A stretch of DNA of 64,000 bases, from contig CP121690.1 of assembly GCA_038396605.1 (NCBI GenBank), forward strand, positions 2,880,356-2,944,355. Reading direction: 5' to 3'. Position 1 is the stretch's first letter; each line of letters opens with the position of its first letter. This stretch comes from Eubacteriales bacterium mix99. GTDB lineage: Bacteria > Bacillota > Clostridia > Caldicoprobacterales > DTU083. The notes below the pieces were generated by a model. It did not search any database and was not told where the DNA came from. It saw only the letters and a program-made list of their open reading frames with translations. Positions 1-64,000 of this stretch are shown here, in pieces. A program made the position numbers and the translations under genes.

Positions 1-5
1 CTATC

Positions 6-34
6 ATTATATCCATTTTTCCTGCGGGAATCAA
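6..34 (-). promoter_or_regulatory. Sigma-A promoter reading out of the left edge
   Basis: Read on the minus strand, a -35 TTGATT (29-34) is followed after 17 bp by a perfect -10 TATAAT (6-11). It lies just after the stop of the ABC ATPase gene and points out of the window, so it probably drives the next gene to the left, which is not visible. No terminator hairpin is seen between the ATPase stop and this promoter. Confidence 0.55.
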
Positions 35-74
35 ACCCTTTTATGGATGCGCCGGTGTGGGAAACGGAGTGAAG

Positions 75-830
75 TTACTGCACCATCCGCAGCTTGTCGT
101 GGGTTACGCGGCTCAGGAACTGCTTTGTCCGGTCCTCCTGCGGATGATCGATCACTTCGGAAGGCGATCCCTCTTCCACAATCACTCCATCGTCCATAAA
201 CAGGACATGGCTTGCCACTTCCCTTGCAAATTCAATTTCGTGAGTGACAACGATCATGGTCCGCCCGTCCCGGGCAACGGATTTCATGACATCCAAAACC
301 TCTCCGACCAATTCCGGATCTAACGCGGAAGTGGGCTCATCAAACATAATTACATCCGGATCCAATGCCAGTGCCCGTGCAATTCCCACCCTTTGCTGCT
401 GTCCGCCGGACAGCTGGCAGGGGTAATAGTTCAATCTGTCTTCCAGTCCGACCTTTTCCAGATAGGATACGCTTTTCTCGTATGCTTCCTTTTTATCCAT
501 TTTCTGAGCTGTAATCAGCCCTTCCATCACATTTTCCACCGATGTCTTATTGCGGAACAGGTTATAGTGCTGGAATACCATTGCGGTTCTTTTCCGAAGT
601 TCGGTAATCTGTTTCCGATTCGTTTTGCCAACTTCCACCGTGAGCCCGTCGATATGAATCCTGCCTTTGTCCGGCTTTTCCAAAAAATTGATGCAACGCA
701 GCAAGGTGGATTTTCCGGAACCGCTGGGCCCGAGGATGACATGGACTTCCCCTTTTTTTACATGGAATCCGATACCCTTCAGAACTTCGTTTTTATAAAA
801 AGATTTGTGCATGTTATTTATTTCGATCAT
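75..830 (-). CDS. Polar amino-acid ABC transporter, ATP-binding subunit
   Basis: This 251-residue protein is a cytoplasmic ATPase that powers uptake of a polar amino acid with the membrane protein encoded just upstream. The Walker A motif GPSGSGKST is near residue 36, the signature LSGGQQQR near 141, and Walker [13 protein letters not shown] near 160, followed by the switch histidine in VTHEIEFA. Length and motifs fit the GlnQ/HisP/TcyN family. Its start codon overlaps the stop of the permease-fusion gene by 4 bp (ATGA), so the two are translationally coupled and both fall under the c-di-AMP riboswitch upstream. The exact substrate (glutamine, cystine, arginine or other) cannot be told from the ATPase alone. 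Confidence 0.95.
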
Positions 831-2425
831 GCTGCCATTCCTCCTTCATATTTGTTTAATCTTTTCTCCATAACGGAGACTCCCTTTCCTACCACCAGAC
901 AGATCAGCCAATAAATAATTGCCGAGTCAATATAGACTTCAAAAAACCGTAAACTTCTCGCGCCGACGATTTTGGCCTGGCCCATAATATCCACCACAGC
1001 GATGATGAAGGCCAGAGAAGTATCCTTCAGTAAACTGATAAAGGAATTTCCAAAATTGGGTAATGCGATGGTCAATGCCTGTGGAAACACAATGCGGACC
1101 ATTCCCTGAAACCGGCTCATTCCAACGGAATAGGCGGCTTCCAGCTGGCCTTTGTCCACGGCCTGAATCGCGGAACGAATCGTTTCGGAAAGATAGGCTC
1201 CGGTATTCAGGGAAAATGAAATATATACAAAAACGATGGCAGGAATATTGCTCACATCAGCATTCCACTGATAATGGCTTTGCATAAATCCCAGTATCTT
1301 CGGAATTCCATAATAGGACAGATACATCTGCACCAGCAACGGAGTCCCCCGGACAAAGGAAACATAAAAGGATGCGATCCATTTCAGCACCGGAACACGG
1401 TAGATCTTGACCAGTGCCGTGATCAGACCAATAATCAGACCAACAAGCATGGAAACAAGCGCTATCATCAGGGTAACAGGAGCGTAGCGAAGTATTTCCG
1501 GAAAGGATTTTACCATATACTTTATATCCAGTAATTCACTCACACTTTCCTTCTTTCCTTCTCCGGCTTGTTGTTGATCCTGCTCCTCCACTGCTGTAAA
1601 GTCCTCCCCGAACCATTTAACGGAGATTTCCGACAAGGTTCCGTCGGACCTCATTTCCGATAACGCTTCATCCACTTCGGACTGCAGCTCCTCCGAATCG
1701 CTTCCCTTCCGGAATACAAAATAGGACGGAACGGTTGTAACCGGTTCCCCGGTCGTCTTCAGCTTCAATCCAAGCTCCTTGATATGTTCCTTTGCAATGA
1801 CTTTGTCATTGATGGTTGCGTCCAGCCGGCCGGCTTCAATATCCTGCAGCACGGAAGAAATATTGCCCTCATAGTATTCAATGGAAATGGGACTGTCATG
1901 TTCCTCATTATATTTCTCCAGTATCTGGGCAAAGGTAGTCCCCACCGATACCCCTACCTTCCTGCCTTTCAGATCATCCATGGTCTTTATGATGTCATTA
2001 TCATCCCGGACGATCAGGCTGGCGACGGAGTTAAAATAACTGTTGTCCGGGAAAGAATATTTTCCTTCCCTTTCCTCATCCTTCGAAATCTGATCTGCGA
2101 TCATATCGTATTTTTTGGATTCCAATCCCAGAAAAAGACTGTCCCACTGAGCGGCAACATAGTCAAACTCCATATCGTCCAGGCGCTTATCGATTTCCTT
2201 TACCACATCAATGTCATATCCTGTAAGTTGATTCTTTTCATCCTTATAATTAAATGGCTGATACGTTCCTTCCGTCCCGACGACGACCTTCCTCACCCCC
2301 TTGTCCTTTCTTGCAGAAGAACCATTTGATGAAGAAGAATTTTTTTGTGATGTACATCCTGTCAGTACCGTACATAAAAGCAAAAATAGAATAACTGCTT
2401 TTTGCAAACGGCTTTTTTTGTACAC
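827..2425 (-). CDS. Amino-acid ABC transporter, fused substrate-binding lipoprotein and permease
   Basis: This 532-residue protein joins two subunits that are often separate. Residues 1-24 form a lipoprotein signal ending in LTGC (Cys24). About 45-285 is a type 3 periplasmic-binding-protein fold, with a typical [11 protein letters not shown] start. About 310-525 is a HisM/GlnP-type permease with several membrane helices, a [14 protein letters not shown] segment and the EAA coupling loop [12 protein letters not shown]. The start is GTG with the ribosome site AGGGGG about 8 bases upstream. It is the first gene of a two-gene operon with the ATPase. A 250-nt leader separates it from a ydaO riboswitch and terminator, so c-di-AMP should control its transcription. 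The substrate is not certain; polar amino acids such as glutamine or cystine are most likely. Confidence 0.93.
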
Positions 2426-2683
2426 AAATGAAGCCCCCTATAAAATATTTCATTTATTTCGTGCAATGTCTCACGGAGGATGTAAAAACGGATCAACCCG
2501 GTCAATAAACGCTGAAACAAGTCTTGCTGTCCAAAATAATATTTAAGTATTCATCTGAATTTCTCTTCCCATTCTGCCACAGGGTACACAGGAAGATATT
2601 ACGCGGTCGGATGCAACAGGAACAGGCGGAACGTCGTAAGCAAATAGAGGTAAGACATGGGCAAAAAACAATCATATGAACAG

Positions 2684-2717
2684 AAAAAGGCTACCGAGAA
2701 GTCTCTGCAGCCTTTTT
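2684..2717 (-). terminator. Intrinsic terminator of the c-di-AMP riboswitch
   Basis: A perfect 9-bp stem, AAAAAGGCT with AGCCTTTTT, encloses a further GAGA/TCTC pairing, and transcription on the minus strand ends in a T-run. It lies about 30 bases after the aptamer. The minus-strand aptamer segment GAGAAGT (2751-2757) is perfectly complementary to ACTTCTC inside this hairpin (2696-2702). That gives a plausible antiterminator that competes with both the aptamer stem and the terminator. Confidence 0.8.
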
Positions 2718-2744
2718 GATATAAAAATAAAAGCTTCACGTAAA

Positions 2745-2905
2745 CCTGTCACTTCTCTATCAACGCTTACGAGGTTAGCTGACGGATTCGGATCGATTGA
2801 ATTGACCCTACCCGGATATCATCAGACTGGTACCCGGGATTCACCCCATGTTCGGTTTCCCCGTTCTTGCGATTCAGCGGTTCAAGTAGGATTACCTGCA
2901 ATTAA
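2745..2905 (-). promoter_or_regulatory. ydaO/yuaA-type cyclic di-AMP riboswitch
   Basis: On the minus strand the leader carries the hallmark blocks of this class: GGGGAAACCGAACATGGGG then TGAATCCC, and later CCGAATCCGTCAGCTAACC followed by TCGTAAGCGTTGATAG. These match the well-known ydaO consensus. The usual logic is OFF at high c-di-AMP through a downstream terminator, which is present at 2684-2717. It precedes the amino-acid transporter operon. Class assignment is by recognition of conserved blocks; the exact ends are approximate. Confidence 0.93.
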
Positions 2906-3050
2906 CCATTCTTATTCATTGGAAATATACCCGGAAAGCCCCTTTTGCTCAGGTATTTTTGTAAACTGCCTGACACGGCTGGTTTCATTCCTGACACTCC
3001 AGGATACATTTCACGCTGAGTTAATCCTTTCGCACTGCAACGTTTAGTAT

Positions 3051-3079
3051 ATAATAACACTTGATTACAAAATTGTCAA
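3051..3079 (-). promoter_or_regulatory. Sigma-A promoter of the riboswitch/transporter operon
   Basis: Minus-strand -35 TTGACA (3074-3079) and -10 TATTAT (3051-3056) are 17 bp apart. Transcription would start near 3044, giving the full riboswitch leader. The left end of the insertion sequence lies only 17 bp upstream of the -35 box, so the promoter core is intact but its upstream DNA was replaced. Confidence 0.75.
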
Positions 3080-3086
3080 ATTCGCA

Positions 3087-3095
3087 AATTCAATC
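3087..3095. repeat. Target-site duplication, left copy
   Basis: AATTCAATC lies directly outside the left inverted repeat and is repeated exactly at 4974-4982, directly outside the right one. A 9-bp direct repeat flanking a complete element marks a transposition event. Confidence 0.9.
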
Positions 3096-3227
3096 GATAG
3101 CGTCAATTTACTGTAGGGAAAGAAAGAATAGAGACATCCTGAAATATTCTTACTAGCAACAGTGGTCTTGATTGATTTCATTAATTTTAACAGCAATCAA
3201 TCTTGTCAGCTACATTTATTCCACGAT

Positions 3228-3362
3228 CTGCTTGACAACGAGCCTCTGCCGGTGTGGCTTACGGCAGATGTCGGCAGCAGCCATCTCTAACAGCGGGATA
3301 GGCTTTGGAGCGGTTGCTGCCGTACCTCAATGCTACCACACCGACTTCTCGTTATCAAGCAG
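3228..3362. other. Long imperfect hairpin in the IS 3' noncoding region
   Basis: CTGCTTGACAACGAG (3228-3242) pairs with CTCGTTATCAAGCAG (3348-3362) at 14 of 15 positions. Just inside, GCCGGTGTGG pairs with CCACACCGAC, and deeper GCAGCAGCC pairs with GGTTGCTGC. The arms are about 45 nt each with bulges and a loop of some 45 nt. It lies between the transposase stop and the element end. It might protect the message, terminate transcription, block outside read-through, or be a nested element; the sequence alone does not say. Confidence 0.7.
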
Positions 3363-3434
3363 CTTTCGCGGCATAAACGCTTGATCTATGTCGTCCCGGC
3401 TATTAAAAACGCCATAACGAGCTTTATGAAGGGC

Positions 3435-4853
3435 CTAATAGCGTATTCCGGCCATACTCCTCATCTCATTAAACAGCCCTGTCTTTTTCCCCATGGTAAT
3501 TACAGTTGGGCTGCTGCTCCATGAACCAGCATATCTGCTTTCTGATGATTTCCTTACTTCCTTGATTAACTCATCCTGCAATTCATGTTTCCTGTTCTCC
3601 TTCTCCTTAAGCTTCTGTGCCATAACCAGGTCATAGATCCTGCCACCGTTTTTCTTATATACGATAAGTTTGGACATCCTGGCAACACCTTTTTCAGACC
3701 ATCCCTTAGGCCTGCTGCTTAGCCTGCTTGAAAACACATGGCTTATATGACCTTCGGCACTGCATCCTATCAGTTCATGGCCCTTATCAGCCTTTATCTC
3801 TATTCCATGCCAGTTATTCAATATGTACCGTCTGGCATCCTTAACTGCCTTCCTCTTCGTTTTGGAAACCGTTCGTTTGAGGATCTTCTTGAAAACATCC
3901 TTGACCATGTCCTTGTCCGGCCAATCCAATGCATCCTTCAACTCCTGATAGATGTCTCCATCGTTTAAGTGTGCAGTCGCAGTTATCATATATTTCTTAA
4001 GATGAAAATTGTCCAGCACAAACTTGCTTTTGGGAATCCAGTCAAGCCCGGCCTTAATCCATGATGCCCCATCCCCGGAAAGGTATATGGTTTCAATGAA
4101 ATCCATGTCGTACTGCTTGTCTATATATTCTATGACCTCCAGCCACAAATCCTCGCTCTCATCATACATGCCGCCAAAATATTTAACGTTTTTAAGCCTG
4201 GTCCTTGTTTGGCTGCTTTTTTCGGGATCTACGCCTTCATGAACATAAACCAGCCTGGGCATAGCTATCTTGCTTTTATCGTCTTCTCCCTGCAGGGAAA
4301 CATGATCTTCATCTGCTTCAACATACAGTATCCTGACATCCCTCTTCTTGTCCACCTTATGCTCATGTTCGCTGATCTCAAGGTTATGTATTTTATCCAT
4401 AACAGCCTGCTTGCTTATTTCGTCCATATATCCGGCTCTTTCTCCACCTTTCCTGTAGCTGCTGTCTATGGCCTCTTCCACCACATTGATCACCACATCC
4501 GCACTCACTCTGTCATGTGGCTTAAGACCAACAAGCTCATCAACGAGATATTTCCTTTTGCCACCACTCTTTGGCTTAAAATACGTTCTATTATACTTGA
4601 TCGTTCCAAAGGTCGTTAAGATCCCTGTCTCATCTTTCCTGACAATCTCCCAATTGTTTTTCCTGACCCCGGACTTTCGAAGCTGTTCATCCATCCCCTC
4701 AAGAGTCTCCACCAGTATATTCCGACCAAGTTCAAACAGATCCTCCTGCAGCCCCAGAGTCAGTTCTGCCAGATCCTTACCTTCCCTTAAAAATTCTCTT
4801 ACCTTATTTTCTGTTTTTCTTGCAAACTCGTTAAAATCTTGTATACTGTACAT
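3435..4853 (-). CDS. ISLre2-family (UPF0236) transposase
   Basis: The protein of about 472 residues has the typical features of the UPF0236/ISLre2 transposases. There is a charged helical N-terminus, the stretch YVEADEDHVSLQ near residue 200 and LSGDGASWIKAGLDWIP near 260, whose acidic residues are likely catalytic. LDNFHLKKY follows. The frame is open throughout. I start it at the ATG at 4853, preceded by AGAAAGGGTG at rather long spacing. An in-frame GTG at 4865 would add four residues. The gene has the same orientation as ybaK and the ABC operon, so read-through from ybaK is possible. Confidence 0.92.
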   Translation of the reverse strand: MYSIQDFNEFARKTENKVREFLREGKDLAELTLGLQEDLFELGRNILVETLEGMDEQLRKSGVRKNNWEIVRKDETGILTTFGTIKYNRTYFKPKSGGKRKYLVDELVGLKPHDRVSADVVINVVEEAIDSSYRKGGERAGYMDEISKQAVMDKIHNLEISEHEHKVDKKRDVRILYVEADEDHVSLQGEDDKSKIAMPRLVYVHEGVDPEKSSQTRTRLKNVKYFGGMYDESEDLWLEVIEYIDKQYDMDFIETIYLSGDGASWIKAGLDWIPKSKFVLDNFHLKKYMITATAHLNDGDIYQELKDALDWPDKDMVKDVFKKILKRTVSKTKRKAVKDARRYILNNWHGIEIKADKGHELIGCSAEGHISHVFSSRLSSRPKGWSEKGVARMSKLIVYKKNGGRIYDLVMAQKLKEKENRKHELQDELIKEVRKSSESRYAGSWSSSPTVITMGKKTGLFNEMRSMAGIRY

Positions 4854-4973
4854 GGAAGGTGACACCCTTTCTTAATATTTTTGTGATGATCAATATTTTA
4901 GCAGGATGTCGCCTTCTTTTCAATCCTTATGGTAATTTATTACTCCTAATCCCTACGGTAACTTTACGCTAAC

Positions 4974-4982
4974 AATTCAATC
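4974..4982. repeat. Target-site duplication, right copy
   Basis: Exact copy of AATTCAATC at 3087-3095, abutting the right inverted repeat of the ISLre2 element. Confidence 0.9.
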
Positions 4983-4995
4983 CTGTTTTCCAGGC

Positions 4996-5484
4996 TCAGA
5001 TAAGATCTGCCAGGCGGATTTCCATTACTTTTCTCAGATCATTCAGGCTCATTTCCACCTGATACCCAATCTTTCCGGCACTGAAAAAAACAGTATCAAA
5101 GCGGGCTGCTGTCTCGTGAATGGCTGTCGGAAATTTTCTCTTCATGCCAATGGGGGAACATCCGCCGTGTATATAACCGGTAACCGGCAGCAGATCCCTG
5201 GATTTGATCATCCGAACCGACTTTTCCCTTACACATTCCGCAGCTTTTTTCAGGTTCAGTTCTCTTGCTGCCGGGATCATGAAAACATAGTGATTTCCTG
5301 ATTTGCCGACGGTAACCAGAGTCTTGAACACCCGATCAGGATCCTGGTTCAAGGCCTTCACAATTTCCATGCCGCTGACTGCATCGGTATCTGCATAACA
5401 GTGGCTTTGGTAGCTGATTTTCTGGGTATCCAGAATTCTCATAACATTTGTTTTTTCATTTGATTTACTTTTTGTTCTGTGCAT
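4996..5484 (-). CDS. ybaK: YbaK/EbsC-type Cys-tRNA(Pro) deacylase
   Basis: This 162-residue cytoplasmic protein belongs to the YbaK/ProX trans-editing family, which hydrolyses Cys mischarged on tRNA(Pro). The conserved FKTLV segment near residue 53 holds the key lysine, and GYIHGGCSPIGMKRKFPT near 103-120 is the other signature loop. Length is normal for the family. The insertion sequence starts 13 bp beyond the stop codon and no terminator is seen in that gap, so the gene itself is undamaged but its natural 3' end may have been displaced. The L,D-transpeptidase gene lies 50 bp upstream in the same direction. Confidence 0.92.
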   Translation of the reverse strand: MHRTKSKSNEKTNVMRILDTQKISYQSHCYADTDAVSGMEIVKALNQDPDRVFKTLVTVGKSGNHYVFMIPAARELNLKKAAECVREKSVRMIKSRDLLPVTGYIHGGCSPIGMKRKFPTAIHETAARFDTVFFSAGKIGYQVEMSLNDLRKVMEIRLADLI

Positions 5485-5534
5485 GAATACGATCGGTTTT
5501 TCATCTCTTTCATCGAATATACTTCCATTGAACT

Positions 5535-6311
5535 TTATTCAAAAGCCAGTATGCCCAGTGCCTGATAGGTTTCCCCATCCACATAGTGGGACAGCGGCAT
5601 GTTATGGTCTTTTTTAAACTTCAGCAGCGCAGCCTTCAATCCTTCTCCATAAATCCCATCTATGGACCCTTTATAATAGCCCAGCTTCTCCAGACGCAGT
5701 TGCACTTCAACTACCTGAGACTTTCGATCCCCCGGCTCCAGCCGGTCAAATGAGCTTCCCATATTGCCATAGGGGCCTCCATATACAACGACACGGGTTT
5801 GGAACGGCACGATACTGTACAGCTCCTCCACATCCCGGTTCCTCATCCGGAAACATCCGTGGGAAGCCTGGTAGCCGATGGAACCCGGCTTGTTTGTACC
5901 ATGGATGCCGTAAATCCCCCATGGCACATTCAACCCCATCCAGCGGGTGCCGAATCCTGTCCCCCAATGCCGTGCCTTGCTGGTAATATACCAGGTCCCG
6001 ATGGGGGACGGAGTGCCTGATTTCCCCTGGGCAACCGGATATTTTTTAATCAGTTTGTTGCTTTCAAAAAGATAAAGTGTGGATTGTGTCAAATCAATCC
6101 ATATATCATATGGATCTTCTGTATCTTCCGCTTTCCCTTCCTGCACCTCCGGCTCTGCCACAGCGGACTTCTCCGCGGAAAGCGCCGGCTCTCCGACAGG
6201 GGACAAAATATCCGGCCGTGACACCGATAAATCCAGCCCCCGGTACAAAAGAAGGATTGCAAGGATATAAAAAACCGCAGGTATTTTTCCCGGCCGTACC
6301 TTCTTGAACAT
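5535..6311 (-). CDS. L,D-transpeptidase (YkuD domain) with C-terminal peptidoglycan-binding domain
   Basis: The 258-residue exported enzyme probably makes or edits 3-3 cross-links in the wall. An N-terminal hydrophobic anchor (about residues 9-25) is followed by a linker, then the YkuD domain with the catalytic HGTNKPGSIGYQASHGCFRM block (His and Cys present). The C-terminal 65 residues form a PG_binding_1 repeat (LRLEKLGYYKGSIDGIYG). I start at the ATG at 6311 because GGAGGT lies 7 bases upstream; an ATG at 6326 is too close to its own GGAGG. The gene follows thiI by about 60 bp. Confidence 0.92.
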   Translation of the reverse strand: MFKKVRPGKIPAVFYILAILLLYRGLDLSVSRPDILSPVGEPALSAEKSAVAEPEVQEGKAEDTEDPYDIWIDLTQSTLYLFESNKLIKKYPVAQGKSGTPSPIGTWYITSKARHWGTGFGTRWMGLNVPWGIYGIHGTNKPGSIGYQASHGCFRMRNRDVEELYSIVPFQTRVVVYGGPYGNMGSSFDRLEPGDRKSQVVEVQLRLEKLGYYKGSIDGIYGEGLKAALLKFKKDHNMPLSHYVDGETYQALGILAFE

Positions 6312-6369
6312 GATCCGCACCTCCATACACCTCCTGCCTATCTCCATTCTATTCGCAGGAGGGAAGAGG

Positions 6370-7560
6370 TTAGAACCGATTCCGGCCCGGCCGGATCCCA
6401 ATCACTTCAATATTGGCAACTGCTTCCTGTATCAGTTCTTCCCCATTGATCCGTTTTTCCGATTCCAGAATTTTCTCCAGCCGGGGATGGGTCACGGGAT
6501 GCCTGGGTGTGAAAACCGTACAGCAGTCCTCATAAGGAAGGATGGACGTCTCATAGGTCTCGATTTTTTTGGAAACCGTTACGATGTCAACCTTGTCAAA
6601 GCCGATCAAAGGACGGAACACCGGCATGGAAACCGCAGCATTGGTAACTGCCAGGCTATCCATCGTCTGACTTGCCACCTGTCCGATGCTCTCCCCCGTC
6701 ACCAGGGCGGCCGCTTCCTCTGAACGGGCAACCGCCTCTGCAATTTTCATCATATAGCATCGCATCAGAACCGTTAGCTGACTGTCCGGACATTTTTTAT
6801 ACAGTTCCTGTTGTATCCTGGTAAAGGGTACCACATGCAGCCGGATTGCTCCGCAGTAGCGGGTAAGAATCCGGCACAGATCGATAACCTTTTCCCTGGA
6901 ACGATCGCTGGTATAGGGAAAGCTGTGAAAGTGCACCGCTGAAAGGGCGACTCCCCGCTTTGCAATCATATAACCGGCAACGGGACTGTCAATCCCGCCG
7001 GACAGCAAAAGAACCGCCTTTCCGCTGGTCCCGACGGGCATGCCCCCTGCACAGGGAAGAATTTCATGATACAAATAACCGGATTCCCGGATTTCAATAT
7101 TCAGAACCACGTCCGGATGATGAACGTCCACTTTCAGTCCCGGCACAGCCTCCAGAAGCCTGCCGCCCATCTCCCGGTTGATTTCCATGGAATTCATGGG
7201 ATACTTCTTATCCGACCGTCTGGACTCCACCTTGAAGGTAAGAATCTCCCTCCCCTGCAAAAGGGACAGCTGATCCGTCATGATCTTTTTGGAATATTCG
7301 AAAAGTGTCTCAAAATCTTTGCCCACTTTATAGGCGGGGCTGACGGAAACCAGGCCGAATACCTTCTGCAGCGCCTGGAGAACGGCCGCTTCATCTTTAT
7401 AATTTTCCGCATAGAACCGCCCTTGCGCCCTGGTCACCCGTATGCCGGGAAACTCCGCCAGCGCCTTCCTGATATTGTCATACAGCACCCGTTCGAAATA
7501 CGGACGATTCTGTCCTTTCAGATAAATCTCTCCATACCGGATTAAAACAACCCGCTCCAT
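6370..7560 (-). CDS. thiI: tRNA 4-thiouridine synthase ThiI
   Basis: This 396-residue enzyme adenylates U8 of tRNA and transfers sulfur to it; it can also serve thiamine thiazole synthesis. It has an N-terminal ferredoxin-like domain, a THUMP domain (to about 170), and a PP-loop ATPase domain with the motif SGGIDSPVAGY near 183. There is no C-terminal rhodanese domain, which fits the short Firmicutes form that takes sulfur directly from a dedicated cysteine desulfurase. That partner is encoded 4 bp upstream (iscS), making this a clear two-gene sulfur-relay operon. The cysteine pair in YEDCCTVFTP near 344 is conserved. Confidence 0.96.
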   Translation of the reverse strand: MERVVLIRYGEIYLKGQNRPYFERVLYDNIRKALAEFPGIRVTRAQGRFYAENYKDEAAVLQALQKVFGLVSVSPAYKVGKDFETLFEYSKKIMTDQLSLLQGREILTFKVESRRSDKKYPMNSMEINREMGGRLLEAVPGLKVDVHHPDVVLNIEIRESGYLYHEILPCAGGMPVGTSGKAVLLLSGGIDSPVAGYMIAKRGVALSAVHFHSFPYTSDRSREKVIDLCRILTRYCGAIRLHVVPFTRIQQELYKKCPDSQLTVLMRCYMMKIAEAVARSEEAAALVTGESIGQVASQTMDSLAVTNAAVSMPVFRPLIGFDKVDIVTVSKKIETYETSILPYEDCCTVFTPRHPVTHPRLEKILESEKRINGEELIQEAVANIEVIGIRPGRNRF

Positions 7561-7564
7561 GGCT

Positions 7565-8722
7565 TCACCTCCTGGTGTATTCCCGTACTCTTTGTACAGA
7601 CCGGCTCAGAATTGGAAGAAAGGACGCAATTTCCTCCGGTGTGGTAAGGTAGGAAAGACTGATCCGGATCGACCCGTCCGCAGTCCGGTCATTCAGCCCC
7701 AGTGCCTTCAACACATGACTGATCTTCTTCTCCCTGCTGGAACAGGCGGAGCCGGTACTGACATAGACCTCCTCTTCCTCCAGGGTATGCAGCAGAACTT
7801 CTCCCTTTGCGCCGGGAAAACTGACATTCAGAATGTGCGGTGCACTGTTTTCCGGATCCCCATTGATCACCACATCCGGAAAATCCCTCCGGATACCGGA
7901 GACCAGAGCTTCCTTCAGCTCATACAGATACCTGTCATTCTCCGCATGTCTTTCTGCAATCCAATCTGCACCTGTCCCCATTCCGACAATACCGGTGATA
8001 TTTTCCGTACCGCTGCGGATGCCTCCCTGCTGGCCGCCTCCAAACAGAATGGGTTGAATCCGGACTCCCTTTCTCCGGTACAATGCGCCGATTCCCTTGG
8101 GTGCATGTATTTTATGGCCGCTGAGTGAAACCAGATCGATCCCCCATCCTTTGGGGTAAAGCGGCAGTTTGCCAAAGGACTGAATGCCGTCCACATGGAA
8201 TACAGGCCGGTTTTTGCATTGATCCAGCAGGGACGCGACCTGTTGAACCGGCTCTATGGATCCAACTTCATTGTTGACATGCATAATACTGACCAGAATG
8301 GTATCCTCCCGCAGGGCATTCTGTAAAGACTCCAGTGAAATCACACCCTTTTGATCCACCGGCAGATATGTTACCTCATAACCCATCTTTTCCAGATGAG
8401 CAAAACAATTGAGCACGGACGGGTGCTCAATCGCCGTGGTAATGCAATGCTTTCCCCTGCGCCTCTTATCATATGCAGTACCCAAAATAGCCATATTGTT
8501 GGATTCTGTTCCGCCGGAAGTAAAAATAATCTCCTCCGGTTCCACCTGCAGTAAACGACTGACTTGTTCCCTTGCTTTTCGGATCCGCTTTTCCGCCCGA
8601 ATGCCCAGCCGATGCATGGAAGACGGATTCCCGAAGTCCTTTTTCAGACAATCGGTAACTGTCTCCGCCACCTCGGGTACAACAGGCGTCGTTGCAGCAT
8701 AATCCAGATAAATCTGTTCCAT
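7565..8722 (-). CDS. Cysteine desulfurase (IscS/NifS/NifZ type)
   Basis: This 385-residue PLP enzyme converts cysteine to alanine and passes on persulfide sulfur. The PLP lysine is in SLSGHKIHAPKG near residue 200, and the persulfide cysteine is in STGSACSSREKK near 325. The N-terminus IYLDYAATTPV is typical. Tight coupling with thiI (4 bp gap) suggests that its main acceptor is ThiI rather than an iron-sulfur scaffold, as for NifZ in Bacillus. It is the first gene of the pair and has its own promoter at 8746-8774. Confidence 0.95.
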   Translation of the reverse strand: MEQIYLDYAATTPVVPEVAETVTDCLKKDFGNPSSMHRLGIRAEKRIRKAREQVSRLLQVEPEEIIFTSGGTESNNMAILGTAYDKRRRGKHCITTAIEHPSVLNCFAHLEKMGYEVTYLPVDQKGVISLESLQNALREDTILVSIMHVNNEVGSIEPVQQVASLLDQCKNRPVFHVDGIQSFGKLPLYPKGWGIDLVSLSGHKIHAPKGIGALYRRKGVRIQPILFGGGQQGGIRSGTENITGIVGMGTGADWIAERHAENDRYLYELKEALVSGIRRDFPDVVINGDPENSAPHILNVSFPGAKGEVLLHTLEEEEVYVSTGSACSSREKKISHVLKALGLNDRTADGSIRISLSYLTTPEEIASFLPILSRSVQRVREYTRR

Positions 8723-8745
8723 TGTTTCGCTCCCCGCTTACGTAA

Positions 8746-8774
8746 AATATATACCTTTGCAACGAAATGCACAA
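8746..8774 (-). promoter_or_regulatory. Sigma-A promoter of iscS-thiI
   Basis: Minus-strand -35 TTGTGC (8769-8774) and -10 TATATT (8746-8751) are 17 bp apart, about 25 bp upstream of the iscS ATG. Confidence 0.55.
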
Positions 8775-8856
8775 AACTCTGCCTTTCGTTACCCTTCCAT
8801 CTTATCTATCCTATCACAAAATAAATTGTTCCACTCATATGAATCCCTGCTGACTC

Positions 8857-8880
8857 AAAAAAAGCCCCCTGTCCGGGAGC
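8857..8880 (-). terminator. Terminator after the DUF6106-like gene
   Basis: On the minus strand GCTCCC-GGACA-GGGGGC forms a short GC stem (one G-T pair) followed by seven Ts. It separates the DUF6106-like gene from the iscS promoter. Confidence 0.65.
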
Positions 8881-8946
8881 ATTTTTCTGCCATCATGGCC
8901 TTGACACAGTTATCCTGTTGTTACCGCTGTGCTGGTTTCCCGCCGC

Positions 8947-9483
8947 TCACGCCGTTTTTACGATCCTGGGATTTGTCTTCCTGAACATCTGGATCAGCTC
9001 GTCACTGGGCTCAAAAATCAATATGGACTTTTGCCCTTCATGGGTAAAAATACCATAGTACAGCCCGCCGCCCCGGTTCAGAAAATAATTGAGCTTTTTG
9101 ATACCGGGATACTGGAGCATCCGCTGAAATCCTTCATCACTGGTTGGAGCAATGACCTCAAATTCCTTGATTTCCGTCGTCAGCAGCTTTTTCCGCTTAT
9201 TGTTGTTGATTACCCTGGCAATGTCGAAGGTCCCATTGGTAAAAGTGTAATCGTATTCGATCCTCTGATTGTTGCGAAGCCTGTAACAAAGAAAAGTAAG
9301 TACGCCGGACACAATCAGCCCCGCGATGACAGGCACATTCAGTGCACCACTGAAAAGTGCCATCAGAAAGCTCAAAGCCAGAAAACCAAATAAAATCATG
9401 CCGGCCCAAGCCAGGATAAACAAAAAGCTGTTGAGGCCGGTATTCACCTTCCGCACCGATTCCTCCCGAAAAAGATCCATCAT
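8947..9483 (-). CDS. Membrane protein of unknown function, DUF6106-like
   Basis: The 178-residue protein has two adjacent hydrophobic helices (about residues 19-40 and 46-68) and then a soluble part of mixed strands and helices, rich in NNNKRKKLLTTEIKEFEVI. It resembles a clostridial family I recall as DUF6106, whose role is not known. It has its own terminator and sits alone between htrA and iscS. The topology suggests a cytoplasmic domain tethered to the membrane. No catalytic motif can be seen. Confidence 0.7.
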   Translation of the reverse strand: MMDLFREESVRKVNTGLNSFLFILAWAGMILFGFLALSFLMALFSGALNVPVIAGLIVSGVLTFLCYRLRNNQRIEYDYTFTNGTFDIARVINNNKRKKLLTTEIKEFEVIAPTSDEGFQRMLQYPGIKKLNYFLNRGGGLYYGIFTHEGQKSILIFEPSDELIQMFRKTNPRIVKTA

Positions 9484-9652
9484 TGAAAACTACACTCCCT
9501 GCATAATGAACTTTGGTATCCTTTCACAGAATAAAGAATACCCGGAATCTGTCCAATTTCATCACGTTGTTCTTATTCTATCATGAATTCTCCCCTTATG
9601 GTACCCCCTTATTTCAAATTTTGAAAAGCTAACCGGATGCATGGAAAAGCCA

Positions 9653-9687
9653 AAAGCCCGGAGAAGGTCCTCCCTTCCCCGGGCTTT
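9653..9687. terminator. Terminator after htrA
   Basis: AAAGCCCGGAGAAGG pairs with CCTTCCCCGGGCTTT across a 5-nt loop. T-rich DNA follows on both strands, so it could work in both directions. It lies about 30 bp after the htrA stop. Confidence 0.85.
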
Positions 9688-9717
9688 TTCTGCCCATACA
9701 AATCCTGTTTTGTTCCA

Positions 9718-10959
9718 TCATTCCCCATTCTGGCTTTGGGTTGCGTTTTGACTTTCATTCATATCGGCCAGCTTGACCTTCAGCACAAAATCAGATCCGT
9801 TTCTCCACAAATTAACGTTTACCACTTCACCCACTTTCTGCTTTGCAAGCTCTGCCTTAAGATCATCAAATTTTGCAATCTTCTGGTCATTCAGGCCGGT
9901 AATGACATCTCCCGGTTTGATCCCCGCATTCGCTGCCGGTCCGTTTTCCACAACATCATAAATCAGAACACCTTCCGGATATCCATATTCTTTGGCGGTA
10001 TCCTTATTGATTTCCAGCTGGATGGAGACACCCAGCCAGGGTTTTGCGGGATAGTTTACCTTGCCATATTTGATAATCTCCTGGGCAATGGGCTTGAAGA
10101 CACTGGAGGGAATGGCAAATCCCAATCCTTCCACCAGTTCTCCGCCCAGCTTTACAGTGTTCATGCCGATCACTTCACCGTTCATATTGACCAGAGCCCC
10201 GCCGCTGTTGCCCTGATTGATGGCTGCATCGGTCTGCAACAGCTTCAATTCCTTTCCTTCCAGCTGCAAGGTCCGGTCCACAGCACTGATAACGCCGAAG
10301 TTTACCGTACCGGCCAGTTCATGTCCCAGAGGATTGCCGATAGCAATGGCAAACTCTCCCTTCTTCACCTTTTTGGAATCTCCCAGCTTTGCCACGGTCA
10401 GATCGGGCTTGTCAATCTTCACGACGGCAATATCACTCTGGGGATCCGTCCCGATCAGTTTGGCCTTGATCGGTTCTTCTTCTCCGGACAATACAACGAA
10501 CAGTTCTTTTGCGCCTTCCACAACATGGTTGTTGGTCACGATATATCCGTCTTCACTGATAATAATGCCGGATCCATAACCTTCCACGTCTTTTTTGGTC
10601 TGGGAATTGAAGAAGTAGTCCGGTACAAGCACTTCCGATTTTGAAGTGATGCCAACCACTGCTTTGTCCAGCTTCGCTGCAATGTCCACCACCGGATTGT
10701 TCTCATCCACCAGCATGGCTTTCATGTTCCCAATGGAGGGAAGGTCGTCCTTTGCTGAAGTCTTTGCCTTATCCGAAACATTGCTGTCCTGTGGGACCGT
10801 CCGATCCGCCCTTACTCCGTTTCGTCCCATAAGATTGGGGGATATGGCATAAACTGCCAGACCTCCTATTACAGCAAATAACAAAGCGATAATAACGTAG
10901 TTTTTAATGCTGCTTTTCTTATGATAGCGTTTTTCATCAAATTCATTGAAATCTTTCAT
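9718..10959 (-). CDS. htrA: HtrA/DegP-like membrane-anchored serine protease
   Basis: The 413-residue protein is a surface quality-control protease. A single N-terminal membrane helix (about 21-42) is followed by a trypsin-like domain with the full triad: His in TNNHVVEGA, Asp in DPQSDIAVVKI and Ser in INQGNSGGALVN. A C-terminal PDZ domain (about 310-400) contains the VVENGPAANAGIKPGDVI motif. This layout equals HtrA/YkdA of Bacillus. It lies just downstream of a sensor kinase/regulator pair, which is a common arrangement for envelope stress control, although a 120-bp gap suggests a separate transcript. Confidence 0.95.
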   Translation of the reverse strand: MKDFNEFDEKRYHKKSSIKNYVIIALLFAVIGGLAVYAISPNLMGRNGVRADRTVPQDSNVSDKAKTSAKDDLPSIGNMKAMLVDENNPVVDIAAKLDKAVVGITSKSEVLVPDYFFNSQTKKDVEGYGSGIIISEDGYIVTNNHVVEGAKELFVVLSGEEEPIKAKLIGTDPQSDIAVVKIDKPDLTVAKLGDSKKVKKGEFAIAIGNPLGHELAGTVNFGVISAVDRTLQLEGKELKLLQTDAAINQGNSGGALVNMNGEVIGMNTVKLGGELVEGLGFAIPSSVFKPIAQEIIKYGKVNYPAKPWLGVSIQLEINKDTAKEYGYPEGVLIYDVVENGPAANAGIKPGDVITGLNDQKIAKFDDLKAELAKQKVGEVVNVNLWRNGSDFVLKVKLADMNESQNATQSQNGE

Positions 10960-11082
10960 TTATTGCACCTCCATTAAAACTTATTGGGTTCTTTTATCTT
11001 CATGCTTTATTATAGGCAGGTTTTTTGAATAAAATATGAACATGCTGTTAACAAAAACCAACAAAACAGGATAAAATAAAAA

Positions 11083-12510
11083 TCATTGCTTCTTTGCTTC
11101 CTTCAGGGAAAAAATAAACTCCGACCCTTTGCCTTCCTCACTGTTGAGCCAGATGTCCTGACCATGTTCCTCAATAATCTTCTTGACAATGGAAAGTCCG
11201 AGGCCGGTACCGCCTTTTTTCTTGCTTCGTGATTTGTCAACCTGATAAAAAGGCTCCCAGATATGCACGGCTTCCGCTTTGGGAATACCCGAACCCTGAT
11301 CTGCGACTTTTACATAGACTTTTTCCTTATGCAGCCAGGTTTTCAGTGTAATCACTCCGCCTTCCCGGTTGAACTTGATGGCATTGTCCAGCAAATTGAT
11401 GACCACCTGCTGAAGCCGATCCGGATCCCCGTCAACAAGGCAGACATCCTTTTCAAAATCCACATTCACATCCATGCCCCGGGCATTGATCCGATCCTCC
11501 CGGGCAATCAGCACCCGCCGTATCGTCTCGTTGATATCCATCACTCTGATATCCATGGAAAATTCTCCGGATTCGATCCGGGACAAATCCAGCAGCTCAT
11601 TGATCAACCGGTTCATTCTCTCGGTTTCCTCCAGGGCGATCTTCAGGTATTTATCCTGATCCTCAGGAGAAATGGTCTTGTCCACAACCCCCTGGATATA
11701 TCCGCGCATGGAGGTCAGAGGCGATCGCAGTTCATGGGATACATTCGCCACAAAACTCCTTCGCATTAAGTCCACTTTCTCCAGGGAATCCGCCATAACA
11801 TTGAAATTCGTGGCAAGCTGGCCCACTTCGTCGTTACTTCGTACATGAACCCTTCTTTTGAAATTCCCCGTGGCAATTTCCCTGGAGATGGTATTCATCT
11901 CCGTCAAAGGCCTGGAAAAGTGCCGGGATATAAAATACAAAAGAATCATGGATAAAATGGATGACAGAATGGTAGCTCTCAAAAGGCTGTCATAAGTATC
12001 CCATAACGCGCGGTTCATGCCTCTGACCGGAGAATGCAAAAAAATTGTTCCCTGTATTTTATCATCAATCTCCAGCGGCAGACCAACCGTCAGAACCGGC
12101 ACAGGGAAGGCCTCCCCGAAACTGCCTACCCGGGTAATGGTGTTTCCCTTCAATACCTGCACGAATTCATCCACCGTTACCTTCTGATTCTTCCAGTTCA
12201 CATCGTCCAGCTCCGAAGAATTGTAACTGTCCAGAATATAGCCGTGCATGTCGGTTACCCATATGGTGGTGCTCAGGAATCGGTCAATGACCTGATACTG
12301 ATAATTCAGGGTCCTGTGGTCAATCAGTCCCACCTGATAAAGCTCAATATAGCCGCAGAGAGCCCTCCCCTCCCGGATCAGCTCCCTGGTACGGGTCTCC
12401 ATCAGATATTGCTGAAAAAAGGATGACATCAGAACCCCCATAATCAGCAATGCGGACAATATAATGACAAAATACGCCGACATCAATCGGACAAACAGGG
12501 AACGGAACAT
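11083..12510 (-). CDS. Two-component sensor histidine kinase (HAMP, PhoR/WalK-like)
   Basis: This 475-residue membrane kinase has two helices (about 7-30 and 180-200) around an extracellular sensing loop. It continues with a HAMP domain, a HisKA domain with the H-box VSHELRSPLTSMRGY near 262, and a HATPase_c domain with N, G1 (DQGSGIP) and G2 (GGTGLGLSI) boxes. It partners with the response regulator whose stop codon touches its start (12510/12511). The ligand is unknown. Placement next to htrA suggests envelope sensing, by context only. Confidence 0.94.
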   Translation of the reverse strand: MFRSLFVRLMSAYFVIILSALLIMGVLMSSFFQQYLMETRTRELIREGRALCGYIELYQVGLIDHRTLNYQYQVIDRFLSTTIWVTDMHGYILDSYNSSELDDVNWKNQKVTVDEFVQVLKGNTITRVGSFGEAFPVPVLTVGLPLEIDDKIQGTIFLHSPVRGMNRALWDTYDSLLRATILSSILSMILLYFISRHFSRPLTEMNTISREIATGNFKRRVHVRSNDEVGQLATNFNVMADSLEKVDLMRRSFVANVSHELRSPLTSMRGYIQGVVDKTISPEDQDKYLKIALEETERMNRLINELLDLSRIESGEFSMDIRVMDINETIRRVLIAREDRINARGMDVNVDFEKDVCLVDGDPDRLQQVVINLLDNAIKFNREGGVITLKTWLHKEKVYVKVADQGSGIPKAEAVHIWEPFYQVDKSRSKKKGGTGLGLSIVKKIIEEHGQDIWLNSEEGKGSEFIFSLKEAKKQ

Positions 12511-13194
12511 CTATTTCACCTCAAATTTATAGCCCACGCCCCAAACTGTCTTGATCTTCCAGCTGTCTTCTTCCTGATTCAGTTTTTCCCGAATTCGCTT
12601 GATATGAACATCCACTGTCCTGGAATCTCCAAAAAAATCAAATCCCCATACCTGTTCCAGTAATTGTTCCCGGGTAAAAACCTTATTGGGATTGGATGCC
12701 AAAAAATAAAGAAGCTCAAGTTCCTTCGGCGGCAGCTCCAGTTTCCTGGAATGGTAGGTCACCGTATAATCCGAAAGGTTGACGCTCAGATTGGGATAGG
12801 CAATCTCCTTGGTCTCCTCCCTCATCGGCTTGTTCCTTCTCAGTACGGCTTTTATCCTGGCAACCAGCTCCTTGGGATCAAAGGGCTTGACCATGTAGTC
12901 ATCCGCTCCCAGTTCCAGACCCAATACCTTGTCAAAGGTCTCCCCCTTGGCCGTCAGCATAATAATCGGAATATCGCTGATTTTCCGGATTTCCTTACAG
13001 ATTTCCCATCCGTCCATTCCCGGCAGCATCAGGTCCAGAACCACCAGATGGGGTGGATTGGCCTTGAAGGCCTTCAAAGCCTCACGTCCATCCTCAAAGG
13101 GTTCCACGTGGAACCCTTCTTTTTCCAGATACAATTTGATCAGCTGGTTGATATTAAAGTCATCATCCACCACCATAATGCGATAATCGTTCAT
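12511..13194 (-). CDS. OmpR/PhoB-family response regulator
   Basis: The 227-residue DNA-binding regulator has a receiver domain with acidic pocket VDDD near 10, phospho-acceptor Asp in LVVLDLMLPGMDG near 54, switch Thr in IIMLTAKG and conserved Lys in YMVKPFDPKEL. A winged-helix C-terminal domain follows (REQLLEQVWGFDFFGDSRTV). It is encoded directly before its kinase, with no gap. Likely targets are itself and htrA, by context only. Confidence 0.95.
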   Translation of the reverse strand: MNDYRIMVVDDDFNINQLIKLYLEKEGFHVEPFEDGREALKAFKANPPHLVVLDLMLPGMDGWEICKEIRKISDIPIIMLTAKGETFDKVLGLELGADDYMVKPFDPKELVARIKAVLRRNKPMREETKEIAYPNLSVNLSDYTVTYHSRKLELPPKELELLYFLASNPNKVFTREQLLEQVWGFDFFGDSRTVDVHIKRIREKLNQEEDSWKIKTVWGVGYKFEVK

Positions 13195-13255
13195 CTTTCC
13201 ATTCTCCTCCTCCCCAAACTCTTCTCCCTGGCATCACAAAACAATTCAAACGGGA

Positions 13256-15622
13256 TTATTTGATTTTCACTATCGTAACCCCGGATTCTCCTTCTCCGAA
13301 TTTACCCAGGCGGAAAGACTCCACATGGGGGTGCCGGCGCAGCATCTTATGAATGGAATTTCGTAAAACGCCTGTTCCTTTTCCGTGGATAATGGTGACT
13401 TCGCTCAGCCCGGCCAGAAACGCATTGTCCAGATAACGATCCGTTTCCATCAGGGCACTTTCGGAATCCTGTCCTCTCAAATCCAGCTCGGAAGCGACGG
13501 AAGACATTCTTGGGCTCACCTTCCGTCTTACCTCCCTTTCCTGTCCGGGCTCCTCATCTGCCTGCTGCAAATCAGAGACCGGAACATTTGCCTTCATGAT
13601 ACCGACCTGCACCAGAACATTGCCGGCTTCATCCGGAAGAGTCAGCACCTGTCCTTTCTGATCCAGTGAGACAATGGATACGGTTTGCCCAAGTTTCAGA
13701 CTTTTCAGCGGCCTTCGGGAGGATCGAACCGTTTTGGGAGCCATATCGTCCTCCAGCTTATCCAGGGTACTCTTCAGTTCCTTTCGGGATTCCTCCATTG
13801 CACGGTTTCGATTCTTTTCTTCAGGTTCCCTGTTCAGCTGTCGCAGCTCGCGGATGATCTGATCCGCTTCTGCCCGGGCATCCCGCACAACTTTTCTGGC
13901 ATCCCGCCTGGCTCGGGCCAACAGCTTTTCCTTTTGCTGCCCGAACTCCGCCCTTTCCTTCTGATATTGCCCCTTGAGTTCCTCAATCTCCTGCAGACAG
14001 GCCTTCGCCTTTTCCTGTTCCCGTTCTGAGGCTACACGGTTTTCCTCAATGGTACTCATAACATCCTCAAAACGGGTATCTTCCTGGCTGAGATACTCTT
14101 TTGCACCGTTGATCAGAAACTCATCAAGGCCCAGACGTCTGGAGATCTCAAAGGCATTGCTCTTCCCCGGAACACCGATCAGCAGCCGATAGGTGGGGCG
14201 CAGGGTTTCCACATCAAACTCAACGGAAGCATTCTCCACTTCCTTCTGCGAAATGGCATATACCTTCAGTTCGCTGTAATGAGTGGTTGCCATCGTTCGA
14301 ATCTGCCTGGAATGCAGGAAATCCAGAATGGACATGGCCAATGCCGCACCTTCCGTTGGATCCGTACCTGCACCCAGCTCATCAAACAGAACAAGGTCAT
14401 CACTTTCCGCTTCCTTTACTATCTGCACGATATTGGTCATATGGGAGGAAAAGGTGCTTAAACTCTGCTCAATGCTTTGCTCGTCCCCGATGTCGGCAAA
14501 AACATTATGGAAGATCCCCATTTCCGTCCCGAAGTCTGCCGGCAGGTGCAATCCGGACTGTGCCATGAGGACAAACAGTCCGCCTGTTTTCAATGTGACC
14601 GTTTTGCCTCCTGTGTTGGGACCGGTAATCACCAGAGTATGAAATTTCCTGCCCAGCTCCAGTGTAATGGGTACAACTTCGTCCGGATTGATCAGTGGAT
14701 GTCTCCCGTTTTGGACCCGAATCACAGGATCCTCCAGGATGCGGGGACGGACCCCCCGAATGGACAGGCTGAACGCCCCCTTGGCAAAGATAAAATCCAG
14801 CCGGGTCAGAATCTCCAGCGCAGACAGTACGTCATCCGCAACCGTTTCCACTTCTGCAGTCAATTCGGCCAGAATTCGCTCGATTTCCTTTTTTTCCTTC
14901 AGCATCAGCTGCCGTGCTTCATTGTTCGCCTCCACCACGGATATCGGTTCGACAAAAAGGGTCGCCCCGCTGGAAGACTGGTCATGGACAATGCCGGGAA
15001 TTTCAGAACGGCATTCCTGCTTGACCGGTATCACATAGCGATCATTTCGCATGGTAATAATCGGATCCTGCAAATATTTCAGTTTCTGGGGAGTATGCAG
15101 AAACCCGTTGAGCCGGTCACGAATCCTCTCATTGGCCCGATCGATCTTTCGCCGAATGGAGTTCAACTCCGGGCTGGCGTGATCATACAGGGTTTCCTCC
15201 GTCTCGATACATCCGTTTATGTGGTTCAGCAAAGCCGGCTGCGGCACCATTTCGCCTATCATGACAGGAATTGTCACAAGCTCCGTCTTAGCCTTATGCT
15301 CCTTCATTCGCTTCCGGACCGAGCCGATCAGGGACAAAACCCGGGCAATCTGCAAGAGATCCCCGGGACTCAGGATGGAACCGATTCTTGCCTTTTTCAG
15401 CTGTGGCCGGATATCCGGAAACGGCGAGAGAAAGCTGATCCCTTCCACTGCAAGAATCGATTCCGCTTCTGAAGTTTCCGCCTGCCATTCCTGGATCTGG
15501 TCCCTGTCGGAAACCGGCTTCAGCTGCAGTGCCAGCTTTTTTCCCGGTTCCGATTGGGTAAACCCGGCCAGCAATCCTATAATTTTGTGATAATCCAATA
15601 CACGCAGTGTTCTCTCGTCCAT
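13256..15622 (-). CDS. mutS2: Endonuclease MutS2 (RqcU-like)
   Basis: This 788-residue protein has the MutS core without the mismatch-recognition domain. The Walker A motif ITGPNTGGKTVTLKT is near residue 335 and Walker B LVLFDELGAGTDPTEGAA near 405. A long coiled-coil (about 520-640) follows, then a KOW-like segment and a C-terminal Smr domain (LDLRGQDSESALMETDRYL, then IIHGKGTGVLR). The family suppresses recombination and, in Bacillus, splits collided ribosomes. Full family length, with its own promoter at 15674-15701. Confidence 0.96.
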   Translation of the reverse strand: MDERTLRVLDYHKIIGLLAGFTQSEPGKKLALQLKPVSDRDQIQEWQAETSEAESILAVEGISFLSPFPDIRPQLKKARIGSILSPGDLLQIARVLSLIGSVRKRMKEHKAKTELVTIPVMIGEMVPQPALLNHINGCIETEETLYDHASPELNSIRRKIDRANERIRDRLNGFLHTPQKLKYLQDPIITMRNDRYVIPVKQECRSEIPGIVHDQSSSGATLFVEPISVVEANNEARQLMLKEKKEIERILAELTAEVETVADDVLSALEILTRLDFIFAKGAFSLSIRGVRPRILEDPVIRVQNGRHPLINPDEVVPITLELGRKFHTLVITGPNTGGKTVTLKTGGLFVLMAQSGLHLPADFGTEMGIFHNVFADIGDEQSIEQSLSTFSSHMTNIVQIVKEAESDDLVLFDELGAGTDPTEGAALAMSILDFLHSRQIRTMATTHYSELKVYAISQKEVENASVEFDVETLRPTYRLLIGVPGKSNAFEISRRLGLDEFLINGAKEYLSQEDTRFEDVMSTIEENRVASEREQEKAKACLQEIEELKGQYQKERAEFGQQKEKLLARARRDARKVVRDARAEADQIIRELRQLNREPEEKNRNRAMEESRKELKSTLDKLEDDMAPKTVRSSRRPLKSLKLGQTVSIVSLDQKGQVLTLPDEAGNVLVQVGIMKANVPVSDLQQADEEPGQEREVRRKVSPRMSSVASELDLRGQDSESALMETDRYLDNAFLAGLSEVTIIHGKGTGVLRNSIHKMLRRHPHVESFRLGKFGEGESGVTIVKIK

Positions 15623-15673
15623 TTTTCGCTCCTTGTTATCGGCGTAAATAGTAGGAACGCCAAACTTCGTATC

Positions 15674-15701
15674 ATTATATCACGAAAACAGGGATGCGCA
15701 A
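15674..15701 (-). promoter_or_regulatory. Sigma-A promoter of mutS2
   Basis: Minus-strand -35 TTGCGC (15696-15701) and perfect -10 TATAAT (15674-15679) with a 16-bp spacer, about 50 bp before the mutS2 ATG. Confidence 0.6.
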
Positions 15702-15791
15702 AATCTCTTTTCCTGTTCTGCTTCTGGTGCCAGATCTGAAGCAATTGCTCTGTTTTGTCAAAACACCATTTGTCCGGCAGTGCTCCTATTA

Positions 15792-15800
15792 TGCTATAAT
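15792..15800 (+). promoter_or_regulatory. Extended -10 promoter of the acyl-ACP thioesterase gene
   Basis: TGCTATAAT is a perfect extended -10 element. A weak -35-like TTGTCC lies 19 bp upstream. Its position rules out the ATG at 15780 as a start and supports the TTG start at 15849. Confidence 0.55.
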
Positions 15801-15848
15801 ACAGGGGTGGAAAAAGAACAAAAGCAAACTGCAGAAAGAGGGAGAGCC

Positions 15849-16589
15849 TTGAAGAAGGAAAACACGGAAAAGAAATTTATCTATCAAGTGCAACCGGACG
15901 TGGCGGATCTAAATGAAAACAACCTTTTAAAGCCCTATGCGTATCAAAGATTGTTTTCCGTGGTGGCGGACCAGCATCTTATGAAAATTGATCTCAGTGA
16001 AGATAAGCTGGCAAAATATGGCCTGGCCTGGGTATTGGTGTCTCTGTCCTTTGAAATCAGGAAACCTGTGGAGGGACTGGTTCCATTGTATGCAAACACC
16101 TGGCATTCCGGACGGCGGGGCCCTTATTTCCGCCGGGAATTTGTCTTTCGAAACAAGGATAATCAAATTGCATTTCAGGGCTCCAGCTTTTCCATCCTGC
16201 TGGACCGGGGCAAGCGCTCAATTTATCGGAAAAAGGAGCTTCCGTTCCCATTGATCGATGCAGTGGAAGAGATTACAATCCAGGCTGGTCCAGGCAATAA
16301 AAGCCATCCGGATTTCTCTAAAGTGGAGGATCGTAAGGTGCGAAACAGCGATATCGACTGTCTGGGACATGTCAATAACTGCCGATACGGGGAATTTGCA
16401 TACGATGTTTTCACAGAACAGGAGATAACAAATCTTTCCCGTCTGAAACGGATGGATACCTACTTCCACTCGGAACTGCGGCTGGAAGATGCCTTCTCCG
16501 TTGCAAAGGCCTGCGAGGACAATCGTATCTTCTGCCGGGGATACAACAACCGGTCCAGTGTTTCATTTGATATGGTCTATGAGTTTTGA
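15849..16589 (+). CDS. Acyl-ACP thioesterase (FatA/TesA family)
   Basis: This 246-residue cytoplasmic enzyme releases fatty acids from acyl carrier protein. It has two hot-dog domains; the second carries the hallmark RNSDIDCLGHVNNCRYGEF near residues 165-185, with the conserved Asn and Asp. I start it at TTG 15849, which has AGAGGGAG just upstream and gives the normal family length. In-frame upstream codons fall inside or too near the promoter. It is one of two intact plus-strand genes in the window and is divergent from mutS2. Confidence 0.9.
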   Translation: MKKENTEKKFIYQVQPDVADLNENNLLKPYAYQRLFSVVADQHLMKIDLSEDKLAKYGLAWVLVSLSFEIRKPVEGLVPLYANTWHSGRRGPYFRREFVFRNKDNQIAFQGSSFSILLDRGKRSIYRKKELPFPLIDAVEEITIQAGPGNKSHPDFSKVEDRKVRNSDIDCLGHVNNCRYGEFAYDVFTEQEITNLSRLKRMDTYFHSELRLEDAFSVAKACEDNRIFCRGYNNRSSVSFDMVYEF

Positions 16590-16780
16590 CATTCTATTGT
16601 CACCAGAGCCCGGATCTCATCCGCACAGTTTCCCAGGCAGGTCCGGAGAAGATTTTCCATGGCAAGGGTTACCCCGTGATCTTTTCCAAATTTACCCATA
16701 AACTGTATGGATTCAGAGACGGATTTACCGATCAAGGAAATCATTCTTTGTGTTGGGTATACGAATGTCTCCAGTTTCAT
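16577..16780 (-). CDS. Possible small protein, unknown
   Basis: A 67-codon frame (starting MKLETFVYPTQRMISL) overlaps the thioesterase stop by 13 bp on the opposite strand. It reads like a real short protein (GKSVSESIQFMGKFGKDHG, later CLGNCADEIRALVTIEC), but there is no clear ribosome site and I recognise no family. An upstream ATG would add 18 residues across a hairpin. It may be chance. Confidence 0.2.
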   Translation of the reverse strand: MKLETFVYPTQRMISLIGKSVSESIQFMGKFGKDHGVTLAMENLLRTCLGNCADEIRALVTIECQNS

Positions 16781-16891
16781 CCGCAAATTTAAAAAGATAG
16801 AGGGCATAACTCCCGGCAAGTACCGGGAGCTCATCCAAAGTACTCCATGCAGATAGTATGCGGATTCTCAAAAGCTTTCCACCAATCACAT

Positions 16892-16920
16892 AGAGCCCCG
16901 GCTGTTTTAGTCAGGGCTCT
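16892..16920 (-). terminator. Hairpin after zapA, possible weak terminator
   Basis: AGAGCCC and GGGCTCT pair around a 15-nt loop about 20 bp after the zapA stop. No T-run follows, so intrinsic termination is doubtful. A second hairpin, CTCCCGG-CAAGTA-CCGGGAG, lies near 16810-16829. The stretch from 16590 to 16941 otherwise holds only the doubtful small frame. Confidence 0.3.
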
Positions 16921-16941
16921 GACAGAATCCTTTTCACATTT

Positions 16942-17280
16942 TCAGGAACGCTTTCCCTTCCGGGAAACATCATAAATAACAGGGGCAGGTTTCGAGTGGG
17001 GAGAATCCGTATTCGACTTTCTGGAGTCATTCTCCAGCTCTTCCAGTTGATTTTGAAGGGAATCCACTTTATCCTGGAGCTTCAAAACTTCATCTCCCAG
17101 ATTTATGGCGGTTAATACAGCCGTCATGGAAGTACTGAGAGCCGGCTGAGTCCTTTCGACCTCCTCCATCTTGCGATTTACATAGATAGCCACTCTATGG
17201 ATATATTCCTCCGTTTCAAAAGCCCGGACCGTATATTCCTTTCCCGCAATCTTTACAACGGTCTTTACTTTTTGTGCCAT
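16942..17280 (-). CDS. zapA: Cell division protein ZapA
   Basis: The 112-residue protein matches ZapA, which bundles FtsZ filaments at midcell. The N-terminal half is the ZapA head (VKIAGKEYTVRAFETEEYIHRVA), followed by a coiled-coil (LQDKVDSLQNQLEELEND). The C-terminal 25 residues are a charged, probably disordered tail. It follows pheT by about 190 bp, the usual Firmicutes arrangement pheS-pheT-zapA. Confidence 0.9.
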   Translation of the reverse strand: MAQKVKTVVKIAGKEYTVRAFETEEYIHRVAIYVNRKMEEVERTQPALSTSMTAVLTAINLGDEVLKLQDKVDSLQNQLEELENDSRKSNTDSPHSKPAPVIYDVSRKGKRS

Positions 17281-17469
17281 CTGCGATCAACCCCTATACT
17301 CTCGTACATTTTAATTCCGTATAACCCTCTCAAATCAATCTATCGGCTGAAACCTCTTCCTATTCGATAATGCCTTGCAATTTTATTCAATCATGATTTT
17401 AAATTTTGCGTTACTATCCCCCGTCAAAATAAATTCCCACTTAATTCTACTATGATTTTTGGGAAATGT

Positions 17470-19863
17470 CTATCTCAACTTTGCACCGATTTCCATTTCC
17501 AGAACGTCCAGGATCTTTTTGTGTACTTTATTTACTTCGTCGTCCTTCAACGTACGGTCGGATGCACGATATACCAGAGAAAATGCCATGCTCTTGTATC
17601 CTTCCGGTATCTGGCTGCCTTCATAAATATCAAACAGCGAAACATCCTCCAGAATTTTTCCGCCGGTTTTCCGGATCTGCTCCAGAATCTGTCCGGCCGG
17701 AACCGTTTTTTTCACAATGAGGGCCAGATCCCTTGGAACAGCGGGATAACGCTGCAGGGGCCGGTACTGGCAGCCGGTTTTTGCATGATCCAGCAGAACT
17801 GCAAGATTCAGTTCCCCAAGCATGACCCGGATATCCAGTTGATAGTTGTCTGCAACTTTCGGATGCACTTCTCCAAAAACGCCGACCGGCTGATCACCGA
17901 TCCGGACTTCCGCAGTCCTTCCAGGATGCAGAGCCGGATGCCGGACAGCCCGGAAACTGATTTTGTACTCCAGGCCCAGAAGCTCAGCAATTGTTTCTAT
18001 TTTTCCTTTCATGGAATAAAAATCAGAACCTTCGCCGTATTGCCCCATGGCCAGAGTCAGGACTTCATCGGGAAGATCCGTCAGCGGCAGGGATTTCGGA
18101 AGGAAAACCGGATTGATTTCAAAGATGCTGCAGTCCTCCAGACGTCGGTTATAGTTCCGGGACAGAACCTCCAGCATACTGGGCATCATGGTCGTACGCA
18201 GCATGCTCTGATCTTCTCCCAACGGGTTGGCGATCCTTATGGCAGGGGGGAAATCCATGGGATCCGACATGCCGATGGATTGATACACTGCAGGACTGGC
18301 AAAGGAGTAAGTCATGGTTTCATACATTCCCATGCCAACCATAGCCTGTTTTACGGCATCGATCCAATTTTGCTTCCGGGTTCGGATTCCCCGGGAGGCG
18401 GAGCCTTCCATCAAGGTCATTGGAATTTTATCATACCCGTAAATGCGGGCGACTTCCTCCGCCAGATCGGCTACTCCCTCCAGGTCATTGCGATAGGTCG
18501 GCACAACAGCCGACAGCGTATCTCCATCCAGGGTGATTTCCAGCCCAAGCCTGGTCAGGATGTCTTTCATGACTTCCGCGGAAAGCTTCAGGCCCAGCAG
18601 CTCGTTGATACGGTTCCATTTTACCGTAATGGTCTTTCGATCCGTGGAAGCTCCCAGTACATCAATGCACCCTTCCACCACGGTCCCGGCTCCCAGTTCC
18701 TGAATCAGCTGAGCAGCCCGGTCCACCGCCGTCCGTGCCATATTGATATCCAGTCCCTTTTCAAACCGACTGGAAGCCTCGCTCCGCAATCCCAGCGCCC
18801 TGGACGTCAATCGGACACTGGCTCCCTGGAACAGGGCACTTTCCAATACAATCTGCCTGGTTCCGTCCGTGATCCCGGAGTTTGCCCCCCCCATTACGCC
18901 GGCTACTGCAATGGGTTTGTCCGTATCCGCAATCACCAGCATGCCTTCCGTCAGATCCCTGTGCTTTCCATCCAGAGTGACAATGGTTTCTCCCGGTCTG
19001 GCAGTCCGCACCACAATCTTCCTGCCCTCTACCTTGTCCAGATCAAAGGCATGCATGGGCTGACCCAGTTCCAGCATCACATAATTTGTAATATCGACAA
19101 TGTTATTGATGGGCCGGACACCGGCGGCTGCCAGACGACGGCGCATCCATTGAGGGGAAGGGGCGATGCGGATATCCCTGACGGCGCGTGCCAGATATCT
19201 CGGGCAAAGTGCGGCGTCCTCCACCTCAACTTTCAGCTCATCCTTAATCCGGCCGACGCCGGGCTTTAAGGCAATCTCCGGCATGGACCATGTCTTTCCG
19301 GTCGTTACGGCAATTTCCCTTGCCATACCCAAAACGCTGAGGCAATCCGGACGATTCGGGGTGATTTCAAAATCGATGACATCTCCGCCCAGATCCAACG
19401 CCTCTTTCACATCCATTCCCAGCGGATAGTCCTCCTTCAGAATCAGGATGCCGTCCACTTCCGCCCCCGGATAATCGCTGTCTTGCAGTTCCAGTTCTTC
19501 CCCGGAACACATCATGCCATAGGATTCCACACCACGAAGTTTGCTTTTTTTGATGGTGACTCCCCCCGGCAGCTTCGCCCCGTGAACTGCCACCGGAATC
19601 CGCTGCCCGACGGCGATATTGTTGGCTCCGGTTACGATCTGCAGCGCTTCCGTTCCTATATCCACCTGACATACCACAAGCCGGTCCGCATTTGGATGAG
19701 GCTCCACAGAAAGAATCTTTCCAACCACTACATTGGAAATCTCCTGATGCAGTGTTATGATTTCCTCCACTTTCGAGCCGGTCATGGTCAGCTGATCACC
19801 CAAAGTCCCGGTATTTTCTTCTACTTCCACATAATCTTTTACCCAATTCATCGGCAGCAACAT
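17470..19863 (-). CDS. pheT: Phenylalanyl-tRNA synthetase beta subunit
   Basis: The 797-residue beta subunit of the alpha2-beta2 enzyme that charges tRNA(Phe). Domains in order are an N-terminal tRNA-binding EMAP-like domain (about 40-150), the B3/B4 editing domain (about 210-400), B5 (about 410-475), the inactive synthetase-like core (about 490-690) and a C-terminal anticodon-binding FDX-ACB domain (RYPAVPRDLALIVKK). It starts 14 bp after pheS with AGGAGG at ideal spacing and shares the T-box-controlled message. Confidence 0.97.
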   Translation of the reverse strand: MLLPMNWVKDYVEVEENTGTLGDQLTMTGSKVEEIITLHQEISNVVVGKILSVEPHPNADRLVVCQVDIGTEALQIVTGANNIAVGQRIPVAVHGAKLPGGVTIKKSKLRGVESYGMMCSGEELELQDSDYPGAEVDGILILKEDYPLGMDVKEALDLGGDVIDFEITPNRPDCLSVLGMAREIAVTTGKTWSMPEIALKPGVGRIKDELKVEVEDAALCPRYLARAVRDIRIAPSPQWMRRRLAAAGVRPINNIVDITNYVMLELGQPMHAFDLDKVEGRKIVVRTARPGETIVTLDGKHRDLTEGMLVIADTDKPIAVAGVMGGANSGITDGTRQIVLESALFQGASVRLTSRALGLRSEASSRFEKGLDINMARTAVDRAAQLIQELGAGTVVEGCIDVLGASTDRKTITVKWNRINELLGLKLSAEVMKDILTRLGLEITLDGDTLSAVVPTYRNDLEGVADLAEEVARIYGYDKIPMTLMEGSASRGIRTRKQNWIDAVKQAMVGMGMYETMTYSFASPAVYQSIGMSDPMDFPPAIRIANPLGEDQSMLRTTMMPSMLEVLSRNYNRRLEDCSIFEINPVFLPKSLPLTDLPDEVLTLAMGQYGEGSDFYSMKGKIETIAELLGLEYKISFRAVRHPALHPGRTAEVRIGDQPVGVFGEVHPKVADNYQLDIRVMLGELNLAVLLDHAKTGCQYRPLQRYPAVPRDLALIVKKTVPAGQILEQIRKTGGKILEDVSLFDIYEGSQIPEGYKSMAFSLVYRASDRTLKDDEVNKVHKKILDVLEMEIGAKLR

Positions 19864-19877
19864 ATCAATTCCTCCTC

Positions 19878-20900
19878 CTAAAACTGTTTCAGGAAACGGA
19901 TATCATTCTCGAACAGCAGACGGATATCATCAATTCCATACCTGAGATTTGTTATTCGGTCCAATCCCATGCCAAAGGCAAATCCGCTGTAAATGTCCGG
20001 ATCGATCCCGCAGTATCGCAGCACATTGGGATGCACCATCCCGGCTCCCAGAATTTCAATCCATCCGGTATGGGAGCATACCCTGCAGCCGGAACCATGG
20101 CAAATGGCACAGGTAACGTCCACCTCCGCACTGGGTTCCGTAAATGGAAAATGATGAGGCCGGAACTTGGTCCTGGTTTCCGGACCGAATACCTGCTTCG
20201 CAAAGACATCCAGCACGCCTTTCAAGTCTCCCATTGTTATATTCCGGTCCACTGCCAGGCCCTCCACCTGATTGAAAATCGGGGAATGGGTGGCATCCAC
20301 GGAATCGGAACGATAAACCCTTCCCGGGCAAATAATCTTGATGGGCGGCTTTTTGCTGAGCATGGTGCGGATCTGTACCGGGGATGTCTGCGTTCGGAGC
20401 AGAATTTCATCATTGATGTAAAAAGTATCCTGAACATCCCTTGCCGGGTGGTTCTCCGGCGTATTCAAGGCTTTAAAATTATATTCGTTCCATTCCACCT
20501 CCGGCCCTTCCGCAACATCAAACCCCATTCCCAAAAAAATGTCCTTCAATTCATTCAGTGTCCTGGTATTGGGATGGAGATTCCCTCTGGCAGGCTTCCT
20601 GCCCGGGACGGTAATATCAATGGTTTCCTCTGAAAGCCGTTTTTCGAGAGCAGCTTCCCGAAGGGCATTGGCTTTTTCAGCCAGCTCCTTCTCCAGTAAA
20701 GTCCGTATTTTGTTGGCCAGCTGACCAATCACAGGGCGCTCCGCCGGCGGAAGGCTTCCCATTTCCCGCAGGACCATGGTTAGCTTCCCCTTTTTCCCCA
20801 ATACACGGACCCGAAACTCCTCCAACTGATTGAGATCGCTTATATTTTTCAGGGCCTGCACGGCTTCTCCCCTGATTTGTTCCAGTTTCTCCTTTATCAA
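19878..20900 (-). CDS. pheS: Phenylalanyl-tRNA synthetase alpha subunit
   Basis: The 340-residue catalytic subunit has an N-terminal coiled-coil and a class II core with motif 2 ([15 protein letters not shown]) and motif 3 ([18 protein letters not shown]). The [21 protein letters not shown] segment is standard for bacterial PheS. Start is TTG at 20900, backed by AAGGAG upstream. A T-box leader ends just upstream. A 20-bp tandem duplication lies between the leader terminator and the ribosome site. Confidence 0.97.
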
Positions 20901-20923
20901 CTATAACAGCTCCTTTCCTGTTT

Positions 20924-20963
20924 AAAGTGGTGTGGAATATATAAAAGTGGTGTGGAATATATA
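20924..20963. repeat. Perfect 20-bp tandem duplication in the pheS leader
   Basis: AAAGTGGTGTGGAATATATA occurs twice back to back (20924-20943 and 20944-20963). It lies between the T-run of the T-box terminator and the pheS ribosome site, so it lengthens the leader by one unit without touching the regulatory fold. It looks like recent slippage or local duplication. Confidence 0.9.
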
Positions 20964-20965
20964 AA

Positions 20966-21225
20966 AAAAGCCCCGTCCCGCATAATGGGACGTAGGCTGT
21001 TTCCTGCGTGGTACCACCCAACTTCATTTCACAATGAAACCTCAATACGTTTTAACGGGCGTAAATCCGGGAAGGCCTGAACAATTACGTTTCAGCCTCC
21101 GGCTCCGGAGCGAACATTCAATTCCGGATGACAGGAGCGCTTCCAGTCCACGACGCTCCCTCCCTGAATCCATCCATCAGAATCTACTTTTCTCCTTCAT
21201 TGTCTTTCCTTTGTTGGAATTAATT
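20966..21225 (-). promoter_or_regulatory. T-box riboswitch of pheST
   Basis: The minus strand has the T-box sequence GGGTGGTACCACGC (around 21007-21020). A terminator follows with stem GTCCC/GGGAC extended by GCC/GGC and seven Ts (about 20964-20998). The 5' part starts near 21225 with AAGGAAAGACAATGAAGGAG and AGTAGA, typical of Stem I. A TTC triplet at 21112-21114 is a possible Phe specifier, but I cannot fix the loop by eye. Uncharged tRNA(Phe) should favour the antiterminator. Confidence 0.92.
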
Positions 21226-21363
21226 TTCGATACATAATATAGGCAGTTACGGAACCTGTGGTTTCGAAGATCCTCCAAAAGAACTCTGACACCATGGAGA
21301 CCAAACTCCTTTACAGGCTTATTTTACATAATTGTACCATACTTGCCTGACCCGTTCAAGGGA

Positions 21364-22218
21364 TTACTTGTCCATATTCCTCCCTTTCCGGAAAATTTCG
21401 TAAATCAAAATCCCTGCCGCCACCGAAGCATTCAAAGACTCCGCCCCGCCAGTCATTGGTATTTTCACCAGACTGTCCGCCAGGTCCATCATCTGCCGGC
21501 TGACTCCCCGGGATTCATTACCGATCACCAATGCCGTCCTGTCATACCCTCCCTGCCATTGGAAGAGATCGGAGCCCTCAAGGTGACTGGCCAAAACGTG
21601 ATATCCCAAATGAACCAGCCTGTCCGTTACCTCTTCCGTCTCACAGCGCACAACAGGCACCCGGAAAACCGATCCCATTGTCCCACGGACAACTTTGGGC
21701 TGATACGGGTCTGCGCAGTCATGAATCAGGATCACTCCCTTTCCTCCTGCAGCATCCACGGTACGCACAATGGTCCCCACATTGCCCGGATCCCTCACTC
21801 CGTCCAATATTACCAGGAATCCGGGGGATTGCCCAATGATTTCTTCCGGAGAATAATCCTTTTCCCGGACGACGGCCAGGACACCCTGCGGTGTCTGCGT
21901 ATCTGAAACCGTCCGGAAAATCCGGTCCGTGGTAATCCTCCATGGTATGTTCTTTCTCCCTGCAAGAGTCAGCAACGGATCCGGATCAGAAGCCGGGCCC
22001 GCACCGGTTTCGGAAAACAACAGCATGTCCACGGAGAACCCGGAAGACATCGCCTCCGAAACCATCTTTCGGCCTTCCACAGAAAAGCAGTGGTTCTTCT
22101 CCCTATATTTTCCAGATAACAGGCTTTTCACATACTTCACGGTGTGGTTGGATGGGCTGGACAGGACTAAAAACGGATCCTCACGCTGTTTCTCATGCTG
22201 TTTACGAAACGAATCCAT
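21364..22218 (-). CDS. SpoU/TrmH-family RNA 2'-O-methyltransferase
   Basis: This 284-residue enzyme probably methylates a 23S rRNA ribose (RlmB-like). An N-terminal substrate-binding domain (SpoU_sub_bind, about 20-95) is followed by the knotted SPOUT domain. Motif 1 is LDGVRDPGNVGTIVRTVDAA, motif 2 is LVIGNESRGVS and motif 3 is IPMTGGAESLNASVAAGILI. The start is the ATG at 22218 with AAAAGGAG 6 bases upstream, rather than the ATG at 22236. It lies between rplT and pheS, the usual Firmicutes place. Confidence 0.93.
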   Translation of the reverse strand: MDSFRKQHEKQREDPFLVLSSPSNHTVKYVKSLLSGKYREKNHCFSVEGRKMVSEAMSSGFSVDMLLFSETGAGPASDPDPLLTLAGRKNIPWRITTDRIFRTVSDTQTPQGVLAVVREKDYSPEEIIGQSPGFLVILDGVRDPGNVGTIVRTVDAAGGKGVILIHDCADPYQPKVVRGTMGSVFRVPVVRCETEEVTDRLVHLGYHVLASHLEGSDLFQWQGGYDRTALVIGNESRGVSRQMMDLADSLVKIPMTGGAESLNASVAAGILIYEIFRKGRNMDK

Positions 22219-22309
22219 TGATTTCTCCTTTTGCATCTCAGGTTTCCTTTCCGGCCACAGGATGGACAGCCAGGGAAAACAGGAAATCTGCAGGCGCTCA
22301 GCTGCTCAT

Positions 22310-22341
22310 AAAAATAAGGTCTCCCCCGAGGCCCTATTTTT
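22310..22341 (-). terminator. Terminator after rplT
   Basis: On the minus strand AAAAATAGG and CCTTATTTTT pair, with CTC/GAG inside, and the 3' side ends in five Ts. It closes the infC-rpmI-rplT operon. Confidence 0.8.
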
Positions 22342-22361
22342 GAAACTTCCCAATCTGTCTG

Positions 22362-22721
22362 TTATGCTTCCAGATTTTCTTTGGCAATGTCGACCAACTG
22401 GGTAAAGCCGTCTGCATCATTTACTGCCATGTCCGCCAGGATTTTCCGATCCACCTGAATATCTGCTTTTTTCAGACCATTGATGAACTTGCTGTAGCTC
22501 AAGCCGTTGGTCCTGGCAGCAGCGTTGATCCTGGTAATCCAGAGCTTTCTGAAATCCCTCTTTTTTAATCTTCTTCCTGTATATGCATAAGACATCGACC
22601 GCAGCACTGCCTCGTTGGCAGGGCGGAATTGCTTACTGCTGGTGCCGTAAAAGCCCTTGGCAAGTTTTAATACTTTTTTATGCTTTTTTTTGGCATTCAT
22701 TGCTTTTTTTACTCTTGCCAT
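22362..22721 (-). CDS. rplT: Ribosomal protein L20
   Basis: The 119-residue protein is full-length L20: a long basic N-terminal helix ([18 protein letters not shown]) with the invariant [18 protein letters not shown], and a globular C-terminal half ([19 protein letters not shown]). It is needed early in 50S assembly. In Firmicutes L20 also represses its own operon by binding the infC leader; such a structure may lie upstream of infC here. Confidence 0.98.
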
Positions 22722-22748
22722 TTCCTAAACCTTCCTTCGTCTTAAGAA

Positions 22749-22946
22749 TTACTTGTATGGAATCATTTTTTTCACGACATTTGCCTCTGCCGCCGTAACA
22801 TAGGTCCCCTTCCGAAGATTTCTCTTTCTCCTGGGAGATTTCTTGGTTAAAATATGACTTTTATAAGCTTTGGCTCGCTTTACTTTACCGGATTTTGTCA
22901 GATTGAATCTCTTGGCAGCTCCCCGGTGAGTTTTCATTTTAGGCAT
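22749..22946 (-). CDS. rpmI: Ribosomal protein L35
   Basis: This 65-residue basic protein matches L35 along its whole length ([20 protein letters not shown] near the start, [10 protein letters not shown] later). It is encoded between infC and rplT with 24- and 27-bp gaps, the universal order. Confidence 0.98.
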
Positions 22947-22970
22947 ATTCTGTTCCTCCTTTCAAGCGGT

Positions 22971-23483
22971 CTATTCCTTTGGTGCTAAGACCATAATCAT
23001 GCTCCTGCCTTCCAGTCTTGGCTTACGTTCTATCTCGATATCTGCGGTCAGCATAGAGTTGAAAGTCTCCATTACCTGAAAGCCAATCTCACGATGGGCC
23101 ATTTCACGGCCCCGGAAACGAATGGTTACCTTTACCTTATCCCCGGCGTTCAGAAATTTATCCGCATTCCTGGCCTTCACAGCCATATCATGCTCTTCTA
23201 TGGACGCGGACAGACGTATTTCCTTGACGTCAATCACTCGCTGGTTTTTACGGATTTCCTTTTCCTTCTTGGCAATCTCAAAGCGATACTTTCCATAGTC
23301 CATGATTTTGCAGACCGGAGGATTTCCCCTGGGTGCAATCAGGACCAGATCCAATTGTTTCTGATCCGCAAGCTCCTGAGCTCTTCCCGTAGGCATGATG
23401 CCCAGCTGTTCCCCGTCGTTGCCAATTACCCTGACTTTCTTTTCCCTTATTTCTTCATTGATGGAGAGTTCTTTCCTACTGAT
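22971..23483 (-). CDS. infC: Translation initiation factor IF-3, non-AUG start
   Basis: The 170-residue factor has the N-domain (ELSINEEIREKKVRVIGNDG) and C-domain (VTIRFRGREMAHREIGFQV) of IF-3. No ATG, GTG or TTG gives a sensible start. Homology begins at ISRKELSINEE, and its first codon ATC at 23483 lies 8 bases after a strong GGAGGT. IF-3 genes are known to use rare AUU-type starts so that IF-3 can repress itself, and this fits. An ATA two codons earlier is too close to the ribosome site. An ATG at 23543 would add 20 unrelated residues and lacks a ribosome site. Confidence 0.9.
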   Translation of the reverse strand: MSRKELSINEEIREKKVRVIGNDGEQLGIMPTGRAQELADQKQLDLVLIAPRGNPPVCKIMDYGKYRFEIAKKEKEIRKNQRVIDVKEIRLSASIEEHDMAVKARNADKFLNAGDKVKVTIRFRGREMAHREIGFQVMETFNSMLTADIEIERKPRLEGRSMIMVLAPKE

Positions 23484-23652
23484 ATTTATCCACCTCCACT
23501 TTTTTAAATCCTGAGCCACAGCCAATGTATTACTCCATTTCATAAGCTTCGTTTGATTTGCCGCTATACGTATTGATCACCGCATGAAGCATTCTGCCGC
23601 ATCCGCCCGGATGAAGCATTCCACCCTACCCAACGAATGTGAATACTGAAAA

Positions 23653-23679
23653 GGAGTGGGTTAATTCTCTACCCACTCC
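23653..23679 (-). terminator. Hairpin between thrS and infC
   Basis: A perfect 9-bp stem, GGAGTGGGT with ACCCACTCC, has a 9-nt loop and is followed on the minus strand by TTTT. It is probably the thrS terminator. The 358 bp between thrS and infC also hold the infC leader, where an L20-binding structure would be expected; I cannot prove one by eye. Confidence 0.6.
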
Positions 23680-23841
23680 AAAATATCATTCACCACCTGA
23701 ATCAATTTTGACCTTACCTGACAAAATGCCGGAAGGTGAGAAGTGGATAGCTTCTACTTGCTGTGCTATTATCATATCACATGGCTTTCCCACTGTCAAC
23801 AATTTTTCGCGGATTGCGCAATCCTTCCATGGAATCAAATG

Positions 23842-25752
23842 TTAATCCAGTGCTTTTTCCGATATTTCCCTTTCTATCCGGGCTTTGAAATCTTCCGGCT
23901 TCATGGTACCCAGATCGCCTTTGCTTCTGGAACGGACGGACACGGTACCGTCTTCCACTTCCTTGTCACCGACCACCAGCATATAGGGTACCTTTTCCAT
24001 CCGGGCTTCCCGTATCTTATAACCGATCTTTTCATTCCGCAGGTCACTTTCCGTCCGAATCCCATCCTTTTCGAAGTCTTTCATCATTTTGCCGATAGCG
24101 TCATCGGACCGATTGGTAATGGAAAGGAACTTTGCCTGCACCGGAGAAAGCCAGACCGGAAAAGCACCGGCAAACTGTTCGGTGAGAATCGCGATAAACC
24201 GTTCGATACTGCCGAATACCACCCGATGAATCATGACAGGCCGGTGTTTCTCCCCGTCGGGCCCCACATAAGTCAGGTCAAAGCGCTCCGGCATCTGGAA
24301 ATCCAGCTGAATGGTCCCGCACTGCCAGGTCCTGCCAATACAGTCCTCCAGATGAAAATCAATTTTGGGCCCGTAAAAAGCGCCGTCCCCCTCATTGATC
24401 TTATAATCCAGGCCCTTTATCTCCAGTGCCTCTTTCAATGCATTGGTTGCCCTGTCCCAATCCTCCGGGCTGCCCATGGAATCCTCCGGCTTTGTGGAAA
24501 GCTCCACGTGATATCGGAAGCCAAACACCTTGTAAAAATAGTCCACCAGATCAATGACACCGATGATCTCATCCCGGACCTGCTCCGGAAGCATAAAGAT
24601 ATGAGCATCATCCTGGGTAAAGCAACGAACCCGCATCAGGCCATGGAGGGTACCGGACAACTCATGACGGTGGACCAGCCCCAGCTCTGCCATTCGTACC
24701 GGCAGATCCCGATAGCTGTAGATTTTTCTCTTATAGAGAAGCATGCTGCCCGGACAGTTCATCGGCTTTATCGCGTAGTCCTCCCCATCGATTTTGGTAA
24801 AATACATATTGTCCTTGTAATGATCCCAATGCCCGGAACGGATCCAAAGATCACGGTTCAGAATCATGGGAGTGCGGATTTCCTGATAACCTCTTTGTAC
24901 ATGCTCCTTCCTCCAGAAATCTTCCAGTTGATTCCGCAGGATCATGCCTTTCGGATGAAAAAACGGAAAGCCCGGACCTTCTTCCTGAATGCTGAACAAA
25001 TCCAGTTCCTTGCCAATTTTTCTGTGATCGCGCTTCCTGGCTTCCTCCAGGCGGTTCATATATTCCTTCAGCTGACTCTTTTTGGGAAATGAAATCCCGT
25101 AGATGCGCTGAAGCATCTTGTTTTTCTCGCTTCCCCTCCAATAGGCTCCGGCAACACTCAAAAGCTTGATGGCTTTTACCGATCCGGTGGAGGCTATATG
25201 CGGGCCGGCACAAAGGTCCGTAAAATCTCCCTGCCGATAAAACGAAATCACGGCATCCTCCGGCAGATCCCGGATCAGTTCCACTTTATAGGGCTCTTCC
25301 CTCTCCTCCATATACTGTATGGCATCCTGCCTGGGTAATTCAAACCGCTCCAGCTTCAGATTTTCCTTTACGATCTGCTCCATTTCCTTTTCAATGGCCT
25401 CCAGATCCTCTGTGCTGAACGGCTTGTCTACATCAAAATCATAGTAGAAGCCGTTATCAATGGCGGGCCCAATGGCCAGCCGGGCTTTCGGAAACAGATG
25501 CTTTACCGCCTGTGCCATAATATGGGAGGAAGTATGCCAAAAAGCTTTTTTGCCCTGCTCCTCCTCAAAAGTCAGCAGATTCAGCGTGCCATCCCCATCG
25601 ATTTTCTTCCGGATGTCCACAACCTCTTCGTTCCACTCTCCTGCCAGCGTCGCCCGGGCCAGACCCGGACTGATATCCTTTGCAATATCCCATACGGTTA
25701 TGCTTTCCTGATATTCCCTAATAGAACCGTCTTTCAATTTGATTTGAATCAT
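23842..25752 (-). CDS. thrS: Threonyl-tRNA synthetase
   Basis: This 636-residue class II synthetase has an N-terminal TGS domain (to about 62), the editing domain (zinc-like motif HTSSHIMAQAVKHLFP near 75) and the catalytic core (MNCPGSMLLYK; MRVRCFTQDDAHIF). A C-terminal anticodon-binding domain follows (VGDKEVEDGTVSVRSR). I use the ATG at 25752 with AAAGGAAG upstream; a TTG at 25773 is in frame but sits over the ribosome site. A T-box leader controls it. Confidence 0.97.
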   Translation of the reverse strand: MIQIKLKDGSIREYQESITVWDIAKDISPGLARATLAGEWNEEVVDIRKKIDGDGTLNLLTFEEEQGKKAFWHTSSHIMAQAVKHLFPKARLAIGPAIDNGFYYDFDVDKPFSTEDLEAIEKEMEQIVKENLKLERFELPRQDAIQYMEEREEPYKVELIRDLPEDAVISFYRQGDFTDLCAGPHIASTGSVKAIKLLSVAGAYWRGSEKNKMLQRIYGISFPKKSQLKEYMNRLEEARKRDHRKIGKELDLFSIQEEGPGFPFFHPKGMILRNQLEDFWRKEHVQRGYQEIRTPMILNRDLWIRSGHWDHYKDNMYFTKIDGEDYAIKPMNCPGSMLLYKRKIYSYRDLPVRMAELGLVHRHELSGTLHGLMRVRCFTQDDAHIFMLPEQVRDEIIGVIDLVDYFYKVFGFRYHVELSTKPEDSMGSPEDWDRATNALKEALEIKGLDYKINEGDGAFYGPKIDFHLEDCIGRTWQCGTIQLDFQMPERFDLTYVGPDGEKHRPVMIHRVVFGSIERFIAILTEQFAGAFPVWLSPVQAKFLSITNRSDDAIGKMMKDFEKDGIRTESDLRNEKIGYKIREARMEKVPYMLVVGDKEVEDGTVSVRSRSKGDLGTMKPEDFKARIEREISEKALD

Positions 25753-25827
25753 CTCTGCACTTCCTTTCCCCAAAAATTATTAGCCCATAAAGGATTCCAT
25801 AAACCGAAGAAAGTTTGTATATACATC

Positions 25828-26050
25828 AAAAAAGCCCTCATCCCTGTATAAGGGACGAGAGCTCTGCTCGCGGTTCCACCCTGATTGGCAAATAATGCCC
25901 GGCTTATGTGGTCCTTTAACGGGAACCGGCCGAAATGCTCCAAGGTGGTTTTCAACCGATCCTGTCCGGAAATACTTTCAGCCTTTGATATTTCCTCTCT
26001 GATGACATGGGAACCTGTGTTTACTCGTCCTTTTCCTCACATTTTAGCCA
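25828..26050 (-). promoter_or_regulatory. T-box riboswitch of thrS
   Basis: The minus strand shows the T-box core CAGGGTGGAACCGCG (about 25869-25883), then a terminator CTCGTCCC-TTATACA-GGGATGAG with six Ts (about 25828-25860). The Stem I region starts near 26045 (GTGAGGAAAAGGACGAGTA). By position it should sense uncharged tRNA(Thr); I could not fix the specifier by eye. Confidence 0.9.
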
Positions 26051-26123
26051 TTTTTGATTTTATTACAATTATATCCGCAGAAGCCCATGTTGTCAAGGAG
26101 AAAATAGACTCTTTCCGGATCCT

Positions 26124-27002
26124 TTACTGCTTTGGCAGAACACCTTCCTTTGATATAGTGACTTTGCCGCAAAAAACATTGCTGATGGTATTCAAAAGCT
26201 CTGTATTCTTGATCCGGTCACACTGATGAATAGTAATCTTTCTTGGCGCTATGGTAATCAGCGAACTGATCAGCAGATCATCGTGACTGATTTCCTTGTC
26301 GGAAATTTCCCTTGCCAAATCTTCCAGCATATCGTTGTTGATGACATGAAGACTGGAATCCAGCAATATATATTTTTTATCTTCTCCCAGCTGAACATGA
26401 ACTTCATCCACCTTAGGCTCCTGTATTTCCACAAAATATCGAAGCAACTTAATAAACTCCCTGTACTCTTTTTCGATCAGCAGGTCATCCACTGCCCGAT
26501 CCACTGCTTCCTCCAGCTCGCAGGTAAAATCCTTCATTCGAAACCGGATAAACCCTTCCAGCACCAGTTCATCATTGTCCTCCAGATGCTCCATGATACG
26601 TTTCCATACCCGGCTGCGCCATCTGCTTCGGATCACTTCGGAACGAACCGTGGGGTTTCCGCCCCACATAATCGCCATGGCATCCCGAAGTATCTTGTTG
26701 CGCTCCTCCTGCTCAAAATAAAAATATTCATCCCGGATAATCTTTTCCACCATCTCAGACTGCAAATCCTCCAAAATGATTTCAGATACGGTATCGGCAA
26801 CATATTGGTGCAGTTTATCCTGGACCGACTTTATGGTGACGCTGTCATAATCCTGGCAGCTGGTATAGTTAAGGAATAAAAGATCCCCTGCTTTTTTTTC
26901 TTCGATATCCAGTCCATCCGGCTTGCGGATCTGAGCTTTCCGGAACAACGCTTCCTTTCCGCTCATATCCCGTTCTTCCACCCCGATGGATAAAAGCTGC
27001 AT
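26124..27002 (-). CDS. ytxC: Putative sporulation protein YtxC
   Basis: This 292-residue soluble protein matches the YtxC family (known as a sporulation protein by mutant phenotype or neighbourhood, biochemistry unknown). Recognisable parts are LNYTSCQDYDSVTIKSVQDKL near 55, FEQEERNKIL near 105 and SSLITIAPRKITIHQCD near 265. It lies directly upstream of the thrS T-box, as in Bacillus and many Clostridia. The start is the ATG at 27002 with AGGGAG 7 bases upstream. No membrane segment is visible. Confidence 0.85.
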   Translation of the reverse strand: MQLLSIGVEERDMSGKEALFRKAQIRKPDGLDIEEKKAGDLLFLNYTSCQDYDSVTIKSVQDKLHQYVADTVSEIILEDLQSEMVEKIIRDEYFYFEQEERNKILRDAMAIMWGGNPTVRSEVIRSRWRSRVWKRIMEHLEDNDELVLEGFIRFRMKDFTCELEEAVDRAVDDLLIEKEYREFIKLLRYFVEIQEPKVDEVHVQLGEDKKYILLDSSLHVINNDMLEDLAREISDKEISHDDLLISSLITIAPRKITIHQCDRIKNTELLNTISNVFCGKVTISKEGVLPKQ

Positions 27003-27409
27003 TTTACCACTCCCTTCCATCCTCTTTCCATTCTTCCTCATTGTTGTTTTTTCCGGGGAAGAATGCTGTTATCATAGTACTCCGACCGATCCAGCCAAAC
27101 CGGATCGATATTGCTGTATTATGAAGGGTAAGGTATCCAATTCCTGTTTCATTATATGCCGTGCTGTTTGGATAGTTTCCCTCGGAGATAGTATTCCCAT
27201 GAGCATTTCAAAGTCATGATGTATTAATTGGTTGATCAGTGACTCGCTGACATGGAAAATGATGCAAACATGGAAGAGGATGCGAAACTTCGATTTTTCC
27301 TTTTTATTTTTTGCAGAACCAGGTGGTTCATTCTTCCCGACAATATTTTACGGTAAAAAGTGAAAAAATTTCGTTATGACAATATGAAAAAATTATCTCA
27401 TCCAAAAAC

Positions 27410-27433
27410 AAAAAAATTTCAGCAATGCTGAAA
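27410..27433 (-). terminator. Terminator of the tRNA operon
   Basis: TTTCAGCA and TGCTGAAA form a short hairpin (27417-27433) followed on the minus strand by seven Ts, 10 bp after the tRNA-Leu gene. Between here and ytxC (27003-27409) I see no convincing gene; a 44-codon frame there has no ribosome site. Confidence 0.85.
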
Positions 27434-27443
27434 CCCTCAATAC

Positions 27444-27533
27444 TGGTGCCGGAGACGGGGATCGAACCCGTATGGTTTTTGTGGAACCGCAGGATTTTAA
27501 GTCCTGTGCGTCTGCCTATTCCGCCACTCCGGC
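27444..27533 (-). tRNA. tRNA-Leu (anticodon UAA)
   Basis: A cloverleaf with long variable arm (class II). The anticodon stem CAGGA/TCCTG encloses CTTAAAA, giving anticodon TAA. Ends are GCCGGAG...CTCCGGC with discriminator A and encoded CCA. Last gene of the six-tRNA operon. Confidence 0.97.
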
Positions 27534-27595
27534 AATAAGCCTGTTCGTTCGTCAGATAAATAAAACCCGGATGAAACCCAGCACCCTATAAAAAA

Positions 27596-27669
27596 TGGAG
27601 GCGGCACCCAGATTCGAACTGGAGATAAAGGATTTGCAGTCCTCTGCCTTACCGCTTGGCTATGCCGCC
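27596..27669 (-). tRNA. tRNA-Cys (anticodon GCA)
   Basis: Acceptor GGCGGCA...TGCCGCC with CCA encoded. Anticodon stem GAGGA/TCCTT around CTGCAAA gives anticodon GCA. T-arm GTTCGAATC. Confidence 0.97.
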
Positions 27670-27674
27670 TTATC

Positions 27675-27749
27675 TGGAGCGGGAGACGGGATTCGAACCC
27701 GCGACATTCGCCATGGCAAGGCGATGCTCTACCACTGAGCCACTCCCGC
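27675..27749 (-). tRNA. tRNA-Gly (anticodon GCC)
   Basis: Acceptor GCGGGAG...CTCCCGC with CCA encoded. Anticodon stem TCGCC/GGCGA around TTGCCAT gives anticodon GCC. Only 5 bp separate it from the tRNA-Cys gene. Confidence 0.97.
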
Positions 27750-27831
27750 ATAAATTTTAAAACCAACTGCCAATATTGGATTTCCTTCTGTGACAACTTT
27801 CCCTGCCGGAAAGTGTCCCAATACTGACTTA

Positions 27832-27907
27832 TGGTGCCTCGGGGCGGAATTGAACCACCGACACATAGATTTTCAGTCTACTGCTCTACCGACTGAGCTA
27901 CCGAGGC
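27832..27907 (-). tRNA. tRNA-Phe (anticodon GAA)
   Basis: Acceptor GCCTCGG...CCGAGGC with A discriminator and encoded CCA. The anticodon loop CTGAAAA gives GAA. It is the likely ligand species of the pheST T-box. Confidence 0.97.
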
Positions 27908-27916
27908 AAAAACAAA

Positions 27917-27993
27917 TGGCGACCCGGGACGGATTTGAACCGACGACCTCCAGCGTGACAGGCTGGCATTCTAACCAACTGAACTACCGGGCC
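27917..27993 (-). tRNA. tRNA-Asp (anticodon GUC)
   Basis: Anticodon stem CCAGC/GCTGG around CTGTCAC gives GTC. Acceptor GGCCCGG pairs with CCGGGTC (one G-T). The CCA is encoded. Confidence 0.96.
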
Positions 27994-27995
27994 AA

Positions 27996-28071
27996 TGGTG
28001 GGAACAATAGGGCTCGAACCTATGACCCCCTGCTTGTAAGGCAGATGCTCTCCCAGCTGAGCTATGCTCCC
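27996..28071 (-). tRNA. tRNA-Val (anticodon UAC)
   Basis: Acceptor GGGAGCA...TGTTCCC with encoded CCA. Anticodon stem TCTGC/GCAGG around CTTACAA gives TAC. First gene of the operon, 30 bp after a strong promoter. Confidence 0.97.
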
Positions 28072-28101
28072 AAACGCCGCTCTGTTTCAGCAGCAAGTAA
28101 G

Positions 28102-28130
28102 ATTATAATATATCCGGGCGGAGAAGTCAA
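28102..28130 (-). promoter_or_regulatory. Strong sigma-A promoter of the tRNA operon
   Basis: Minus-strand -35 TTGACT (28125-28130), 17-bp spacer, perfect -10 TATAAT (28102-28107), just upstream of tRNA-Val. Confidence 0.85.
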
Positions 28131-28204
28131 CCACTTGTTGTCAAAATTTCGCAGAATAATTCTCTGTCAACCGGTATATACTTTTCTCCATTCTCCATTT
28201 CCAC

Positions 28205-29278
28205 TCACCGTTCCTCCACGTCCACCAGTATTTCCGCCAGACTGTGAAGAAAGTACCGGTTGTCCTCCATCCGGCCGATCGTCACCCGTAAACAATCCTT
28301 CAACATCGGATCCCCGGCAAACCGTCTTACCAAAATGCCCTTTTTCAGCAGGCGCTGATAAACCAAAGCACCGTTTTTCACCCTGAACAGGATGAAATTT
28401 GCCTTGGTGGGATAGGGATGAACCCCCCGGAGCCCATCCAACGCCTGAAAAAGCCACTCCCTGGCATCCCGGATCTCCCGTACCTGTTTCTCCCGGTCCT
28501 CCCTGCACTGCCATATGAGCTCCGCCGCCCGTTGCGAAAAGCAGTTGACGTTGAACACAGGCTTTATTTTTTGAATCCCATACGCCAGGTTTTTGTTGCA
28601 TGCCAGGTAACCGACCCGCAGCCCTGCAATCCCCATGGCATGGGAAAAGGTCCGCAAAACCACCAGATTGGGATATTGATCAATGAATGAAATCACAGAC
28701 TCTCCACAGAACTCATAATAAGCTTCATCCACCACCACAATCCCGTCAAAGCTCCGGGCCAGCTTCCGGATATCCGGAACCGGCATGATATTTCCGGTCG
28801 GATTATTGGGAGAGCCGATATAAATCACTTTCGGCTCATATTCCTCCATCGACTGCTCCATCTCTCCCAAATCATAGCAGAATTCCTTGCCCAGTGGATA
28901 TTCCGCCGCAATTCCTCCTGCAATCCGCGTACATTGGGAGTACACAGGGAAAGAAGGCGAAGGACACAATACCGCATCTCCCCAGTCCACAAAGGCATTG
29001 GTAACCATCCGGATCAACTCATCCGATCCGTTGCCAATCAGGATACTGTCCCGGCTGATCTTCAGATCCTCCGCCAGTTTCTCGCGCAGGGAATCTGCAT
29101 CCGGGTCGGGATATCGATGATAGTTGTTTTCTTCGAGCAGCTCAGAAGCCAGCTGCGCCCGTATTTCCAGAGGGATTGGAAAAGGGGTTTCATTGGCATC
29201 CATTTTCAGGGAAAACTCTCCCCTTACAGGACGATAAGGTTTCAACGATCGGAGGTCTTCACGCAGATATTCCTTCAT
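28205..29278 (-). CDS. HisC-like aminotransferase fold protein lacking the PLP lysine
   Basis: This 357-residue protein matches histidinol-phosphate aminotransferase throughout: KMDANETPFPIP near the start, GNGSDELIRM, the substrate loop GSPNNPTGN, and VVVDEAYYEF with the PLP-binding Asp and Tyr. However, the Schiff-base motif reads RTFSHAMGIAGLRVGYL. The lysine expected after Ser (normally FSKA) is histidine, encoded CAT. The rest of the site, including the Arg of GLRVGY, is intact. A normal transaminase needs that lysine, so activity is doubtful or changed. Start is ATG 29278 behind GAGAGGCGG; an upstream ATG at 29305 lacks a ribosome site. It is divergent from a PHP histidinol phosphatase gene. 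Confidence 0.88.
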   Translation of the reverse strand: MKEYLREDLRSLKPYRPVRGEFSLKMDANETPFPIPLEIRAQLASELLEENNYHRYPDPDADSLREKLAEDLKISRDSILIGNGSDELIRMVTNAFVDWGDAVLCPSPSFPVYSQCTRIAGGIAAEYPLGKEFCYDLGEMEQSMEEYEPKVIYIGSPNNPTGNIMPVPDIRKLARSFDGIVVVDEAYYEFCGESVISFIDQYPNLVVLRTFSHAMGIAGLRVGYLACNKNLAYGIQKIKPVFNVNCFSQRAAELIWQCREDREKQVREIRDAREWLFQALDGLRGVHPYPTKANFILFRVKNGALVYQRLLKKGILVRRFAGDPMLKDCLRVTIGRMEDNRYFLHSLAEILVDVEER

Positions 29279-29443
29279 TCTTCCGCCTCTCTTCCCATGA
29301 ACCATACTAAAGCAAAGAAAACAGAATTATGTCCTATCCTGTACTATTCTGCATAGATACGGCTGTTTCCTCCCAACCCCATGAAATATGTTTTGCCAGT
29401 TGACTTACCCACGCGGGACTACTACAATACGGTTTGGGATCGT

Positions 29444-29471
29444 TGAAACAATGTGCCCGAAAATATATACA
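29444..29471 (+). promoter_or_regulatory. Sigma-A promoter of the PHP phosphatase gene
   Basis: -35 TTGAAA (29444-29449) and -10 TATACA (29466-29471) with a 16-bp spacer, about 18 bp before the TTG start of the gene. Confidence 0.5.
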
Positions 29472-29489
29472 GAATGAAGGGGACTCGTA

Positions 29490-30290
29490 TTGCTCGATTA
29501 TCATATGCATACTTTCTTTTCTCCGGACGGGAAAATGACCATGGAAGAGGCATGTAAAAAGGCAATGTCCGTAGGACTGAAAGAAATTGCCTTTACAGAT
29601 CATATGGACATGAACCTGCCGGAGAACAAAAACGCCTTTCAAATCACGGATATGGATCAATATATTCAATCCATTGCATCCGTCCGGGAAAAATACAAGG
29701 GAAAGCTCTCCGTAAAAACCGGCATAGAAATCGGTCTTCAGGACCGGACTCTGGAAGCCGCCGCATCTCTTGTCAGAAGCTATCCCTTTGACTTTGTCAT
29801 AGCCTCGCTCCACCTGGTGGACGGGCTGGACCCCTACCGCCCGGAATACTATAAAGGACGGGACAAGTTAAAAAGTTATACCGTCTATTATCAGAAAATT
29901 TACGATCTTCTTCGCCAATATGACGATTACTGTGTCCTGGGACATCTGGACTATGTGAGACGTTATATGCCCTATCCCTATGCCCCGGAAGATTATAAAA
30001 TCGGAATGGAAATCATAGAATCCATTTTAAAACTGCTGGTGGAAAGGGGCAAGGGCCTGGAATTGAATACAGCAGGCTGCAAACACAGCTCCAGGCAGCC
30101 TCATCCACATCCTGCCATTTTAAAACGATACCGGGATCTGGGCGGAGAAATTGTCACCATCGGATCCGATGCCCATGCCGTGAATGATGTGGGATATGAA
30201 AACAGGAGAGCACTGGAATGGTTGAAACAGGCCGGATTTGACTATGTAACCTTCTTTACAGACAGGCAGCCAGAGTTTGTAAAAATATAA
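29490..30290 (+). CDS. hisJ: Histidinol-phosphatase, PHP family
   Basis: This 266-residue metal-dependent phosphoesterase probably performs the last dephosphorylation in histidine synthesis. All PHP metal motifs are present: DYHMHTFFS near the start, FTDHMD near 35, the Glu in GIEIG, ASLHLVDG near 106, GHLDYVRRY and GSDAHAVNDVG near 229. The start is TTG at 29490 with AAGGGG upstream. It faces away from the HisC-like gene, sharing the 211-bp region between them. A long bidirectional hairpin terminator separates it from the convergent transketolase gene. Confidence 0.9.
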   Translation: MLDYHMHTFFSPDGKMTMEEACKKAMSVGLKEIAFTDHMDMNLPENKNAFQITDMDQYIQSIASVREKYKGKLSVKTGIEIGLQDRTLEAAASLVRSYPFDFVIASLHLVDGLDPYRPEYYKGRDKLKSYTVYYQKIYDLLRQYDDYCVLGHLDYVRRYMPYPYAPEDYKIGMEIIESILKLLVERGKGLELNTAGCKHSSRQPHPHPAILKRYRDLGGEIVTIGSDAHAVNDVGYENRRALEWLKQAGFDYVTFFTDRQPEFVKI

Positions 30291-30411
30291 AATGCCGACG
30301 CATCCTTTCATGCCTGGTTTCTGTCAGGTTTTGATCCGGAAGAAAACAGTAACAGCAATCAAAAGCATTGAAAAAGTATTGCAGATATATTGGAAATGCA
30401 TTGGAAATGCA

Positions 30412-30452
30412 ATCAACCGGATACCACGAAGCTTTCGTGATATCCGGTTGAT
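30412..30452. terminator. Bidirectional terminator between hisJ and tkt
   Basis: ATCAACCGGATACCACGAAG pairs with CTTTCGTGATATCCGGTTGAT over about 20 positions with two mismatches, between two converging genes. GTTTTC follows on the plus strand. Just before it, ATTGGAAATGC occurs twice in tandem (about 30390-30411). Nothing else is seen in 30291-30515. Confidence 0.8.
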
Positions 30453-30515
30453 GTTTTCGCCAAATTCTATATCCTATATTGATTTCTATTTATTTCAATT
30501 CTATCCCTGGACAGG

Positions 30516-32501
30516 TCAAAGGACTGTTTCCCTCGCCTTTTTGACAATGTTCTCCACTGTAAAGCCGAATTCTTCAAACAGGATGTTATATTTGCCGGAT
30601 GCGCCGAAGTGATCCATGGAAATAACATCTCCGTCCAACCCGGTATATTTCTGCCAGCCAAAGGAAGTGCCTGCTTCCACAGCAAGTCTGGCCCGTACCT
30701 TTTTCGGCAGTACACTTTCCCTATAGTCTTCCGTCTGCTCTTCAAATATTTCCCAGGAAGGCATGCTGACGACCCGGGCATCGACTCCCTGCTCTTTCAG
30801 AACCTTCTGTGCCTGTACAATCAGCTGTACTTCGGAACCGGAAGCCATCAGAATCATATCCGGTATTTCCTTTTCAGAATCCTTCAGGATATAGGCACCC
30901 TTCAGTGCACCCCTGCCCGTACCATCCAGCAGAGGCAGGTTCTGACGGGTCAACGCCAAAGCGGTGGGACCGTCGGTTCGGGACAATGCGGACACATAAG
31001 CTGCTGCAGTTTCCCTGGAATCTGCGGGCCGGATCACCGTAAAGTTCGGAATGCTGCGCAGGGAAGCCAGCTGCTCAATGGGCTCATGGGTGGGCCCGTC
31101 CTCTCCCACACCGATGCTGTCATGAGTCAGAACATAAAGCACCGGCAGCTTCATCATGGCAGACAGCCGCATGGCGCCTTTCATGTAATCACTGAATACA
31201 AAGAAAGTGGCAACATAGACGGTTAACCCGCCGTGAGCAGTCATGCCGTTGGCAATGGCTGCCATCGCATGCTCCCGAACGCCAAAATGCAGATTGGAAC
31301 CTGCATAATCCCGTGCGGAAAAGTTTCCCATATTTTTTATTTCCGTCTTGTTGGAAGGAGCAAGATCTGCGGACCCGCCAATCAGATTGGGAACCTTTTT
31401 GATCAGGCGATTGAGTATCTCTCCGGAGGCAGAACGGGTAGCCATATCTCCCTCAAAATGCCAAAACTCCTTGTCATCCAACAAATCTTCCTTTTGGCAG
31501 GGCTGATGCCAGGCTTCCCAGTCGGCGGCCAGATCCGGATAATGTTCCTGATAGGGATCCCATAGCTTGTTCCAATCCTCTTCTGCCTTTTGCCCCTGAG
31601 AGACAAGTTCCTTCATATGCTCCCTTATCTCATCCGGTACATAGAAGGATTTATCCGGATAATAATGCAGAAATTCCTTGGCAGCCTGGACGTTCTCCGC
31701 ACCGAGGGGTGCGCCGTGAGCAGCGGCAGTACCCTGCTTTGCAGGCGCTCCGTATCCAATCACGGTACGTACGATAATCATGCTGGGCTTTTCCGTCTCC
31801 TGTCTGGCTTCCTTCAATGCTGCTTCAATGGCATCCGTATCGTTGCCGTCCTCCACCCGCAGCACCTGCCATCCGTATGCTTCATAACGTTTGCCCACAT
31901 CTTCCGTAAAAGCGATATCCGTACTTCCTTCAATGCTGATGGAATTGGAATCATACAGAAGAATCAGTTTTCCAAGCTTCAGCGTGCCGGCCAGTGAAGA
32001 GGCTTCTCCAGAAATGCCCTCCATCAGGCAGCCATCCCCGCATAAAGCATAGGTATAATGGTTTACGATCTCATATCCGGGCCGGTTGAACTTTGCTGCC
32101 AAATGGGCTTCCGCCATTGCCATGCCCACTGCATTGGCAATTCCTTGTCCCAGTGGGCCCGTGGTCACCTCCACTCCGGCTGTGTGGCCGTATTCCGGAT
32201 GTCCGGGAGTCCTGCTGCCCCATTGCCGGAAATTCTTCAGATCCTCCATTGTCAGACCGTATCCAAATAAATGAAGGAGGGAATAAAGCATCATGGATCC
32301 GTGCCCTGCGGAAAGAACAAACCGATCCCGGTCTGCCCACGATGGATCCCTGGGATTATGTTTCAAAACCTTTGCCCAAAGGGTATAAGCCATGGGAGCC
32401 GATCCCATCGGCAGTCCCGGATGGCCGGATTTTGCCTTTTCCACTGCTTCTGCCGATAAAATACGTATGGAATTGATGCATAGCTGGTCAATCTTGTTCA
32501 T
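30516..32501 (-). CDS. tkt: Transketolase
   Basis: The 661-residue thiamine-diphosphate enzyme moves two-carbon units in the pentose phosphate pathway. It has the TPP motif [20 protein letters not shown] near 153, the pyrimidine domain ([14 protein letters not shown] near 410; [16 protein letters not shown] near 465) and a C-terminal domain. The start is ATG 32501 with AGGAGG 8 bases upstream. It lies near arabinose genes whose product, xylulose 5-phosphate, it consumes, but it has its own promoter and terminator. Confidence 0.97.
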
Positions 32502-32550
32502 CCGTTCATCCTCCTGTTTATTTCCTGTCAATAATTTTGCAATCGCTTCT

Positions 32551-32579
32551 ATTATATTCTATTGAGCAGCGATATTCAA
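32551..32579 (-). promoter_or_regulatory. Sigma-A promoter of tkt
   Basis: Minus-strand -35 TTGAAT (32574-32579), 17-bp spacer and perfect -10 TATAAT (32551-32556), 50 bp before the tkt start. The -35 box ends 2 bp from a 27-bp repeat copy. Confidence 0.75.
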
Positions 32580-32581
32580 AT

Positions 32582-32608
32582 CCTAAATGAATCACGACAG
32601 AGACGGAC
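32582..32608. repeat. 27-bp direct repeat, copy 1
   Basis: Starts CCTAAATGAATCACGACAGA and matches the copy at 32649-32675 at 24 of 27 positions. The copies are 67 bp apart. They look like remains of a dispersed intergenic repeat. Confidence 0.7.
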
Positions 32609-32648
32609 TATAGGCTGTTTACGGCTATCCGGCCATTGTGGTATCCAC

Positions 32649-32675
32649 CCTAAATGAATCATGACAGGGACGAAC
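32649..32675. repeat. 27-bp direct repeat, copy 2
   Basis: Starts CCTAAATGAATCATGACAGG. The stop codon of the ABC-transporter fragment lies inside it, so the repeat sits at the broken end of that old gene. Confidence 0.7.
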
Positions 32676-32766
32676 TTCGTGGGTCGGTCGCCTGCATTGC
32701 CCACATAGCGGAATAAACGCCGCCTTTCGCCAGCAGATCCGGATGTGTACCCTCTTCCACAATCCT
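32659..32766 (-). pseudogene. C-terminal remnant of an ABC exporter ATPase
   Basis: The minus strand encodes RIVEEGTHPDLLAKGGVYSA then MWAMQATDP, the usual last 35 residues of MsbA/LmrA-type exporters, ending in a stop within a repeat. Everything before RIVEEG is missing. The fragment stops where an AraC fragment on the other strand begins (about 32765). Confidence 0.75.
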
Positions 32767-32995
32767 TCGGATTGAAAAGGCCTGCAGACGTCTCAAACAA
32801 TCCGGTCAGCCCATATCGGACATTGCTGAGTCCGTGGGATATGCCAATCAATTTTACTTCGCCAGGGAATTCAAGCGGCTCACAAGAATGACCCCGAGTG
32901 AATATCGAATGAATCCGGAGAGGAGCGAAATTCTCAGTTATCATACCTTTGTACGGCCCTTCAGCCAGCAGGAATGGGAGAACCATTCCATTTAG
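32765..32995 (+). pseudogene. C-terminal remnant of an AraC-family regulator
   Basis: The plus strand encodes LRIEKACRRLKQSGQPISDI, then AESVGYANQFYFAREFKRLT and RMTPSEYR. This is the second helix-turn-helix of an AraC/XylS regulator, followed by a short tail and a TAG at 32993. There is no start codon, first helix-turn-helix or sensor domain. The tail overlaps the 3' end of the DUF6171 gene on the other strand. It may be the wreck of an arabinose or exporter regulator. Confidence 0.8.
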
Positions 32996-33245
32996 GCGGG
33001 GAATCCGGGCAACCCATATATCGTCTGGCTGCCCGCAATTCCACTACGCAGCCGCAAAGAGCGCAAAACCCATTCACCAGATGGGCACACTCCCTGCAGC
33101 TTTTCAGTCTTTCCCGATACACCCCATCCTCCGTGCGCCGTTCCATCGGCATATTGTTCAGCCGGTCTCGTACCAAAGCCCAGAACTCTTTCTGATCTTC
33201 CATTTCACGAAGCAGACAGCGGCATGGCTCAATACTGATTGACAT
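32961..33245 (-). CDS. Small cysteine-rich protein, DUF6171-like
   Basis: The 94-residue protein has an acidic, helical N-terminal half and a likely zinc knuckle CRECAHLVNGFCALCGCVVE (residues about 50-69), with one more Cys in MGCPDSP. I recognise it as resembling the clostridial DUF6171 family of unknown function. Its ATG overlaps the stop of the arabinofuranosidase gene by one base (TAATG), so it is probably translated by re-initiation in the same operon. Its last codons lie opposite the tail of the AraC remnant, so the very C-terminus could be altered by that rearrangement. Confidence 0.75.
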   Translation of the reverse strand: MSISIEPCRCLLREMEDQKEFWALVRDRLNNMPMERRTEDGVYRERLKSCRECAHLVNGFCALCGCVVELRAARRYMGCPDSPPKWNGSPIPAG

Positions 33246-34720
33246 TATTTTACCGCCAGCTCCACTATACTGCAGGGCGGCATATGAAGTTCCAGCGCGG
33301 ATCCTCCCCAGGTTTCCTTTGCCGTATAATCTGAAAAAATCTCCGGATGTACCGTCTCCGGCGCTTCAAAGGTATTGTGGGACCTCATGCTGCCATGCAG
33401 AATTCTCCCCCGGACCTGCTTTGCTTGCTTTCCCAGCAGCTCGCAGGAAATCACGGCATCCTCTTCCCCGGAAAGGTTGGCAATGGTAATATGAACCTGT
33501 CCGTTTTCATCCACGGAAGCGGACTCATGAAGCTGAGGGATGCCGCCGACCTGCCGTGTTTCCAGATAGCTTTCCAGCAATTCCGCGTTCTGATGATTTT
33601 TATAAAGATCAAAGACATAATAGGTCGGGGTCCGCAGCATCTTTTCCCCCTCGGTGAGAAGAACCGCCTGAAGCACGTTTACCATCTGCGCCAGATTTGC
33701 CATAACAACCCGATCACTGTTCTTGTTGAAGATATTCAATGTAACCGCCGCAATCATGGCATCCCGCATGGTATTCTGCTGATAAAGGAATCCCGGATTG
33801 GTTCCCGGTTCCACATCATACCAGCTGCCCCATTCATCCACGACCAGACCCACCCGCTTTTCCGGATCATACCGATCCATGATCCCGCTGTGGCGGGAAA
33901 TCAGTTCCTTCATTTGCAGGGCAGCCTCTAAAGTAGCGTAATATTCTTCCGTATTAAAATCCGTGGAAGAGCCCTTGTGCTGCCAATTCCCGGACGGGAT
34001 CGTGTAATAATGCAGACTCAGACCGTCCATGTACTTCCCGGCAATCTTCATAACCGTATCCGTCCAGTGATAATCATCTGCATTGGGTCCGCAGGCGATC
34101 CGGAACACGTGATTGTCTCCATAATTCCGTACATAGGTCTGATACCGGCGATACAGATCCGCGTAATACTCCGGCCGCATATTGCCGCCACATCCCCAGT
34201 TCTCGTTGCCGATGCCAAAATACCTTACCCGCCAGGCTTTATCCCGACCGTTTTTTCGCCGCAGGTCTGCCATGGGAGAAACGCCGTCAAAGGTCAGATA
34301 TTCCATCCACTCGCTCATTTCCCGGACGCTTCCGCTGCCCACATTTCCATTGACATAGGGCTCACAGCCCAACTGCCGGCAAAGCTCCATAAACTCATGC
34401 GTGCCAAAGGAGTTATCTTCCACAACACCTCCCCAGTGGGTATTGATCATCTTTTTTCGATTTTCCTTCGGTCCGACGCCGTCTTTCCAGTGATATTCAT
34501 CCGCAAAACATCCTCCCGGCCAGCGAAGCACCGGAATCCGGATTGCTCTCAGGGCCTCTACAACATCGTTCCGGATGCCGTGGGTATTGGGAACGGGAGA
34601 ATCCTCCCCCACATAAATTCCGTTGTAAATGCAGCGGCCCAGATGTTCGGAAAAATGTCCGTAAATTTCCGGATGAATCCGGCTTTTTCTGTGATTGGCG
34701 TTTACAATATATTTTGTCAT
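33245..34720 (-). CDS. Alpha-L-arabinofuranosidase, GH51
   Basis: The 491-residue enzyme cuts arabinose from arabinan or arabinoxylan oligosaccharides. It has no signal peptide, so it acts inside the cell on imported fragments. The GH51 acid/base is the Glu of [15 protein letters not shown] near 175 and the nucleophile is the Glu of [10 protein letters not shown] near 295. The C-terminal quarter is a beta-sandwich. The start is ATG 34720 with AGGGAGAGG upstream. The frame is open for 54 more codons upstream, but these encode low-complexity Lys/Arg/Gln from a purine-rich spacer and are not part of the family. Confidence 0.95.
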
Positions 34721-34759
34721 GAAATCGCCTCTCCCTTGTTCCTGATCTGTTTTCTGCCT

Positions 34760-34855
34760 TTCGGATTGCCCTCTTTTATTGTCTCTTTCTTTGCCTTTTC
34801 CCTTTCTTTGTCTTTGCCTTATCCTGGCCTTTTGTCTTTGCTTTTTGTCTTTGTC
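34760..34855. repeat. Purine-rich low-complexity spacer between araA and abfA
   Basis: On the minus strand about 95 bases are almost free of T and built from variations of AAAGACAAA, AAAGGC and AAAGAAAG. As RNA this would be unstructured. It separates araA from the arabinofuranosidase start by 143 bp, unlike the tight spacing elsewhere in this operon. Confidence 0.75.
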
Positions 34856-34863
34856 CCTCCTTG

Positions 34864-36336
34864 TTATCCTTTCAGTTTCCACGCAAGGTCAGAAAGGAAG
34901 AGATCGTGCTCCAGCTGCTCCGGCCGGGTATCGCGATGGATATGTACAAACTCGATGTCCATCATCCGGGCCCAATCCTTAAGCATCTCCGCATCGCAGT
35001 CCCGGCTTAGCACAGTATGATGTGCACCCCCGGCCAGGATCCAGCATTCCACTCCCGTGGTCAAATCCGGCTCAGGCTTCCACATCACACGGGCCACAGG
35101 CAAATTGGGCATGGTCTGCGTCGGCTTTACACACTCAATGTCCTGAACGATCAGCCGCAGGCGTCCACCCATGTCTATCAGACTGGCCACAACAGCCGGT
35201 CCTGCCTTGCCTTCAAACACCAGCCGCGCAGGAGCCTCCCGGTTGCCGATTCCCAGATCGTGCACTTCAATCCTGGGCTTCTCCGCCGCCAGGGACGGGC
35301 ATACCTCCAGCATATGCGCTCCCAGGGAAATGCCGTTTTTCAAGTCATAGTTATAATCCTCCATAAAGGCCGTACCGCCGCCCATACCGTGGGTCATTGC
35401 CTTCACAATGGCCGTCAGGGCGGAAACCTTCCAGTCCCCTTCCCCGCCATATCCGTAGCCCTGGCGCATCAGATCCTGACTGGCAAGGCCCGGAAGCTGT
35501 TTCATTCCATACAGATCCTCAAAGGTATTGCTAAACGCCATACATCCTTCCTCATCCAGCATACGCTTTATGGCAATTTCCTCCCGCGCCTGATACCGAA
35601 CGGTTTCCAGATCATCCGTCGCAAATTCATAATTTTTCCGATATTCCGACATGCAATCCTCTATCTCAGCATCCGTCACAGCGTCCATATATTCCACCAG
35701 CGTGCCTACCGGCCAGGTATTTACCTGCCAGCCCAGCTTGATCTGTGCTTCCACCTTGTCGCCTTCTGTAACGGCCACCTCGCGCATGTTGTCCCCGAAG
35801 CGCATTACCTTCATACGTCGGCTGACTGCTGCACCGACAGCCGCCCGCATCCATTTCCCGATTTTCTTCTGCGTTTCTTCGTCCTTCCAGTAACCAACCA
35901 CTATCTTCCGGGCCTTCCGCATCCGGGCGCCGATAAATCCATGCTCCCGGTCTCCATGGGCGCTCTGATGCAGATTCATATAATCCATGTCCATGGCTTC
36001 ATTGGGGATTTCTTCATTGAACTGGGTATGGAAATGCAGCCAGGGCTTTTGCAGGAGCCCCAACCCGTTGATCCACATTTTGGAGGGGGAGAAGGTATGA
36101 CAAAAAGTAATGATGCCGGCACATTCATCGTCATAATTGGCTTCCCGGATCAGCTTTTCAATCCCGCCGGCTGTTTTCACGGTATCCTTGTACACCATGT
36201 CATATGGCAGATTGCCGCTTCCGTTCAATCCGTCCGCTATGGCGCGGCCGTCCCGTTCCACCTGAGCCAGGGTCTCCGGCCCATACAGGAACTGGCTCCC
36301 CACCACAAACCAAAATGCATACTGTTTTTCTTTCAT
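34864..36336 (-). CDS. araA: L-arabinose isomerase
   Basis: The 490-residue enzyme interconverts L-arabinose and L-ribulose with a metal in the site. Typical segments are [19 protein letters not shown] at the N-terminus, [15 protein letters not shown] near 82, [20 protein letters not shown] near 122, a Glu-rich [18 protein letters not shown] and [18 protein letters not shown]. Length is normal for Firmicutes. It is flanked by an AraB-like kinase and a GH51 enzyme, forming an arabinose-release and catabolism set. A 20-bp repeat array fills its 5' leader. Confidence 0.97.
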
Positions 36337-36357
36337 CGTATCTTACTCCTTTCTGCT

Positions 36358-36418
36358 TTATCTGATTTGTTTCCATCTTTGTCTGATCTGTATCCACTTT
36401 GTCTGATCTGTATCCATC
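36358..36418. repeat. Three tandem ~20-bp repeats in the araA leader
   Basis: On the minus strand the unit TGGATACAGATCAGACAAAG occurs twice perfectly, then once as TGGAAACAAATCAGATAAAG, right before AGAAAGGAG, the araA ribosome site. The core CAGACAAAG resembles the AAAGACAAA units in the araA-abfA spacer. Confidence 0.8.
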
Positions 36419-36459
36419 TGAAATCATACCATCCCAATTCAGAAGACCGGAATTCACTC

Positions 36460-36488
36460 AGTATATGAGGTATAAATGAAAAATTGAA
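36460..36488 (-). promoter_or_regulatory. Possible promoter of araA
   Basis: Minus-strand -35 TTCAAT (36483-36488) and -10 TATACT (36460-36465), 17-bp spacer, in the 182-bp gap between the kinase and araA. The -35 box is only a fair match. Confidence 0.4.
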
Positions 36489-36518
36489 ATAAAACTAAAA
36501 TTATAGGATCATGATTTC

Positions 36519-38141
36519 CTACGAATCATGCAAATGCTCCACTGCAGCCTTTTGAATGGCCAGCCCTTCCAGATACCGCTTCATATAGGAATCAAATCCC
36601 TGGACATCACCGATTTTGGGCTCCACACAGGAACCCTGGATTTGGGCAAACACCCTGTCCGCAAGATAACGATCCAGGGTTTCACCTTCCTTCTTCCGCT
36701 GCCCATAGGCAGCCAGCAAGGCAATGCCCCAGGCGCCACCTTCTCCGGCAGATTCCATTACGGACACCGGTACATTCAGGGCAGCGGCCATCATCTGCTG
36801 GCCCACTCCCCTGGTTTTGAACAATCCGCCGTGGCCCAGCATTTTCTCCACTCTGACATGCTCCTGCCCGGTGAGAATATCCATGCCGATCCGGAGCACC
36901 GCCATAGCAGAAAGAAGCAGACTTCGGGAAAAGTTTGCCAGATGAAACCGGCTGTCCGGCGTACGGACAAACAGTGGACGGCCTTCCCGGAATCCGGTAA
37001 TCGGCTCTCCGGAGTAATAATTGTAGGAAAGCAGTCCCCCGCAGTCGCTCTCTCCTTCCAAAGCCTTGAAGTAAAGGGCATCGTACAGATCCGACTTTTC
37101 GAACTTTACACCCATGGCTTCCAGGACTTCCCCGAACAGGCGCACCCAGGCGTCCAGATCCGAGGTGCAGTTGTTGCAGTGCACCATGGCAACCGGTTTC
37201 CCGGCAGGTGTGGTCACCCTATCAATTTCGGGGTAAATCCGGCTCAGTTCTTTCTCCAGTACCACCATTGCAAAAATGGAAGTCCCTGCCGAAACATTTC
37301 CTGTATGTTCGGCCACGCTGTTGGTGGCAACCATTCCGGTGCCGGCGTCGCCTTCCGGAGGACACAGTGGAATTCCGGCCTTCAGCTTTCCGCTGGGATC
37401 CAGCAGTCTGGCTCCTTCTTCGGTCAATACCCCGCCGGGCTCTCCGGCACTCCGGACCTCCGGCAGAATGTCCTCCAGACGCCAGCCCAGGGAAAGACCG
37501 GAAATCAGATCGTCAAACTGCTCCATCATTGCGGCTTGATAACTTCCGCTTTTGCCAATAGGAAAGACTCCGGAGGCTTCTCCCACACCGAGGATCTTTT
37601 CCCCTGTCAGTTTCCAGTGCACGTACCCTGCCAGTGTTGTCAGAAAGGAAATATCCCGGACATGGTCTTCCCTGCTGCAGATTGCTTGATACAAATGGGC
37701 AATGCTCCATCGCTGGGGAATATTGAAGCCGAACTTCTCCGTCAGAAGGCCAGCTGCCTGTTCGGTTATGGTGTTCCGCCAGGTACGGAAGGGAACCAAC
37801 TGACGCCCTTCCCTGTCAAATACCAGATATCCGTGCATCATGCCGGAAATGCCAATGGAACCCACAGTGGAAAGATCCACTCCGTATTTGCCGTGTACTT
37901 TCTCCGCAAGGCTCCGGTAGCTGCCCTGCAGGCCTTTCCATATATCATCCGGGTGATAGGTCCATATTCCGTTTTCCAGCTTGTTCTCCCAGTCGTAGCT
38001 TCCGGAAGCAATGGGCTGATGGTCCTCTCCGATCAGCACCGATTTGATACGGGTGGACCCCAGTTCAATCCCCAGTGCGGTCCTGCCCTCCGGAATATCC
38101 TGCTTTGCCCGGTCCTGCCCGGCCGGATCTCCTTCCCTCAT
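36519..38141 (-). CDS. FGGY-family carbohydrate kinase, probable L-ribulokinase
   Basis: This 540-residue kinase begins with [20 protein letters not shown] (phosphate-binding loop) and has the two actin-like FGGY domains. The second domain includes [20 protein letters not shown] and [17 protein letters not shown]. It differs from classical E. coli-type AraB but resembles the form common next to araA in gut Clostridia. From its place upstream of araA and a GH51 enzyme I infer that it phosphorylates L-ribulose. No L-ribulose-5-phosphate 4-epimerase (araD) is in the window. Confidence 0.85.
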
Positions 38142-38222
38142 GAATCTGCACGCCCCTTCCCTTATAATTTCGTGGTTGTTTCGTTGTTTTTCTCCCTGAA
38201 AATCCGTTATAAAGGTTCGCTG

Positions 38223-39986
38223 TCAGATCGAAGATGTCATCTTACGAAGCCAGCTCTTCTGCTCTTCCCCAAGATAAGGGCTCAACTTCTGACAGACTTC
38301 TTTGTGATAGGTATTGATCCAGCCGATCTCATCCCGGTTCAAAAGGGACGGATCCATCGCCCGGATATCGATGGGACACCAGGTCAGCATATCAAATCGA
38401 TAGAACTGCCCGTCTTCCACCTTTTTGTCCTCCACCACCACCACATCATTTTCTGTCCGGATGCCATACCGGTTTTCCTTATATACCCCTGGCTCGATGG
38501 TTATGATCATGCCCGGTACCAATGGCACATTGTTGCTGAATCCATGAGGACCCTCGTGGACACCCAGGCAAAAGCCGACGCCATGTCCCGTACCGCATTT
38601 ATAGTCCATATGATATTTCCAGACAGGCTGCCTTGCCAGAACATCCAGATTCTTTCCGCTTGTTCCTTCCAGGAATATCGCCGAAGCCATGGCAATATGG
38701 GACTTCAGCACCAGGGTGAAATCCCTTTTCTCTTCTTCGCTGATCTCTCCCAGGACAATGGTCCGGGTAATATCCGTCGTGCCGCCGGAATACTGACCTC
38801 CGCTGTCCACCAGCAGCGTCCCTTCCGGCTTCAGCACGGAGTAGTTCTCCGGAGTGGCGGTATAGTGCATCATGGCAGCATTGGCATTGTATCCTGCTAT
38901 GGTCCCAAAGGAGCAGCCCATGCAGCCCTTTTGCTGCATCCGGAATTTCAGAAGCTTTTCCGCAGCATTCAGCTCGGTAACTTTCCCCCCTGGGACATTG
39001 GTATCCAGCCAATACAGAAAGTTCACCATGGCAACGCCGTCTTTGACATAGGTGTCCTTTAAATTTCTGATCTCAACCGGATTTTTTACCGCTTTCAGCG
39101 GAACGATAATGTCGCTTTTATCGATGGCTTTGGCCTGCTTCACCGCAAAGCAGACCGCATAGCTGTTTGTTTCGCTGTCCACCAGCACGCTGCTGTCCGC
39201 AGGCAGGTCCGCAAGAGCCCGAAACACTTCCCCGTAATCCCGAACAGAAATATCATTTTCCCTTAAATAATCCCTTACTTCATCCGTCAGCTTACCGGGA
39301 TCCACAAACCAGGTAACGGAATTCCCGGAAATCAGGAGATAGGATAGAATCACCGGGGTATAGGAAACGTCGTTTCCACGGAGATTCAGGAACCAGGCGA
39401 TGGAATCCGGAGCAGAAACAATATAATGATCCACTCCATTCTTTTTCATATGGGAAAGCACCTGCGCCCGTTTTTCCCGAACGGAGAGCCCGGCAAAAGC
39501 CACATCCAGGAGAAACGCCTTGTCCATGGGCAGGGGAGGCCGATCGGTCCACAGTTCGCTCACCAGATCCATATCGCCCTTCAGGAATACGCCCTTCCTC
39601 TCCAGTCTTTTCTTCAGCTCCCGTACGTCCGCACAGGATACCACCCGGCCGTCCAGTCCGACTGCCTGTCCCCGAGTCAGACTCTGCTCCAGGAATTCCA
39701 TATAATCGGGAACCCCCTTTTCCTTCTTGAACAGCTCAAACTCACTGTCCTGAATCTCCTTTGCAGCCTGTATGTAATAGCGCCCATCAGTCCAGAGAAT
39801 GGCACGGTTCATTGTGACAACAACCGTTCCTGCAGAACCGGTAAATCCGGAGATCCATTCCCTGGCCCTGTAATAATCCGGAACATACTCATCCAGATGG
39901 GGATCTGCACTTGGTATCATATAAGCGTGGATGCCTTTCGCCTTCATACTCTCCCTCAGTGCCCCCAATTTTTCATTTATCGTCAC
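38223..39986 (-). CDS. pepP: Xaa-Pro aminopeptidase (M24B, aminopeptidase P)
   Basis: The 587-residue cytosolic metallopeptidase removes the first residue of peptides with proline second. It has two creatinase-like N-terminal domains (to about 310) and a pita-bread domain. The metal ligands are Asp in VDSGGQYSGGTTD (two Asp), His in GTGHGVGFCLGVHEGPHG, and Glu in TIEPGVYKE and in TENDVVV. The long form with an extra C-terminal segment (FYRFDMLTWCPID) is the eukaryote-like XPNPEP1 type. It lies upstream of the kinase with an 81-bp gap and has no obvious link to arabinose. Confidence 0.95.
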   Translation of the reverse strand: MTINEKLGALRESMKAKGIHAYMIPSADPHLDEYVPDYYRAREWISGFTGSAGTVVVTMNRAILWTDGRYYIQAAKEIQDSEFELFKKEKGVPDYMEFLEQSLTRGQAVGLDGRVVSCADVRELKKRLERKGVFLKGDMDLVSELWTDRPPLPMDKAFLLDVAFAGLSVREKRAQVLSHMKKNGVDHYIVSAPDSIAWFLNLRGNDVSYTPVILSYLLISGNSVTWFVDPGKLTDEVRDYLRENDISVRDYGEVFRALADLPADSSVLVDSETNSYAVCFAVKQAKAIDKSDIIVPLKAVKNPVEIRNLKDTYVKDGVAMVNFLYWLDTNVPGGKVTELNAAEKLLKFRMQQKGCMGCSFGTIAGYNANAAMMHYTATPENYSVLKPEGTLLVDSGGQYSGGTTDITRTIVLGEISEEEKRDFTLVLKSHIAMASAIFLEGTSGKNLDVLARQPVWKYHMDYKCGTGHGVGFCLGVHEGPHGFSNNVPLVPGMIITIEPGVYKENRYGIRTENDVVVVEDKKVEDGQFYRFDMLTWCPIDIRAMDPSLLNRDEIGWINTYHKEVCQKLSPYLGEEQKSWLRKMTSSI

Positions 39987-40100
39987 ATGAAAGACTCCCT
40001 TCTGTATCTCAGATACATTTTACATCAATTGCTTCTATTTTATCACCAATTTCCCATTTTGGCGAGTACCACGCGGAAGCAGCACGCCGAAAAAGAATAA

Positions 40101-40128
40101 AAGCCCTAAGCAACCGTACTTAAGGCTT
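40101..40128 (-). terminator. Terminator after spoIVA
   Basis: Minus strand AAAGCCTTAAG-TACGGTTG-CTTAGGGCTTT followed by TATTCTTTTT. It ends the spoIVA transcript before the pepP promoter region. No gene is seen in 39987-40231. Confidence 0.75.
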
Positions 40129-40231
40129 TCTGCAAATGACGTCAAAATGACATCCGGTATTCAAATTTTTATTTTTCTGTTCGCTGCATTGCATCCGTGT
40201 TTCGGAGGGGTCTTCCGAAGGAGAATTCTCT

Positions 40232-41710
40232 TTATAATATAATGCAAATGAGCCCTCCGCTTCCCTCGTTGATGATTCTCTGAAGGGTCTCCTGGATCTT
40301 GAACCGGGCATCCTCCGGCATTCTCATCAGCTTGTTGGAAAGCCCTTCCCTCACCAGTTCATTGAGGGATTTTCCAAAGATGTTGGACTCCCATAGTTTG
40401 GACGGATCGTTTTCAAAGTCGTCCAGCAGATATTTGATCATCTCTTCGCTTTGCTTCTCAGTACCTACAATGGGAGAAATTTCCGTTTCAATATCAGCGC
40501 GGATCATATGCAGAGACGGCGCGCTGGCTTTCAGGCGGACTCCGAAACGACCTCCCTGCCGGATGATTTCCGGCTCTTCCAGTGTCAGCTCCTCCATGGA
40601 CGGAGCCACCATCCCGTACCCGGTTTCCCTTACGTCTTTCAAGGCATCTGCCACCCGGTCATATTCCTTTTTTGCAAAGGCCAGTTCCTTCATCAGGCCG
40701 ATCATCTGATAATCGCCTTCAATATGATAGCCACACTCTTCTCCCAGGATCTGATAGAAGAGTCCGGACTTGACATCCATCTGAACCTGCACTTTTCCGC
40801 TGCCCAGATCAATGTTTTCAATCTTCGGCTTTTCCAGATACTCGGAATCCTCGAAAGATTTGCCGAATCCATCCATATCCCGGATGCGCAGGGCATTTGC
40901 TGATACCTCCCTTGAGGAATCCATAATGTATTGAATCAGCCAGTGATCGTCATCCAGACTCAATACCCATTTGGAAACATCCAGTTTGATTTCCGTGATG
41001 GGGAATTCAAACAGCGCATTGCTGAGAATATTATGAATGTCCTCATCCGTCAGATTCAATACATCCAGTGCCAGAACCGGGACATCGTATTTTTCCTCCA
41101 GGGCGCCCTTGAGCTTTATCGTATCCTCTGCATCCGGTGTCCGGGTATTGAGAATCATGACAAAGGGTTTCTGTAATTCCTTCAGCTCCCGGATCACACG
41201 TTCTTCCGCCTCCACATAATTGGAACGTGGGATTTCGGTGATACTGCCGTCTGTCGTAACCACCAGGCCGATGGTGGAATGGTCGGCAATCACCTTTCGT
41301 GTACCGATCTCCGCCGCTTCTTCAAATGGAATGTCATAATCAAACCAGGGAGTCCTCACCATTCTGGGAGCTTCCCCTTCCATATGACCCATTGCCCCTT
41401 TTACCAGGTAACCGACACAATCCACCATACGGATATTCAGATTCGCATTTTCCTGCAGCGAAATCTGCACGGCTTCATTGGGAACAAACTTTGGCTGAGT
41501 GGTCATGATCGTGCGGCCTGCACCACTTTGAGGCATTTCATCACGGGATCTTTCCTTTTTAAAGTCGTTATCCATATTAGGAAGGACCAGTAAATCCATA
41601 ATTCTTTTGATCAATGTGGATTTTCCTGTTCGAACCGGTCCCACCACGCCTATGTATATATCCCCATCGGTGCGTTCGGCAATATCCCGGTACAGGTCAA
41701 ACTTCTCCAT
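40232..41710 (-). CDS. spoIVA: Stage IV sporulation protein A, spore coat morphogenetic ATPase
   Basis: The protein is 492 residues, the same length as I recall for the Bacillus protein. It forms the basement layer of the spore coat on the outer forespore membrane. The N-terminal ATPase part has Walker A GVVGPVRTGKST near 20 and ends with the Thr-rich switch region. The C-terminus anchors it to the forespore. The start is ATG 41710 behind GGGAGGGG. A minus-strand GTCATATT at 41816-41823 resembles a sigma-E -35 element, with a poor -10 (AATATATAT) after it, so sigma-E control is likely by family and weakly supported by sequence. Confidence 0.97.
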   Translation of the reverse strand: MEKFDLYRDIAERTDGDIYIGVVGPVRTGKSTLIKRIMDLLVLPNMDNDFKKERSRDEMPQSGAGRTIMTTQPKFVPNEAVQISLQENANLNIRMVDCVGYLVKGAMGHMEGEAPRMVRTPWFDYDIPFEEAAEIGTRKVIADHSTIGLVVTTDGSITEIPRSNYVEAEERVIRELKELQKPFVMILNTRTPDAEDTIKLKGALEEKYDVPVLALDVLNLTDEDIHNILSNALFEFPITEIKLDVSKWVLSLDDDHWLIQYIMDSSREVSANALRIRDMDGFGKSFEDSEYLEKPKIENIDLGSGKVQVQMDVKSGLFYQILGEECGYHIEGDYQMIGLMKELAFAKKEYDRVADALKDVRETGYGMVAPSMEELTLEEPEIIRQGGRFGVRLKASAPSLHMIRADIETEISPIVGTEKQSEEMIKYLLDDFENDPSKLWESNIFGKSLNELVREGLSNKLMRMPEDARFKIQETLQRIINEGSGGLICIIL

Positions 41711-41833
41711 TAACTTTCCCCTCCCCATCTGGGAATTAGATTTGGGCCGGTCAGTTCCCAATATCTAACGTCCAGTTCTGTTTTCATACTTCATATATAT
41801 TGGGAGCCGGAAAAGAATATGACAGGTTGTCAG

Positions 41834-41875
41834 CAAAAAATGCGGAAGGTCTCCGTTTCCGAAGCCCTGCCGCAT
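41834..41875 (-). terminator. Terminator after plsY
   Basis: Minus strand ATGCGG...CCGCAT with an inner GGCTTCGG/CCGAAGCC-like pairing, followed by six Ts. It starts 2 bp after the plsY stop. Confidence 0.85.
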
Positions 41876-41876
41876 A

Positions 41877-42488
41877 TCAGATATCCTTTCCGGATTTGGA
41901 GAAGGAAAATTTGTTTTCCTGGCCGTTCAGCAGCCGCCTAATATTCTCTTTATGACGGAACAGGGCAAGAAGTGCCAGAATCACCCCGACCAGGATCATC
42001 TCAGGCGGCTTCCGGAAGATGGCCAGAAGAACAGGAAACAAAACCGCCGCACTGATCGAACCCAGGGACATGTATCGGGTCGTCAGAACCAAGGCAATGA
42101 GAAGCAAAAACAGAATCAGGCCGATTGTCGGAAATAAAACAAGAATCAGGCCAAAGGAACAGGCAATTCCCTTTCCTCCCCGAAAGCGGAGCAGGCAGGG
42201 CCAGTTATGGCCGATCACTGCCATGCATCCGCTGACTGCCCCTCCCAGCGGATTGCCTGAAGTCAGCCGCATACCCAGCCATGTGGCAACAGCGCCTTTT
42301 ATGACATCACATAAAAAAACAATCAGCCCACTTTTGGTTCCCAATACACGCATTGCATTGGTGGTACCGGCGTTTCCGCTTCCATAATTCCGGATGTCAA
42401 TATCTTTGGAAAACCTGCCCAATAAATAGGAAGGGGAAAAGTTCCCCACAAAATAACCAATCACTGCTGCCAGCATATAATATCCCAT
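41877..42488 (-). CDS. plsY: Acyl-phosphate glycerol-3-phosphate acyltransferase PlsY
   Basis: The 203-residue membrane enzyme makes lysophosphatidic acid from acyl-phosphate. It has about five to six helices and the three conserved motifs SPSYLLGRF, GSGNAGTTNAMR and the GHNWPCLLRFRGGKGIA loop. The start is ATG 42488 right after the der stop (TGA, one base, ATG), with AGGGGG as ribosome site. The open frame reaches back another 47 codons, but those overlap der and are not part of the family. Confidence 0.95.
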   Translation of the reverse strand: MGYYMLAAVIGYFVGNFSPSYLLGRFSKDIDIRNYGSGNAGTTNAMRVLGTKSGLIVFLCDVIKGAVATWLGMRLTSGNPLGGAVSGCMAVIGHNWPCLLRFRGGKGIACSFGLILVLFPTIGLILFLLLIALVLTTRYMSLGSISAAVLFPVLLAIFRKPPEMILVGVILALLALFRHKENIRRLLNGQENKFSFSKSGKDI

Positions 42489-42489
42489 T

Positions 42490-43815
42490 TCAAACCCCCT
42501 GTTTCGTTTTCTCCCGTACCAGGATACGAAGAGGCGTACCCTCCAGATCAAAGGTCTTTCGAAAATAATTCTCCAGATAACGTTGATAGGAAAAATGCAG
42601 AAACTCCGGATGGTTGACAAAAAGGACAAAAGTAGGCGGCTTCACGGAAACCTGTGTACCATACAGGATTCTCAGGCGTCTCCCCTTGCCGGCAGGCGGT
42701 TCGTTCACCGCTATGGCATCGGCAAGGCAATCGTTCAGTACCCCGGTGGAGACCCGGAAGGTACATCGGCGATACACCTGATTCACCAGCTCTATAATGC
42801 GCCCCACCCGCTGCCCGGTTTTTGCGGAAAGAAAGACATCCGGCGCATAAGTCATAAAACTCAGACGATTCCGGAGCCTTTTGTGGTATTCCTCCATGGT
42901 ATGGGTTTCCTTCTCAATTTTATCCCATTTATTCATGACGAGAACGCAGCCTTTCCCCTCTTCATGAACCAATCCCGCGATTTTCGCATCCTGCTCCGTG
43001 ATGTCCTCCGAAGCATCCATTATCACCAGCGCCACATCACATCTTCGGATGGCGCTCAGAGCCCGCACCACGCTGTAGCGCTCCAGGGAATCATGAATCC
43101 GGCTCTTTCTCCGTATCCCCGCCGTGTCTATGATCACATACCTTTGCCCATCCTTCTCAAAGGAGGTATCAATGGCATCCCGGGTGGTACCTGGAATATC
43201 GTTCACAATAACCCGTTCCTCACCGAGAATCCGGTTGATCAGGGATGATTTTCCTGCATTGGGCTTTCCCACCACCGCAATTTGGATGGTTTCGGCCTTT
43301 TCCTCCTCCGGTCTCTCCCTGGGAAAATGCTTCACCATCTCATCCAGCAAATCTCCGATTCCCCGTTTATGGGCTGCGGATATGGATATGGGATCCCCGA
43401 TTGCCAGATTATAAAACTCGTAGAGATTTGCCTCGTTCTCCTGCGTGTCGATCTTGTTTACAGCCAAAACAACAGGCTTGTCCGACCTGCGGAGCATTTC
43501 CGCCACATCCCGGTCCGCCGGCGTGACCCCCTGCTTCCCGTCGGTAAGAAACAGAATCACATCCGCCGTTTCCATGGCAATCTCTGCCTGACTTTTCATC
43601 TGCTGCAGCAGCGGGTCCCGGCTTTCGGGATCCATGCCTCCTGTATCAATCAAGGTAAACTTATGGTCCAGCCATTCCGCATCGGCGTATATTCTGTCCC
43701 GCGTAACGCCTGGGGTATTCTCCACGATGGAAATCCGTTTCCCGGTCAACTGGTTGAACAAAGCAGATTTTCCCACATTGGGTCTGCCGACAATCGCCAC
43801 CATTGGTTTTGCCAC
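42490..43815 (-). CDS. der: Ribosome-assembly GTPase Der (EngA)
   Basis: The 441-residue protein has two tandem GTPase domains (GRPNVGKSALFN near 9; GKPNAGKSSLIN near 184) and a C-terminal KH-like domain. It is needed for 50S maturation. The start is GTG 43815: GGGAGG lies 7 bases upstream and the product begins with the standard AKPMVAIVGRPN. Another GTG at 43821 is too close to the ribosome site. der and plsY form an operon. Confidence 0.97.
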   Translation of the reverse strand: MAKPMVAIVGRPNVGKSALFNQLTGKRISIVENTPGVTRDRIYADAEWLDHKFTLIDTGGMDPESRDPLLQQMKSQAEIAMETADVILFLTDGKQGVTPADRDVAEMLRRSDKPVVLAVNKIDTQENEANLYEFYNLAIGDPISISAAHKRGIGDLLDEMVKHFPRERPEEEKAETIQIAVVGKPNAGKSSLINRILGEERVIVNDIPGTTRDAIDTSFEKDGQRYVIIDTAGIRRKSRIHDSLERYSVVRALSAIRRCDVALVIMDASEDITEQDAKIAGLVHEEGKGCVLVMNKWDKIEKETHTMEEYHKRLRNRLSFMTYAPDVFLSAKTGQRVGRIIELVNQVYRRCTFRVSTGVLNDCLADAIAVNEPPAGKGRRLRILYGTQVSVKPPTFVLFVNHPEFLHFSYQRYLENYFRKTFDLEGTPLRILVREKTKQGV

Positions 43816-43929
43816 ACACACACCTCCCGGTCCTGTTCAAACAGTTCCTTTAAAAATTCATTTGATTCCCATCCATATGGGTAAATTTCATATTTTCCCG
43901 TGCCGGACACAAATCAACAATGTACCCAT

Positions 43930-43958
43930 ATTATCTGTCATATTCCGCATTTCGTCAA
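43930..43958 (-). promoter_or_regulatory. Sigma-A promoter of der-plsY
   Basis: Minus-strand -35 TTGACG (43953-43958), 17-bp spacer, -10 GATAAT (43930-43935). The -35 box overlaps the stop of the DUF3189 gene, so der and plsY can be expressed apart from the sporulation genes. Confidence 0.65.
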
Positions 43959-44437
43959 GAAAAATCCGAAATCTCCTGTCTGGCTTTCAGATTTTTCTTT
44001 ACCCTTTGCACCAGTTTGACCAGTCTCCGGTAACTCCGCCGGATTCCCCAAACGGTCATTGGCCTTCCGATGGACACAATTCCGAACCTTCGCGTGAGAA
44101 TCCCGCCGACAGAAGTGATTGGATGAAGCTCCACCAGAGCATTTGCCAGTAAAAAGCCGGTCTGATCCACCCCGCATGCGTTCAAATAGCTTTTCATGGC
44201 AGGAATCACCAGCTGTTTTTCATGCTTCATACCTATAATGTAAATGTCCCAGCCCATCTCATCCGTTCCCACATAAACCGGAGTTCCCAGTCTGCAATGA
44301 TCCATTTTGTCATAAAATGGAACACTACGGAATTCAGTGAATGCCGGAATCCGGTTTTCCGGAAGATAATGCAGATGAATGGAGGCACAGGTTACGGAGG
44401 TGTGAGCACCTCCGTAACAACAATAAAATAATTTCAC
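43955..44437 (-). CDS. DUF3189 family protein (second of a pair)
   Basis: The 160-residue protein belongs to DUF3189, a clostridial family with no known function. It starts KLFYCCYGGAHTSVTCASIH, with the conserved GGAH segment. Later features are YVGTDEMGWDIYIIGMKHE and a basic C-terminal helix (RRSYRRLVKLVQRVKKNLK) that may bind membrane or nucleic acid. No signal peptide. Its start overlaps the preceding DUF3189 gene by 4 bp (ATGA), so the two are co-translated, downstream of spoIIP. Context suggests sporulation, but that is inference. Confidence 0.85.
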   Translation of the reverse strand: MKLFYCCYGGAHTSVTCASIHLHYLPENRIPAFTEFRSVPFYDKMDHCRLGTPVYVGTDEMGWDIYIIGMKHEKQLVIPAMKSYLNACGVDQTGFLLANALVELHPITSVGGILTRRFGIVSIGRPMTVWGIRRSYRRLVKLVQRVKKNLKARQEISDFS

Positions 44438-44901
44438 TCGGTTTTTTCACCTTCCAGGGATTGCTTTGCTTTTTCAACTGCTGCGGCACAGCCCTTATAA
44501 TGCCTTCGAAACCAAACATGAAACCAGTGCGCAGCCAGCCTTTCCGCCCCGGTAAAGAAAAGAAAATTCTGCAGAATTCCGGGAAGAATTCCTCCCCGGG
44601 GTTTTGCCGGGATGAAACGAACCGGCTCCCAGATGCCAAAAACCACATTCATATTCTGAATGGCACGGATCAGCATGCCGCTGTGCTGTCTGCATCCAAG
44701 ACTGTAAACTTCCCGGAACTGATCGTCCAGACCGACATAGATCAGATTGCCGGCCTGATTTGCATACCGGCGGCACAGCTCATACTGTCGGTCAATGGTA
44801 TCCGGGGAAGGCGGTTCCTTTTCCGGATAAATCCCTGCATGAAGAGATGCCATAAGATAAGCTGCATAAGTTCCCCAATAACTGTAATAGATAATTCGCA
44901 C
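44434..44901 (-). CDS. DUF3189 family protein (first of a pair, diverged)
   Basis: This 155-residue paralogue begins RIIYYSYWGTYAAYLMASLH. It aligns with its neighbour but has lost the GGAH signature (WGTY instead). The YVGLDDQFREVYSLGCRQHS block aligns with YVGTDEMGWDIYIIGMKHE of the partner. It too ends in a basic helix. The start is GTG 44901 behind GGGAGG; a GTG at 44928 has no ribosome site. It begins about 30 bp after the spoIIP stop. Function unknown. Confidence 0.8.
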   Translation of the reverse strand: MRIIYYSYWGTYAAYLMASLHAGIYPEKEPPSPDTIDRQYELCRRYANQAGNLIYVGLDDQFREVYSLGCRQHSGMLIRAIQNMNVVFGIWEPVRFIPAKPRGGILPGILQNFLFFTGAERLAAHWFHVWFRRHYKGCAAAVEKAKQSLEGEKTE

Positions 44902-44931
44902 AGTACCTCCCACAGCATGTACAGCCACCGG

Positions 44932-46065
44932 TTATTTTTTCTTTTTCCGGCCCAGAAAGCTGCTGTAATCCTGTCTGTTGGACTTCTTGATTTTGGAAAA
45001 CCTCTCCCGGCTGCCCGTGCTGATGAAAAGAAAAGCAACAATGCCGACTGCCACAATGCCAATCATCCAAAGAAAGCCATGGCCGCCGGATTTTCCACTT
45101 TCATGGTTGACCGGAGTAACCTTTGTTTTCTTCCCTTCCGGCTTCCCGGTCTTCGGAGAATGCTTCTGGGCAGTCCCTCCGTACAGCGATTTGGAAACAA
45201 TATCGGCCAGATAAGCTGTGGATCGTTCCGCCATCTCCTTGGAACTCTCATAGGTACCCACTTCAAAAAGCAGGGATCGGGGGGCCAGTTCCTGGTTATA
45301 GGAACCTTTCCCGAAATAGATATCCTTCAGCAGACCGGGATAATTTTTATCGGAAACCGCTTTAAATTTATATGCCAGCTCCTCGTTGGCTTTCCGGTTC
45401 TGGTTACGCCGGCCCAGTACGATCCGGATGGCGGTCATGTCCTGCCCGTCCACTTTTGCTGCATAATGGCTTTTTGGTACGGCATCCCTGTGAATATCAA
45501 ATACGGCACGCACAGGAACATTCTTTTTCATCAGATTGACTGCGGTCCGTCTGGAGCGCCGGTAGGATCCCGCGTCATGCGGGTCGTGCCTGTCCCGGCT
45601 CAGTACGGCATCGATGCCTTTCTTCTTCAGGTTCGCCTGTAAAGCTTCCGCCACATCGAAAATGCCGCCGTTCCCCTTGATGCTTTCCTTCCCGTCCGTC
45701 GGAACGTAGGATTCATCGTTATGGGTACAATACAGCAGGATATTTCCCTTATCCTGCTGCGCCGCTTCCCTGGATTCCGGCTGCGTTTGCACAGCCGGAA
45801 GGGGAACTTCTCCCAAAAGCCTGGTATAGGCTGTTTTCTTTTCGCTGTCTACCCTGGTTACGATATAATGCTTGTTGTCGCTGCTGACATATTCATCCTT
45901 CAGGGATACTTCCCAGCCCATTACGGTCAGTTCCTTTTCGTTTTCATCCAGAAGGGTATAATAGCCCGGCTCCGGTTCAAACCAATCGTCGGCAGATGCA
46001 GGAATTGGGATCAGGAACAGCAAAAGCAGTATGGGGATCAGGGCCCTATTGATCATCTTCTTCAT
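44932..46065 (-). CDS. spoIIP: Stage II sporulation protein P, wall hydrolase
   Basis: The 377-residue protein is the amidase/endopeptidase of the DMP complex that thins septal peptidoglycan for engulfment. It has a signal peptide (about 1-25), then the catalytic region from about 125 with CTHNDESYVPTDG, SRDRHDPHDAGSYRRSRRTA, VFDIHRDAVP and LLFEVGTYESSKEMAERSTA. A Lys-rich linker and a C-terminal membrane helix (about 335-352) follow. Its start overlaps the DUF1614 stop by 20 bp. Family members depend on sigma-E. Confidence 0.95.
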   Translation of the reverse strand: MKKMINRALIPILLLLFLIPIPASADDWFEPEPGYYTLLDENEKELTVMGWEVSLKDEYVSSDNKHYIVTRVDSEKKTAYTRLLGEVPLPAVQTQPESREAAQQDKGNILLYCTHNDESYVPTDGKESIKGNGGIFDVAEALQANLKKKGIDAVLSRDRHDPHDAGSYRRSRRTAVNLMKKNVPVRAVFDIHRDAVPKSHYAAKVDGQDMTAIRIVLGRRNQNRKANEELAYKFKAVSDKNYPGLLKDIYFGKGSYNQELAPRSLLFEVGTYESSKEMAERSTAYLADIVSKSLYGGTAQKHSPKTGKPEGKKTKVTPVNHESGKSGGHGFLWMIGIVAVGIVAFLFISTGSRERFSKIKKSNRQDYSSFLGRKKKK

Positions 46066-46786
46066 GATTCGTAACCTCCTCCTTCTTCTCTTTTTTCTCC
46101 TCTTCCTCCCCTTGTTTTTTCTCCGCCTTCATGCCAACTGCGCTGGTAAATTCCGCATGATCAAAATGCATATTTTTCTTGCTGGTGCCGCCCTGAATCT
46201 TTTCTCTCAGTTCTCCTACAAATTCCGCCAGCAACACCGCAAGGAAACCGGATATCACAACGGCATCCATCACACCGGCGGAGCCAATCCGGGTGGGCGC
46301 CGGAATGTTGCGGATCAGGTTTTCGATTCCCTGGGCAACATCCGCCAGTATCACACCCATAATGCCTGCAATAAAGGAGGCTCTTCTGGAACGCCCGAAC
46401 AGGTAGGCAATGACACCTGCAAGAATGCCATAGATATAATTCGGGTCAAAAAGCATGGTTTCCGGCTCTGCAGGAAGCAATCTTCCTGCCAGGTAAACAG
46501 CGATGCCGGACAGCAGGGATGCCAGGACCGCCCTCCTTTTTTCCTTTCCCGTGCCTGCCTTGACAAAAAGATAAACAGCCAGGATAAGCGGAATAACCGC
46601 ACCACCCAGATTGATCGAAAAGTTCTTTCCAAAAGGGATATCCGGAAGAATACCGCCTATGAAAATAGCAGCCAGAAAAAATAATGCCTGCTTGTCATTC
46701 AATCTCAGCCTGTCCAGAACCCGATGGCCGATCCCGAACAGGATCAAAATGCTTGCTACGACCAGGAGTGCTAATCCCAAGGGCAT
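46046..46786 (-). CDS. DUF1614 membrane protein
   Basis: The 246-residue protein has about seven hydrophobic helices, a conserved GGILPDIPFG segment near 45 and DVAQGIENLIRNIPAPTRIG near 150. A charged Lys/Glu-rich cytoplasmic tail ends it. It matches DUF1614, found in spore formers but without a known role. The start has AGAGGTGAC upstream. It overlaps spoIIP by 20 bp, so the two are one transcript and may act together at the engulfing membrane, by context only. Confidence 0.85.
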   Translation of the reverse strand: MPLGLALLVVASILILFGIGHRVLDRLRLNDKQALFFLAAIFIGGILPDIPFGKNFSINLGGAVIPLILAVYLFVKAGTGKEKRRAVLASLLSGIAVYLAGRLLPAEPETMLFDPNYIYGILAGVIAYLFGRSRRASFIAGIMGVILADVAQGIENLIRNIPAPTRIGSAGVMDAVVISGFLAVLLAEFVGELREKIQGGTSKKNMHFDHAEFTSAVGMKAEKKQGEEEEKKEKKEEVTNHEEDDQ

Positions 46787-46874
46787 AATTTGTCACCTCT
46801 AGTTGAATTTGATTCAGGATTATCATTCCCTTTCCCAGGAAGTTGTATGCCATTCTCCTGACCAAAAACGAAAA

Positions 46875-46898
46875 AGAAACCAATGGAATATGGTTTCT
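46875..46898 (-). terminator. Terminator after nrdR
   Basis: AGAAACCA and TGGTTTCT form an 8-bp stem with an 8-nt loop, followed on the minus strand by TTTTTCGTTTTT. Confidence 0.8.
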
Positions 46899-46931
46899 CT
46901 TGATTTCTCTGCCATGCATCTCCAGCTATCG

Positions 46932-47387
46932 CTACTTTTCTTTCATCAGCTTGTTCAGTTCTTCCACAAATGTGTTGATATCCTTGAATTGCCGATAGAC
47001 AGAAGCAAACCGGACATATGCCACTTCGTCCAGGGACTTCAGCCTTTCCATGACCATTTCCCCGATCCGCTGACTGGTGATCTCCCGATCCAGGGAATTG
47101 TAGACCTGCTTTTCAATGTCCTGTACAAGTGCCTCCAGATCCTTCATGGTTATCGGTCGTTTCTCACAGGCCTTCAGCAGCCCGGAAAGGATCTTATCAC
47201 TGTCAAAAACCTCCCGGCGACCGTCCTTCTTTACAACCAGAATGGGGATATGTTCCACCTTCTCATATGTGGTAAACCGTTTGCCGCAATGGGCGCATTC
47301 CCGCCTGCGGCGAATCATCGTGCCTTCGTCCGTAGGCCTAGAATCCACCACCTTACTGTCCACAGCAAAACAAAATGGGCACTTCAT
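46932..47387 (-). CDS. nrdR: Transcriptional regulator NrdR
   Basis: The 151-residue repressor of ribonucleotide reductase genes has an N-terminal zinc ribbon (two Cys pairs in [18 protein letters not shown] and [17 protein letters not shown]) and an ATP-cone domain from about 49 ([20 protein letters not shown]). Length is typical. A TATAAT at 47422-47427 upstream could be its promoter -10 box, with a weak -35. No nrd gene lies in the window. Confidence 0.97.
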
Positions 47388-47493
47388 TCACAGAACCTCC
47401 CTGAAGTTGTCTGTCGTACCCATTATATTATCTTTCTGCCTTTTCGTCCATCTTTTTTGAGCCTTATTTGCATTGGATTCCCAATGGAACGAT

Positions 47494-47742
47494 TTATGGC
47501 ACAGGCTGGACTTCCACATCCACCAGTACCACATCATCCCCAATTTTCCGGATTCTTTCCCATGGGATCACCAAATCGTCCCCCTCCCGCAGCAGCCCCA
47601 GGAAACGACTGGCTCCGGGAACGACAATGGCTGTGATACGGCCTTCGTTCAAATTGAATTCCATATCAATAATATTGCCCAGTCTTCGTCCATCCCGGAT
47701 GTTAATGACCTCTTTCGTTCGAAAATCCGATGATTTTTGCAA
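47494..47742 (-). CDS. YlmC/YmxH-family PRC-barrel protein
   Basis: The 82-residue protein is a single PRC-barrel (KEVINIRDGRRLGNIIDMEF, then VVLVDVEVQPVP). The YlmC/YmxH family is conserved near sigG or sporulation genes and has no defined role. I start at TTG 47742 with GGGGTGG 5 bases upstream, which gives normal length; an in-frame TTG at 47763 lacks a site. Confidence 0.88.
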   Translation of the reverse strand: MQKSSDFRTKEVINIRDGRRLGNIIDMEFNLNEGRITAIVVPGASRFLGLLREGDDLVIPWERIRKIGDDVVLVDVEVQPVP

Positions 47743-47833
47743 AAAACCACCCCGCAATCCCAATCTCTTTTACTATAGTATTTGCGGAGTATGAAAAAGA
47801 TGACTCCCGGCAGAGGAAGTCCATGATAAATTT

Positions 47834-48607
47834 TCAGATATATTTGCGCATATGCTTCAATGCCGTTTTTTCCAGTCGGGAAACCTGTGCCTGGGAGATG
47901 CCAATCTCCTCAGCCACTTCCATCTGGGTCCTCCCATCGAAGAAGCGGAGGGTAAGGATGAGCTTTTCCCTTTTATTCAGCTTTTTCATGGCTTCCTTGA
48001 GAGCGATTCCCTCCAGCCAGGTTTCATCCTGATTCTTTTCATCGCTGACCTGATCCATGACAAAAATAGCGTCTCCATCGTCATGATAGATGGGTTCAAA
48101 CAGGGAAATGGGATCCTGAATGGCGTCCATGGCAAAAACGACTTCTTCCCTCGGAAGGTCCAGTTCTTTTGCAATTTCAGAAACCGTAGGCTCCCTGGAA
48201 TTTTTGTTGATCAGCTGATCCCTCACCTGCAGGGCCCGATAGGCCGTATCCCTCAGAGACCGGCTGACCCGAATGGAATTGTTGTCCCGGAGATATCTGC
48301 GTATCTCGCCGATGATCATGGGCACTGCATACGTGGAGAACCGTACATTCTGTGACACATCAAAATTATCAATTGCCTTGATCAGACCAATACAGCCGAC
48401 CTGAAACAGATCATCAATGTGTTCCCCCCTGTTGTGAAACCTCTGTATGACGCTCAAAACCAGCCTCAGATTGCCTTTTATAAACGTTTCCCTGGCACTT
48501 TCGTCTCCGGCATGTATACGCGAAAACAATTCCATCATTTCCTCGTTGGTCAAAACAGGCAACTTTGAAGTATTGACTCCACAAATTTCAACCTTGTTCG
48601 TGAGCAT
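47834..48607 (-). CDS. sigG: Late forespore sigma factor SigG
   Basis: The 257-residue sigma-70 protein matches sigma-G along its length (NKVEICGVNTSKLPVLTNEE at the N-terminus). Region 2 holds GCIGLIKAIDNFDVSQNVRF and region 4 a helix-turn-helix TQMEVAEEIGISQAQVSRLE. It drives late forespore genes after engulfment. It follows sigE by 80 bp; its own sigma-F promoter would be expected in that gap, but I cannot mark a convincing one. Confidence 0.97.
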   Translation of the reverse strand: MLTNKVEICGVNTSKLPVLTNEEMMELFSRIHAGDESARETFIKGNLRLVLSVIQRFHNRGEHIDDLFQVGCIGLIKAIDNFDVSQNVRFSTYAVPMIIGEIRRYLRDNNSIRVSRSLRDTAYRALQVRDQLINKNSREPTVSEIAKELDLPREEVVFAMDAIQDPISLFEPIYHDDGDAIFVMDQVSDEKNQDETWLEGIALKEAMKKLNKREKLILTLRFFDGRTQMEVAEEIGISQAQVSRLEKTALKHMRKYI

Positions 48608-48686
48608 GCATTTTCCCCTCCATCCATATCTGATTCAGGACCCTGTTATTAAAAAAGTATTGCCCTGGACGGAGAGATTTATTCCT

Positions 48687-49418
48687 TTAAACCATTTGAC
48701 TGATTTCCTTTTTCAGCCTTTTGATGATACGTTTTTCCAGCCTGGAGATATAGGATTGTGAGATGCCCAGCAGATCGGCAACCTCCTTCTGCGTTTTTTC
48801 CGAGCCGTCCCGAAGGCCGAACCGAAGTTCGATAATGCTGCGCTCCCTGCGGGTCAGCCGGCTCATGGCCAGATTGAGAAGTTCCTTGTCCACTTCATCT
48901 TCGATGTACTTGTATACCAGGTCATTCTCCGTTCCCAGAATATCAGACAGCAGCAATTCATTTCCATCCCAGTCGACGTTGAGCGGCTCATCCAGGGAAA
49001 CTTCCGATTTGATTTTCCCATTGCGCCGCAGATACATCAGGATTTCGTTTTCAATGCAGCGGGAAGCATAGGTAGCCAGCTTGATTTTTTTGGAAGGATC
49101 AAAAGTGTTGACCGCCTTGATAAGCCCAATGGTGCCAATGGAAATCAGATCCTCCACACCGACTCCGGTATTTTCAAATTTTCGGGCAATATAGACCACC
49201 AGCCGGAGATTGCGCTCAATCAATGTATTTTTTACGGAAGCATCGCCTTTGCTCAGCCTGCCGATCAGAAAGGTTTCCTCTTCCCCGGACAGGGGAGGCG
49301 GCAGAGCTTCATTTCCGCTGATATAATTGATGAACCGGTTCTTCAGAATTTTCAGCCTGCCGGCTATCCGAATCCACAGGATCCGGCAGTACATCCCGAT
49401 TTTCTGATAAATGGACAT
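48687..49418 (-). CDS. sigE: Early mother-cell sigma factor SigE, with pro-sequence
   Basis: The 243-residue protein carries the membrane-binding N-terminal pro-sequence (about 1-30, [20 protein letters not shown]) removed by SpoIIGA. Region 2 ([20 protein letters not shown]) and region 4 ([20 protein letters not shown]) follow. It is encoded right after its protease, the classical spoIIG operon. Confidence 0.98.
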
Positions 49419-49433
49419 TCACAACTCCTCCTG

Positions 49434-50330
49434 CTATGGAATAATTTGTGGCTGAATCAAAGCATGGTATTCCTCGCTGCCGGATAATCTCTGGTTCCGG
49501 ATGCCAATCAGAACCTCCCCGATTTCCGTCCAGGTACCATCCGCCTGAATCCGGGCCCGGTCCGGCCGGAAGGCAAGAAGAAGGCTTTCGGAATGCCCCA
49601 GGGTATGATAGGGCACCATACGGAACCGGCTGATCCACCTGGAATCGGCCATCACCCGGGTAATGTACTCCAGATTTTCTTCCCTGCCTTCCTGAAATAT
49701 TCTTTCTATTTCAGGCGGCAGAAGGGTTTGAATCTGCTTAAACTCCACCACCATAACCGGAATTCCGGAAATCGGATCCGTCAGCTCGTTCCCGGTATCC
49801 AGGAAAGCATCGGTACCGATGCTTTCCCCATCGAAACCCACCTCCACCGGATAAATCAATTGATGACGGTTCAGCCGGAGCCGAAGAAGCGGCCACAGCC
49901 AACGATACAGCACAATCACGCAGACTACGGAAAAAATGACAATCGTCAATGGAAAGTCCCGGATGAAAAAGGCACCATTGGTTACGGTAATACCGGCATT
50001 GCAGAAATAATAAATTCCAAAGGCCGTTCCGCCGAGCAGAAACGTTGCGCCATAAAAAAGGCCGAAAAGTTTCATAAAATCCCGGAAGCCGGAAATCCGG
50101 AAACCGATGGCCAGCATGGCAAGGGACAGCAGTACTTTAAATGGAAACCGGGAAAGGATGGGAAAGCCGGGAAGGATCAGAAAGACGGCATAGACTGCGC
50201 CAACGCCTGCAGAACACCATAATCTCCACATGGGAGAGGCGTTTCCGGACAGCTTCCGTGTGATCCAGTTCAAAATAAAATTAAGGAACAGATTATCCAG
50301 CCAGATGACATCCAGATAGCGATACTCCAC
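49434..50330 (-). CDS. spoIIGA: Pro-sigma-E processing protease SpoIIGA
   Basis: The 298-residue protein has five N-terminal membrane helices (to about 155) and a C-terminal aspartic-protease-like domain with the catalytic Asp in DAFLDTGNELTDPISG near 180. It cleaves pro-SigE when signalled from the forespore by SpoIIR. The start is GTG 50330 behind GGATGGGG. Its promoter has the unusual wide spacing expected for Spo0A control. Confidence 0.95.
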   Translation of the reverse strand: MEYRYLDVIWLDNLFLNFILNWITRKLSGNASPMWRLWCSAGVGAVYAVFLILPGFPILSRFPFKVLLSLAMLAIGFRISGFRDFMKLFGLFYGATFLLGGTAFGIYYFCNAGITVTNGAFFIRDFPLTIVIFSVVCVIVLYRWLWPLLRLRLNRHQLIYPVEVGFDGESIGTDAFLDTGNELTDPISGIPVMVVEFKQIQTLLPPEIERIFQEGREENLEYITRVMADSRWISRFRMVPYHTLGHSESLLLAFRPDRARIQADGTWTEIGEVLIGIRNQRLSGSEEYHALIQPQIIP

Positions 50331-50376
50331 CCCAACCCCATCCTTTGTAAAGGCGGACCTGCCTCTTGTTGTCCTT

Positions 50377-50409
50377 ATTATAACCTATCTGTAAAAAGAA
50401 TCCTGTCAA
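50377..50409 (-). promoter_or_regulatory. spoIIG promoter with 21-bp spacer and Spo0A-box-like site
   Basis: Minus-strand consensus -35 TTGACA (50404-50409) and -10 TATAAT (50377-50382) are 21 bp apart, too wide for normal sigma-A use. The Bacillus spoIIG promoter is known for a similar 22-bp spacer and needs Spo0A~P. TTTGACA over the -35 differs by one base from the 0A box TTCGACA. Confidence 0.75.
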
Positions 50410-50426
50410 ATGGTGGTCATCCGGAC

Positions 50427-50463
50427 AAAAAAATAACGACAATAAATGCTCCTTATTGTCGCT
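50427..50463 (-). terminator. Terminator after ftsZ
   Basis: Minus strand AGCGACAATAA-GGAGCA-TTTATTGTCGTT then seven Ts. It separates ftsZ from the spoIIG promoter. Confidence 0.9.
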
Positions 50464-50556
50464 ATTCCGCTCTTGCCGTGCTTCTTTCCACGGATCCCTT
50501 TCCCGGAGAAGTGTCCGCTTCTTTCCCTTCCCCACTGTGACAAAGAATCCACCGCT

Positions 50557-51633
50557 TTATTTGATCCGGTTGCGGCGCAGAAATGTCGGAATATCCAGGT
50601 CATCTTCATCGGTCTTTGCTGTGGAAGGCGTTTCTTTTTCAATGGTCTTGCCGGCCTTCCGCCGATCCTGCTTTTCTTCCTGCTTATCAAAACCGGTGGC
50701 AATAACGATGATCTGAATCTCGTCCTCCAGGCTTTCATCAATGACAGCACCGAAAATAATATTTGCGTCGGGGTCCGCAGACTCGGCAACCAGCTCCGCT
50801 GCTTCATTCACCTCAAACAATCCCAGGTTGGGTCCCCCGGTGATATTCAGCAAGACGCCCTTGGCCCCTTCAATGGTGGTTTCCAGCAGCGGACTCTGAA
50901 TGGCCTGCTTCGCAGCATCCGTTGCACGGTTGTCTCCGCTGCCCTTCCCGATCCCCATATGGGCAAGGCCCTGTTCCTTCATAATGGTGCGGACATCCGC
51001 AAAGTCCAGGTTCACCAGACCCGGCACGGCTATCAGATCGGAAATGCCCTGTACGCCCTGCCGCAGAACATCATCTGCAACCTTGAAGGCATCCAGCATG
51101 GAAGTCCTTTTTTCCACTACCTGAAGCAACCTGTCATTGGGTATCGTGACCAGGGTATCCACCTTCTCCTTCAGCTGAGCAATGCCGTTATCCGCATTTT
51201 TTGCACGTTTCCTGCCCTCGAACAGGAAAGGCCTGGTGACCACGCCAACCGTCAGAATCCCCTGATCCCTGGCGATTTCGGCTACAATCGGAGCTGCTCC
51301 GGTTCCGGTGCCGCCACCCATGCCGGCAGTGATAAAAATCATATCGGCTCCCTTGATGGCCTGAAGGATTTCATCCCGGCTTTCCTCCGCGGCTTTCTGT
51401 CCGATATCGGGATTCGCTCCGGCTCCCAGACCCTTTGTGATTTTATCCCCTATCTGTATCTTCTGCGTCGCCTGCGAAAGGTATAGAGCCTGTTTGTCCG
51501 TATTGATGGAGATGAATTCCACACCTTTCAAGCCATGCTGAATCATACGGTTTACCGCATTATTGCCTGCGCCTCCGACACCTATTACCTTTATCTGTGC
51601 AAATTGATCCGTGTCAATATCAAATTCCAGCAC
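50557..51633 (-). CDS. ftsZ: Cell division GTPase FtsZ
   Basis: The 358-residue tubulin homologue forms the division ring. GTP-binding motifs are [12 protein letters not shown] near 20 and the tubulin signature [10 protein letters not shown] near 107. After the globular core (about 1-315) comes a short linker, then the C-terminal docking peptide [11 protein letters not shown] that binds FtsA/SepF/ZapA-type partners. It follows the FtsA-like gene by 15 bp and ends in a strong terminator. Confidence 0.98.
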
Positions 51634-51648
51634 GCCGTACCCTCCCTT

Positions 51649-52833
51649 TTAAAATGATATAAAATTGGAAAATCGATGTTTTATTTTCCGGATAAACGTC
51701 CGTATTGTTTTCGAAGTTCCGCCGGCTTTGTCCGGGCTGCTGCACCCCAGTGCATAAACTGCGGACAGGGTTGGACTGGAAAGCCCGATCATATCCGGTA
51801 CCCCCAGCCGTATGGGAACCGCCAGAATCCCGGAAGCCAACCCCCTGATTCCCCGAAGCAGGGAGATCCCGCCTCCTGCCAGAACAGCGCTGTGGCAACA
51901 GGTCAGCAGTCCCTCCTCCCGGATCCTGCCCTTCACAATCTCCAGCAGCTCCCGGACCCGGGCCTCCACGATTTCTTGCAGAAAGGCCGGGGAAACATCC
52001 GTGGCGCCCGAATCACCGTTTTCCGGTATCTCTGTGGCAGCAGCCTCTTCCTCCCGTGCCAGGCCGAGAATACAGTGCCTTTTCAACTCTTCTGCCTGTT
52101 CGGAAGTCACCCCGGTCCCTGCCACAATATCCTGGGTAATGTTTTCCCCTCCCACCGGGATCCAGTCAAAAAATACCGGGATCCCCTTCCAATAGACAAC
52201 AATATCTGTGGAATGCCCTCCCACATCAATCCAGACAGCACCTTTCTGCTTCTCTTCCCGGGAAAGAAACATCTCTCCGCAAACCAACGGTACGGAAAGA
52301 ATCCGTTCCACCTCGATTTTTCGGGAAGTCACGATCCGCGTCAGCTGTTCCGCAAAATCATTGTTGACACAAATAAGGGAGGCCTCCAGAAGGATCCGTT
52401 TCCTCTCCATGCCAAGAGGATTTCCCACACGGCTTCCATCTGCCCGGAAGCCTCCGTACAATACATCAGATATCTTCCACGGGGAAGGCAGGGAGTAGGA
52501 GGCAGCCATTTTCTTCAGCTCCTCAATGTCCTGCCCGGACATCGGATGATCCGGGGTCATGCCTCCGGTATTGCGGATCAGGCCACAGAATTCATTGGGA
52601 ATCCCCAGGGTGCAGTGGTCAACCCGGAAGCCCGCCATATTCCAGGCTTGTCCGAGAGCATCATCCAAAACACGGGACATCATCCCCTCAGACCTCCAGC
52701 CATCTCCGGAGACTCCGGCATACCGTACATTGCCCAGGCCGGACAACTCCAGAGAGCCGTCCCGGTTCCTATGTCCGACCCATACTGCCATCTTCGTCGT
52801 ACCCGGATCAATTGCCATGATAGCATTGTTCAA
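51649..52833 (-). CDS. FtsA-like actin-fold protein
   Basis: The 394-residue protein has the actin/FtsA phosphate loops (IMAIDPGTTKMAVWV near 5; WIDVGGHSTDIVVYWKG near 205; AVLAGGGISLLRGIRGL near 330) and an SHS2-like insertion. The last 20 residues (SKTIRTFIRKIKHRFSNFIS) are a basic amphipathic helix fit to tether FtsZ to the membrane. It is clearly diverged from classical FtsA. The start is uncertain: TTG 52833 with GTGAGGG upstream fits best; a TTG at 52875 is too close to its ribosome site. It sits directly before ftsZ. Confidence 0.82.
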   Translation of the reverse strand: MNNAIMAIDPGTTKMAVWVGHRNRDGSLELSGLGNVRYAGVSGDGWRSEGMMSRVLDDALGQAWNMAGFRVDHCTLGIPNEFCGLIRNTGGMTPDHPMSGQDIEELKKMAASYSLPSPWKISDVLYGGFRADGSRVGNPLGMERKRILLEASLICVNNDFAEQLTRIVTSRKIEVERILSVPLVCGEMFLSREEKQKGAVWIDVGGHSTDIVVYWKGIPVFFDWIPVGGENITQDIVAGTGVTSEQAEELKRHCILGLAREEEAAATEIPENGDSGATDVSPAFLQEIVEARVRELLEIVKGRIREEGLLTCCHSAVLAGGGISLLRGIRGLASGILAVPIRLGVPDMIGLSSPTLSAVYALGCSSPDKAGGTSKTIRTFIRKIKHRFSNFISF

Positions 52834-52944
52834 AACAAGAGCCCTCACTTTACTAATACAGGTAAGCTGTTCCAATCTCCAGTAACTTTCTACCCTGTAA
52901 ATATATTACCATAAACAAAAGCAAATTAAAATATTTTTTTGCTT

Positions 52945-53325
52945 TTATTCACCCTTTGAATCTTCTTCCAGATCCGGCTGTTCCGGCTTTCCCCTCAGAC
53001 TGATTAAAAAGTGCCGCCGGATCAGGGCAAAATTATTGAACATCCGATAACCGAAAACAAAGATGGCACAGAGATAAATCGGCACATCCAGCCGGTTTCC
53101 GATATAGGTCAGACCAGCCGCCAGGATTGCATTGCCGAAGAAGCCGGAGATGAACACATCGGCCTCAAACTGCTTGTCCAGATTGGCACGTATCCCGCCG
53201 AAAACCGAGTCCAGGGCAGCCAACACCGCAATGGACATATAGGAGGAATAAGCAACCGGCACCTGAACCGGCAGCAGCATTCCCAGCACAATTCCAACAA
53301 ACACACCAACAACAGGCAGCCACAT
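52945..53325 (-). CDS. sbp: Small basic protein Sbp (DUF1290)
   Basis: The 126-residue protein has three or four helices filling most of its length (MWLPVVGVFVGIVLGMLLPV at the N-terminus) and matches the Sbp family found in division gene clusters. The ATG at 53325 follows the DUF881 stop by one base (TGA, T, ATG) with GGAAGGTG as ribosome site. The role is unknown. Confidence 0.88.
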   Translation of the reverse strand: MWLPVVGVFVGIVLGMLLPVQVPVAYSSYMSIAVLAALDSVFGGIRANLDKQFEADVFISGFFGNAILAAGLTYIGNRLDVPIYLCAIFVFGYRMFNNFALIRRHFLISLRGKPEQPDLEEDSKGE

Positions 53326-53326
53326 A

Positions 53327-54073
53327 TCAATCACCTTCCTGAACCGCTTGCGCATACTTATAGTCCATATCCCCAAGATAGCGGGGAATTTTAATTTTAC
53401 TCATCTTTCGGATCTGAACCTCCAGGCCCCAGGAATTCAGATTCTGATAAATACTGTCATCCCTTTGAAAGCTGGCCATCAGGGCATCAGGATCCCCGAT
53501 GGCGCGGATCACGAAAGGAGGGGCAAACCGTCCATACTTTCCCACGTTTATGGTAGGCCCGCCGCAGCTGATCCTGGAATTTCCCATGATTCGGGTATCG
53601 TTTACAGCGATGGCTTCCGCTCCTGCTTCCCGCAATTCATTGATGACATTCAGCATATCACTGTCGTGGACAACATAATACCCCAGATAGGGATTGTCGG
53701 TCAAAATCGTGTCCCGCTTCCGGTCATTCAGGATAATTTCCACCCCCGGCCCTTCCACGGGTAGCAGTCCGGCCATCCACCTGGCATCCTGGGTCTCTTT
53801 TTTCATATGCTCAAGCTGACCATTGGTTTTCGCCGCGGAGTCTTCATATACCGCCAGCTTTTTTTCCCTTTGCGCAATCGTCTCATCCAGCTCAAGCTTC
53901 TTCTCTGTCAATCCGCCCTTTTGCCGCAGCATTTTTTCAACAGTCTGCAGGGATGTCACCCCTCCAATTTCCACATCCGGGCCCGGTTTTTGAAAAACCT
54001 GAATTGCGAAGAAGCCAAACAGGATACAGACGCATGTAATCAGCAGCATATTGTTATCCAATTTGATTTTCAT
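53327..54073 (-). CDS. DUF881 protein (second of a pair)
   Basis: The 248-residue protein has an N-terminal membrane helix (about 8-25), a coiled-coil (about 45-85) and an extracellular alpha/beta domain. That domain has the family segments GPGVEIILND, LNVINELREAGAEAIAVNDT and RAIGDPDALMASF. DUF881 proteins are common in division clusters of Clostridia and Actinobacteria without known function. It is coupled with sbp and follows its paralogue by 17 bp. Confidence 0.88.
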   Translation of the reverse strand: MKIKLDNNMLLITCVCILFGFFAIQVFQKPGPDVEIGGVTSLQTVEKMLRQKGGLTEKKLELDETIAQREKKLAVYEDSAAKTNGQLEHMKKETQDARWMAGLLPVEGPGVEIILNDRKRDTILTDNPYLGYYVVHDSDMLNVINELREAGAEAIAVNDTRIMGNSRISCGGPTINVGKYGRFAPPFVIRAIGDPDALMASFQRDDSIYQNLNSWGLEVQIRKMSKIKIPRYLGDMDYKYAQAVQEGD

Positions 54074-54090
54074 CCCATCGCCCCATCTGT

Positions 54091-54807
54091 TTACTGTACC
54101 GGTTCGGCATAATCATATTGAAACACGCCATTGTATTTGGGAATCCGGATTTTCTCTTCCCTGTGTATTTTGATGTCCAGTTCTTCTCCCAAAGTATCCG
54201 TCACCCCTCCCAACAGCTTCAGGGAAGCCTCCAGCGTATCAGGATTGCCAATGGCCCGGATCTCAAAGGGAGCGGAATATCGATTGGTGTTGATCACTAT
54301 ATAATCCCCGGCATTGCGGATCTCCGTTGTGGAAAGAATCCTTTCCCCATTGACGGACAATGCCTCCGCTCCGGCTGCATTCAGTTCGTTGATCAGCATC
54401 AGCAGGTCCTCATGGTAAATATTCCGCACGATACCGGATTCTCCTCCGTTTTCCACCGGGATGACATTTACGGTTACCACAACGCCGGCACCTTCCAGAT
54501 CCACCAGACCGGCAAGGATACGGGATCGCTCCAATTCCTTGTACATGGTATCGTTGATCTTTCCTTCATCCCTGGCAGCATTTTCGTATTCCGCAATTCG
54601 CTTTTCCAGATCCTCTATATATTTCCGCTGATCCACGATATCCTGATTCAGTTTCTGAACCTGGCTGGTAAGCTCCTGTGTCCTTTGAAGGGATACATCC
54701 CCACCGACGTTCTGAACATTTTTAAACTGCGTTGCCAACATCAGGCCAAGAATGATACTGACCAGCATCACCGCTATTTTTCCACCCAGTGTTTTCGTTT
54801 CCACCAC
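54091..54807 (-). CDS. DUF881 protein (first of a pair)
   Basis: The 238-residue protein has the same design as the next gene: membrane helix (about 9-27), coiled-coil (about 38-80) and the domain GAGVVVTVNVIP, LLMLINELNAAGAEALSVNG and IRAIGNPDTLEASL. The pair may form a hetero-oligomer. GTG start at 54807 with a weak ribosome site. It follows divIB by 23 bp. Confidence 0.88.
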   Translation of the reverse strand: MVETKTLGGKIAVMLVSIILGLMLATQFKNVQNVGGDVSLQRTQELTSQVQKLNQDIVDQRKYIEDLEKRIAEYENAARDEGKINDTMYKELERSRILAGLVDLEGAGVVVTVNVIPVENGGESGIVRNIYHEDLLMLINELNAAGAEALSVNGERILSTTEIRNAGDYIVINTNRYSAPFEIRAIGNPDTLEASLKLLGGVTDTLGEELDIKIHREEKIRIPKYNGVFQYDYAEPVQ

Positions 54808-54830
54808 CTCACTTATTCTCTGTCTGCTCC

Positions 54831-55589
54831 TTATTCCGCCGCATCCTGTCCACCTTCCGGACGATATACGGCTTTGTCCGGCACACGTACATCCAGTGTT
54901 CCTCCCTTTCCATTTTTAAGAACGCTCTGATACGCTTCCGATTTCAGCCATCCGAATTTCTTGTCCAGCTCCACGGCCTGACCGATCTGAACCTGAATTC
55001 CATCTTTGGTGGTCAGCACAATATTATCCGGATTTTCCAGTCCGATCCCTTTCAGCATCCCGCCGACCTTCCATTTATCCATCTCTCCCAGCAGACGCAG
55101 AAGAATCTTCTCCCTGTAGCTCTCATGCTCTCCCGTCGAGAGCAGACTTCCCCTGGTAAGACTGGTAACAGGAACTCCTTCCACCACCGGATAGGGCTCA
55201 TCGTCCTGCTGCTTTACAATATTCAGAACAAAGCCGCTTCCATCGATGATAATATGAGAGCTTAAATAAGGGATGACCGCAACCGGGACCCGTTCCCGAA
55301 CCACAAGGACCACCTCGGCAGGAAGTCGGAAAGAGATGGACTGCACCACAGGAAAGGGGGGATTGTTCTCCATTCGCTTCTTTACCTTTGCCTTGCTGAT
55401 TTTAAAAATATTGTCTCCGCGGGATATTCCGGACAGGTTTATTATAACATCTTCGCTGAGGGTACCACCGGATATCACCGTGATCTTTTTCACCTGAAAT
55501 ACCCCGGCGCCCAAAAGAACGATTGCTGTCAGGCAAAGAAGCAAAACCAGAAAAAGTATAATCCCTTTGCTTGTCCCATTCCGTCCCAT
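54831..55589 (-). CDS. divIB: Cell division protein DivIB/FtsQ
   Basis: The 252-residue bitopic protein has an N-terminal helix (about 9-30), a POTRA domain starting at VKKITVISGGTLSEDVII and an FtsQ/DivIB beta domain (IGLENPDNIVLTTKDGIQVQ). It belongs to the FtsQ-FtsL-FtsB septal complex. It follows murA by 110 bp, as in other Firmicutes. Confidence 0.93.
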   Translation of the reverse strand: MGRNGTSKGIILFLVLLLCLTAIVLLGAGVFQVKKITVISGGTLSEDVIINLSGISRGDNIFKISKAKVKKRMENNPPFPVVQSISFRLPAEVVLVVRERVPVAVIPYLSSHIIIDGSGFVLNIVKQQDDEPYPVVEGVPVTSLTRGSLLSTGEHESYREKILLRLLGEMDKWKVGGMLKGIGLENPDNIVLTTKDGIQVQIGQAVELDKKFGWLKSEAYQSVLKNGKGGTLDVRVPDKAVYRPEGGQDAAE

Positions 55590-55699
55590 AAATAATCCCT
55601 CACAACAGAAAACTGTTTCTTTCTTTTTGGATTCCTTCCATAGGATTGATTCTACTGCAAAAAGTGGCGGAGGGCTTTTGCAGTGGAATCAAAACTATT

Positions 55700-56950
55700 T
55701 CAGATCCGCTCGATATCCGCGCCGATATCCCGAAGGCATCCATCCAGATTTTCATATCCGCGTTCCACATGGTGGATTTGATCCACGACGGTTTCCCCGT
55801 TCGCTCTCAGCCCGGCCATGACCAGCGCCGCACCTCCGCGGAGATCTCCGGCACGGACTTCTGCGCCCTTCAGAGCGGGCACTCCCTGAATAACGGCAAC
55901 ATTGCCTTCTGTCCGGATATTGGCTCCCATTCGGATCAGTTCGGGAACATGCCGGAACCGGTTCTCAAAGATATTTTCCTTGATGATGCTGGTCCCTTTG
56001 GCAACAGACAGGACACTCATGAGCAGAGCCTGCATATCCGTCGGAAATCCCGGATAAGGATAGGTTTTGGTGTTCTCAATGGCGCAAAGGCGCTGGGGAG
56101 CCACTATCTTAACAGAATCCTGGAAGGAGGTAATCCTGCACCCGGTTTCCCTCAGTTTTGTCATAATGGATTGAATATGTTCCACGTTTACATTACGGAC
56201 AACGAGTTCACTTCCCGTGACGGCAGCTGCCACAAGATAAGTCCCTGCCACGATCCGGTCCGGAATGACGGTATATTCCGTCCCGTGAAAATGCTCCACA
56301 CCTTCAATTCTAATGGTGTTGCTCCCTGCTCCGCATATTTTTCCTCCTGTACTGTTTATGAAATTCGCAAGGTCCATGATCTCAGGTTCCTTGGCTGCAT
56401 TCCGTATCACAGTCTGTCCTTTGGCGCGGGTGGCGGCCAGCATAATATTCTCCGTGGCTCCCACACTGGGATAATCCAGATGGATATCAGCCCCTGCCAG
56501 ATTCGTCGCTTCACATATCAGATAGCCGTGTTCTTCCCGGATCACGACGCCCAACTGTTTCAGGCCATGCAGATGCAGGTTGATCGGACGCTGCCCGATG
56601 TCGCATCCTCCCGGATAAGTGATAACCGCTTTTTTCATTCTGGCAAGTACTGCGCCCAGCATCACGATGGAGGACCGGATTTCCCGGACATACCGGTCCG
56701 GAATCGTCCAGCTGTCCACCTCGGAAGGATCCACAATCAATGTATTGCCCTCTCTTTTTATCCGGCATCCTATGGAGCTCAATATCAGCAGCATGGTCTC
56801 CACATCCACAAGGCTGGGAAAATCATGCAGGATAACAGGCTGATCCGCCAATATGACCGCTGCCAGAATCGGAAGAATAGCATTCTTTGCGCCGATCACC
56901 CGGATTTCTCCCTCCAGCTTTTTTCCGCCTCGAATTCTGTATTGATCCAT
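55700..56950 (-). CDS. murA: UDP-GlcNAc 1-carboxyvinyltransferase MurA
   Basis: This 416-residue enzyme catalyses the first committed step of peptidoglycan precursor synthesis. The N-terminus RIRGGKKLEGEIRVIGAKNA has the substrate Lys-Asn pair. The active-site loop YPGGCDIGQRPINLHLHG near 115 keeps the fosfomycin-target Cys. It lies between ftsW and divIB; murG, often found here, is absent. Confidence 0.97.
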   Translation of the reverse strand: MDQYRIRGGKKLEGEIRVIGAKNAILPILAAVILADQPVILHDFPSLVDVETMLLILSSIGCRIKREGNTLIVDPSEVDSWTIPDRYVREIRSSIVMLGAVLARMKKAVITYPGGCDIGQRPINLHLHGLKQLGVVIREEHGYLICEATNLAGADIHLDYPSVGATENIMLAATRAKGQTVIRNAAKEPEIMDLANFINSTGGKICGAGSNTIRIEGVEHFHGTEYTVIPDRIVAGTYLVAAAVTGSELVVRNVNVEHIQSIMTKLRETGCRITSFQDSVKIVAPQRLCAIENTKTYPYPGFPTDMQALLMSVLSVAKGTSIIKENIFENRFRHVPELIRMGANIRTEGNVAVIQGVPALKGAEVRAGDLRGGAALVMAGLRANGETVVDQIHHVERGYENLDGCLRDIGADIERI

Positions 56951-57084
56951 TCAAGTTCCACCTCTTTCTTGGTTCTCATCCATATCGCACTTGGGATTTT
57001 AAAACAAATCCTGGTTCAATATCATGATATGCATGGAAAATTGAGGTGTTACAATCCTGGTTTCCCGCGCCGGCGGAAGGCATC

Positions 57085-58176
57085 TCATGCAGCATTGCAA
57101 TGCCTGGAAATATTCAGAAGCACGCCTATGCTGGTCATGAACATCGCCAGGGAGGAACCGCCGTAACTGATAAACGGAAGAGGTAATCCGGTCGGAGGCA
57201 TGGATGCGGTCACAACCGCAATATTGATGACCACCTGTATGGTGATCATGGAAATAATACCAGCGGCCAGCATGCTTCCAAACATGTCCGGAGCGGTCAG
57301 GGCAACCCGGATTCCTCGCCAGATCAGAATCAGAAACAGCAGGATCAGTACAACGGCCCCCAGAAAACCCAGTTCTTCCCCATAGATGGCAAAGATAAAG
57401 TCCGTTTCCGGGTAAGGAAGATACAGAAGTTTTTGCCGGCTCCTGGCAAGTCCCAGCCCAAACAGGCCTCCGGAACCAAGGGAGTACAGGGATTGAATCA
57501 GCTGCCATCCGTTTCCCAGCGGATCGCCCCACGGATCACGAAAGGCAAGAAGCCGGTTTTTCCGATATCCCTCCGCCATGGTCAGTGCCACAGCACCTGC
57601 CGCCCCGGCAGCCAGCAGCCCTCCCATGTGCCACAGATTCGCCCCGCTGACAAACAGCATGACAAAAGTCAGAAGCAGAATGCTGCCTGCCGTACTCAGG
57701 TTCGGCTGGAGCAGGATCAGCGCAAATACCACACCGGCGACGGCAAGGATGGGAAACATCCCCTTGAAAAAGTATTTCATTTTTCCCTTGCGTCTGGAAA
57801 CAGCATCCGCAATATAAAATATCATGGCAAACTTGGCCACTTCCGCCGGCTGAATGGTAAAGCTCCCGATTCCCAGCCATCTCTTGGCATGGTTCCTTTC
57901 CTGTCCGACGAGCAAAACAGCAACCAACAGGAGAATGCTGATGATCAGAAACAGTTTCGAGTATTTCTGCAGTCTCGAGTAGTCAATCCGGGAAGCAAGA
58001 AACATTCCCGCAAACCCGATCATTGCCCACAGGCACTGGCGCTTGAAAAAATAAAAGCTGTCCCCCCATCTCTGGGTAGCGTAATAAAAGCTTGCACTGA
58101 ACACCATGACAATCCCTATGGCAACCAATATGACAGTTGTTAAAAGAATCGGAAAATCAATGGGCTTTTTGCTCAT
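57085..58176 (-). CDS. ftsW: SEDS peptidoglycan glycosyltransferase FtsW/SpoVE
   Basis: The 363-residue polytopic protein has about ten helices and the SEDS motifs: FYYATQRWGD near 27, the catalytic Asp region RDPWGDPLGNGWQLIQSLYS near 245 and TGLPLPFISYGGSSLAMFM near 325. By position in a dcw cluster it is FtsW or SpoVE; the two cannot be told apart here. The start is ATG 58176 behind GGGGAGG. The frame stays open upstream within murD. The gap to murA (56951-57084) holds no gene. Confidence 0.94.
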   Translation of the reverse strand: MSKKPIDFPILLTTVILVAIGIVMVFSASFYYATQRWGDSFYFFKRQCLWAMIGFAGMFLASRIDYSRLQKYSKLFLIISILLLVAVLLVGQERNHAKRWLGIGSFTIQPAEVAKFAMIFYIADAVSRRKGKMKYFFKGMFPILAVAGVVFALILLQPNLSTAGSILLLTFVMLFVSGANLWHMGGLLAAGAAGAVALTMAEGYRKNRLLAFRDPWGDPLGNGWQLIQSLYSLGSGGLFGLGLARSRQKLLYLPYPETDFIFAIYGEELGFLGAVVLILLFLILIWRGIRVALTAPDMFGSMLAAGIISMITIQVVINIAVVTASMPPTGLPLPFISYGGSSLAMFMTSIGVLLNISRHCNAA

Positions 58177-58180
58177 CCTG

Positions 58181-59554
58181 TTACCTCCCCAATGTTCGGA
58201 CAGCCTCCTTGAAGATCCTGCCTCTCTCTTCGTAATCCCGGAACATGTCCCAGCTGGCGCATGCCGGGGATAACAGTACATTGTATCCGGAAGAGGAAAG
58301 TGCAAAGGATTTCTCCACTGCTTCCTGAATGGAATCCACCCTGTAAATATTCTGAAATCCCTTTTTTCTGGCAGTCTCTGCTATCATACCCGCTGTTTCT
58401 CCCAGTAAGACCAAAGCTTTTATCTTATCATCAAAGGCATCCACAAAGTCGGAAAAGCCGCTTTTCTTATCCATGCCCCCGGCAATCAGAACTGTGGGAC
58501 CGGACATGGCTTCAATGGCCTTGATGGAAGAATCCGGATTGGTCCCTTTGGAATCGTTGTAAAAGGTAACCCCCCGGATGGTGGCCACTTTTTCAATCCG
58601 GTGCTCCACCCCCGGAAATTTCTTCAGAACCCCAGCAAGGACTGCGGACTCCACCCCTGCAATGCCTGCAGCCAAAACAGCTGCCAGCGCATTTTCCAGG
58701 TTGTGGGCGCCGGGAATGGCAAGTTCCCCTGTCCTGCAGATCCGCACCGGACCTTTTCCAATGTCCATCATGATCCAGCCGTTTTCCACCCATGCCCCTC
58801 CGGGCAGGATCCTTTTCCGGCTGAAATGGAAAACATGTGCTTCGGTATCCGGTTCCAGACGGGACAGGATATCATTATCTCTGTTTAAAATCACATATCC
58901 CCCGCTGTCCTGGTTTTCAAAAATACGCGATTTTGCGGCAATATAATTTTCCATGGTTTTGTGCCGGTTTAAATGATCTTCCGTTATATTAAGCAGGACA
59001 GATATTGCCGGTTTGAACCGATCAATGGTTTCCAGCTGAAAGCTGCTGACTTCGGCTACAACCACATCGTCCGCTCTTGTTTTTTCCGCCACTTCCGTAA
59101 AGGGAACTCCGATATTGCCGACCACATAAGTGGTTTTCCCGGCTGCCTTCAGCATCTCCCCCAACAGCGTCGTTGTCGTGGTTTTCCCATTGGTACCGGT
59201 TATTGCAATAATCGGAGCCTTGTTGTATCGATATGCAAGCTCCACCTCGCTTATGACCGGAATTCCCAGATCCAGCGCTTTTTTCACAAAGGAAGAATCC
59301 ACCGGAATTCCCGGGCTGATCACAATTCCATCCACCTGACTGACCAGATCGTCCGGATTTTTTCCAAAAAAGAACCGACAGCCGGTATCCTGCCGGAGCT
59401 CCTTCGCCGCTTCGGGAATTTCCTGTTGCGTTTTGGTATCGCTGACAAGGACCCTGGCTCCCGATCGATCCAACAGTTTTGCTGCAGACACGCCGCTCCG
59501 GGCCAGTCCTGCAACCAATATTGCCTTTCCTTTCACGTTATCCGCGAAATCCAT
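58181..59554 (-). CDS. murD: UDP-MurNAc-L-Ala:D-Glu ligase MurD
   Basis: The 457-residue ATP-dependent ligase adds D-glutamate. N-terminal domain GLARSGVSAAKLLDRSGA, ATP loop ITGTNGKTTTTTLLGEML near 115, and C-terminal VEHRIEKVATIRGVTFYNDS then KGTNPDSS. The start is ATG 59554 behind GGAGAGG. It is coupled to ftsW (4-bp gap). Confidence 0.97.
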   Translation of the reverse strand: MDFADNVKGKAILVAGLARSGVSAAKLLDRSGARVLVSDTKTQQEIPEAAKELRQDTGCRFFFGKNPDDLVSQVDGIVISPGIPVDSSFVKKALDLGIPVISEVELAYRYNKAPIIAITGTNGKTTTTTLLGEMLKAAGKTTYVVGNIGVPFTEVAEKTRADDVVVAEVSSFQLETIDRFKPAISVLLNITEDHLNRHKTMENYIAAKSRIFENQDSGGYVILNRDNDILSRLEPDTEAHVFHFSRKRILPGGAWVENGWIMMDIGKGPVRICRTGELAIPGAHNLENALAAVLAAGIAGVESAVLAGVLKKFPGVEHRIEKVATIRGVTFYNDSKGTNPDSSIKAIEAMSGPTVLIAGGMDKKSGFSDFVDAFDDKIKALVLLGETAGMIAETARKKGFQNIYRVDSIQEAVEKSFALSSSGYNVLLSPACASWDMFRDYEERGRIFKEAVRTLGR

Positions 59555-59623
59555 ACTACCTCTCCTTCCAGATACCCGTTTCAAACAGGCACGGGCCTCC
59601 TGTTGCGAACATCGTCCCGTTCC

Positions 59624-60619
59624 CTAAAGACTCATTAAGGCAACCAGACACAGGATTGCTGTCGCAATCATAAACATGGCAACCACTCTGGTCTCCGGCA
59701 TACCTGACAACTCAAAATGATGATGCAGGGGTGCCATTTTGAAAACCCGTTTTCCTCTCAGCTTGAAGGAAACCACCTGAATAATATCGGAAAGGGCCTC
59801 GACCATATAAATCCCGCCGATTATAGGAAGCCAGAGAGGAATCCGGAGCAGAACGGAAAGGGCCGCAACAGCGCCTCCCAATGCAAGGGATCCCGTATCC
59901 CCCATAAAAACCTGTGCGGGATGGGCATTATAACGTAAAAATCCCAGGCAGCCGCCGGTCAGCGCCGCAGAAAAGATCAGCAGTTCCCCGTAGTTTTCTG
60001 CCAGATAGGCGATATGCCGGGTCCGGTCCATCTGACAGACAGAAAGCAAAATAATATTCAGCGTGGCAGAAACAATCAGCGTTACGCCGGAACACAGTCC
60101 ATCCAGCCCATCGGTCAGATTGACGCTGTTTACCGTACCGATAATAATAAACACAGTGACGGGAATATAAAAGATTCCAAGATCCCATTCCTTCCCCACA
60201 AAGGGCAGGATGACGCTGCTGCCGATATATTCATTGGTATAGGCATAATACGCCAGTGCCACAGACAGAACCAGCTGTCCGATGATTTTCTGATAGGCAC
60301 GCAGTCCGAGGGAGCGGCTTTTCACGATTCCGATATAATCATCCAGAAAACCAATCAGCCCAAAACCGACCGTGGACAGAACGGCAAAAAAAACAAAGTC
60401 CCGGTTTCCCCTGGTCAGAATCAGGCTGATGACTATCAACGGAATCTGGAACAGCAATCCTCCCATGGTAGGCGTTCCCGTTTTGGCTAAATGACTTTTC
60501 GGCCCGTCCTCCCTCACCGTTTGCCGGAACTTCAGTTTCTTCAGCCAGGGAATCAGAAGTATGCCCATCAAAAGCGTGGCAAGAAAGGCAAGTATCACAA
60601 CCATCGCAAAATACTTCAT
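59624..60619 (-). CDS. mraY: Phospho-MurNAc-pentapeptide transferase MraY
   Basis: The 331-residue membrane enzyme makes lipid I. It has about ten helices with the hallmark KTGTPTMGGLLFQIP near 45, DDYIGIVKSRSLGLRAYQK near 95, NSVNLTDGLDGLCSGV near 160 and a C-terminal MAPLHHHFELSG loop. The ATG overlaps the murF stop by 4 bp (ATGA). Frames further upstream are not part of the family. Confidence 0.97.
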   Translation of the reverse strand: MKYFAMVVILAFLATLLMGILLIPWLKKLKFRQTVREDGPKSHLAKTGTPTMGGLLFQIPLIVISLILTRGNRDFVFFAVLSTVGFGLIGFLDDYIGIVKSRSLGLRAYQKIIGQLVLSVALAYYAYTNEYIGSSVILPFVGKEWDLGIFYIPVTVFIIIGTVNSVNLTDGLDGLCSGVTLIVSATLNIILLSVCQMDRTRHIAYLAENYGELLIFSAALTGGCLGFLRYNAHPAQVFMGDTGSLALGGAVAALSVLLRIPLWLPIIGGIYMVEALSDIIQVVSFKLRGKRVFKMAPLHHHFELSGMPETRVVAMFMIATAILCLVALMSL

Positions 60620-62028
60620 CCGAAAAAATCTCCTCCTTTCAGATATGCCACGATTTCCTCCATTTTCATGGCCCGGGATCCCTTGATCAGAATGCGGTCC
60701 CCGCCGGACAATCCATCCTTCATCCACCGGATGACTCCCCGGTTTTCCGGAAAATGATAAATGGACTGCGCCGGCATTCCTGCTTCTTTTGCCCCATCCG
60801 CAATCCAGGAGCTGTAGTTTCCCTTCGTAATCAGTATATCCGTGCCATATTCGGCCACCATTTCACCGATCTGCCGGTGTGCCCTTTCGGAATAATCACC
60901 CAGCTCCATCATATCCCCCAGAACAGCAATTTTCCGTCCGCCCGCCATATTCCGCAGCAGCTCCATGGCAGCATGGACCGAATCCGGACTTGCGTTATAA
61001 ACATCATCTATTATTTTAATATCGGCATCTCGTCCGATATTCTCTATATGCAAACGCATTTGTCCCCCGGTATGCTTCAGAAGGCCGCTGCATATTTGGT
61101 CCATTCCAATGCCAAGGGACCTTCCGACTGCAATCGCCGCAAGGCTGTTGAGTACATTATGTCTTCCGGGTACCCTCAGCCGGACCGGAAACCTTGCCCC
61201 GTCTGCAACCAGAGTGTATTCCATCCCGGATTCCCCTGCCGGACGCAGCCCCTCCGCCCGGTAGTCCGCACCCGGTCCGGTTCCAAACCGCACCAGCGAA
61301 AAAGGTGCTTTCCTTTCTTCCATCCGATTCCCTTCCTGATGCAGCAAATCGTTGTCATCGTTGAGCACTGCGGTACAGCCCGCCTGGAATCGTTCCAAGA
61401 TTTCCAGCTTTGCCTTCAGTATATTCTCCCGGCTCCCGAGCTTTTCAATATGGGAAATGCCGATATTGGTCAGAACCGCAATCCGTGGAGGGGCAATGCC
61501 GGCCAGGCGCCGGATTTCGCCGAATCCGCTCATTCCCATCTCCAGTACGGCAACCTGATGACAGGGCTCCAGACGAAACAGGGTCAGCGGCAGTCCAATG
61601 GCATTGTTGAAGTTTCCCTGCGTACTTAGGACACAGTATTGTTCGGACAGAACACAGGCAATCATATCCCTGGTGCTGGTCTTCCCGGTACTTCCGGTGA
61701 CTGCCACAACAGGGATACGCATGGATTTCAGATACCATGCAGCCAGTTCCTGCAGGGAAGTCAGGGTATTCTCACAATATATGGTGGATATGCCATCCGG
61801 TAAAGGATTCCGAAGATCCTGCGTCAAAACTGCGGCAGCACCCTTTTGAACCGCCTGCGGCAGGAATTTATGCCCGTCAAACCGTTCCCCGATCAGGGGA
61901 ACAAACAGATCACCGGGCCGCATGGTCCGTGTATCCGTGGATACGCCGGTAATCCCAGGCGCCTTCCCTTTCCGTATCAGCCTTCCATGTGCCGCAGTTG
62001 CTGTCTCCTCAATGGACAAAGGTCTCAT
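60616..62028 (-). CDS. murF: UDP-MurNAc-tripeptide:D-Ala-D-Ala ligase MurF
   Basis: The 470-residue ligase adds D-Ala-D-Ala. ATP loop VTGSTGKTSTRDMIACVL near 108, LNDDNDLL near 210 and IKIIDDVYNASPDSVHAAME near 335. It overlaps murE by one base (stop/start TGATG) and mraY by four, so the three are tightly coupled. Confidence 0.97.
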   Translation of the reverse strand: MRPLSIEETATAAHGRLIRKGKAPGITGVSTDTRTMRPGDLFVPLIGERFDGHKFLPQAVQKGAAAVLTQDLRNPLPDGISTIYCENTLTSLQELAAWYLKSMRIPVVAVTGSTGKTSTRDMIACVLSEQYCVLSTQGNFNNAIGLPLTLFRLEPCHQVAVLEMGMSGFGEIRRLAGIAPPRIAVLTNIGISHIEKLGSRENILKAKLEILERFQAGCTAVLNDDNDLLHQEGNRMEERKAPFSLVRFGTGPGADYRAEGLRPAGESGMEYTLVADGARFPVRLRVPGRHNVLNSLAAIAVGRSLGIGMDQICSGLLKHTGGQMRLHIENIGRDADIKIIDDVYNASPDSVHAAMELLRNMAGGRKIAVLGDMMELGDYSERAHRQIGEMVAEYGTDILITKGNYSSWIADGAKEAGMPAQSIYHFPENRGVIRWMKDGLSGGDRILIKGSRAMKMEEIVAYLKGGDFFG

Positions 62029-63479
62029 CAGACTTTCTCCTTTCCCAGGAACTCCGCAACGATTTCCTTTTCATCAAAATGATAGGTCCGGCCTTTGACC
62101 AGCTGATAGGTCTCATGACCTTTTCCGGCCAGGAGGATGACATCGCCTTTCCCTGCGGTTTTCAACGCATATTGGATGGCCTCCCTGCGATTCTCAATCA
62201 CTTCAAAGGCGCAGTCCGTCTTTCGCAAGCCGGGGAGAATTTCGTTAATGATTGCCATGGGGGCCTCATCCCGTGGATTATCCGTCGTTACGATGCAAAA
62301 GTCAGAGTATTTGCCTGCGATCTCTCCCATCATTGGCCGCTTTGCCCGTTCCCGGTTCCCGCCGCATCCAAATAAGGTAATCATTCTTCCTTTTGTCAGA
62401 TCCCCGGCTGTCTTCAGGATATTTTCCAGGCCGTCCGGAGTATGGGCGTAGTCCAGAATAACGGAATAATCAGTGCCGGTATCCAGAAGCTCAAACCTGC
62501 CCGGAACCCCCCGCATGGATTCCAGACCGCTGCGGATATCGGAAAGGGAAATTCCCGCCGCATAGCAGGCAGAAGCTGCGGCAAGGGCATTGTATACACT
62601 GAACAAACCGGGAATGTGCAGGTTGATTCCGATGCTGGCACCCAGAATATGCAGATGAAAGGACACCCCCTCCGCTGTGATTTCAATATCCCGCGCAAAA
62701 ATATCAGCAGGCTGATGGATGCCGTAGGTGAACACCTTGCCTTTCAGGCCTTCCAGAATCATCCGTCCGTTCTCATCATCCACATTGATCGCAGCAAGAC
62801 GGCTCTGCTGAAATAATTTGGCCTTCGCATTGCGGTAATTTTCCATCGTGCCATGAAAGTCCAGATGATCCTCGGTAAGATTGGTGAACACTCCGACTTC
62901 ATAATTACAACCTGCCACACGTTCCAAAGCCAGGGAATGGGAAGAGACTTCCATAACGGCCGCTTCCACCCCTTCCCGGGACATATCGCCCAACAGTTTC
63001 TGCAAATCCGGCGATTCCGGCGTCGTTCGCTGCGACGGGATCTTCCGGTTTCCGATAATGTTGGTAATGGTCCCGATCAGTCCCACCTTTTTCCCGGATT
63101 CCTCCAGGATGGATTTGATCATATAGGTAGTGGTTGTTTTCCCATTGGTACCTGTTACGCCAAATAATATCATATCCTTTGACGGGTTTCCATGGAAAAC
63201 GGCGGAAATCAGGCCCATGGCCCTGCGGGTATCTTCCACAAATACCCTGGTGATTCCCTCCGGAAGCGGAATATCCCTGTGGAGCAGCACCGCCACGGCC
63301 CCTTTTTCGACTGCCGCTGCAGCATATTTATGCCCGTCTGTCCGATAACCTTCTATACAAAAAAACAAGGACCCGGAGGTCGCCTGTCTCGAATCGTAAG
63401 TAATTGCATTGATATCAATGTCCAGGGATCCTTCTGCATGAAGAACTTCTGTATCTCTCAACATTTCCCTCAGTTGCAT
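62028..63479 (-). CDS. murE: UDP-MurNAc-L-Ala-D-Glu:meso-DAP ligase MurE
   Basis: The 483-residue ligase has ATP loop GVTGTNGKTTTTYMIKSIL near 108. The DNPR motif (TTDNPRDEAPMAII near 410) marks meso-diaminopimelate rather than lysine as substrate. It has a normal length and a GGGAGG ribosome site. A TATACT -10-like box lies about 55 bp upstream, but no good -35 is seen. Confidence 0.97.
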   Translation of the reverse strand: MQLREMLRDTEVLHAEGSLDIDINAITYDSRQATSGSLFFCIEGYRTDGHKYAAAAVEKGAVAVLLHRDIPLPEGITRVFVEDTRRAMGLISAVFHGNPSKDMILFGVTGTNGKTTTTYMIKSILEESGKKVGLIGTITNIIGNRKIPSQRTTPESPDLQKLLGDMSREGVEAAVMEVSSHSLALERVAGCNYEVGVFTNLTEDHLDFHGTMENYRNAKAKLFQQSRLAAINVDDENGRMILEGLKGKVFTYGIHQPADIFARDIEITAEGVSFHLHILGASIGINLHIPGLFSVYNALAAASACYAAGISLSDIRSGLESMRGVPGRFELLDTGTDYSVILDYAHTPDGLENILKTAGDLTKGRMITLFGCGGNRERAKRPMMGEIAGKYSDFCIVTTDNPRDEAPMAIINEILPGLRKTDCAFEVIENRREAIQYALKTAGKGDVILLAGKGHETYQLVKGRTYHFDEKEIVAEFLGKEKV

Positions 63480-63678
63480 TCCAATTCCTCCCAGCCGCCA
63501 CCCTTATTCAGGCAGCCTGTTTCTTTTGTAAGTATATACGAAAATATTACCATTTATACCCTCTCTGCCCCTTCCTGAATCCCCGGAGTCCTCCGTATCC
63601 TCCGCACCGGAAGGCCCCTGTCCCGGATGGCCGGCAGCAAACCGTTCAGCGCTCATTCGGAAGATCCCCGGCCGGATG

Positions 63679-63692
63679 GCCGGTTAACCGGC
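63679..63692. repeat. GC-rich palindrome between the PBP gene and murE
   Basis: GCCGGTTAACCGGC is a perfect 14-bp palindrome within a CCGGCC-rich patch (about 63625-63705), where GGATGGCCGG occurs twice. No T-run follows, so it is not an obvious intrinsic terminator; it may be a weak terminator or stabilise the 3' end of the PBP message. Confidence 0.6.
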
Positions 63693-63712
63693 GAGTCCCG
63701 GCCGGTATCCTC

Positions 63713-64000
63713 CTATTTCGGCGGTTCAAAGGACACCGTCACCACTGTATCCGGCGCAACCACGGTATCCGCAGGTGGATCCTGACGAACCGATATGCCG
63801 GAGCCCTCAATCTGAAGCCTGAGACCAGCTGAAGTCAGGATATTGTTTACTTCCCGTACGGATTTCTTGGTAACATCCGGGACAGCAACCTGTTCGCCTT
63901 CTCCCTCCGCGGAGCCGGATCCGTTTCCGGTATACAGCAGCACCGTGGTATCGACCAGTACTTCCGCTTCCGGCAGCGGCATCTGTTTCGTAACTTTCGT
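63713..64000 (-). CDS. C-terminal end of a PASTA-domain penicillin-binding protein (partial)
   Basis: The frame enters from beyond the right edge and encodes the end of one PASTA-like unit (MPLPEAEVLVDTTVLLYTGN), a Gly/Ser/Glu linker and one full PASTA domain (VPDVTKKSVREVNNILTSAG, then VVTVSFEPPK). By position directly upstream of murE it is the class B PBP of the division or spore cortex cluster (FtsI/SpoVD). The transpeptidase domain is outside the window. Confidence 0.88.
   Translation of the reverse strand, partial: TKVTKQMPLPEAEVLVDTTVLLYTGNGSGSAEGEGEQVAVPDVTKKSVREVNNILTSAGLRLQIEGSGISVRQDPPADTVVAPDTVVTVSFEPPK

Follow-up and report, generated by a model that had tools for sequence, protein, structure and literature searches.

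A HisC-derived protein with histidine at the Schiff-base lysine position in a clostridial genus without the histidine pathway

The orphan hisC-derived gene and its codon 213

The window analysed here is a stretch of 64,000 nucleotides from Eubacteriales bacterium mix99 (contig CP121690.1), whose genome consists of one contig (3.13 Mb, completeness 97.78). It contains an orphan hisC-derived gene lying between a tRNA cluster and a divergent gene for a PHP-family phosphatase, with the following features in and around it.

27444..28071, minus strand: tRNA cluster Val-Asp-Phe-Gly-Cys-Leu; here tRNA-Val follows hisC alone
28205..29278, minus strand: orphan hisC-derived gene (P0001), ATG at 29278, full length, 357 aa
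28640..28642, minus strand: codon 213, CAT (His), the Schiff-base lysine position by alignment with E. coli Lys214
29279..29489, no strand assigned: intergenic region from hisC to the divergent PHP gene, covered by tblastn and by comparison of three alleles
29490..30290, plus strand: PHP gene, HisJ histidinol-phosphatase family (TIGR01856, 192 bits, cut-off 90.2)
30516..32501, minus strand: transketolase gene, next beyond PHP (TIGR00232, 945 bits; neighbourhood in relatives)

The product of 28205–29278 scores 327 bits against TIGR01141, above the curated cut-off of 276.55, and its best NCBIfam match is HisC while its best Pfam match is Aminotran_1_2. The predicted structure is a confident HisC fold (mean pLDDT 93.2, pTM 0.92) and, when the protein was used as query in a fold comparison with the PDB, ranks 1–17 were all HisC structures, with TM values to the query of 0.84–0.91 among the first 20 rows. 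PLP enzymes are usually defined by their Schiff-base lysine, which in HisC belongs to a TFSKA motif. This lysine is missing from the present protein, in which the relevant stretch reads ...VVLRTFSHAMGIAGLRVGY... and His213, within the motif TFSHAMGIAGLRVGY, aligns with Lys214 of E. coli HisC (1fg3), which we take to be the PLP lysine. An initial annotation made from the letters of the window alone had described a HisC homologue with histidine in place of the PLP lysine, and both the TIGR01141 score and the alignment with E. coli Lys214 confirm this. It had also argued that CAT is at least two changes from either lysine codon and that a read error was unlikely; the codon is indeed two changes from AAA or AAG, and as the same CAT is found in the genome of the window and again in the two alleles of another assembly (G001), where it lies on two contigs, a sequencing error at codon 213 is excluded.

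The only RNA elements between 27000 and 31000 that reach Rfam cut-offs are the six tRNAs. A promoter scan of 28060–29560 gave three promoter-like sites, against 1.8 in shuffles, of which one lies before the tRNA cluster and one points at PHP; none was found ahead of hisC in this interval, where the bases adjoining the hisC start (in 29279..29489) are identical in the three alleles. A near-consensus promoter, TTGACT-17-TATAAT, at 28102–28130 on the minus strand, between the end of hisC and tRNA-Val, is probably that of the tRNA cluster.

Distribution of the histidine form and loss of the his operon

The genus was sampled through two genomes, the window's own and G001, and three gene copies, G001 carrying the hisC-derived gene on two contigs with the same neighbourhood, which we interpret as allelic versions from mixed strains. 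His is encoded by an identical codon in each of the three copies so that, on the question raised by the initial annotation of whether His is fixed in a clade, His213 is the fixed state in the two genomes of this genus. In one of the two G001 versions of the locus (contigs C23/C66, L173/L174) PHP differs from that of the window at 2 of 226 residues and hisC at 20 of 357, a mismatch in divergence that suggests recombination or mixed strains.

The genome-contig search, in which 80 loci were kept of 135 encoding a relative, contains only two loci with His, L013 and L014 (95% and 93% identical), and outside the genus Lys was present in 78 of 78 loci as read in the best segment. At the level of the order 30 genomes were searched and 28 had a match; the resulting alignment (27 loci outside the genus and five further loci from the genome-contig search, with some second copies falling outside it) has Lys in all 32 rows. 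At the level of the class (393 genomes, 254 with HisC at E up to 1e-75) Lys was found in 130/130 of the HisC genes read among the best 150 matches, which were ranked by family score and in which low-scoring odd HisCs are under-represented. The 20 left unread among these 150 include the three His copies, genes of the order (most of them in the order alignment) and four more from the class, and the three Lys sets (78, 32 and 130) overlap in part. Second HisC-like copies in G018, G019 and G025 of the order each have one TAG inside the listed match; for that of G018 there is a slightly shorter match without the TAG, which may therefore be the terminal stop.

A search for a second hisC, also proposed at the outset, found no other gene over the HisC cut-off in the window's single-contig genome, which speaks against a second copy doing the real work. 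In the two genomes of the genus hisG and hisD gave no match (nine of the 11 remaining family genomes have each of them) and nothing over the cut-off was found for hisA/hisF, with one scrap below it in G000 and none in G001; full hisA/hisF matches occur in the same nine family genomes and scraps of 33 positions in G008 and G009. These last two genomes, which belong to genus g7, have no gene over the HisC cut-off. As the histidine pathway is gone from the His-bearing genus, the protein is not a HisC that makes histidine by odd chemistry. Descent and model score make it a HisC, but it is without two of the features that define one, the lysine and the pathway, and since both are missing its annotation as a histidinol-phosphate aminotransferase is unwarranted. 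Because it passes the TIGR01141 cut-off, automated annotation may list for the organism one step of a pathway that is absent.

Comparison with relatives indicates what the locus once held. In seven of the nine pathway-bearing family genomes the his operon, hisZ-G-D-C-B-A-F-IE, has the divergent PHP gene at its head and is complete or nearly so (some genes are hidden by longer ORFs or contig ends); in G010 and G012 the operon is on a different contig from PHP. The operon of the relatives lies between PHP and tRNA-Val, and in the window hisC stands alone between these same flanks. tRNA-Val comes directly after hisIE in the five scanned stretches that reach past hisIE, and in G004 and G007 the tRNA cluster has the order Val-Asp-Phe-Gly-Cys-Leu, as in the window. 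On the other side, the transketolase gene is the next gene past PHP in G002, G003, G007 and G010; in G004 a few ORFs separate it from PHP, in G006 and G011 some 18 to 23 kb do, and in G005 and G012 it is on a separate contig (the G012 transketolase match, L193, is listed with one in-frame TAA). When fourteen his proteins of two relatives were used as tblastn queries against the window, no remnant of a his gene was matched near hisC and none anywhere in the window better than E=0.02.

A second operon loss is seen in genus g7, where both genomes (G008, L216; G009, L217; compared with 28072–29489 of the window) have PHP followed directly by the same six tRNA genes, the his operon being missing together with hisC. 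The transketolase tree groups g7 with G010, in which the operon is present (support 100/98), and the PHP tree agrees. A loss shared between g7 and the His-bearing genus is thus unsupported and, since g7 groups with G010 and apart from that genus, the two operon losses look independent on these trees.

The PHP gene itself scores under the cut-offs of the narrower HisJ models. It is kept in 13/13 family genomes, including the two without hisC, which weakens both the hint in the initial annotation that the divergent phosphatase belongs with hisC and the idea of PHP as the partner of an altered HisC. As PHP is kept with or without hisC, its position beside the gene reflects old gene order and is no evidence of joint function; it appears to be a neighbour by ancestry rather than a demonstrated partner. 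The presence of a HisJ-family PHP protein without a histidine pathway in g7 suggests that PHP has another role.

Constraint on the protein and changes in its pocket

Selection was assessed from the three pairs of His copies, for which NG86 gave dN/dS values of 0.147, 0.165 and 0.142 and YN00 gave higher values (0.20–0.26); the synonymous excess is significant in all three pairs (Fisher p 1e-14, 1.4e-11 and 8e-17). These ratios are a little above those of five pairs of Lys-type HisC (0.118, 0.141, 0.135, 0.052 and 0.066, the last two with dS above 1) and about twice those of three neighbouring genes in the same genomes (0.065–0.085; between the window and G001, thrS 0.085, the gene at 26124–27041 0.065 and tkt 0.08). 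PHP, at 0.09–0.17 between the window and G001, is similar to hisC. Within the genus 35 of the 357 sites vary, and this variation avoids the positions conserved in Lys-type HisCs: none of the 44 that are invariant in 28 such proteins is affected (4.3 expected, P=0.0078), nor more than one of 76 at the 90% conservation level (7.5 expected, P=0.0017) and 6 of 129 at the 75% level (12.6 expected, P=0.009), the 50% level showing no significant deficit (18/222 vs 21.8 expected, P=0.12). The three alleles are 6–7% apart in protein sequence and full length, with a single, terminal stop, and where a pseudogene would be under relaxed or absent selection all three are intact with dN/dS of 0.14–0.17. The constraint on the His form is therefore strong, near that on a normal HisC and weaker than that on thrS, the 26124–27041 gene and tkt. 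His213 and the missing operon are common to the three copies, so the most parsimonious reading is that the constraint has acted since both events.

The residues of the pocket that are changed or kept lie at the following codons (position 213 is given above).

28943..28945, minus strand: codon 112, Val; Met in 28/28 Lys-type rows
28814..28816, minus strand: codon 155, Gly, directly before the SPNNPTG cofactor loop; Cys in 28/28 Lys-type rows
28727..28729, minus strand: codon 184, Asp, kept; invariant in the 22-row alignment and in the Lys-type comparison rows
28553..28558, minus strand: codons 241–242, Val-Phe; P241 in 28/28 and Y242 in 27/28 Lys-type rows
28511..28513, minus strand: codon 256, Trp; Leu in 28/28 Lys-type rows

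The His lineage breaks five of the 44 invariants of the 28 Lys-type rows (M112V, C155G, K213H, P241V and L256W), whereas the other lineages tested, singly or grouped, break 0–2 of 39–43. The His lineage is a long branch in the transketolase tree and this may explain part of the broken invariants. HisC identity between the genus and its relatives is 57–62% (52–53% to G010), against 61–79% among eight relatives compared with one another, but transketolase identities are also lower, at 74–77% from the genus to relatives and 83–89% for four relatives. Faster evolution of hisC in the His lineage is thus not seen, and the long branch belongs to the lineage as a whole and not to hisC in particular.

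The statement in the initial annotation that all other PLP contacts look intact is borne out by the residues that could be mapped, Y56, G84, S85, N159, D184, Y187, S212, R221 and R331 all being kept. Beside the site three positions are changed (C155G, P241V and Y242F). Among the kept residues are those which we take to be the PLP and substrate contacts expected of a HisC apart from the lysine (Y56, N159, D184, Y187, S212, R221 and R331), Asp184 presumably being the contact to the pyridine nitrogen. The strand PVFNVN, to which positions 241–242 belong, is assumed by analogy with aspartate aminotransferase to be the active-site strand contributed across the dimer interface by the neighbouring subunit. 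Position 318 reads R, K, R.

Candidate roles and comparison with known systems

Sequence comparison establishes a HisC ancestry, the loss of the lysine and of the pathway, selection at the protein level and the retention of the mapped cofactor contacts, a combination which suggests that an ordinary enzyme has taken on another task. The initial annotation had put forward a pseudoenzyme, a carrier of PLP, a regulator or an enzyme of altered chemistry, and all of these are still live. The explanation we place first, while giving it somewhat less than an even chance, is that HisC was kept and repurposed after loss of the pathway as a lysine-less PLP/PMP protein with His213 as acid-base and a substrate other than histidinol phosphate. 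The genus would have lost the rest of histidine biosynthesis, with hisC alone retained and put to a new use; the protein would still fold like HisC and would bind PLP or PMP without a covalent bond or Schiff base; His213 would act as the acid-base in proton transfer, as in ColD, E1, SpnQ and the engineered K258H enzyme discussed below; and the outcome would be a half-reaction or PMP-dependent chemistry on the new substrate, positions 155 and 241–242 beside the site having changed along with it. No conserved operon around 28205–29278 points to what this substrate might be.

Only slightly less likely than a repurposed enzyme is a protein that binds a ligand without catalysis. It would then be a true pseudoenzyme whose ligand is PLP, PMP, a phosphorylated metabolite or an amino acid and which performs no chemistry, serving as a sensor, a regulator or a partner subunit. 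As this would predict, the residue that forms the aldimine is lost while selection maintains the fold and the ligand contacts; a protein that binds PLP or another ligand without catalysis would likewise be expected to retain its cofactor residues, and the gene has no operon partner of the kind that biosynthetic steps often have. Residues of the type of Asp184 and Tyr187, however, serve chemistry as well as binding in PLP enzymes, and both are kept; moreover the protein is without an added regulatory domain, and the residue that replaces the lysine is His, which has natural precedent as a working substitute (PMC8987622).

The other explanations are a good deal less probable. An ordinary aminotransferase, acting for example on aromatic amino acids, that tolerates His213 and is slow but sufficient seems to us unlikely: a paper title credits an aspartate aminotransferase engineered to K258H with catalytic activity, and PMC6522883 lists B. 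subtilis HisC under aromatic amino acid biosynthesis, but had ordinary transamination been the selected function, it is not evident why a change that slows it should become fixed, and five further class I/II aminotransferases scoring above 140 bits are encoded in the genome, with Lys present in the four that were read (L001, L003, L005 and L006, L002 being the fifth). That the gene is a dead remnant whose erosion is still to come would fit with its standing alone, without the catalytic residue, where the operon was lost, and genus g7 of the same family did lose the operon together with hisC; such a decaying relic is nevertheless very unlikely, given three full-length alleles 6–7% apart, their dN/dS and the unchanged state of the 44 conserved positions. 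Scarcely any weight can be given to the last alternative, a normal PLP enzyme in which another lysine forms the aldimine. For pseudoenzymes in general PMC10211241 mentions the migration of catalytic residues, but the sole lysine that is present in all three copies and absent from nine family HisCs is Lys172, which lies in helix 167–176 of the model and, in sequence, away from the known PLP contacts.

Whether a repurposed enzyme or a pseudoenzyme, the His form can be compared with close relatives that keep the full operon or have lost the operon and hisC at the same locus, a natural experiment on the release of an enzyme for another function or its conversion into a pseudoenzyme. With HisC proper (TIGR01141, EC 2.6.1.9) the protein shares its sequence family, length and fold, the locus of the his-operon HisC of relatives and all mapped PLP contacts but one; it differs in having neither the PLP lysine nor a histidine pathway around it and, beside the site, in the changes of Pro-Tyr to Val-Phe and of Cys to Gly. 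A fold type I PLP protein without the lysine is also found in serine palmitoyltransferase, where SPTLC1/LCB1 is a non-catalytic partner. That subunit works with a catalytic paralogue, whereas the window's genome is without a second gene over the HisC cut-off.

To our knowledge, natural replacements of this lysine by His are confined to a small group of sugar dehydratases. In the literature examined, outside which most subscription journals lie, a HisC lacking this lysine is nowhere reported. It is possible, though less likely than not, that through a single fixed catalytic substitution and the loss of its pathway a biosynthetic enzyme has here given rise to a natural PLP/PMP enzyme of a new kind, lysine-less and outside the sugar-dehydratase family, in which His takes over the work of the Schiff-base lysine. 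In ColD, E1 and SpnQ, according to PMC8987622, His occurs naturally in place of the aminotransferase Lys and acts as the catalytic acid-base, and E1 and SpnQ carry iron-sulfur clusters. The present protein resembles these PMP-dependent 3-dehydratases, as described in that source, in having His at the aminotransferase lysine position; the nucleotide-sugar substrates, on the other hand, are theirs. None of the three was among its 21 PDB sequence matches or best 50 fold matches, and by sequence it is neither a member of their family nor a close relative, although, if it is an enzyme, it may by analogy work as the ColD group does. The same substitution at the equivalent lysine is that of aspartate aminotransferase K258H, to which the title of a 1995 paper cited in PMC8405696 ascribes catalytic activity; that protein is a laboratory mutant of a different enzyme, whereas in the present genus the histidine is a natural, fixed state.
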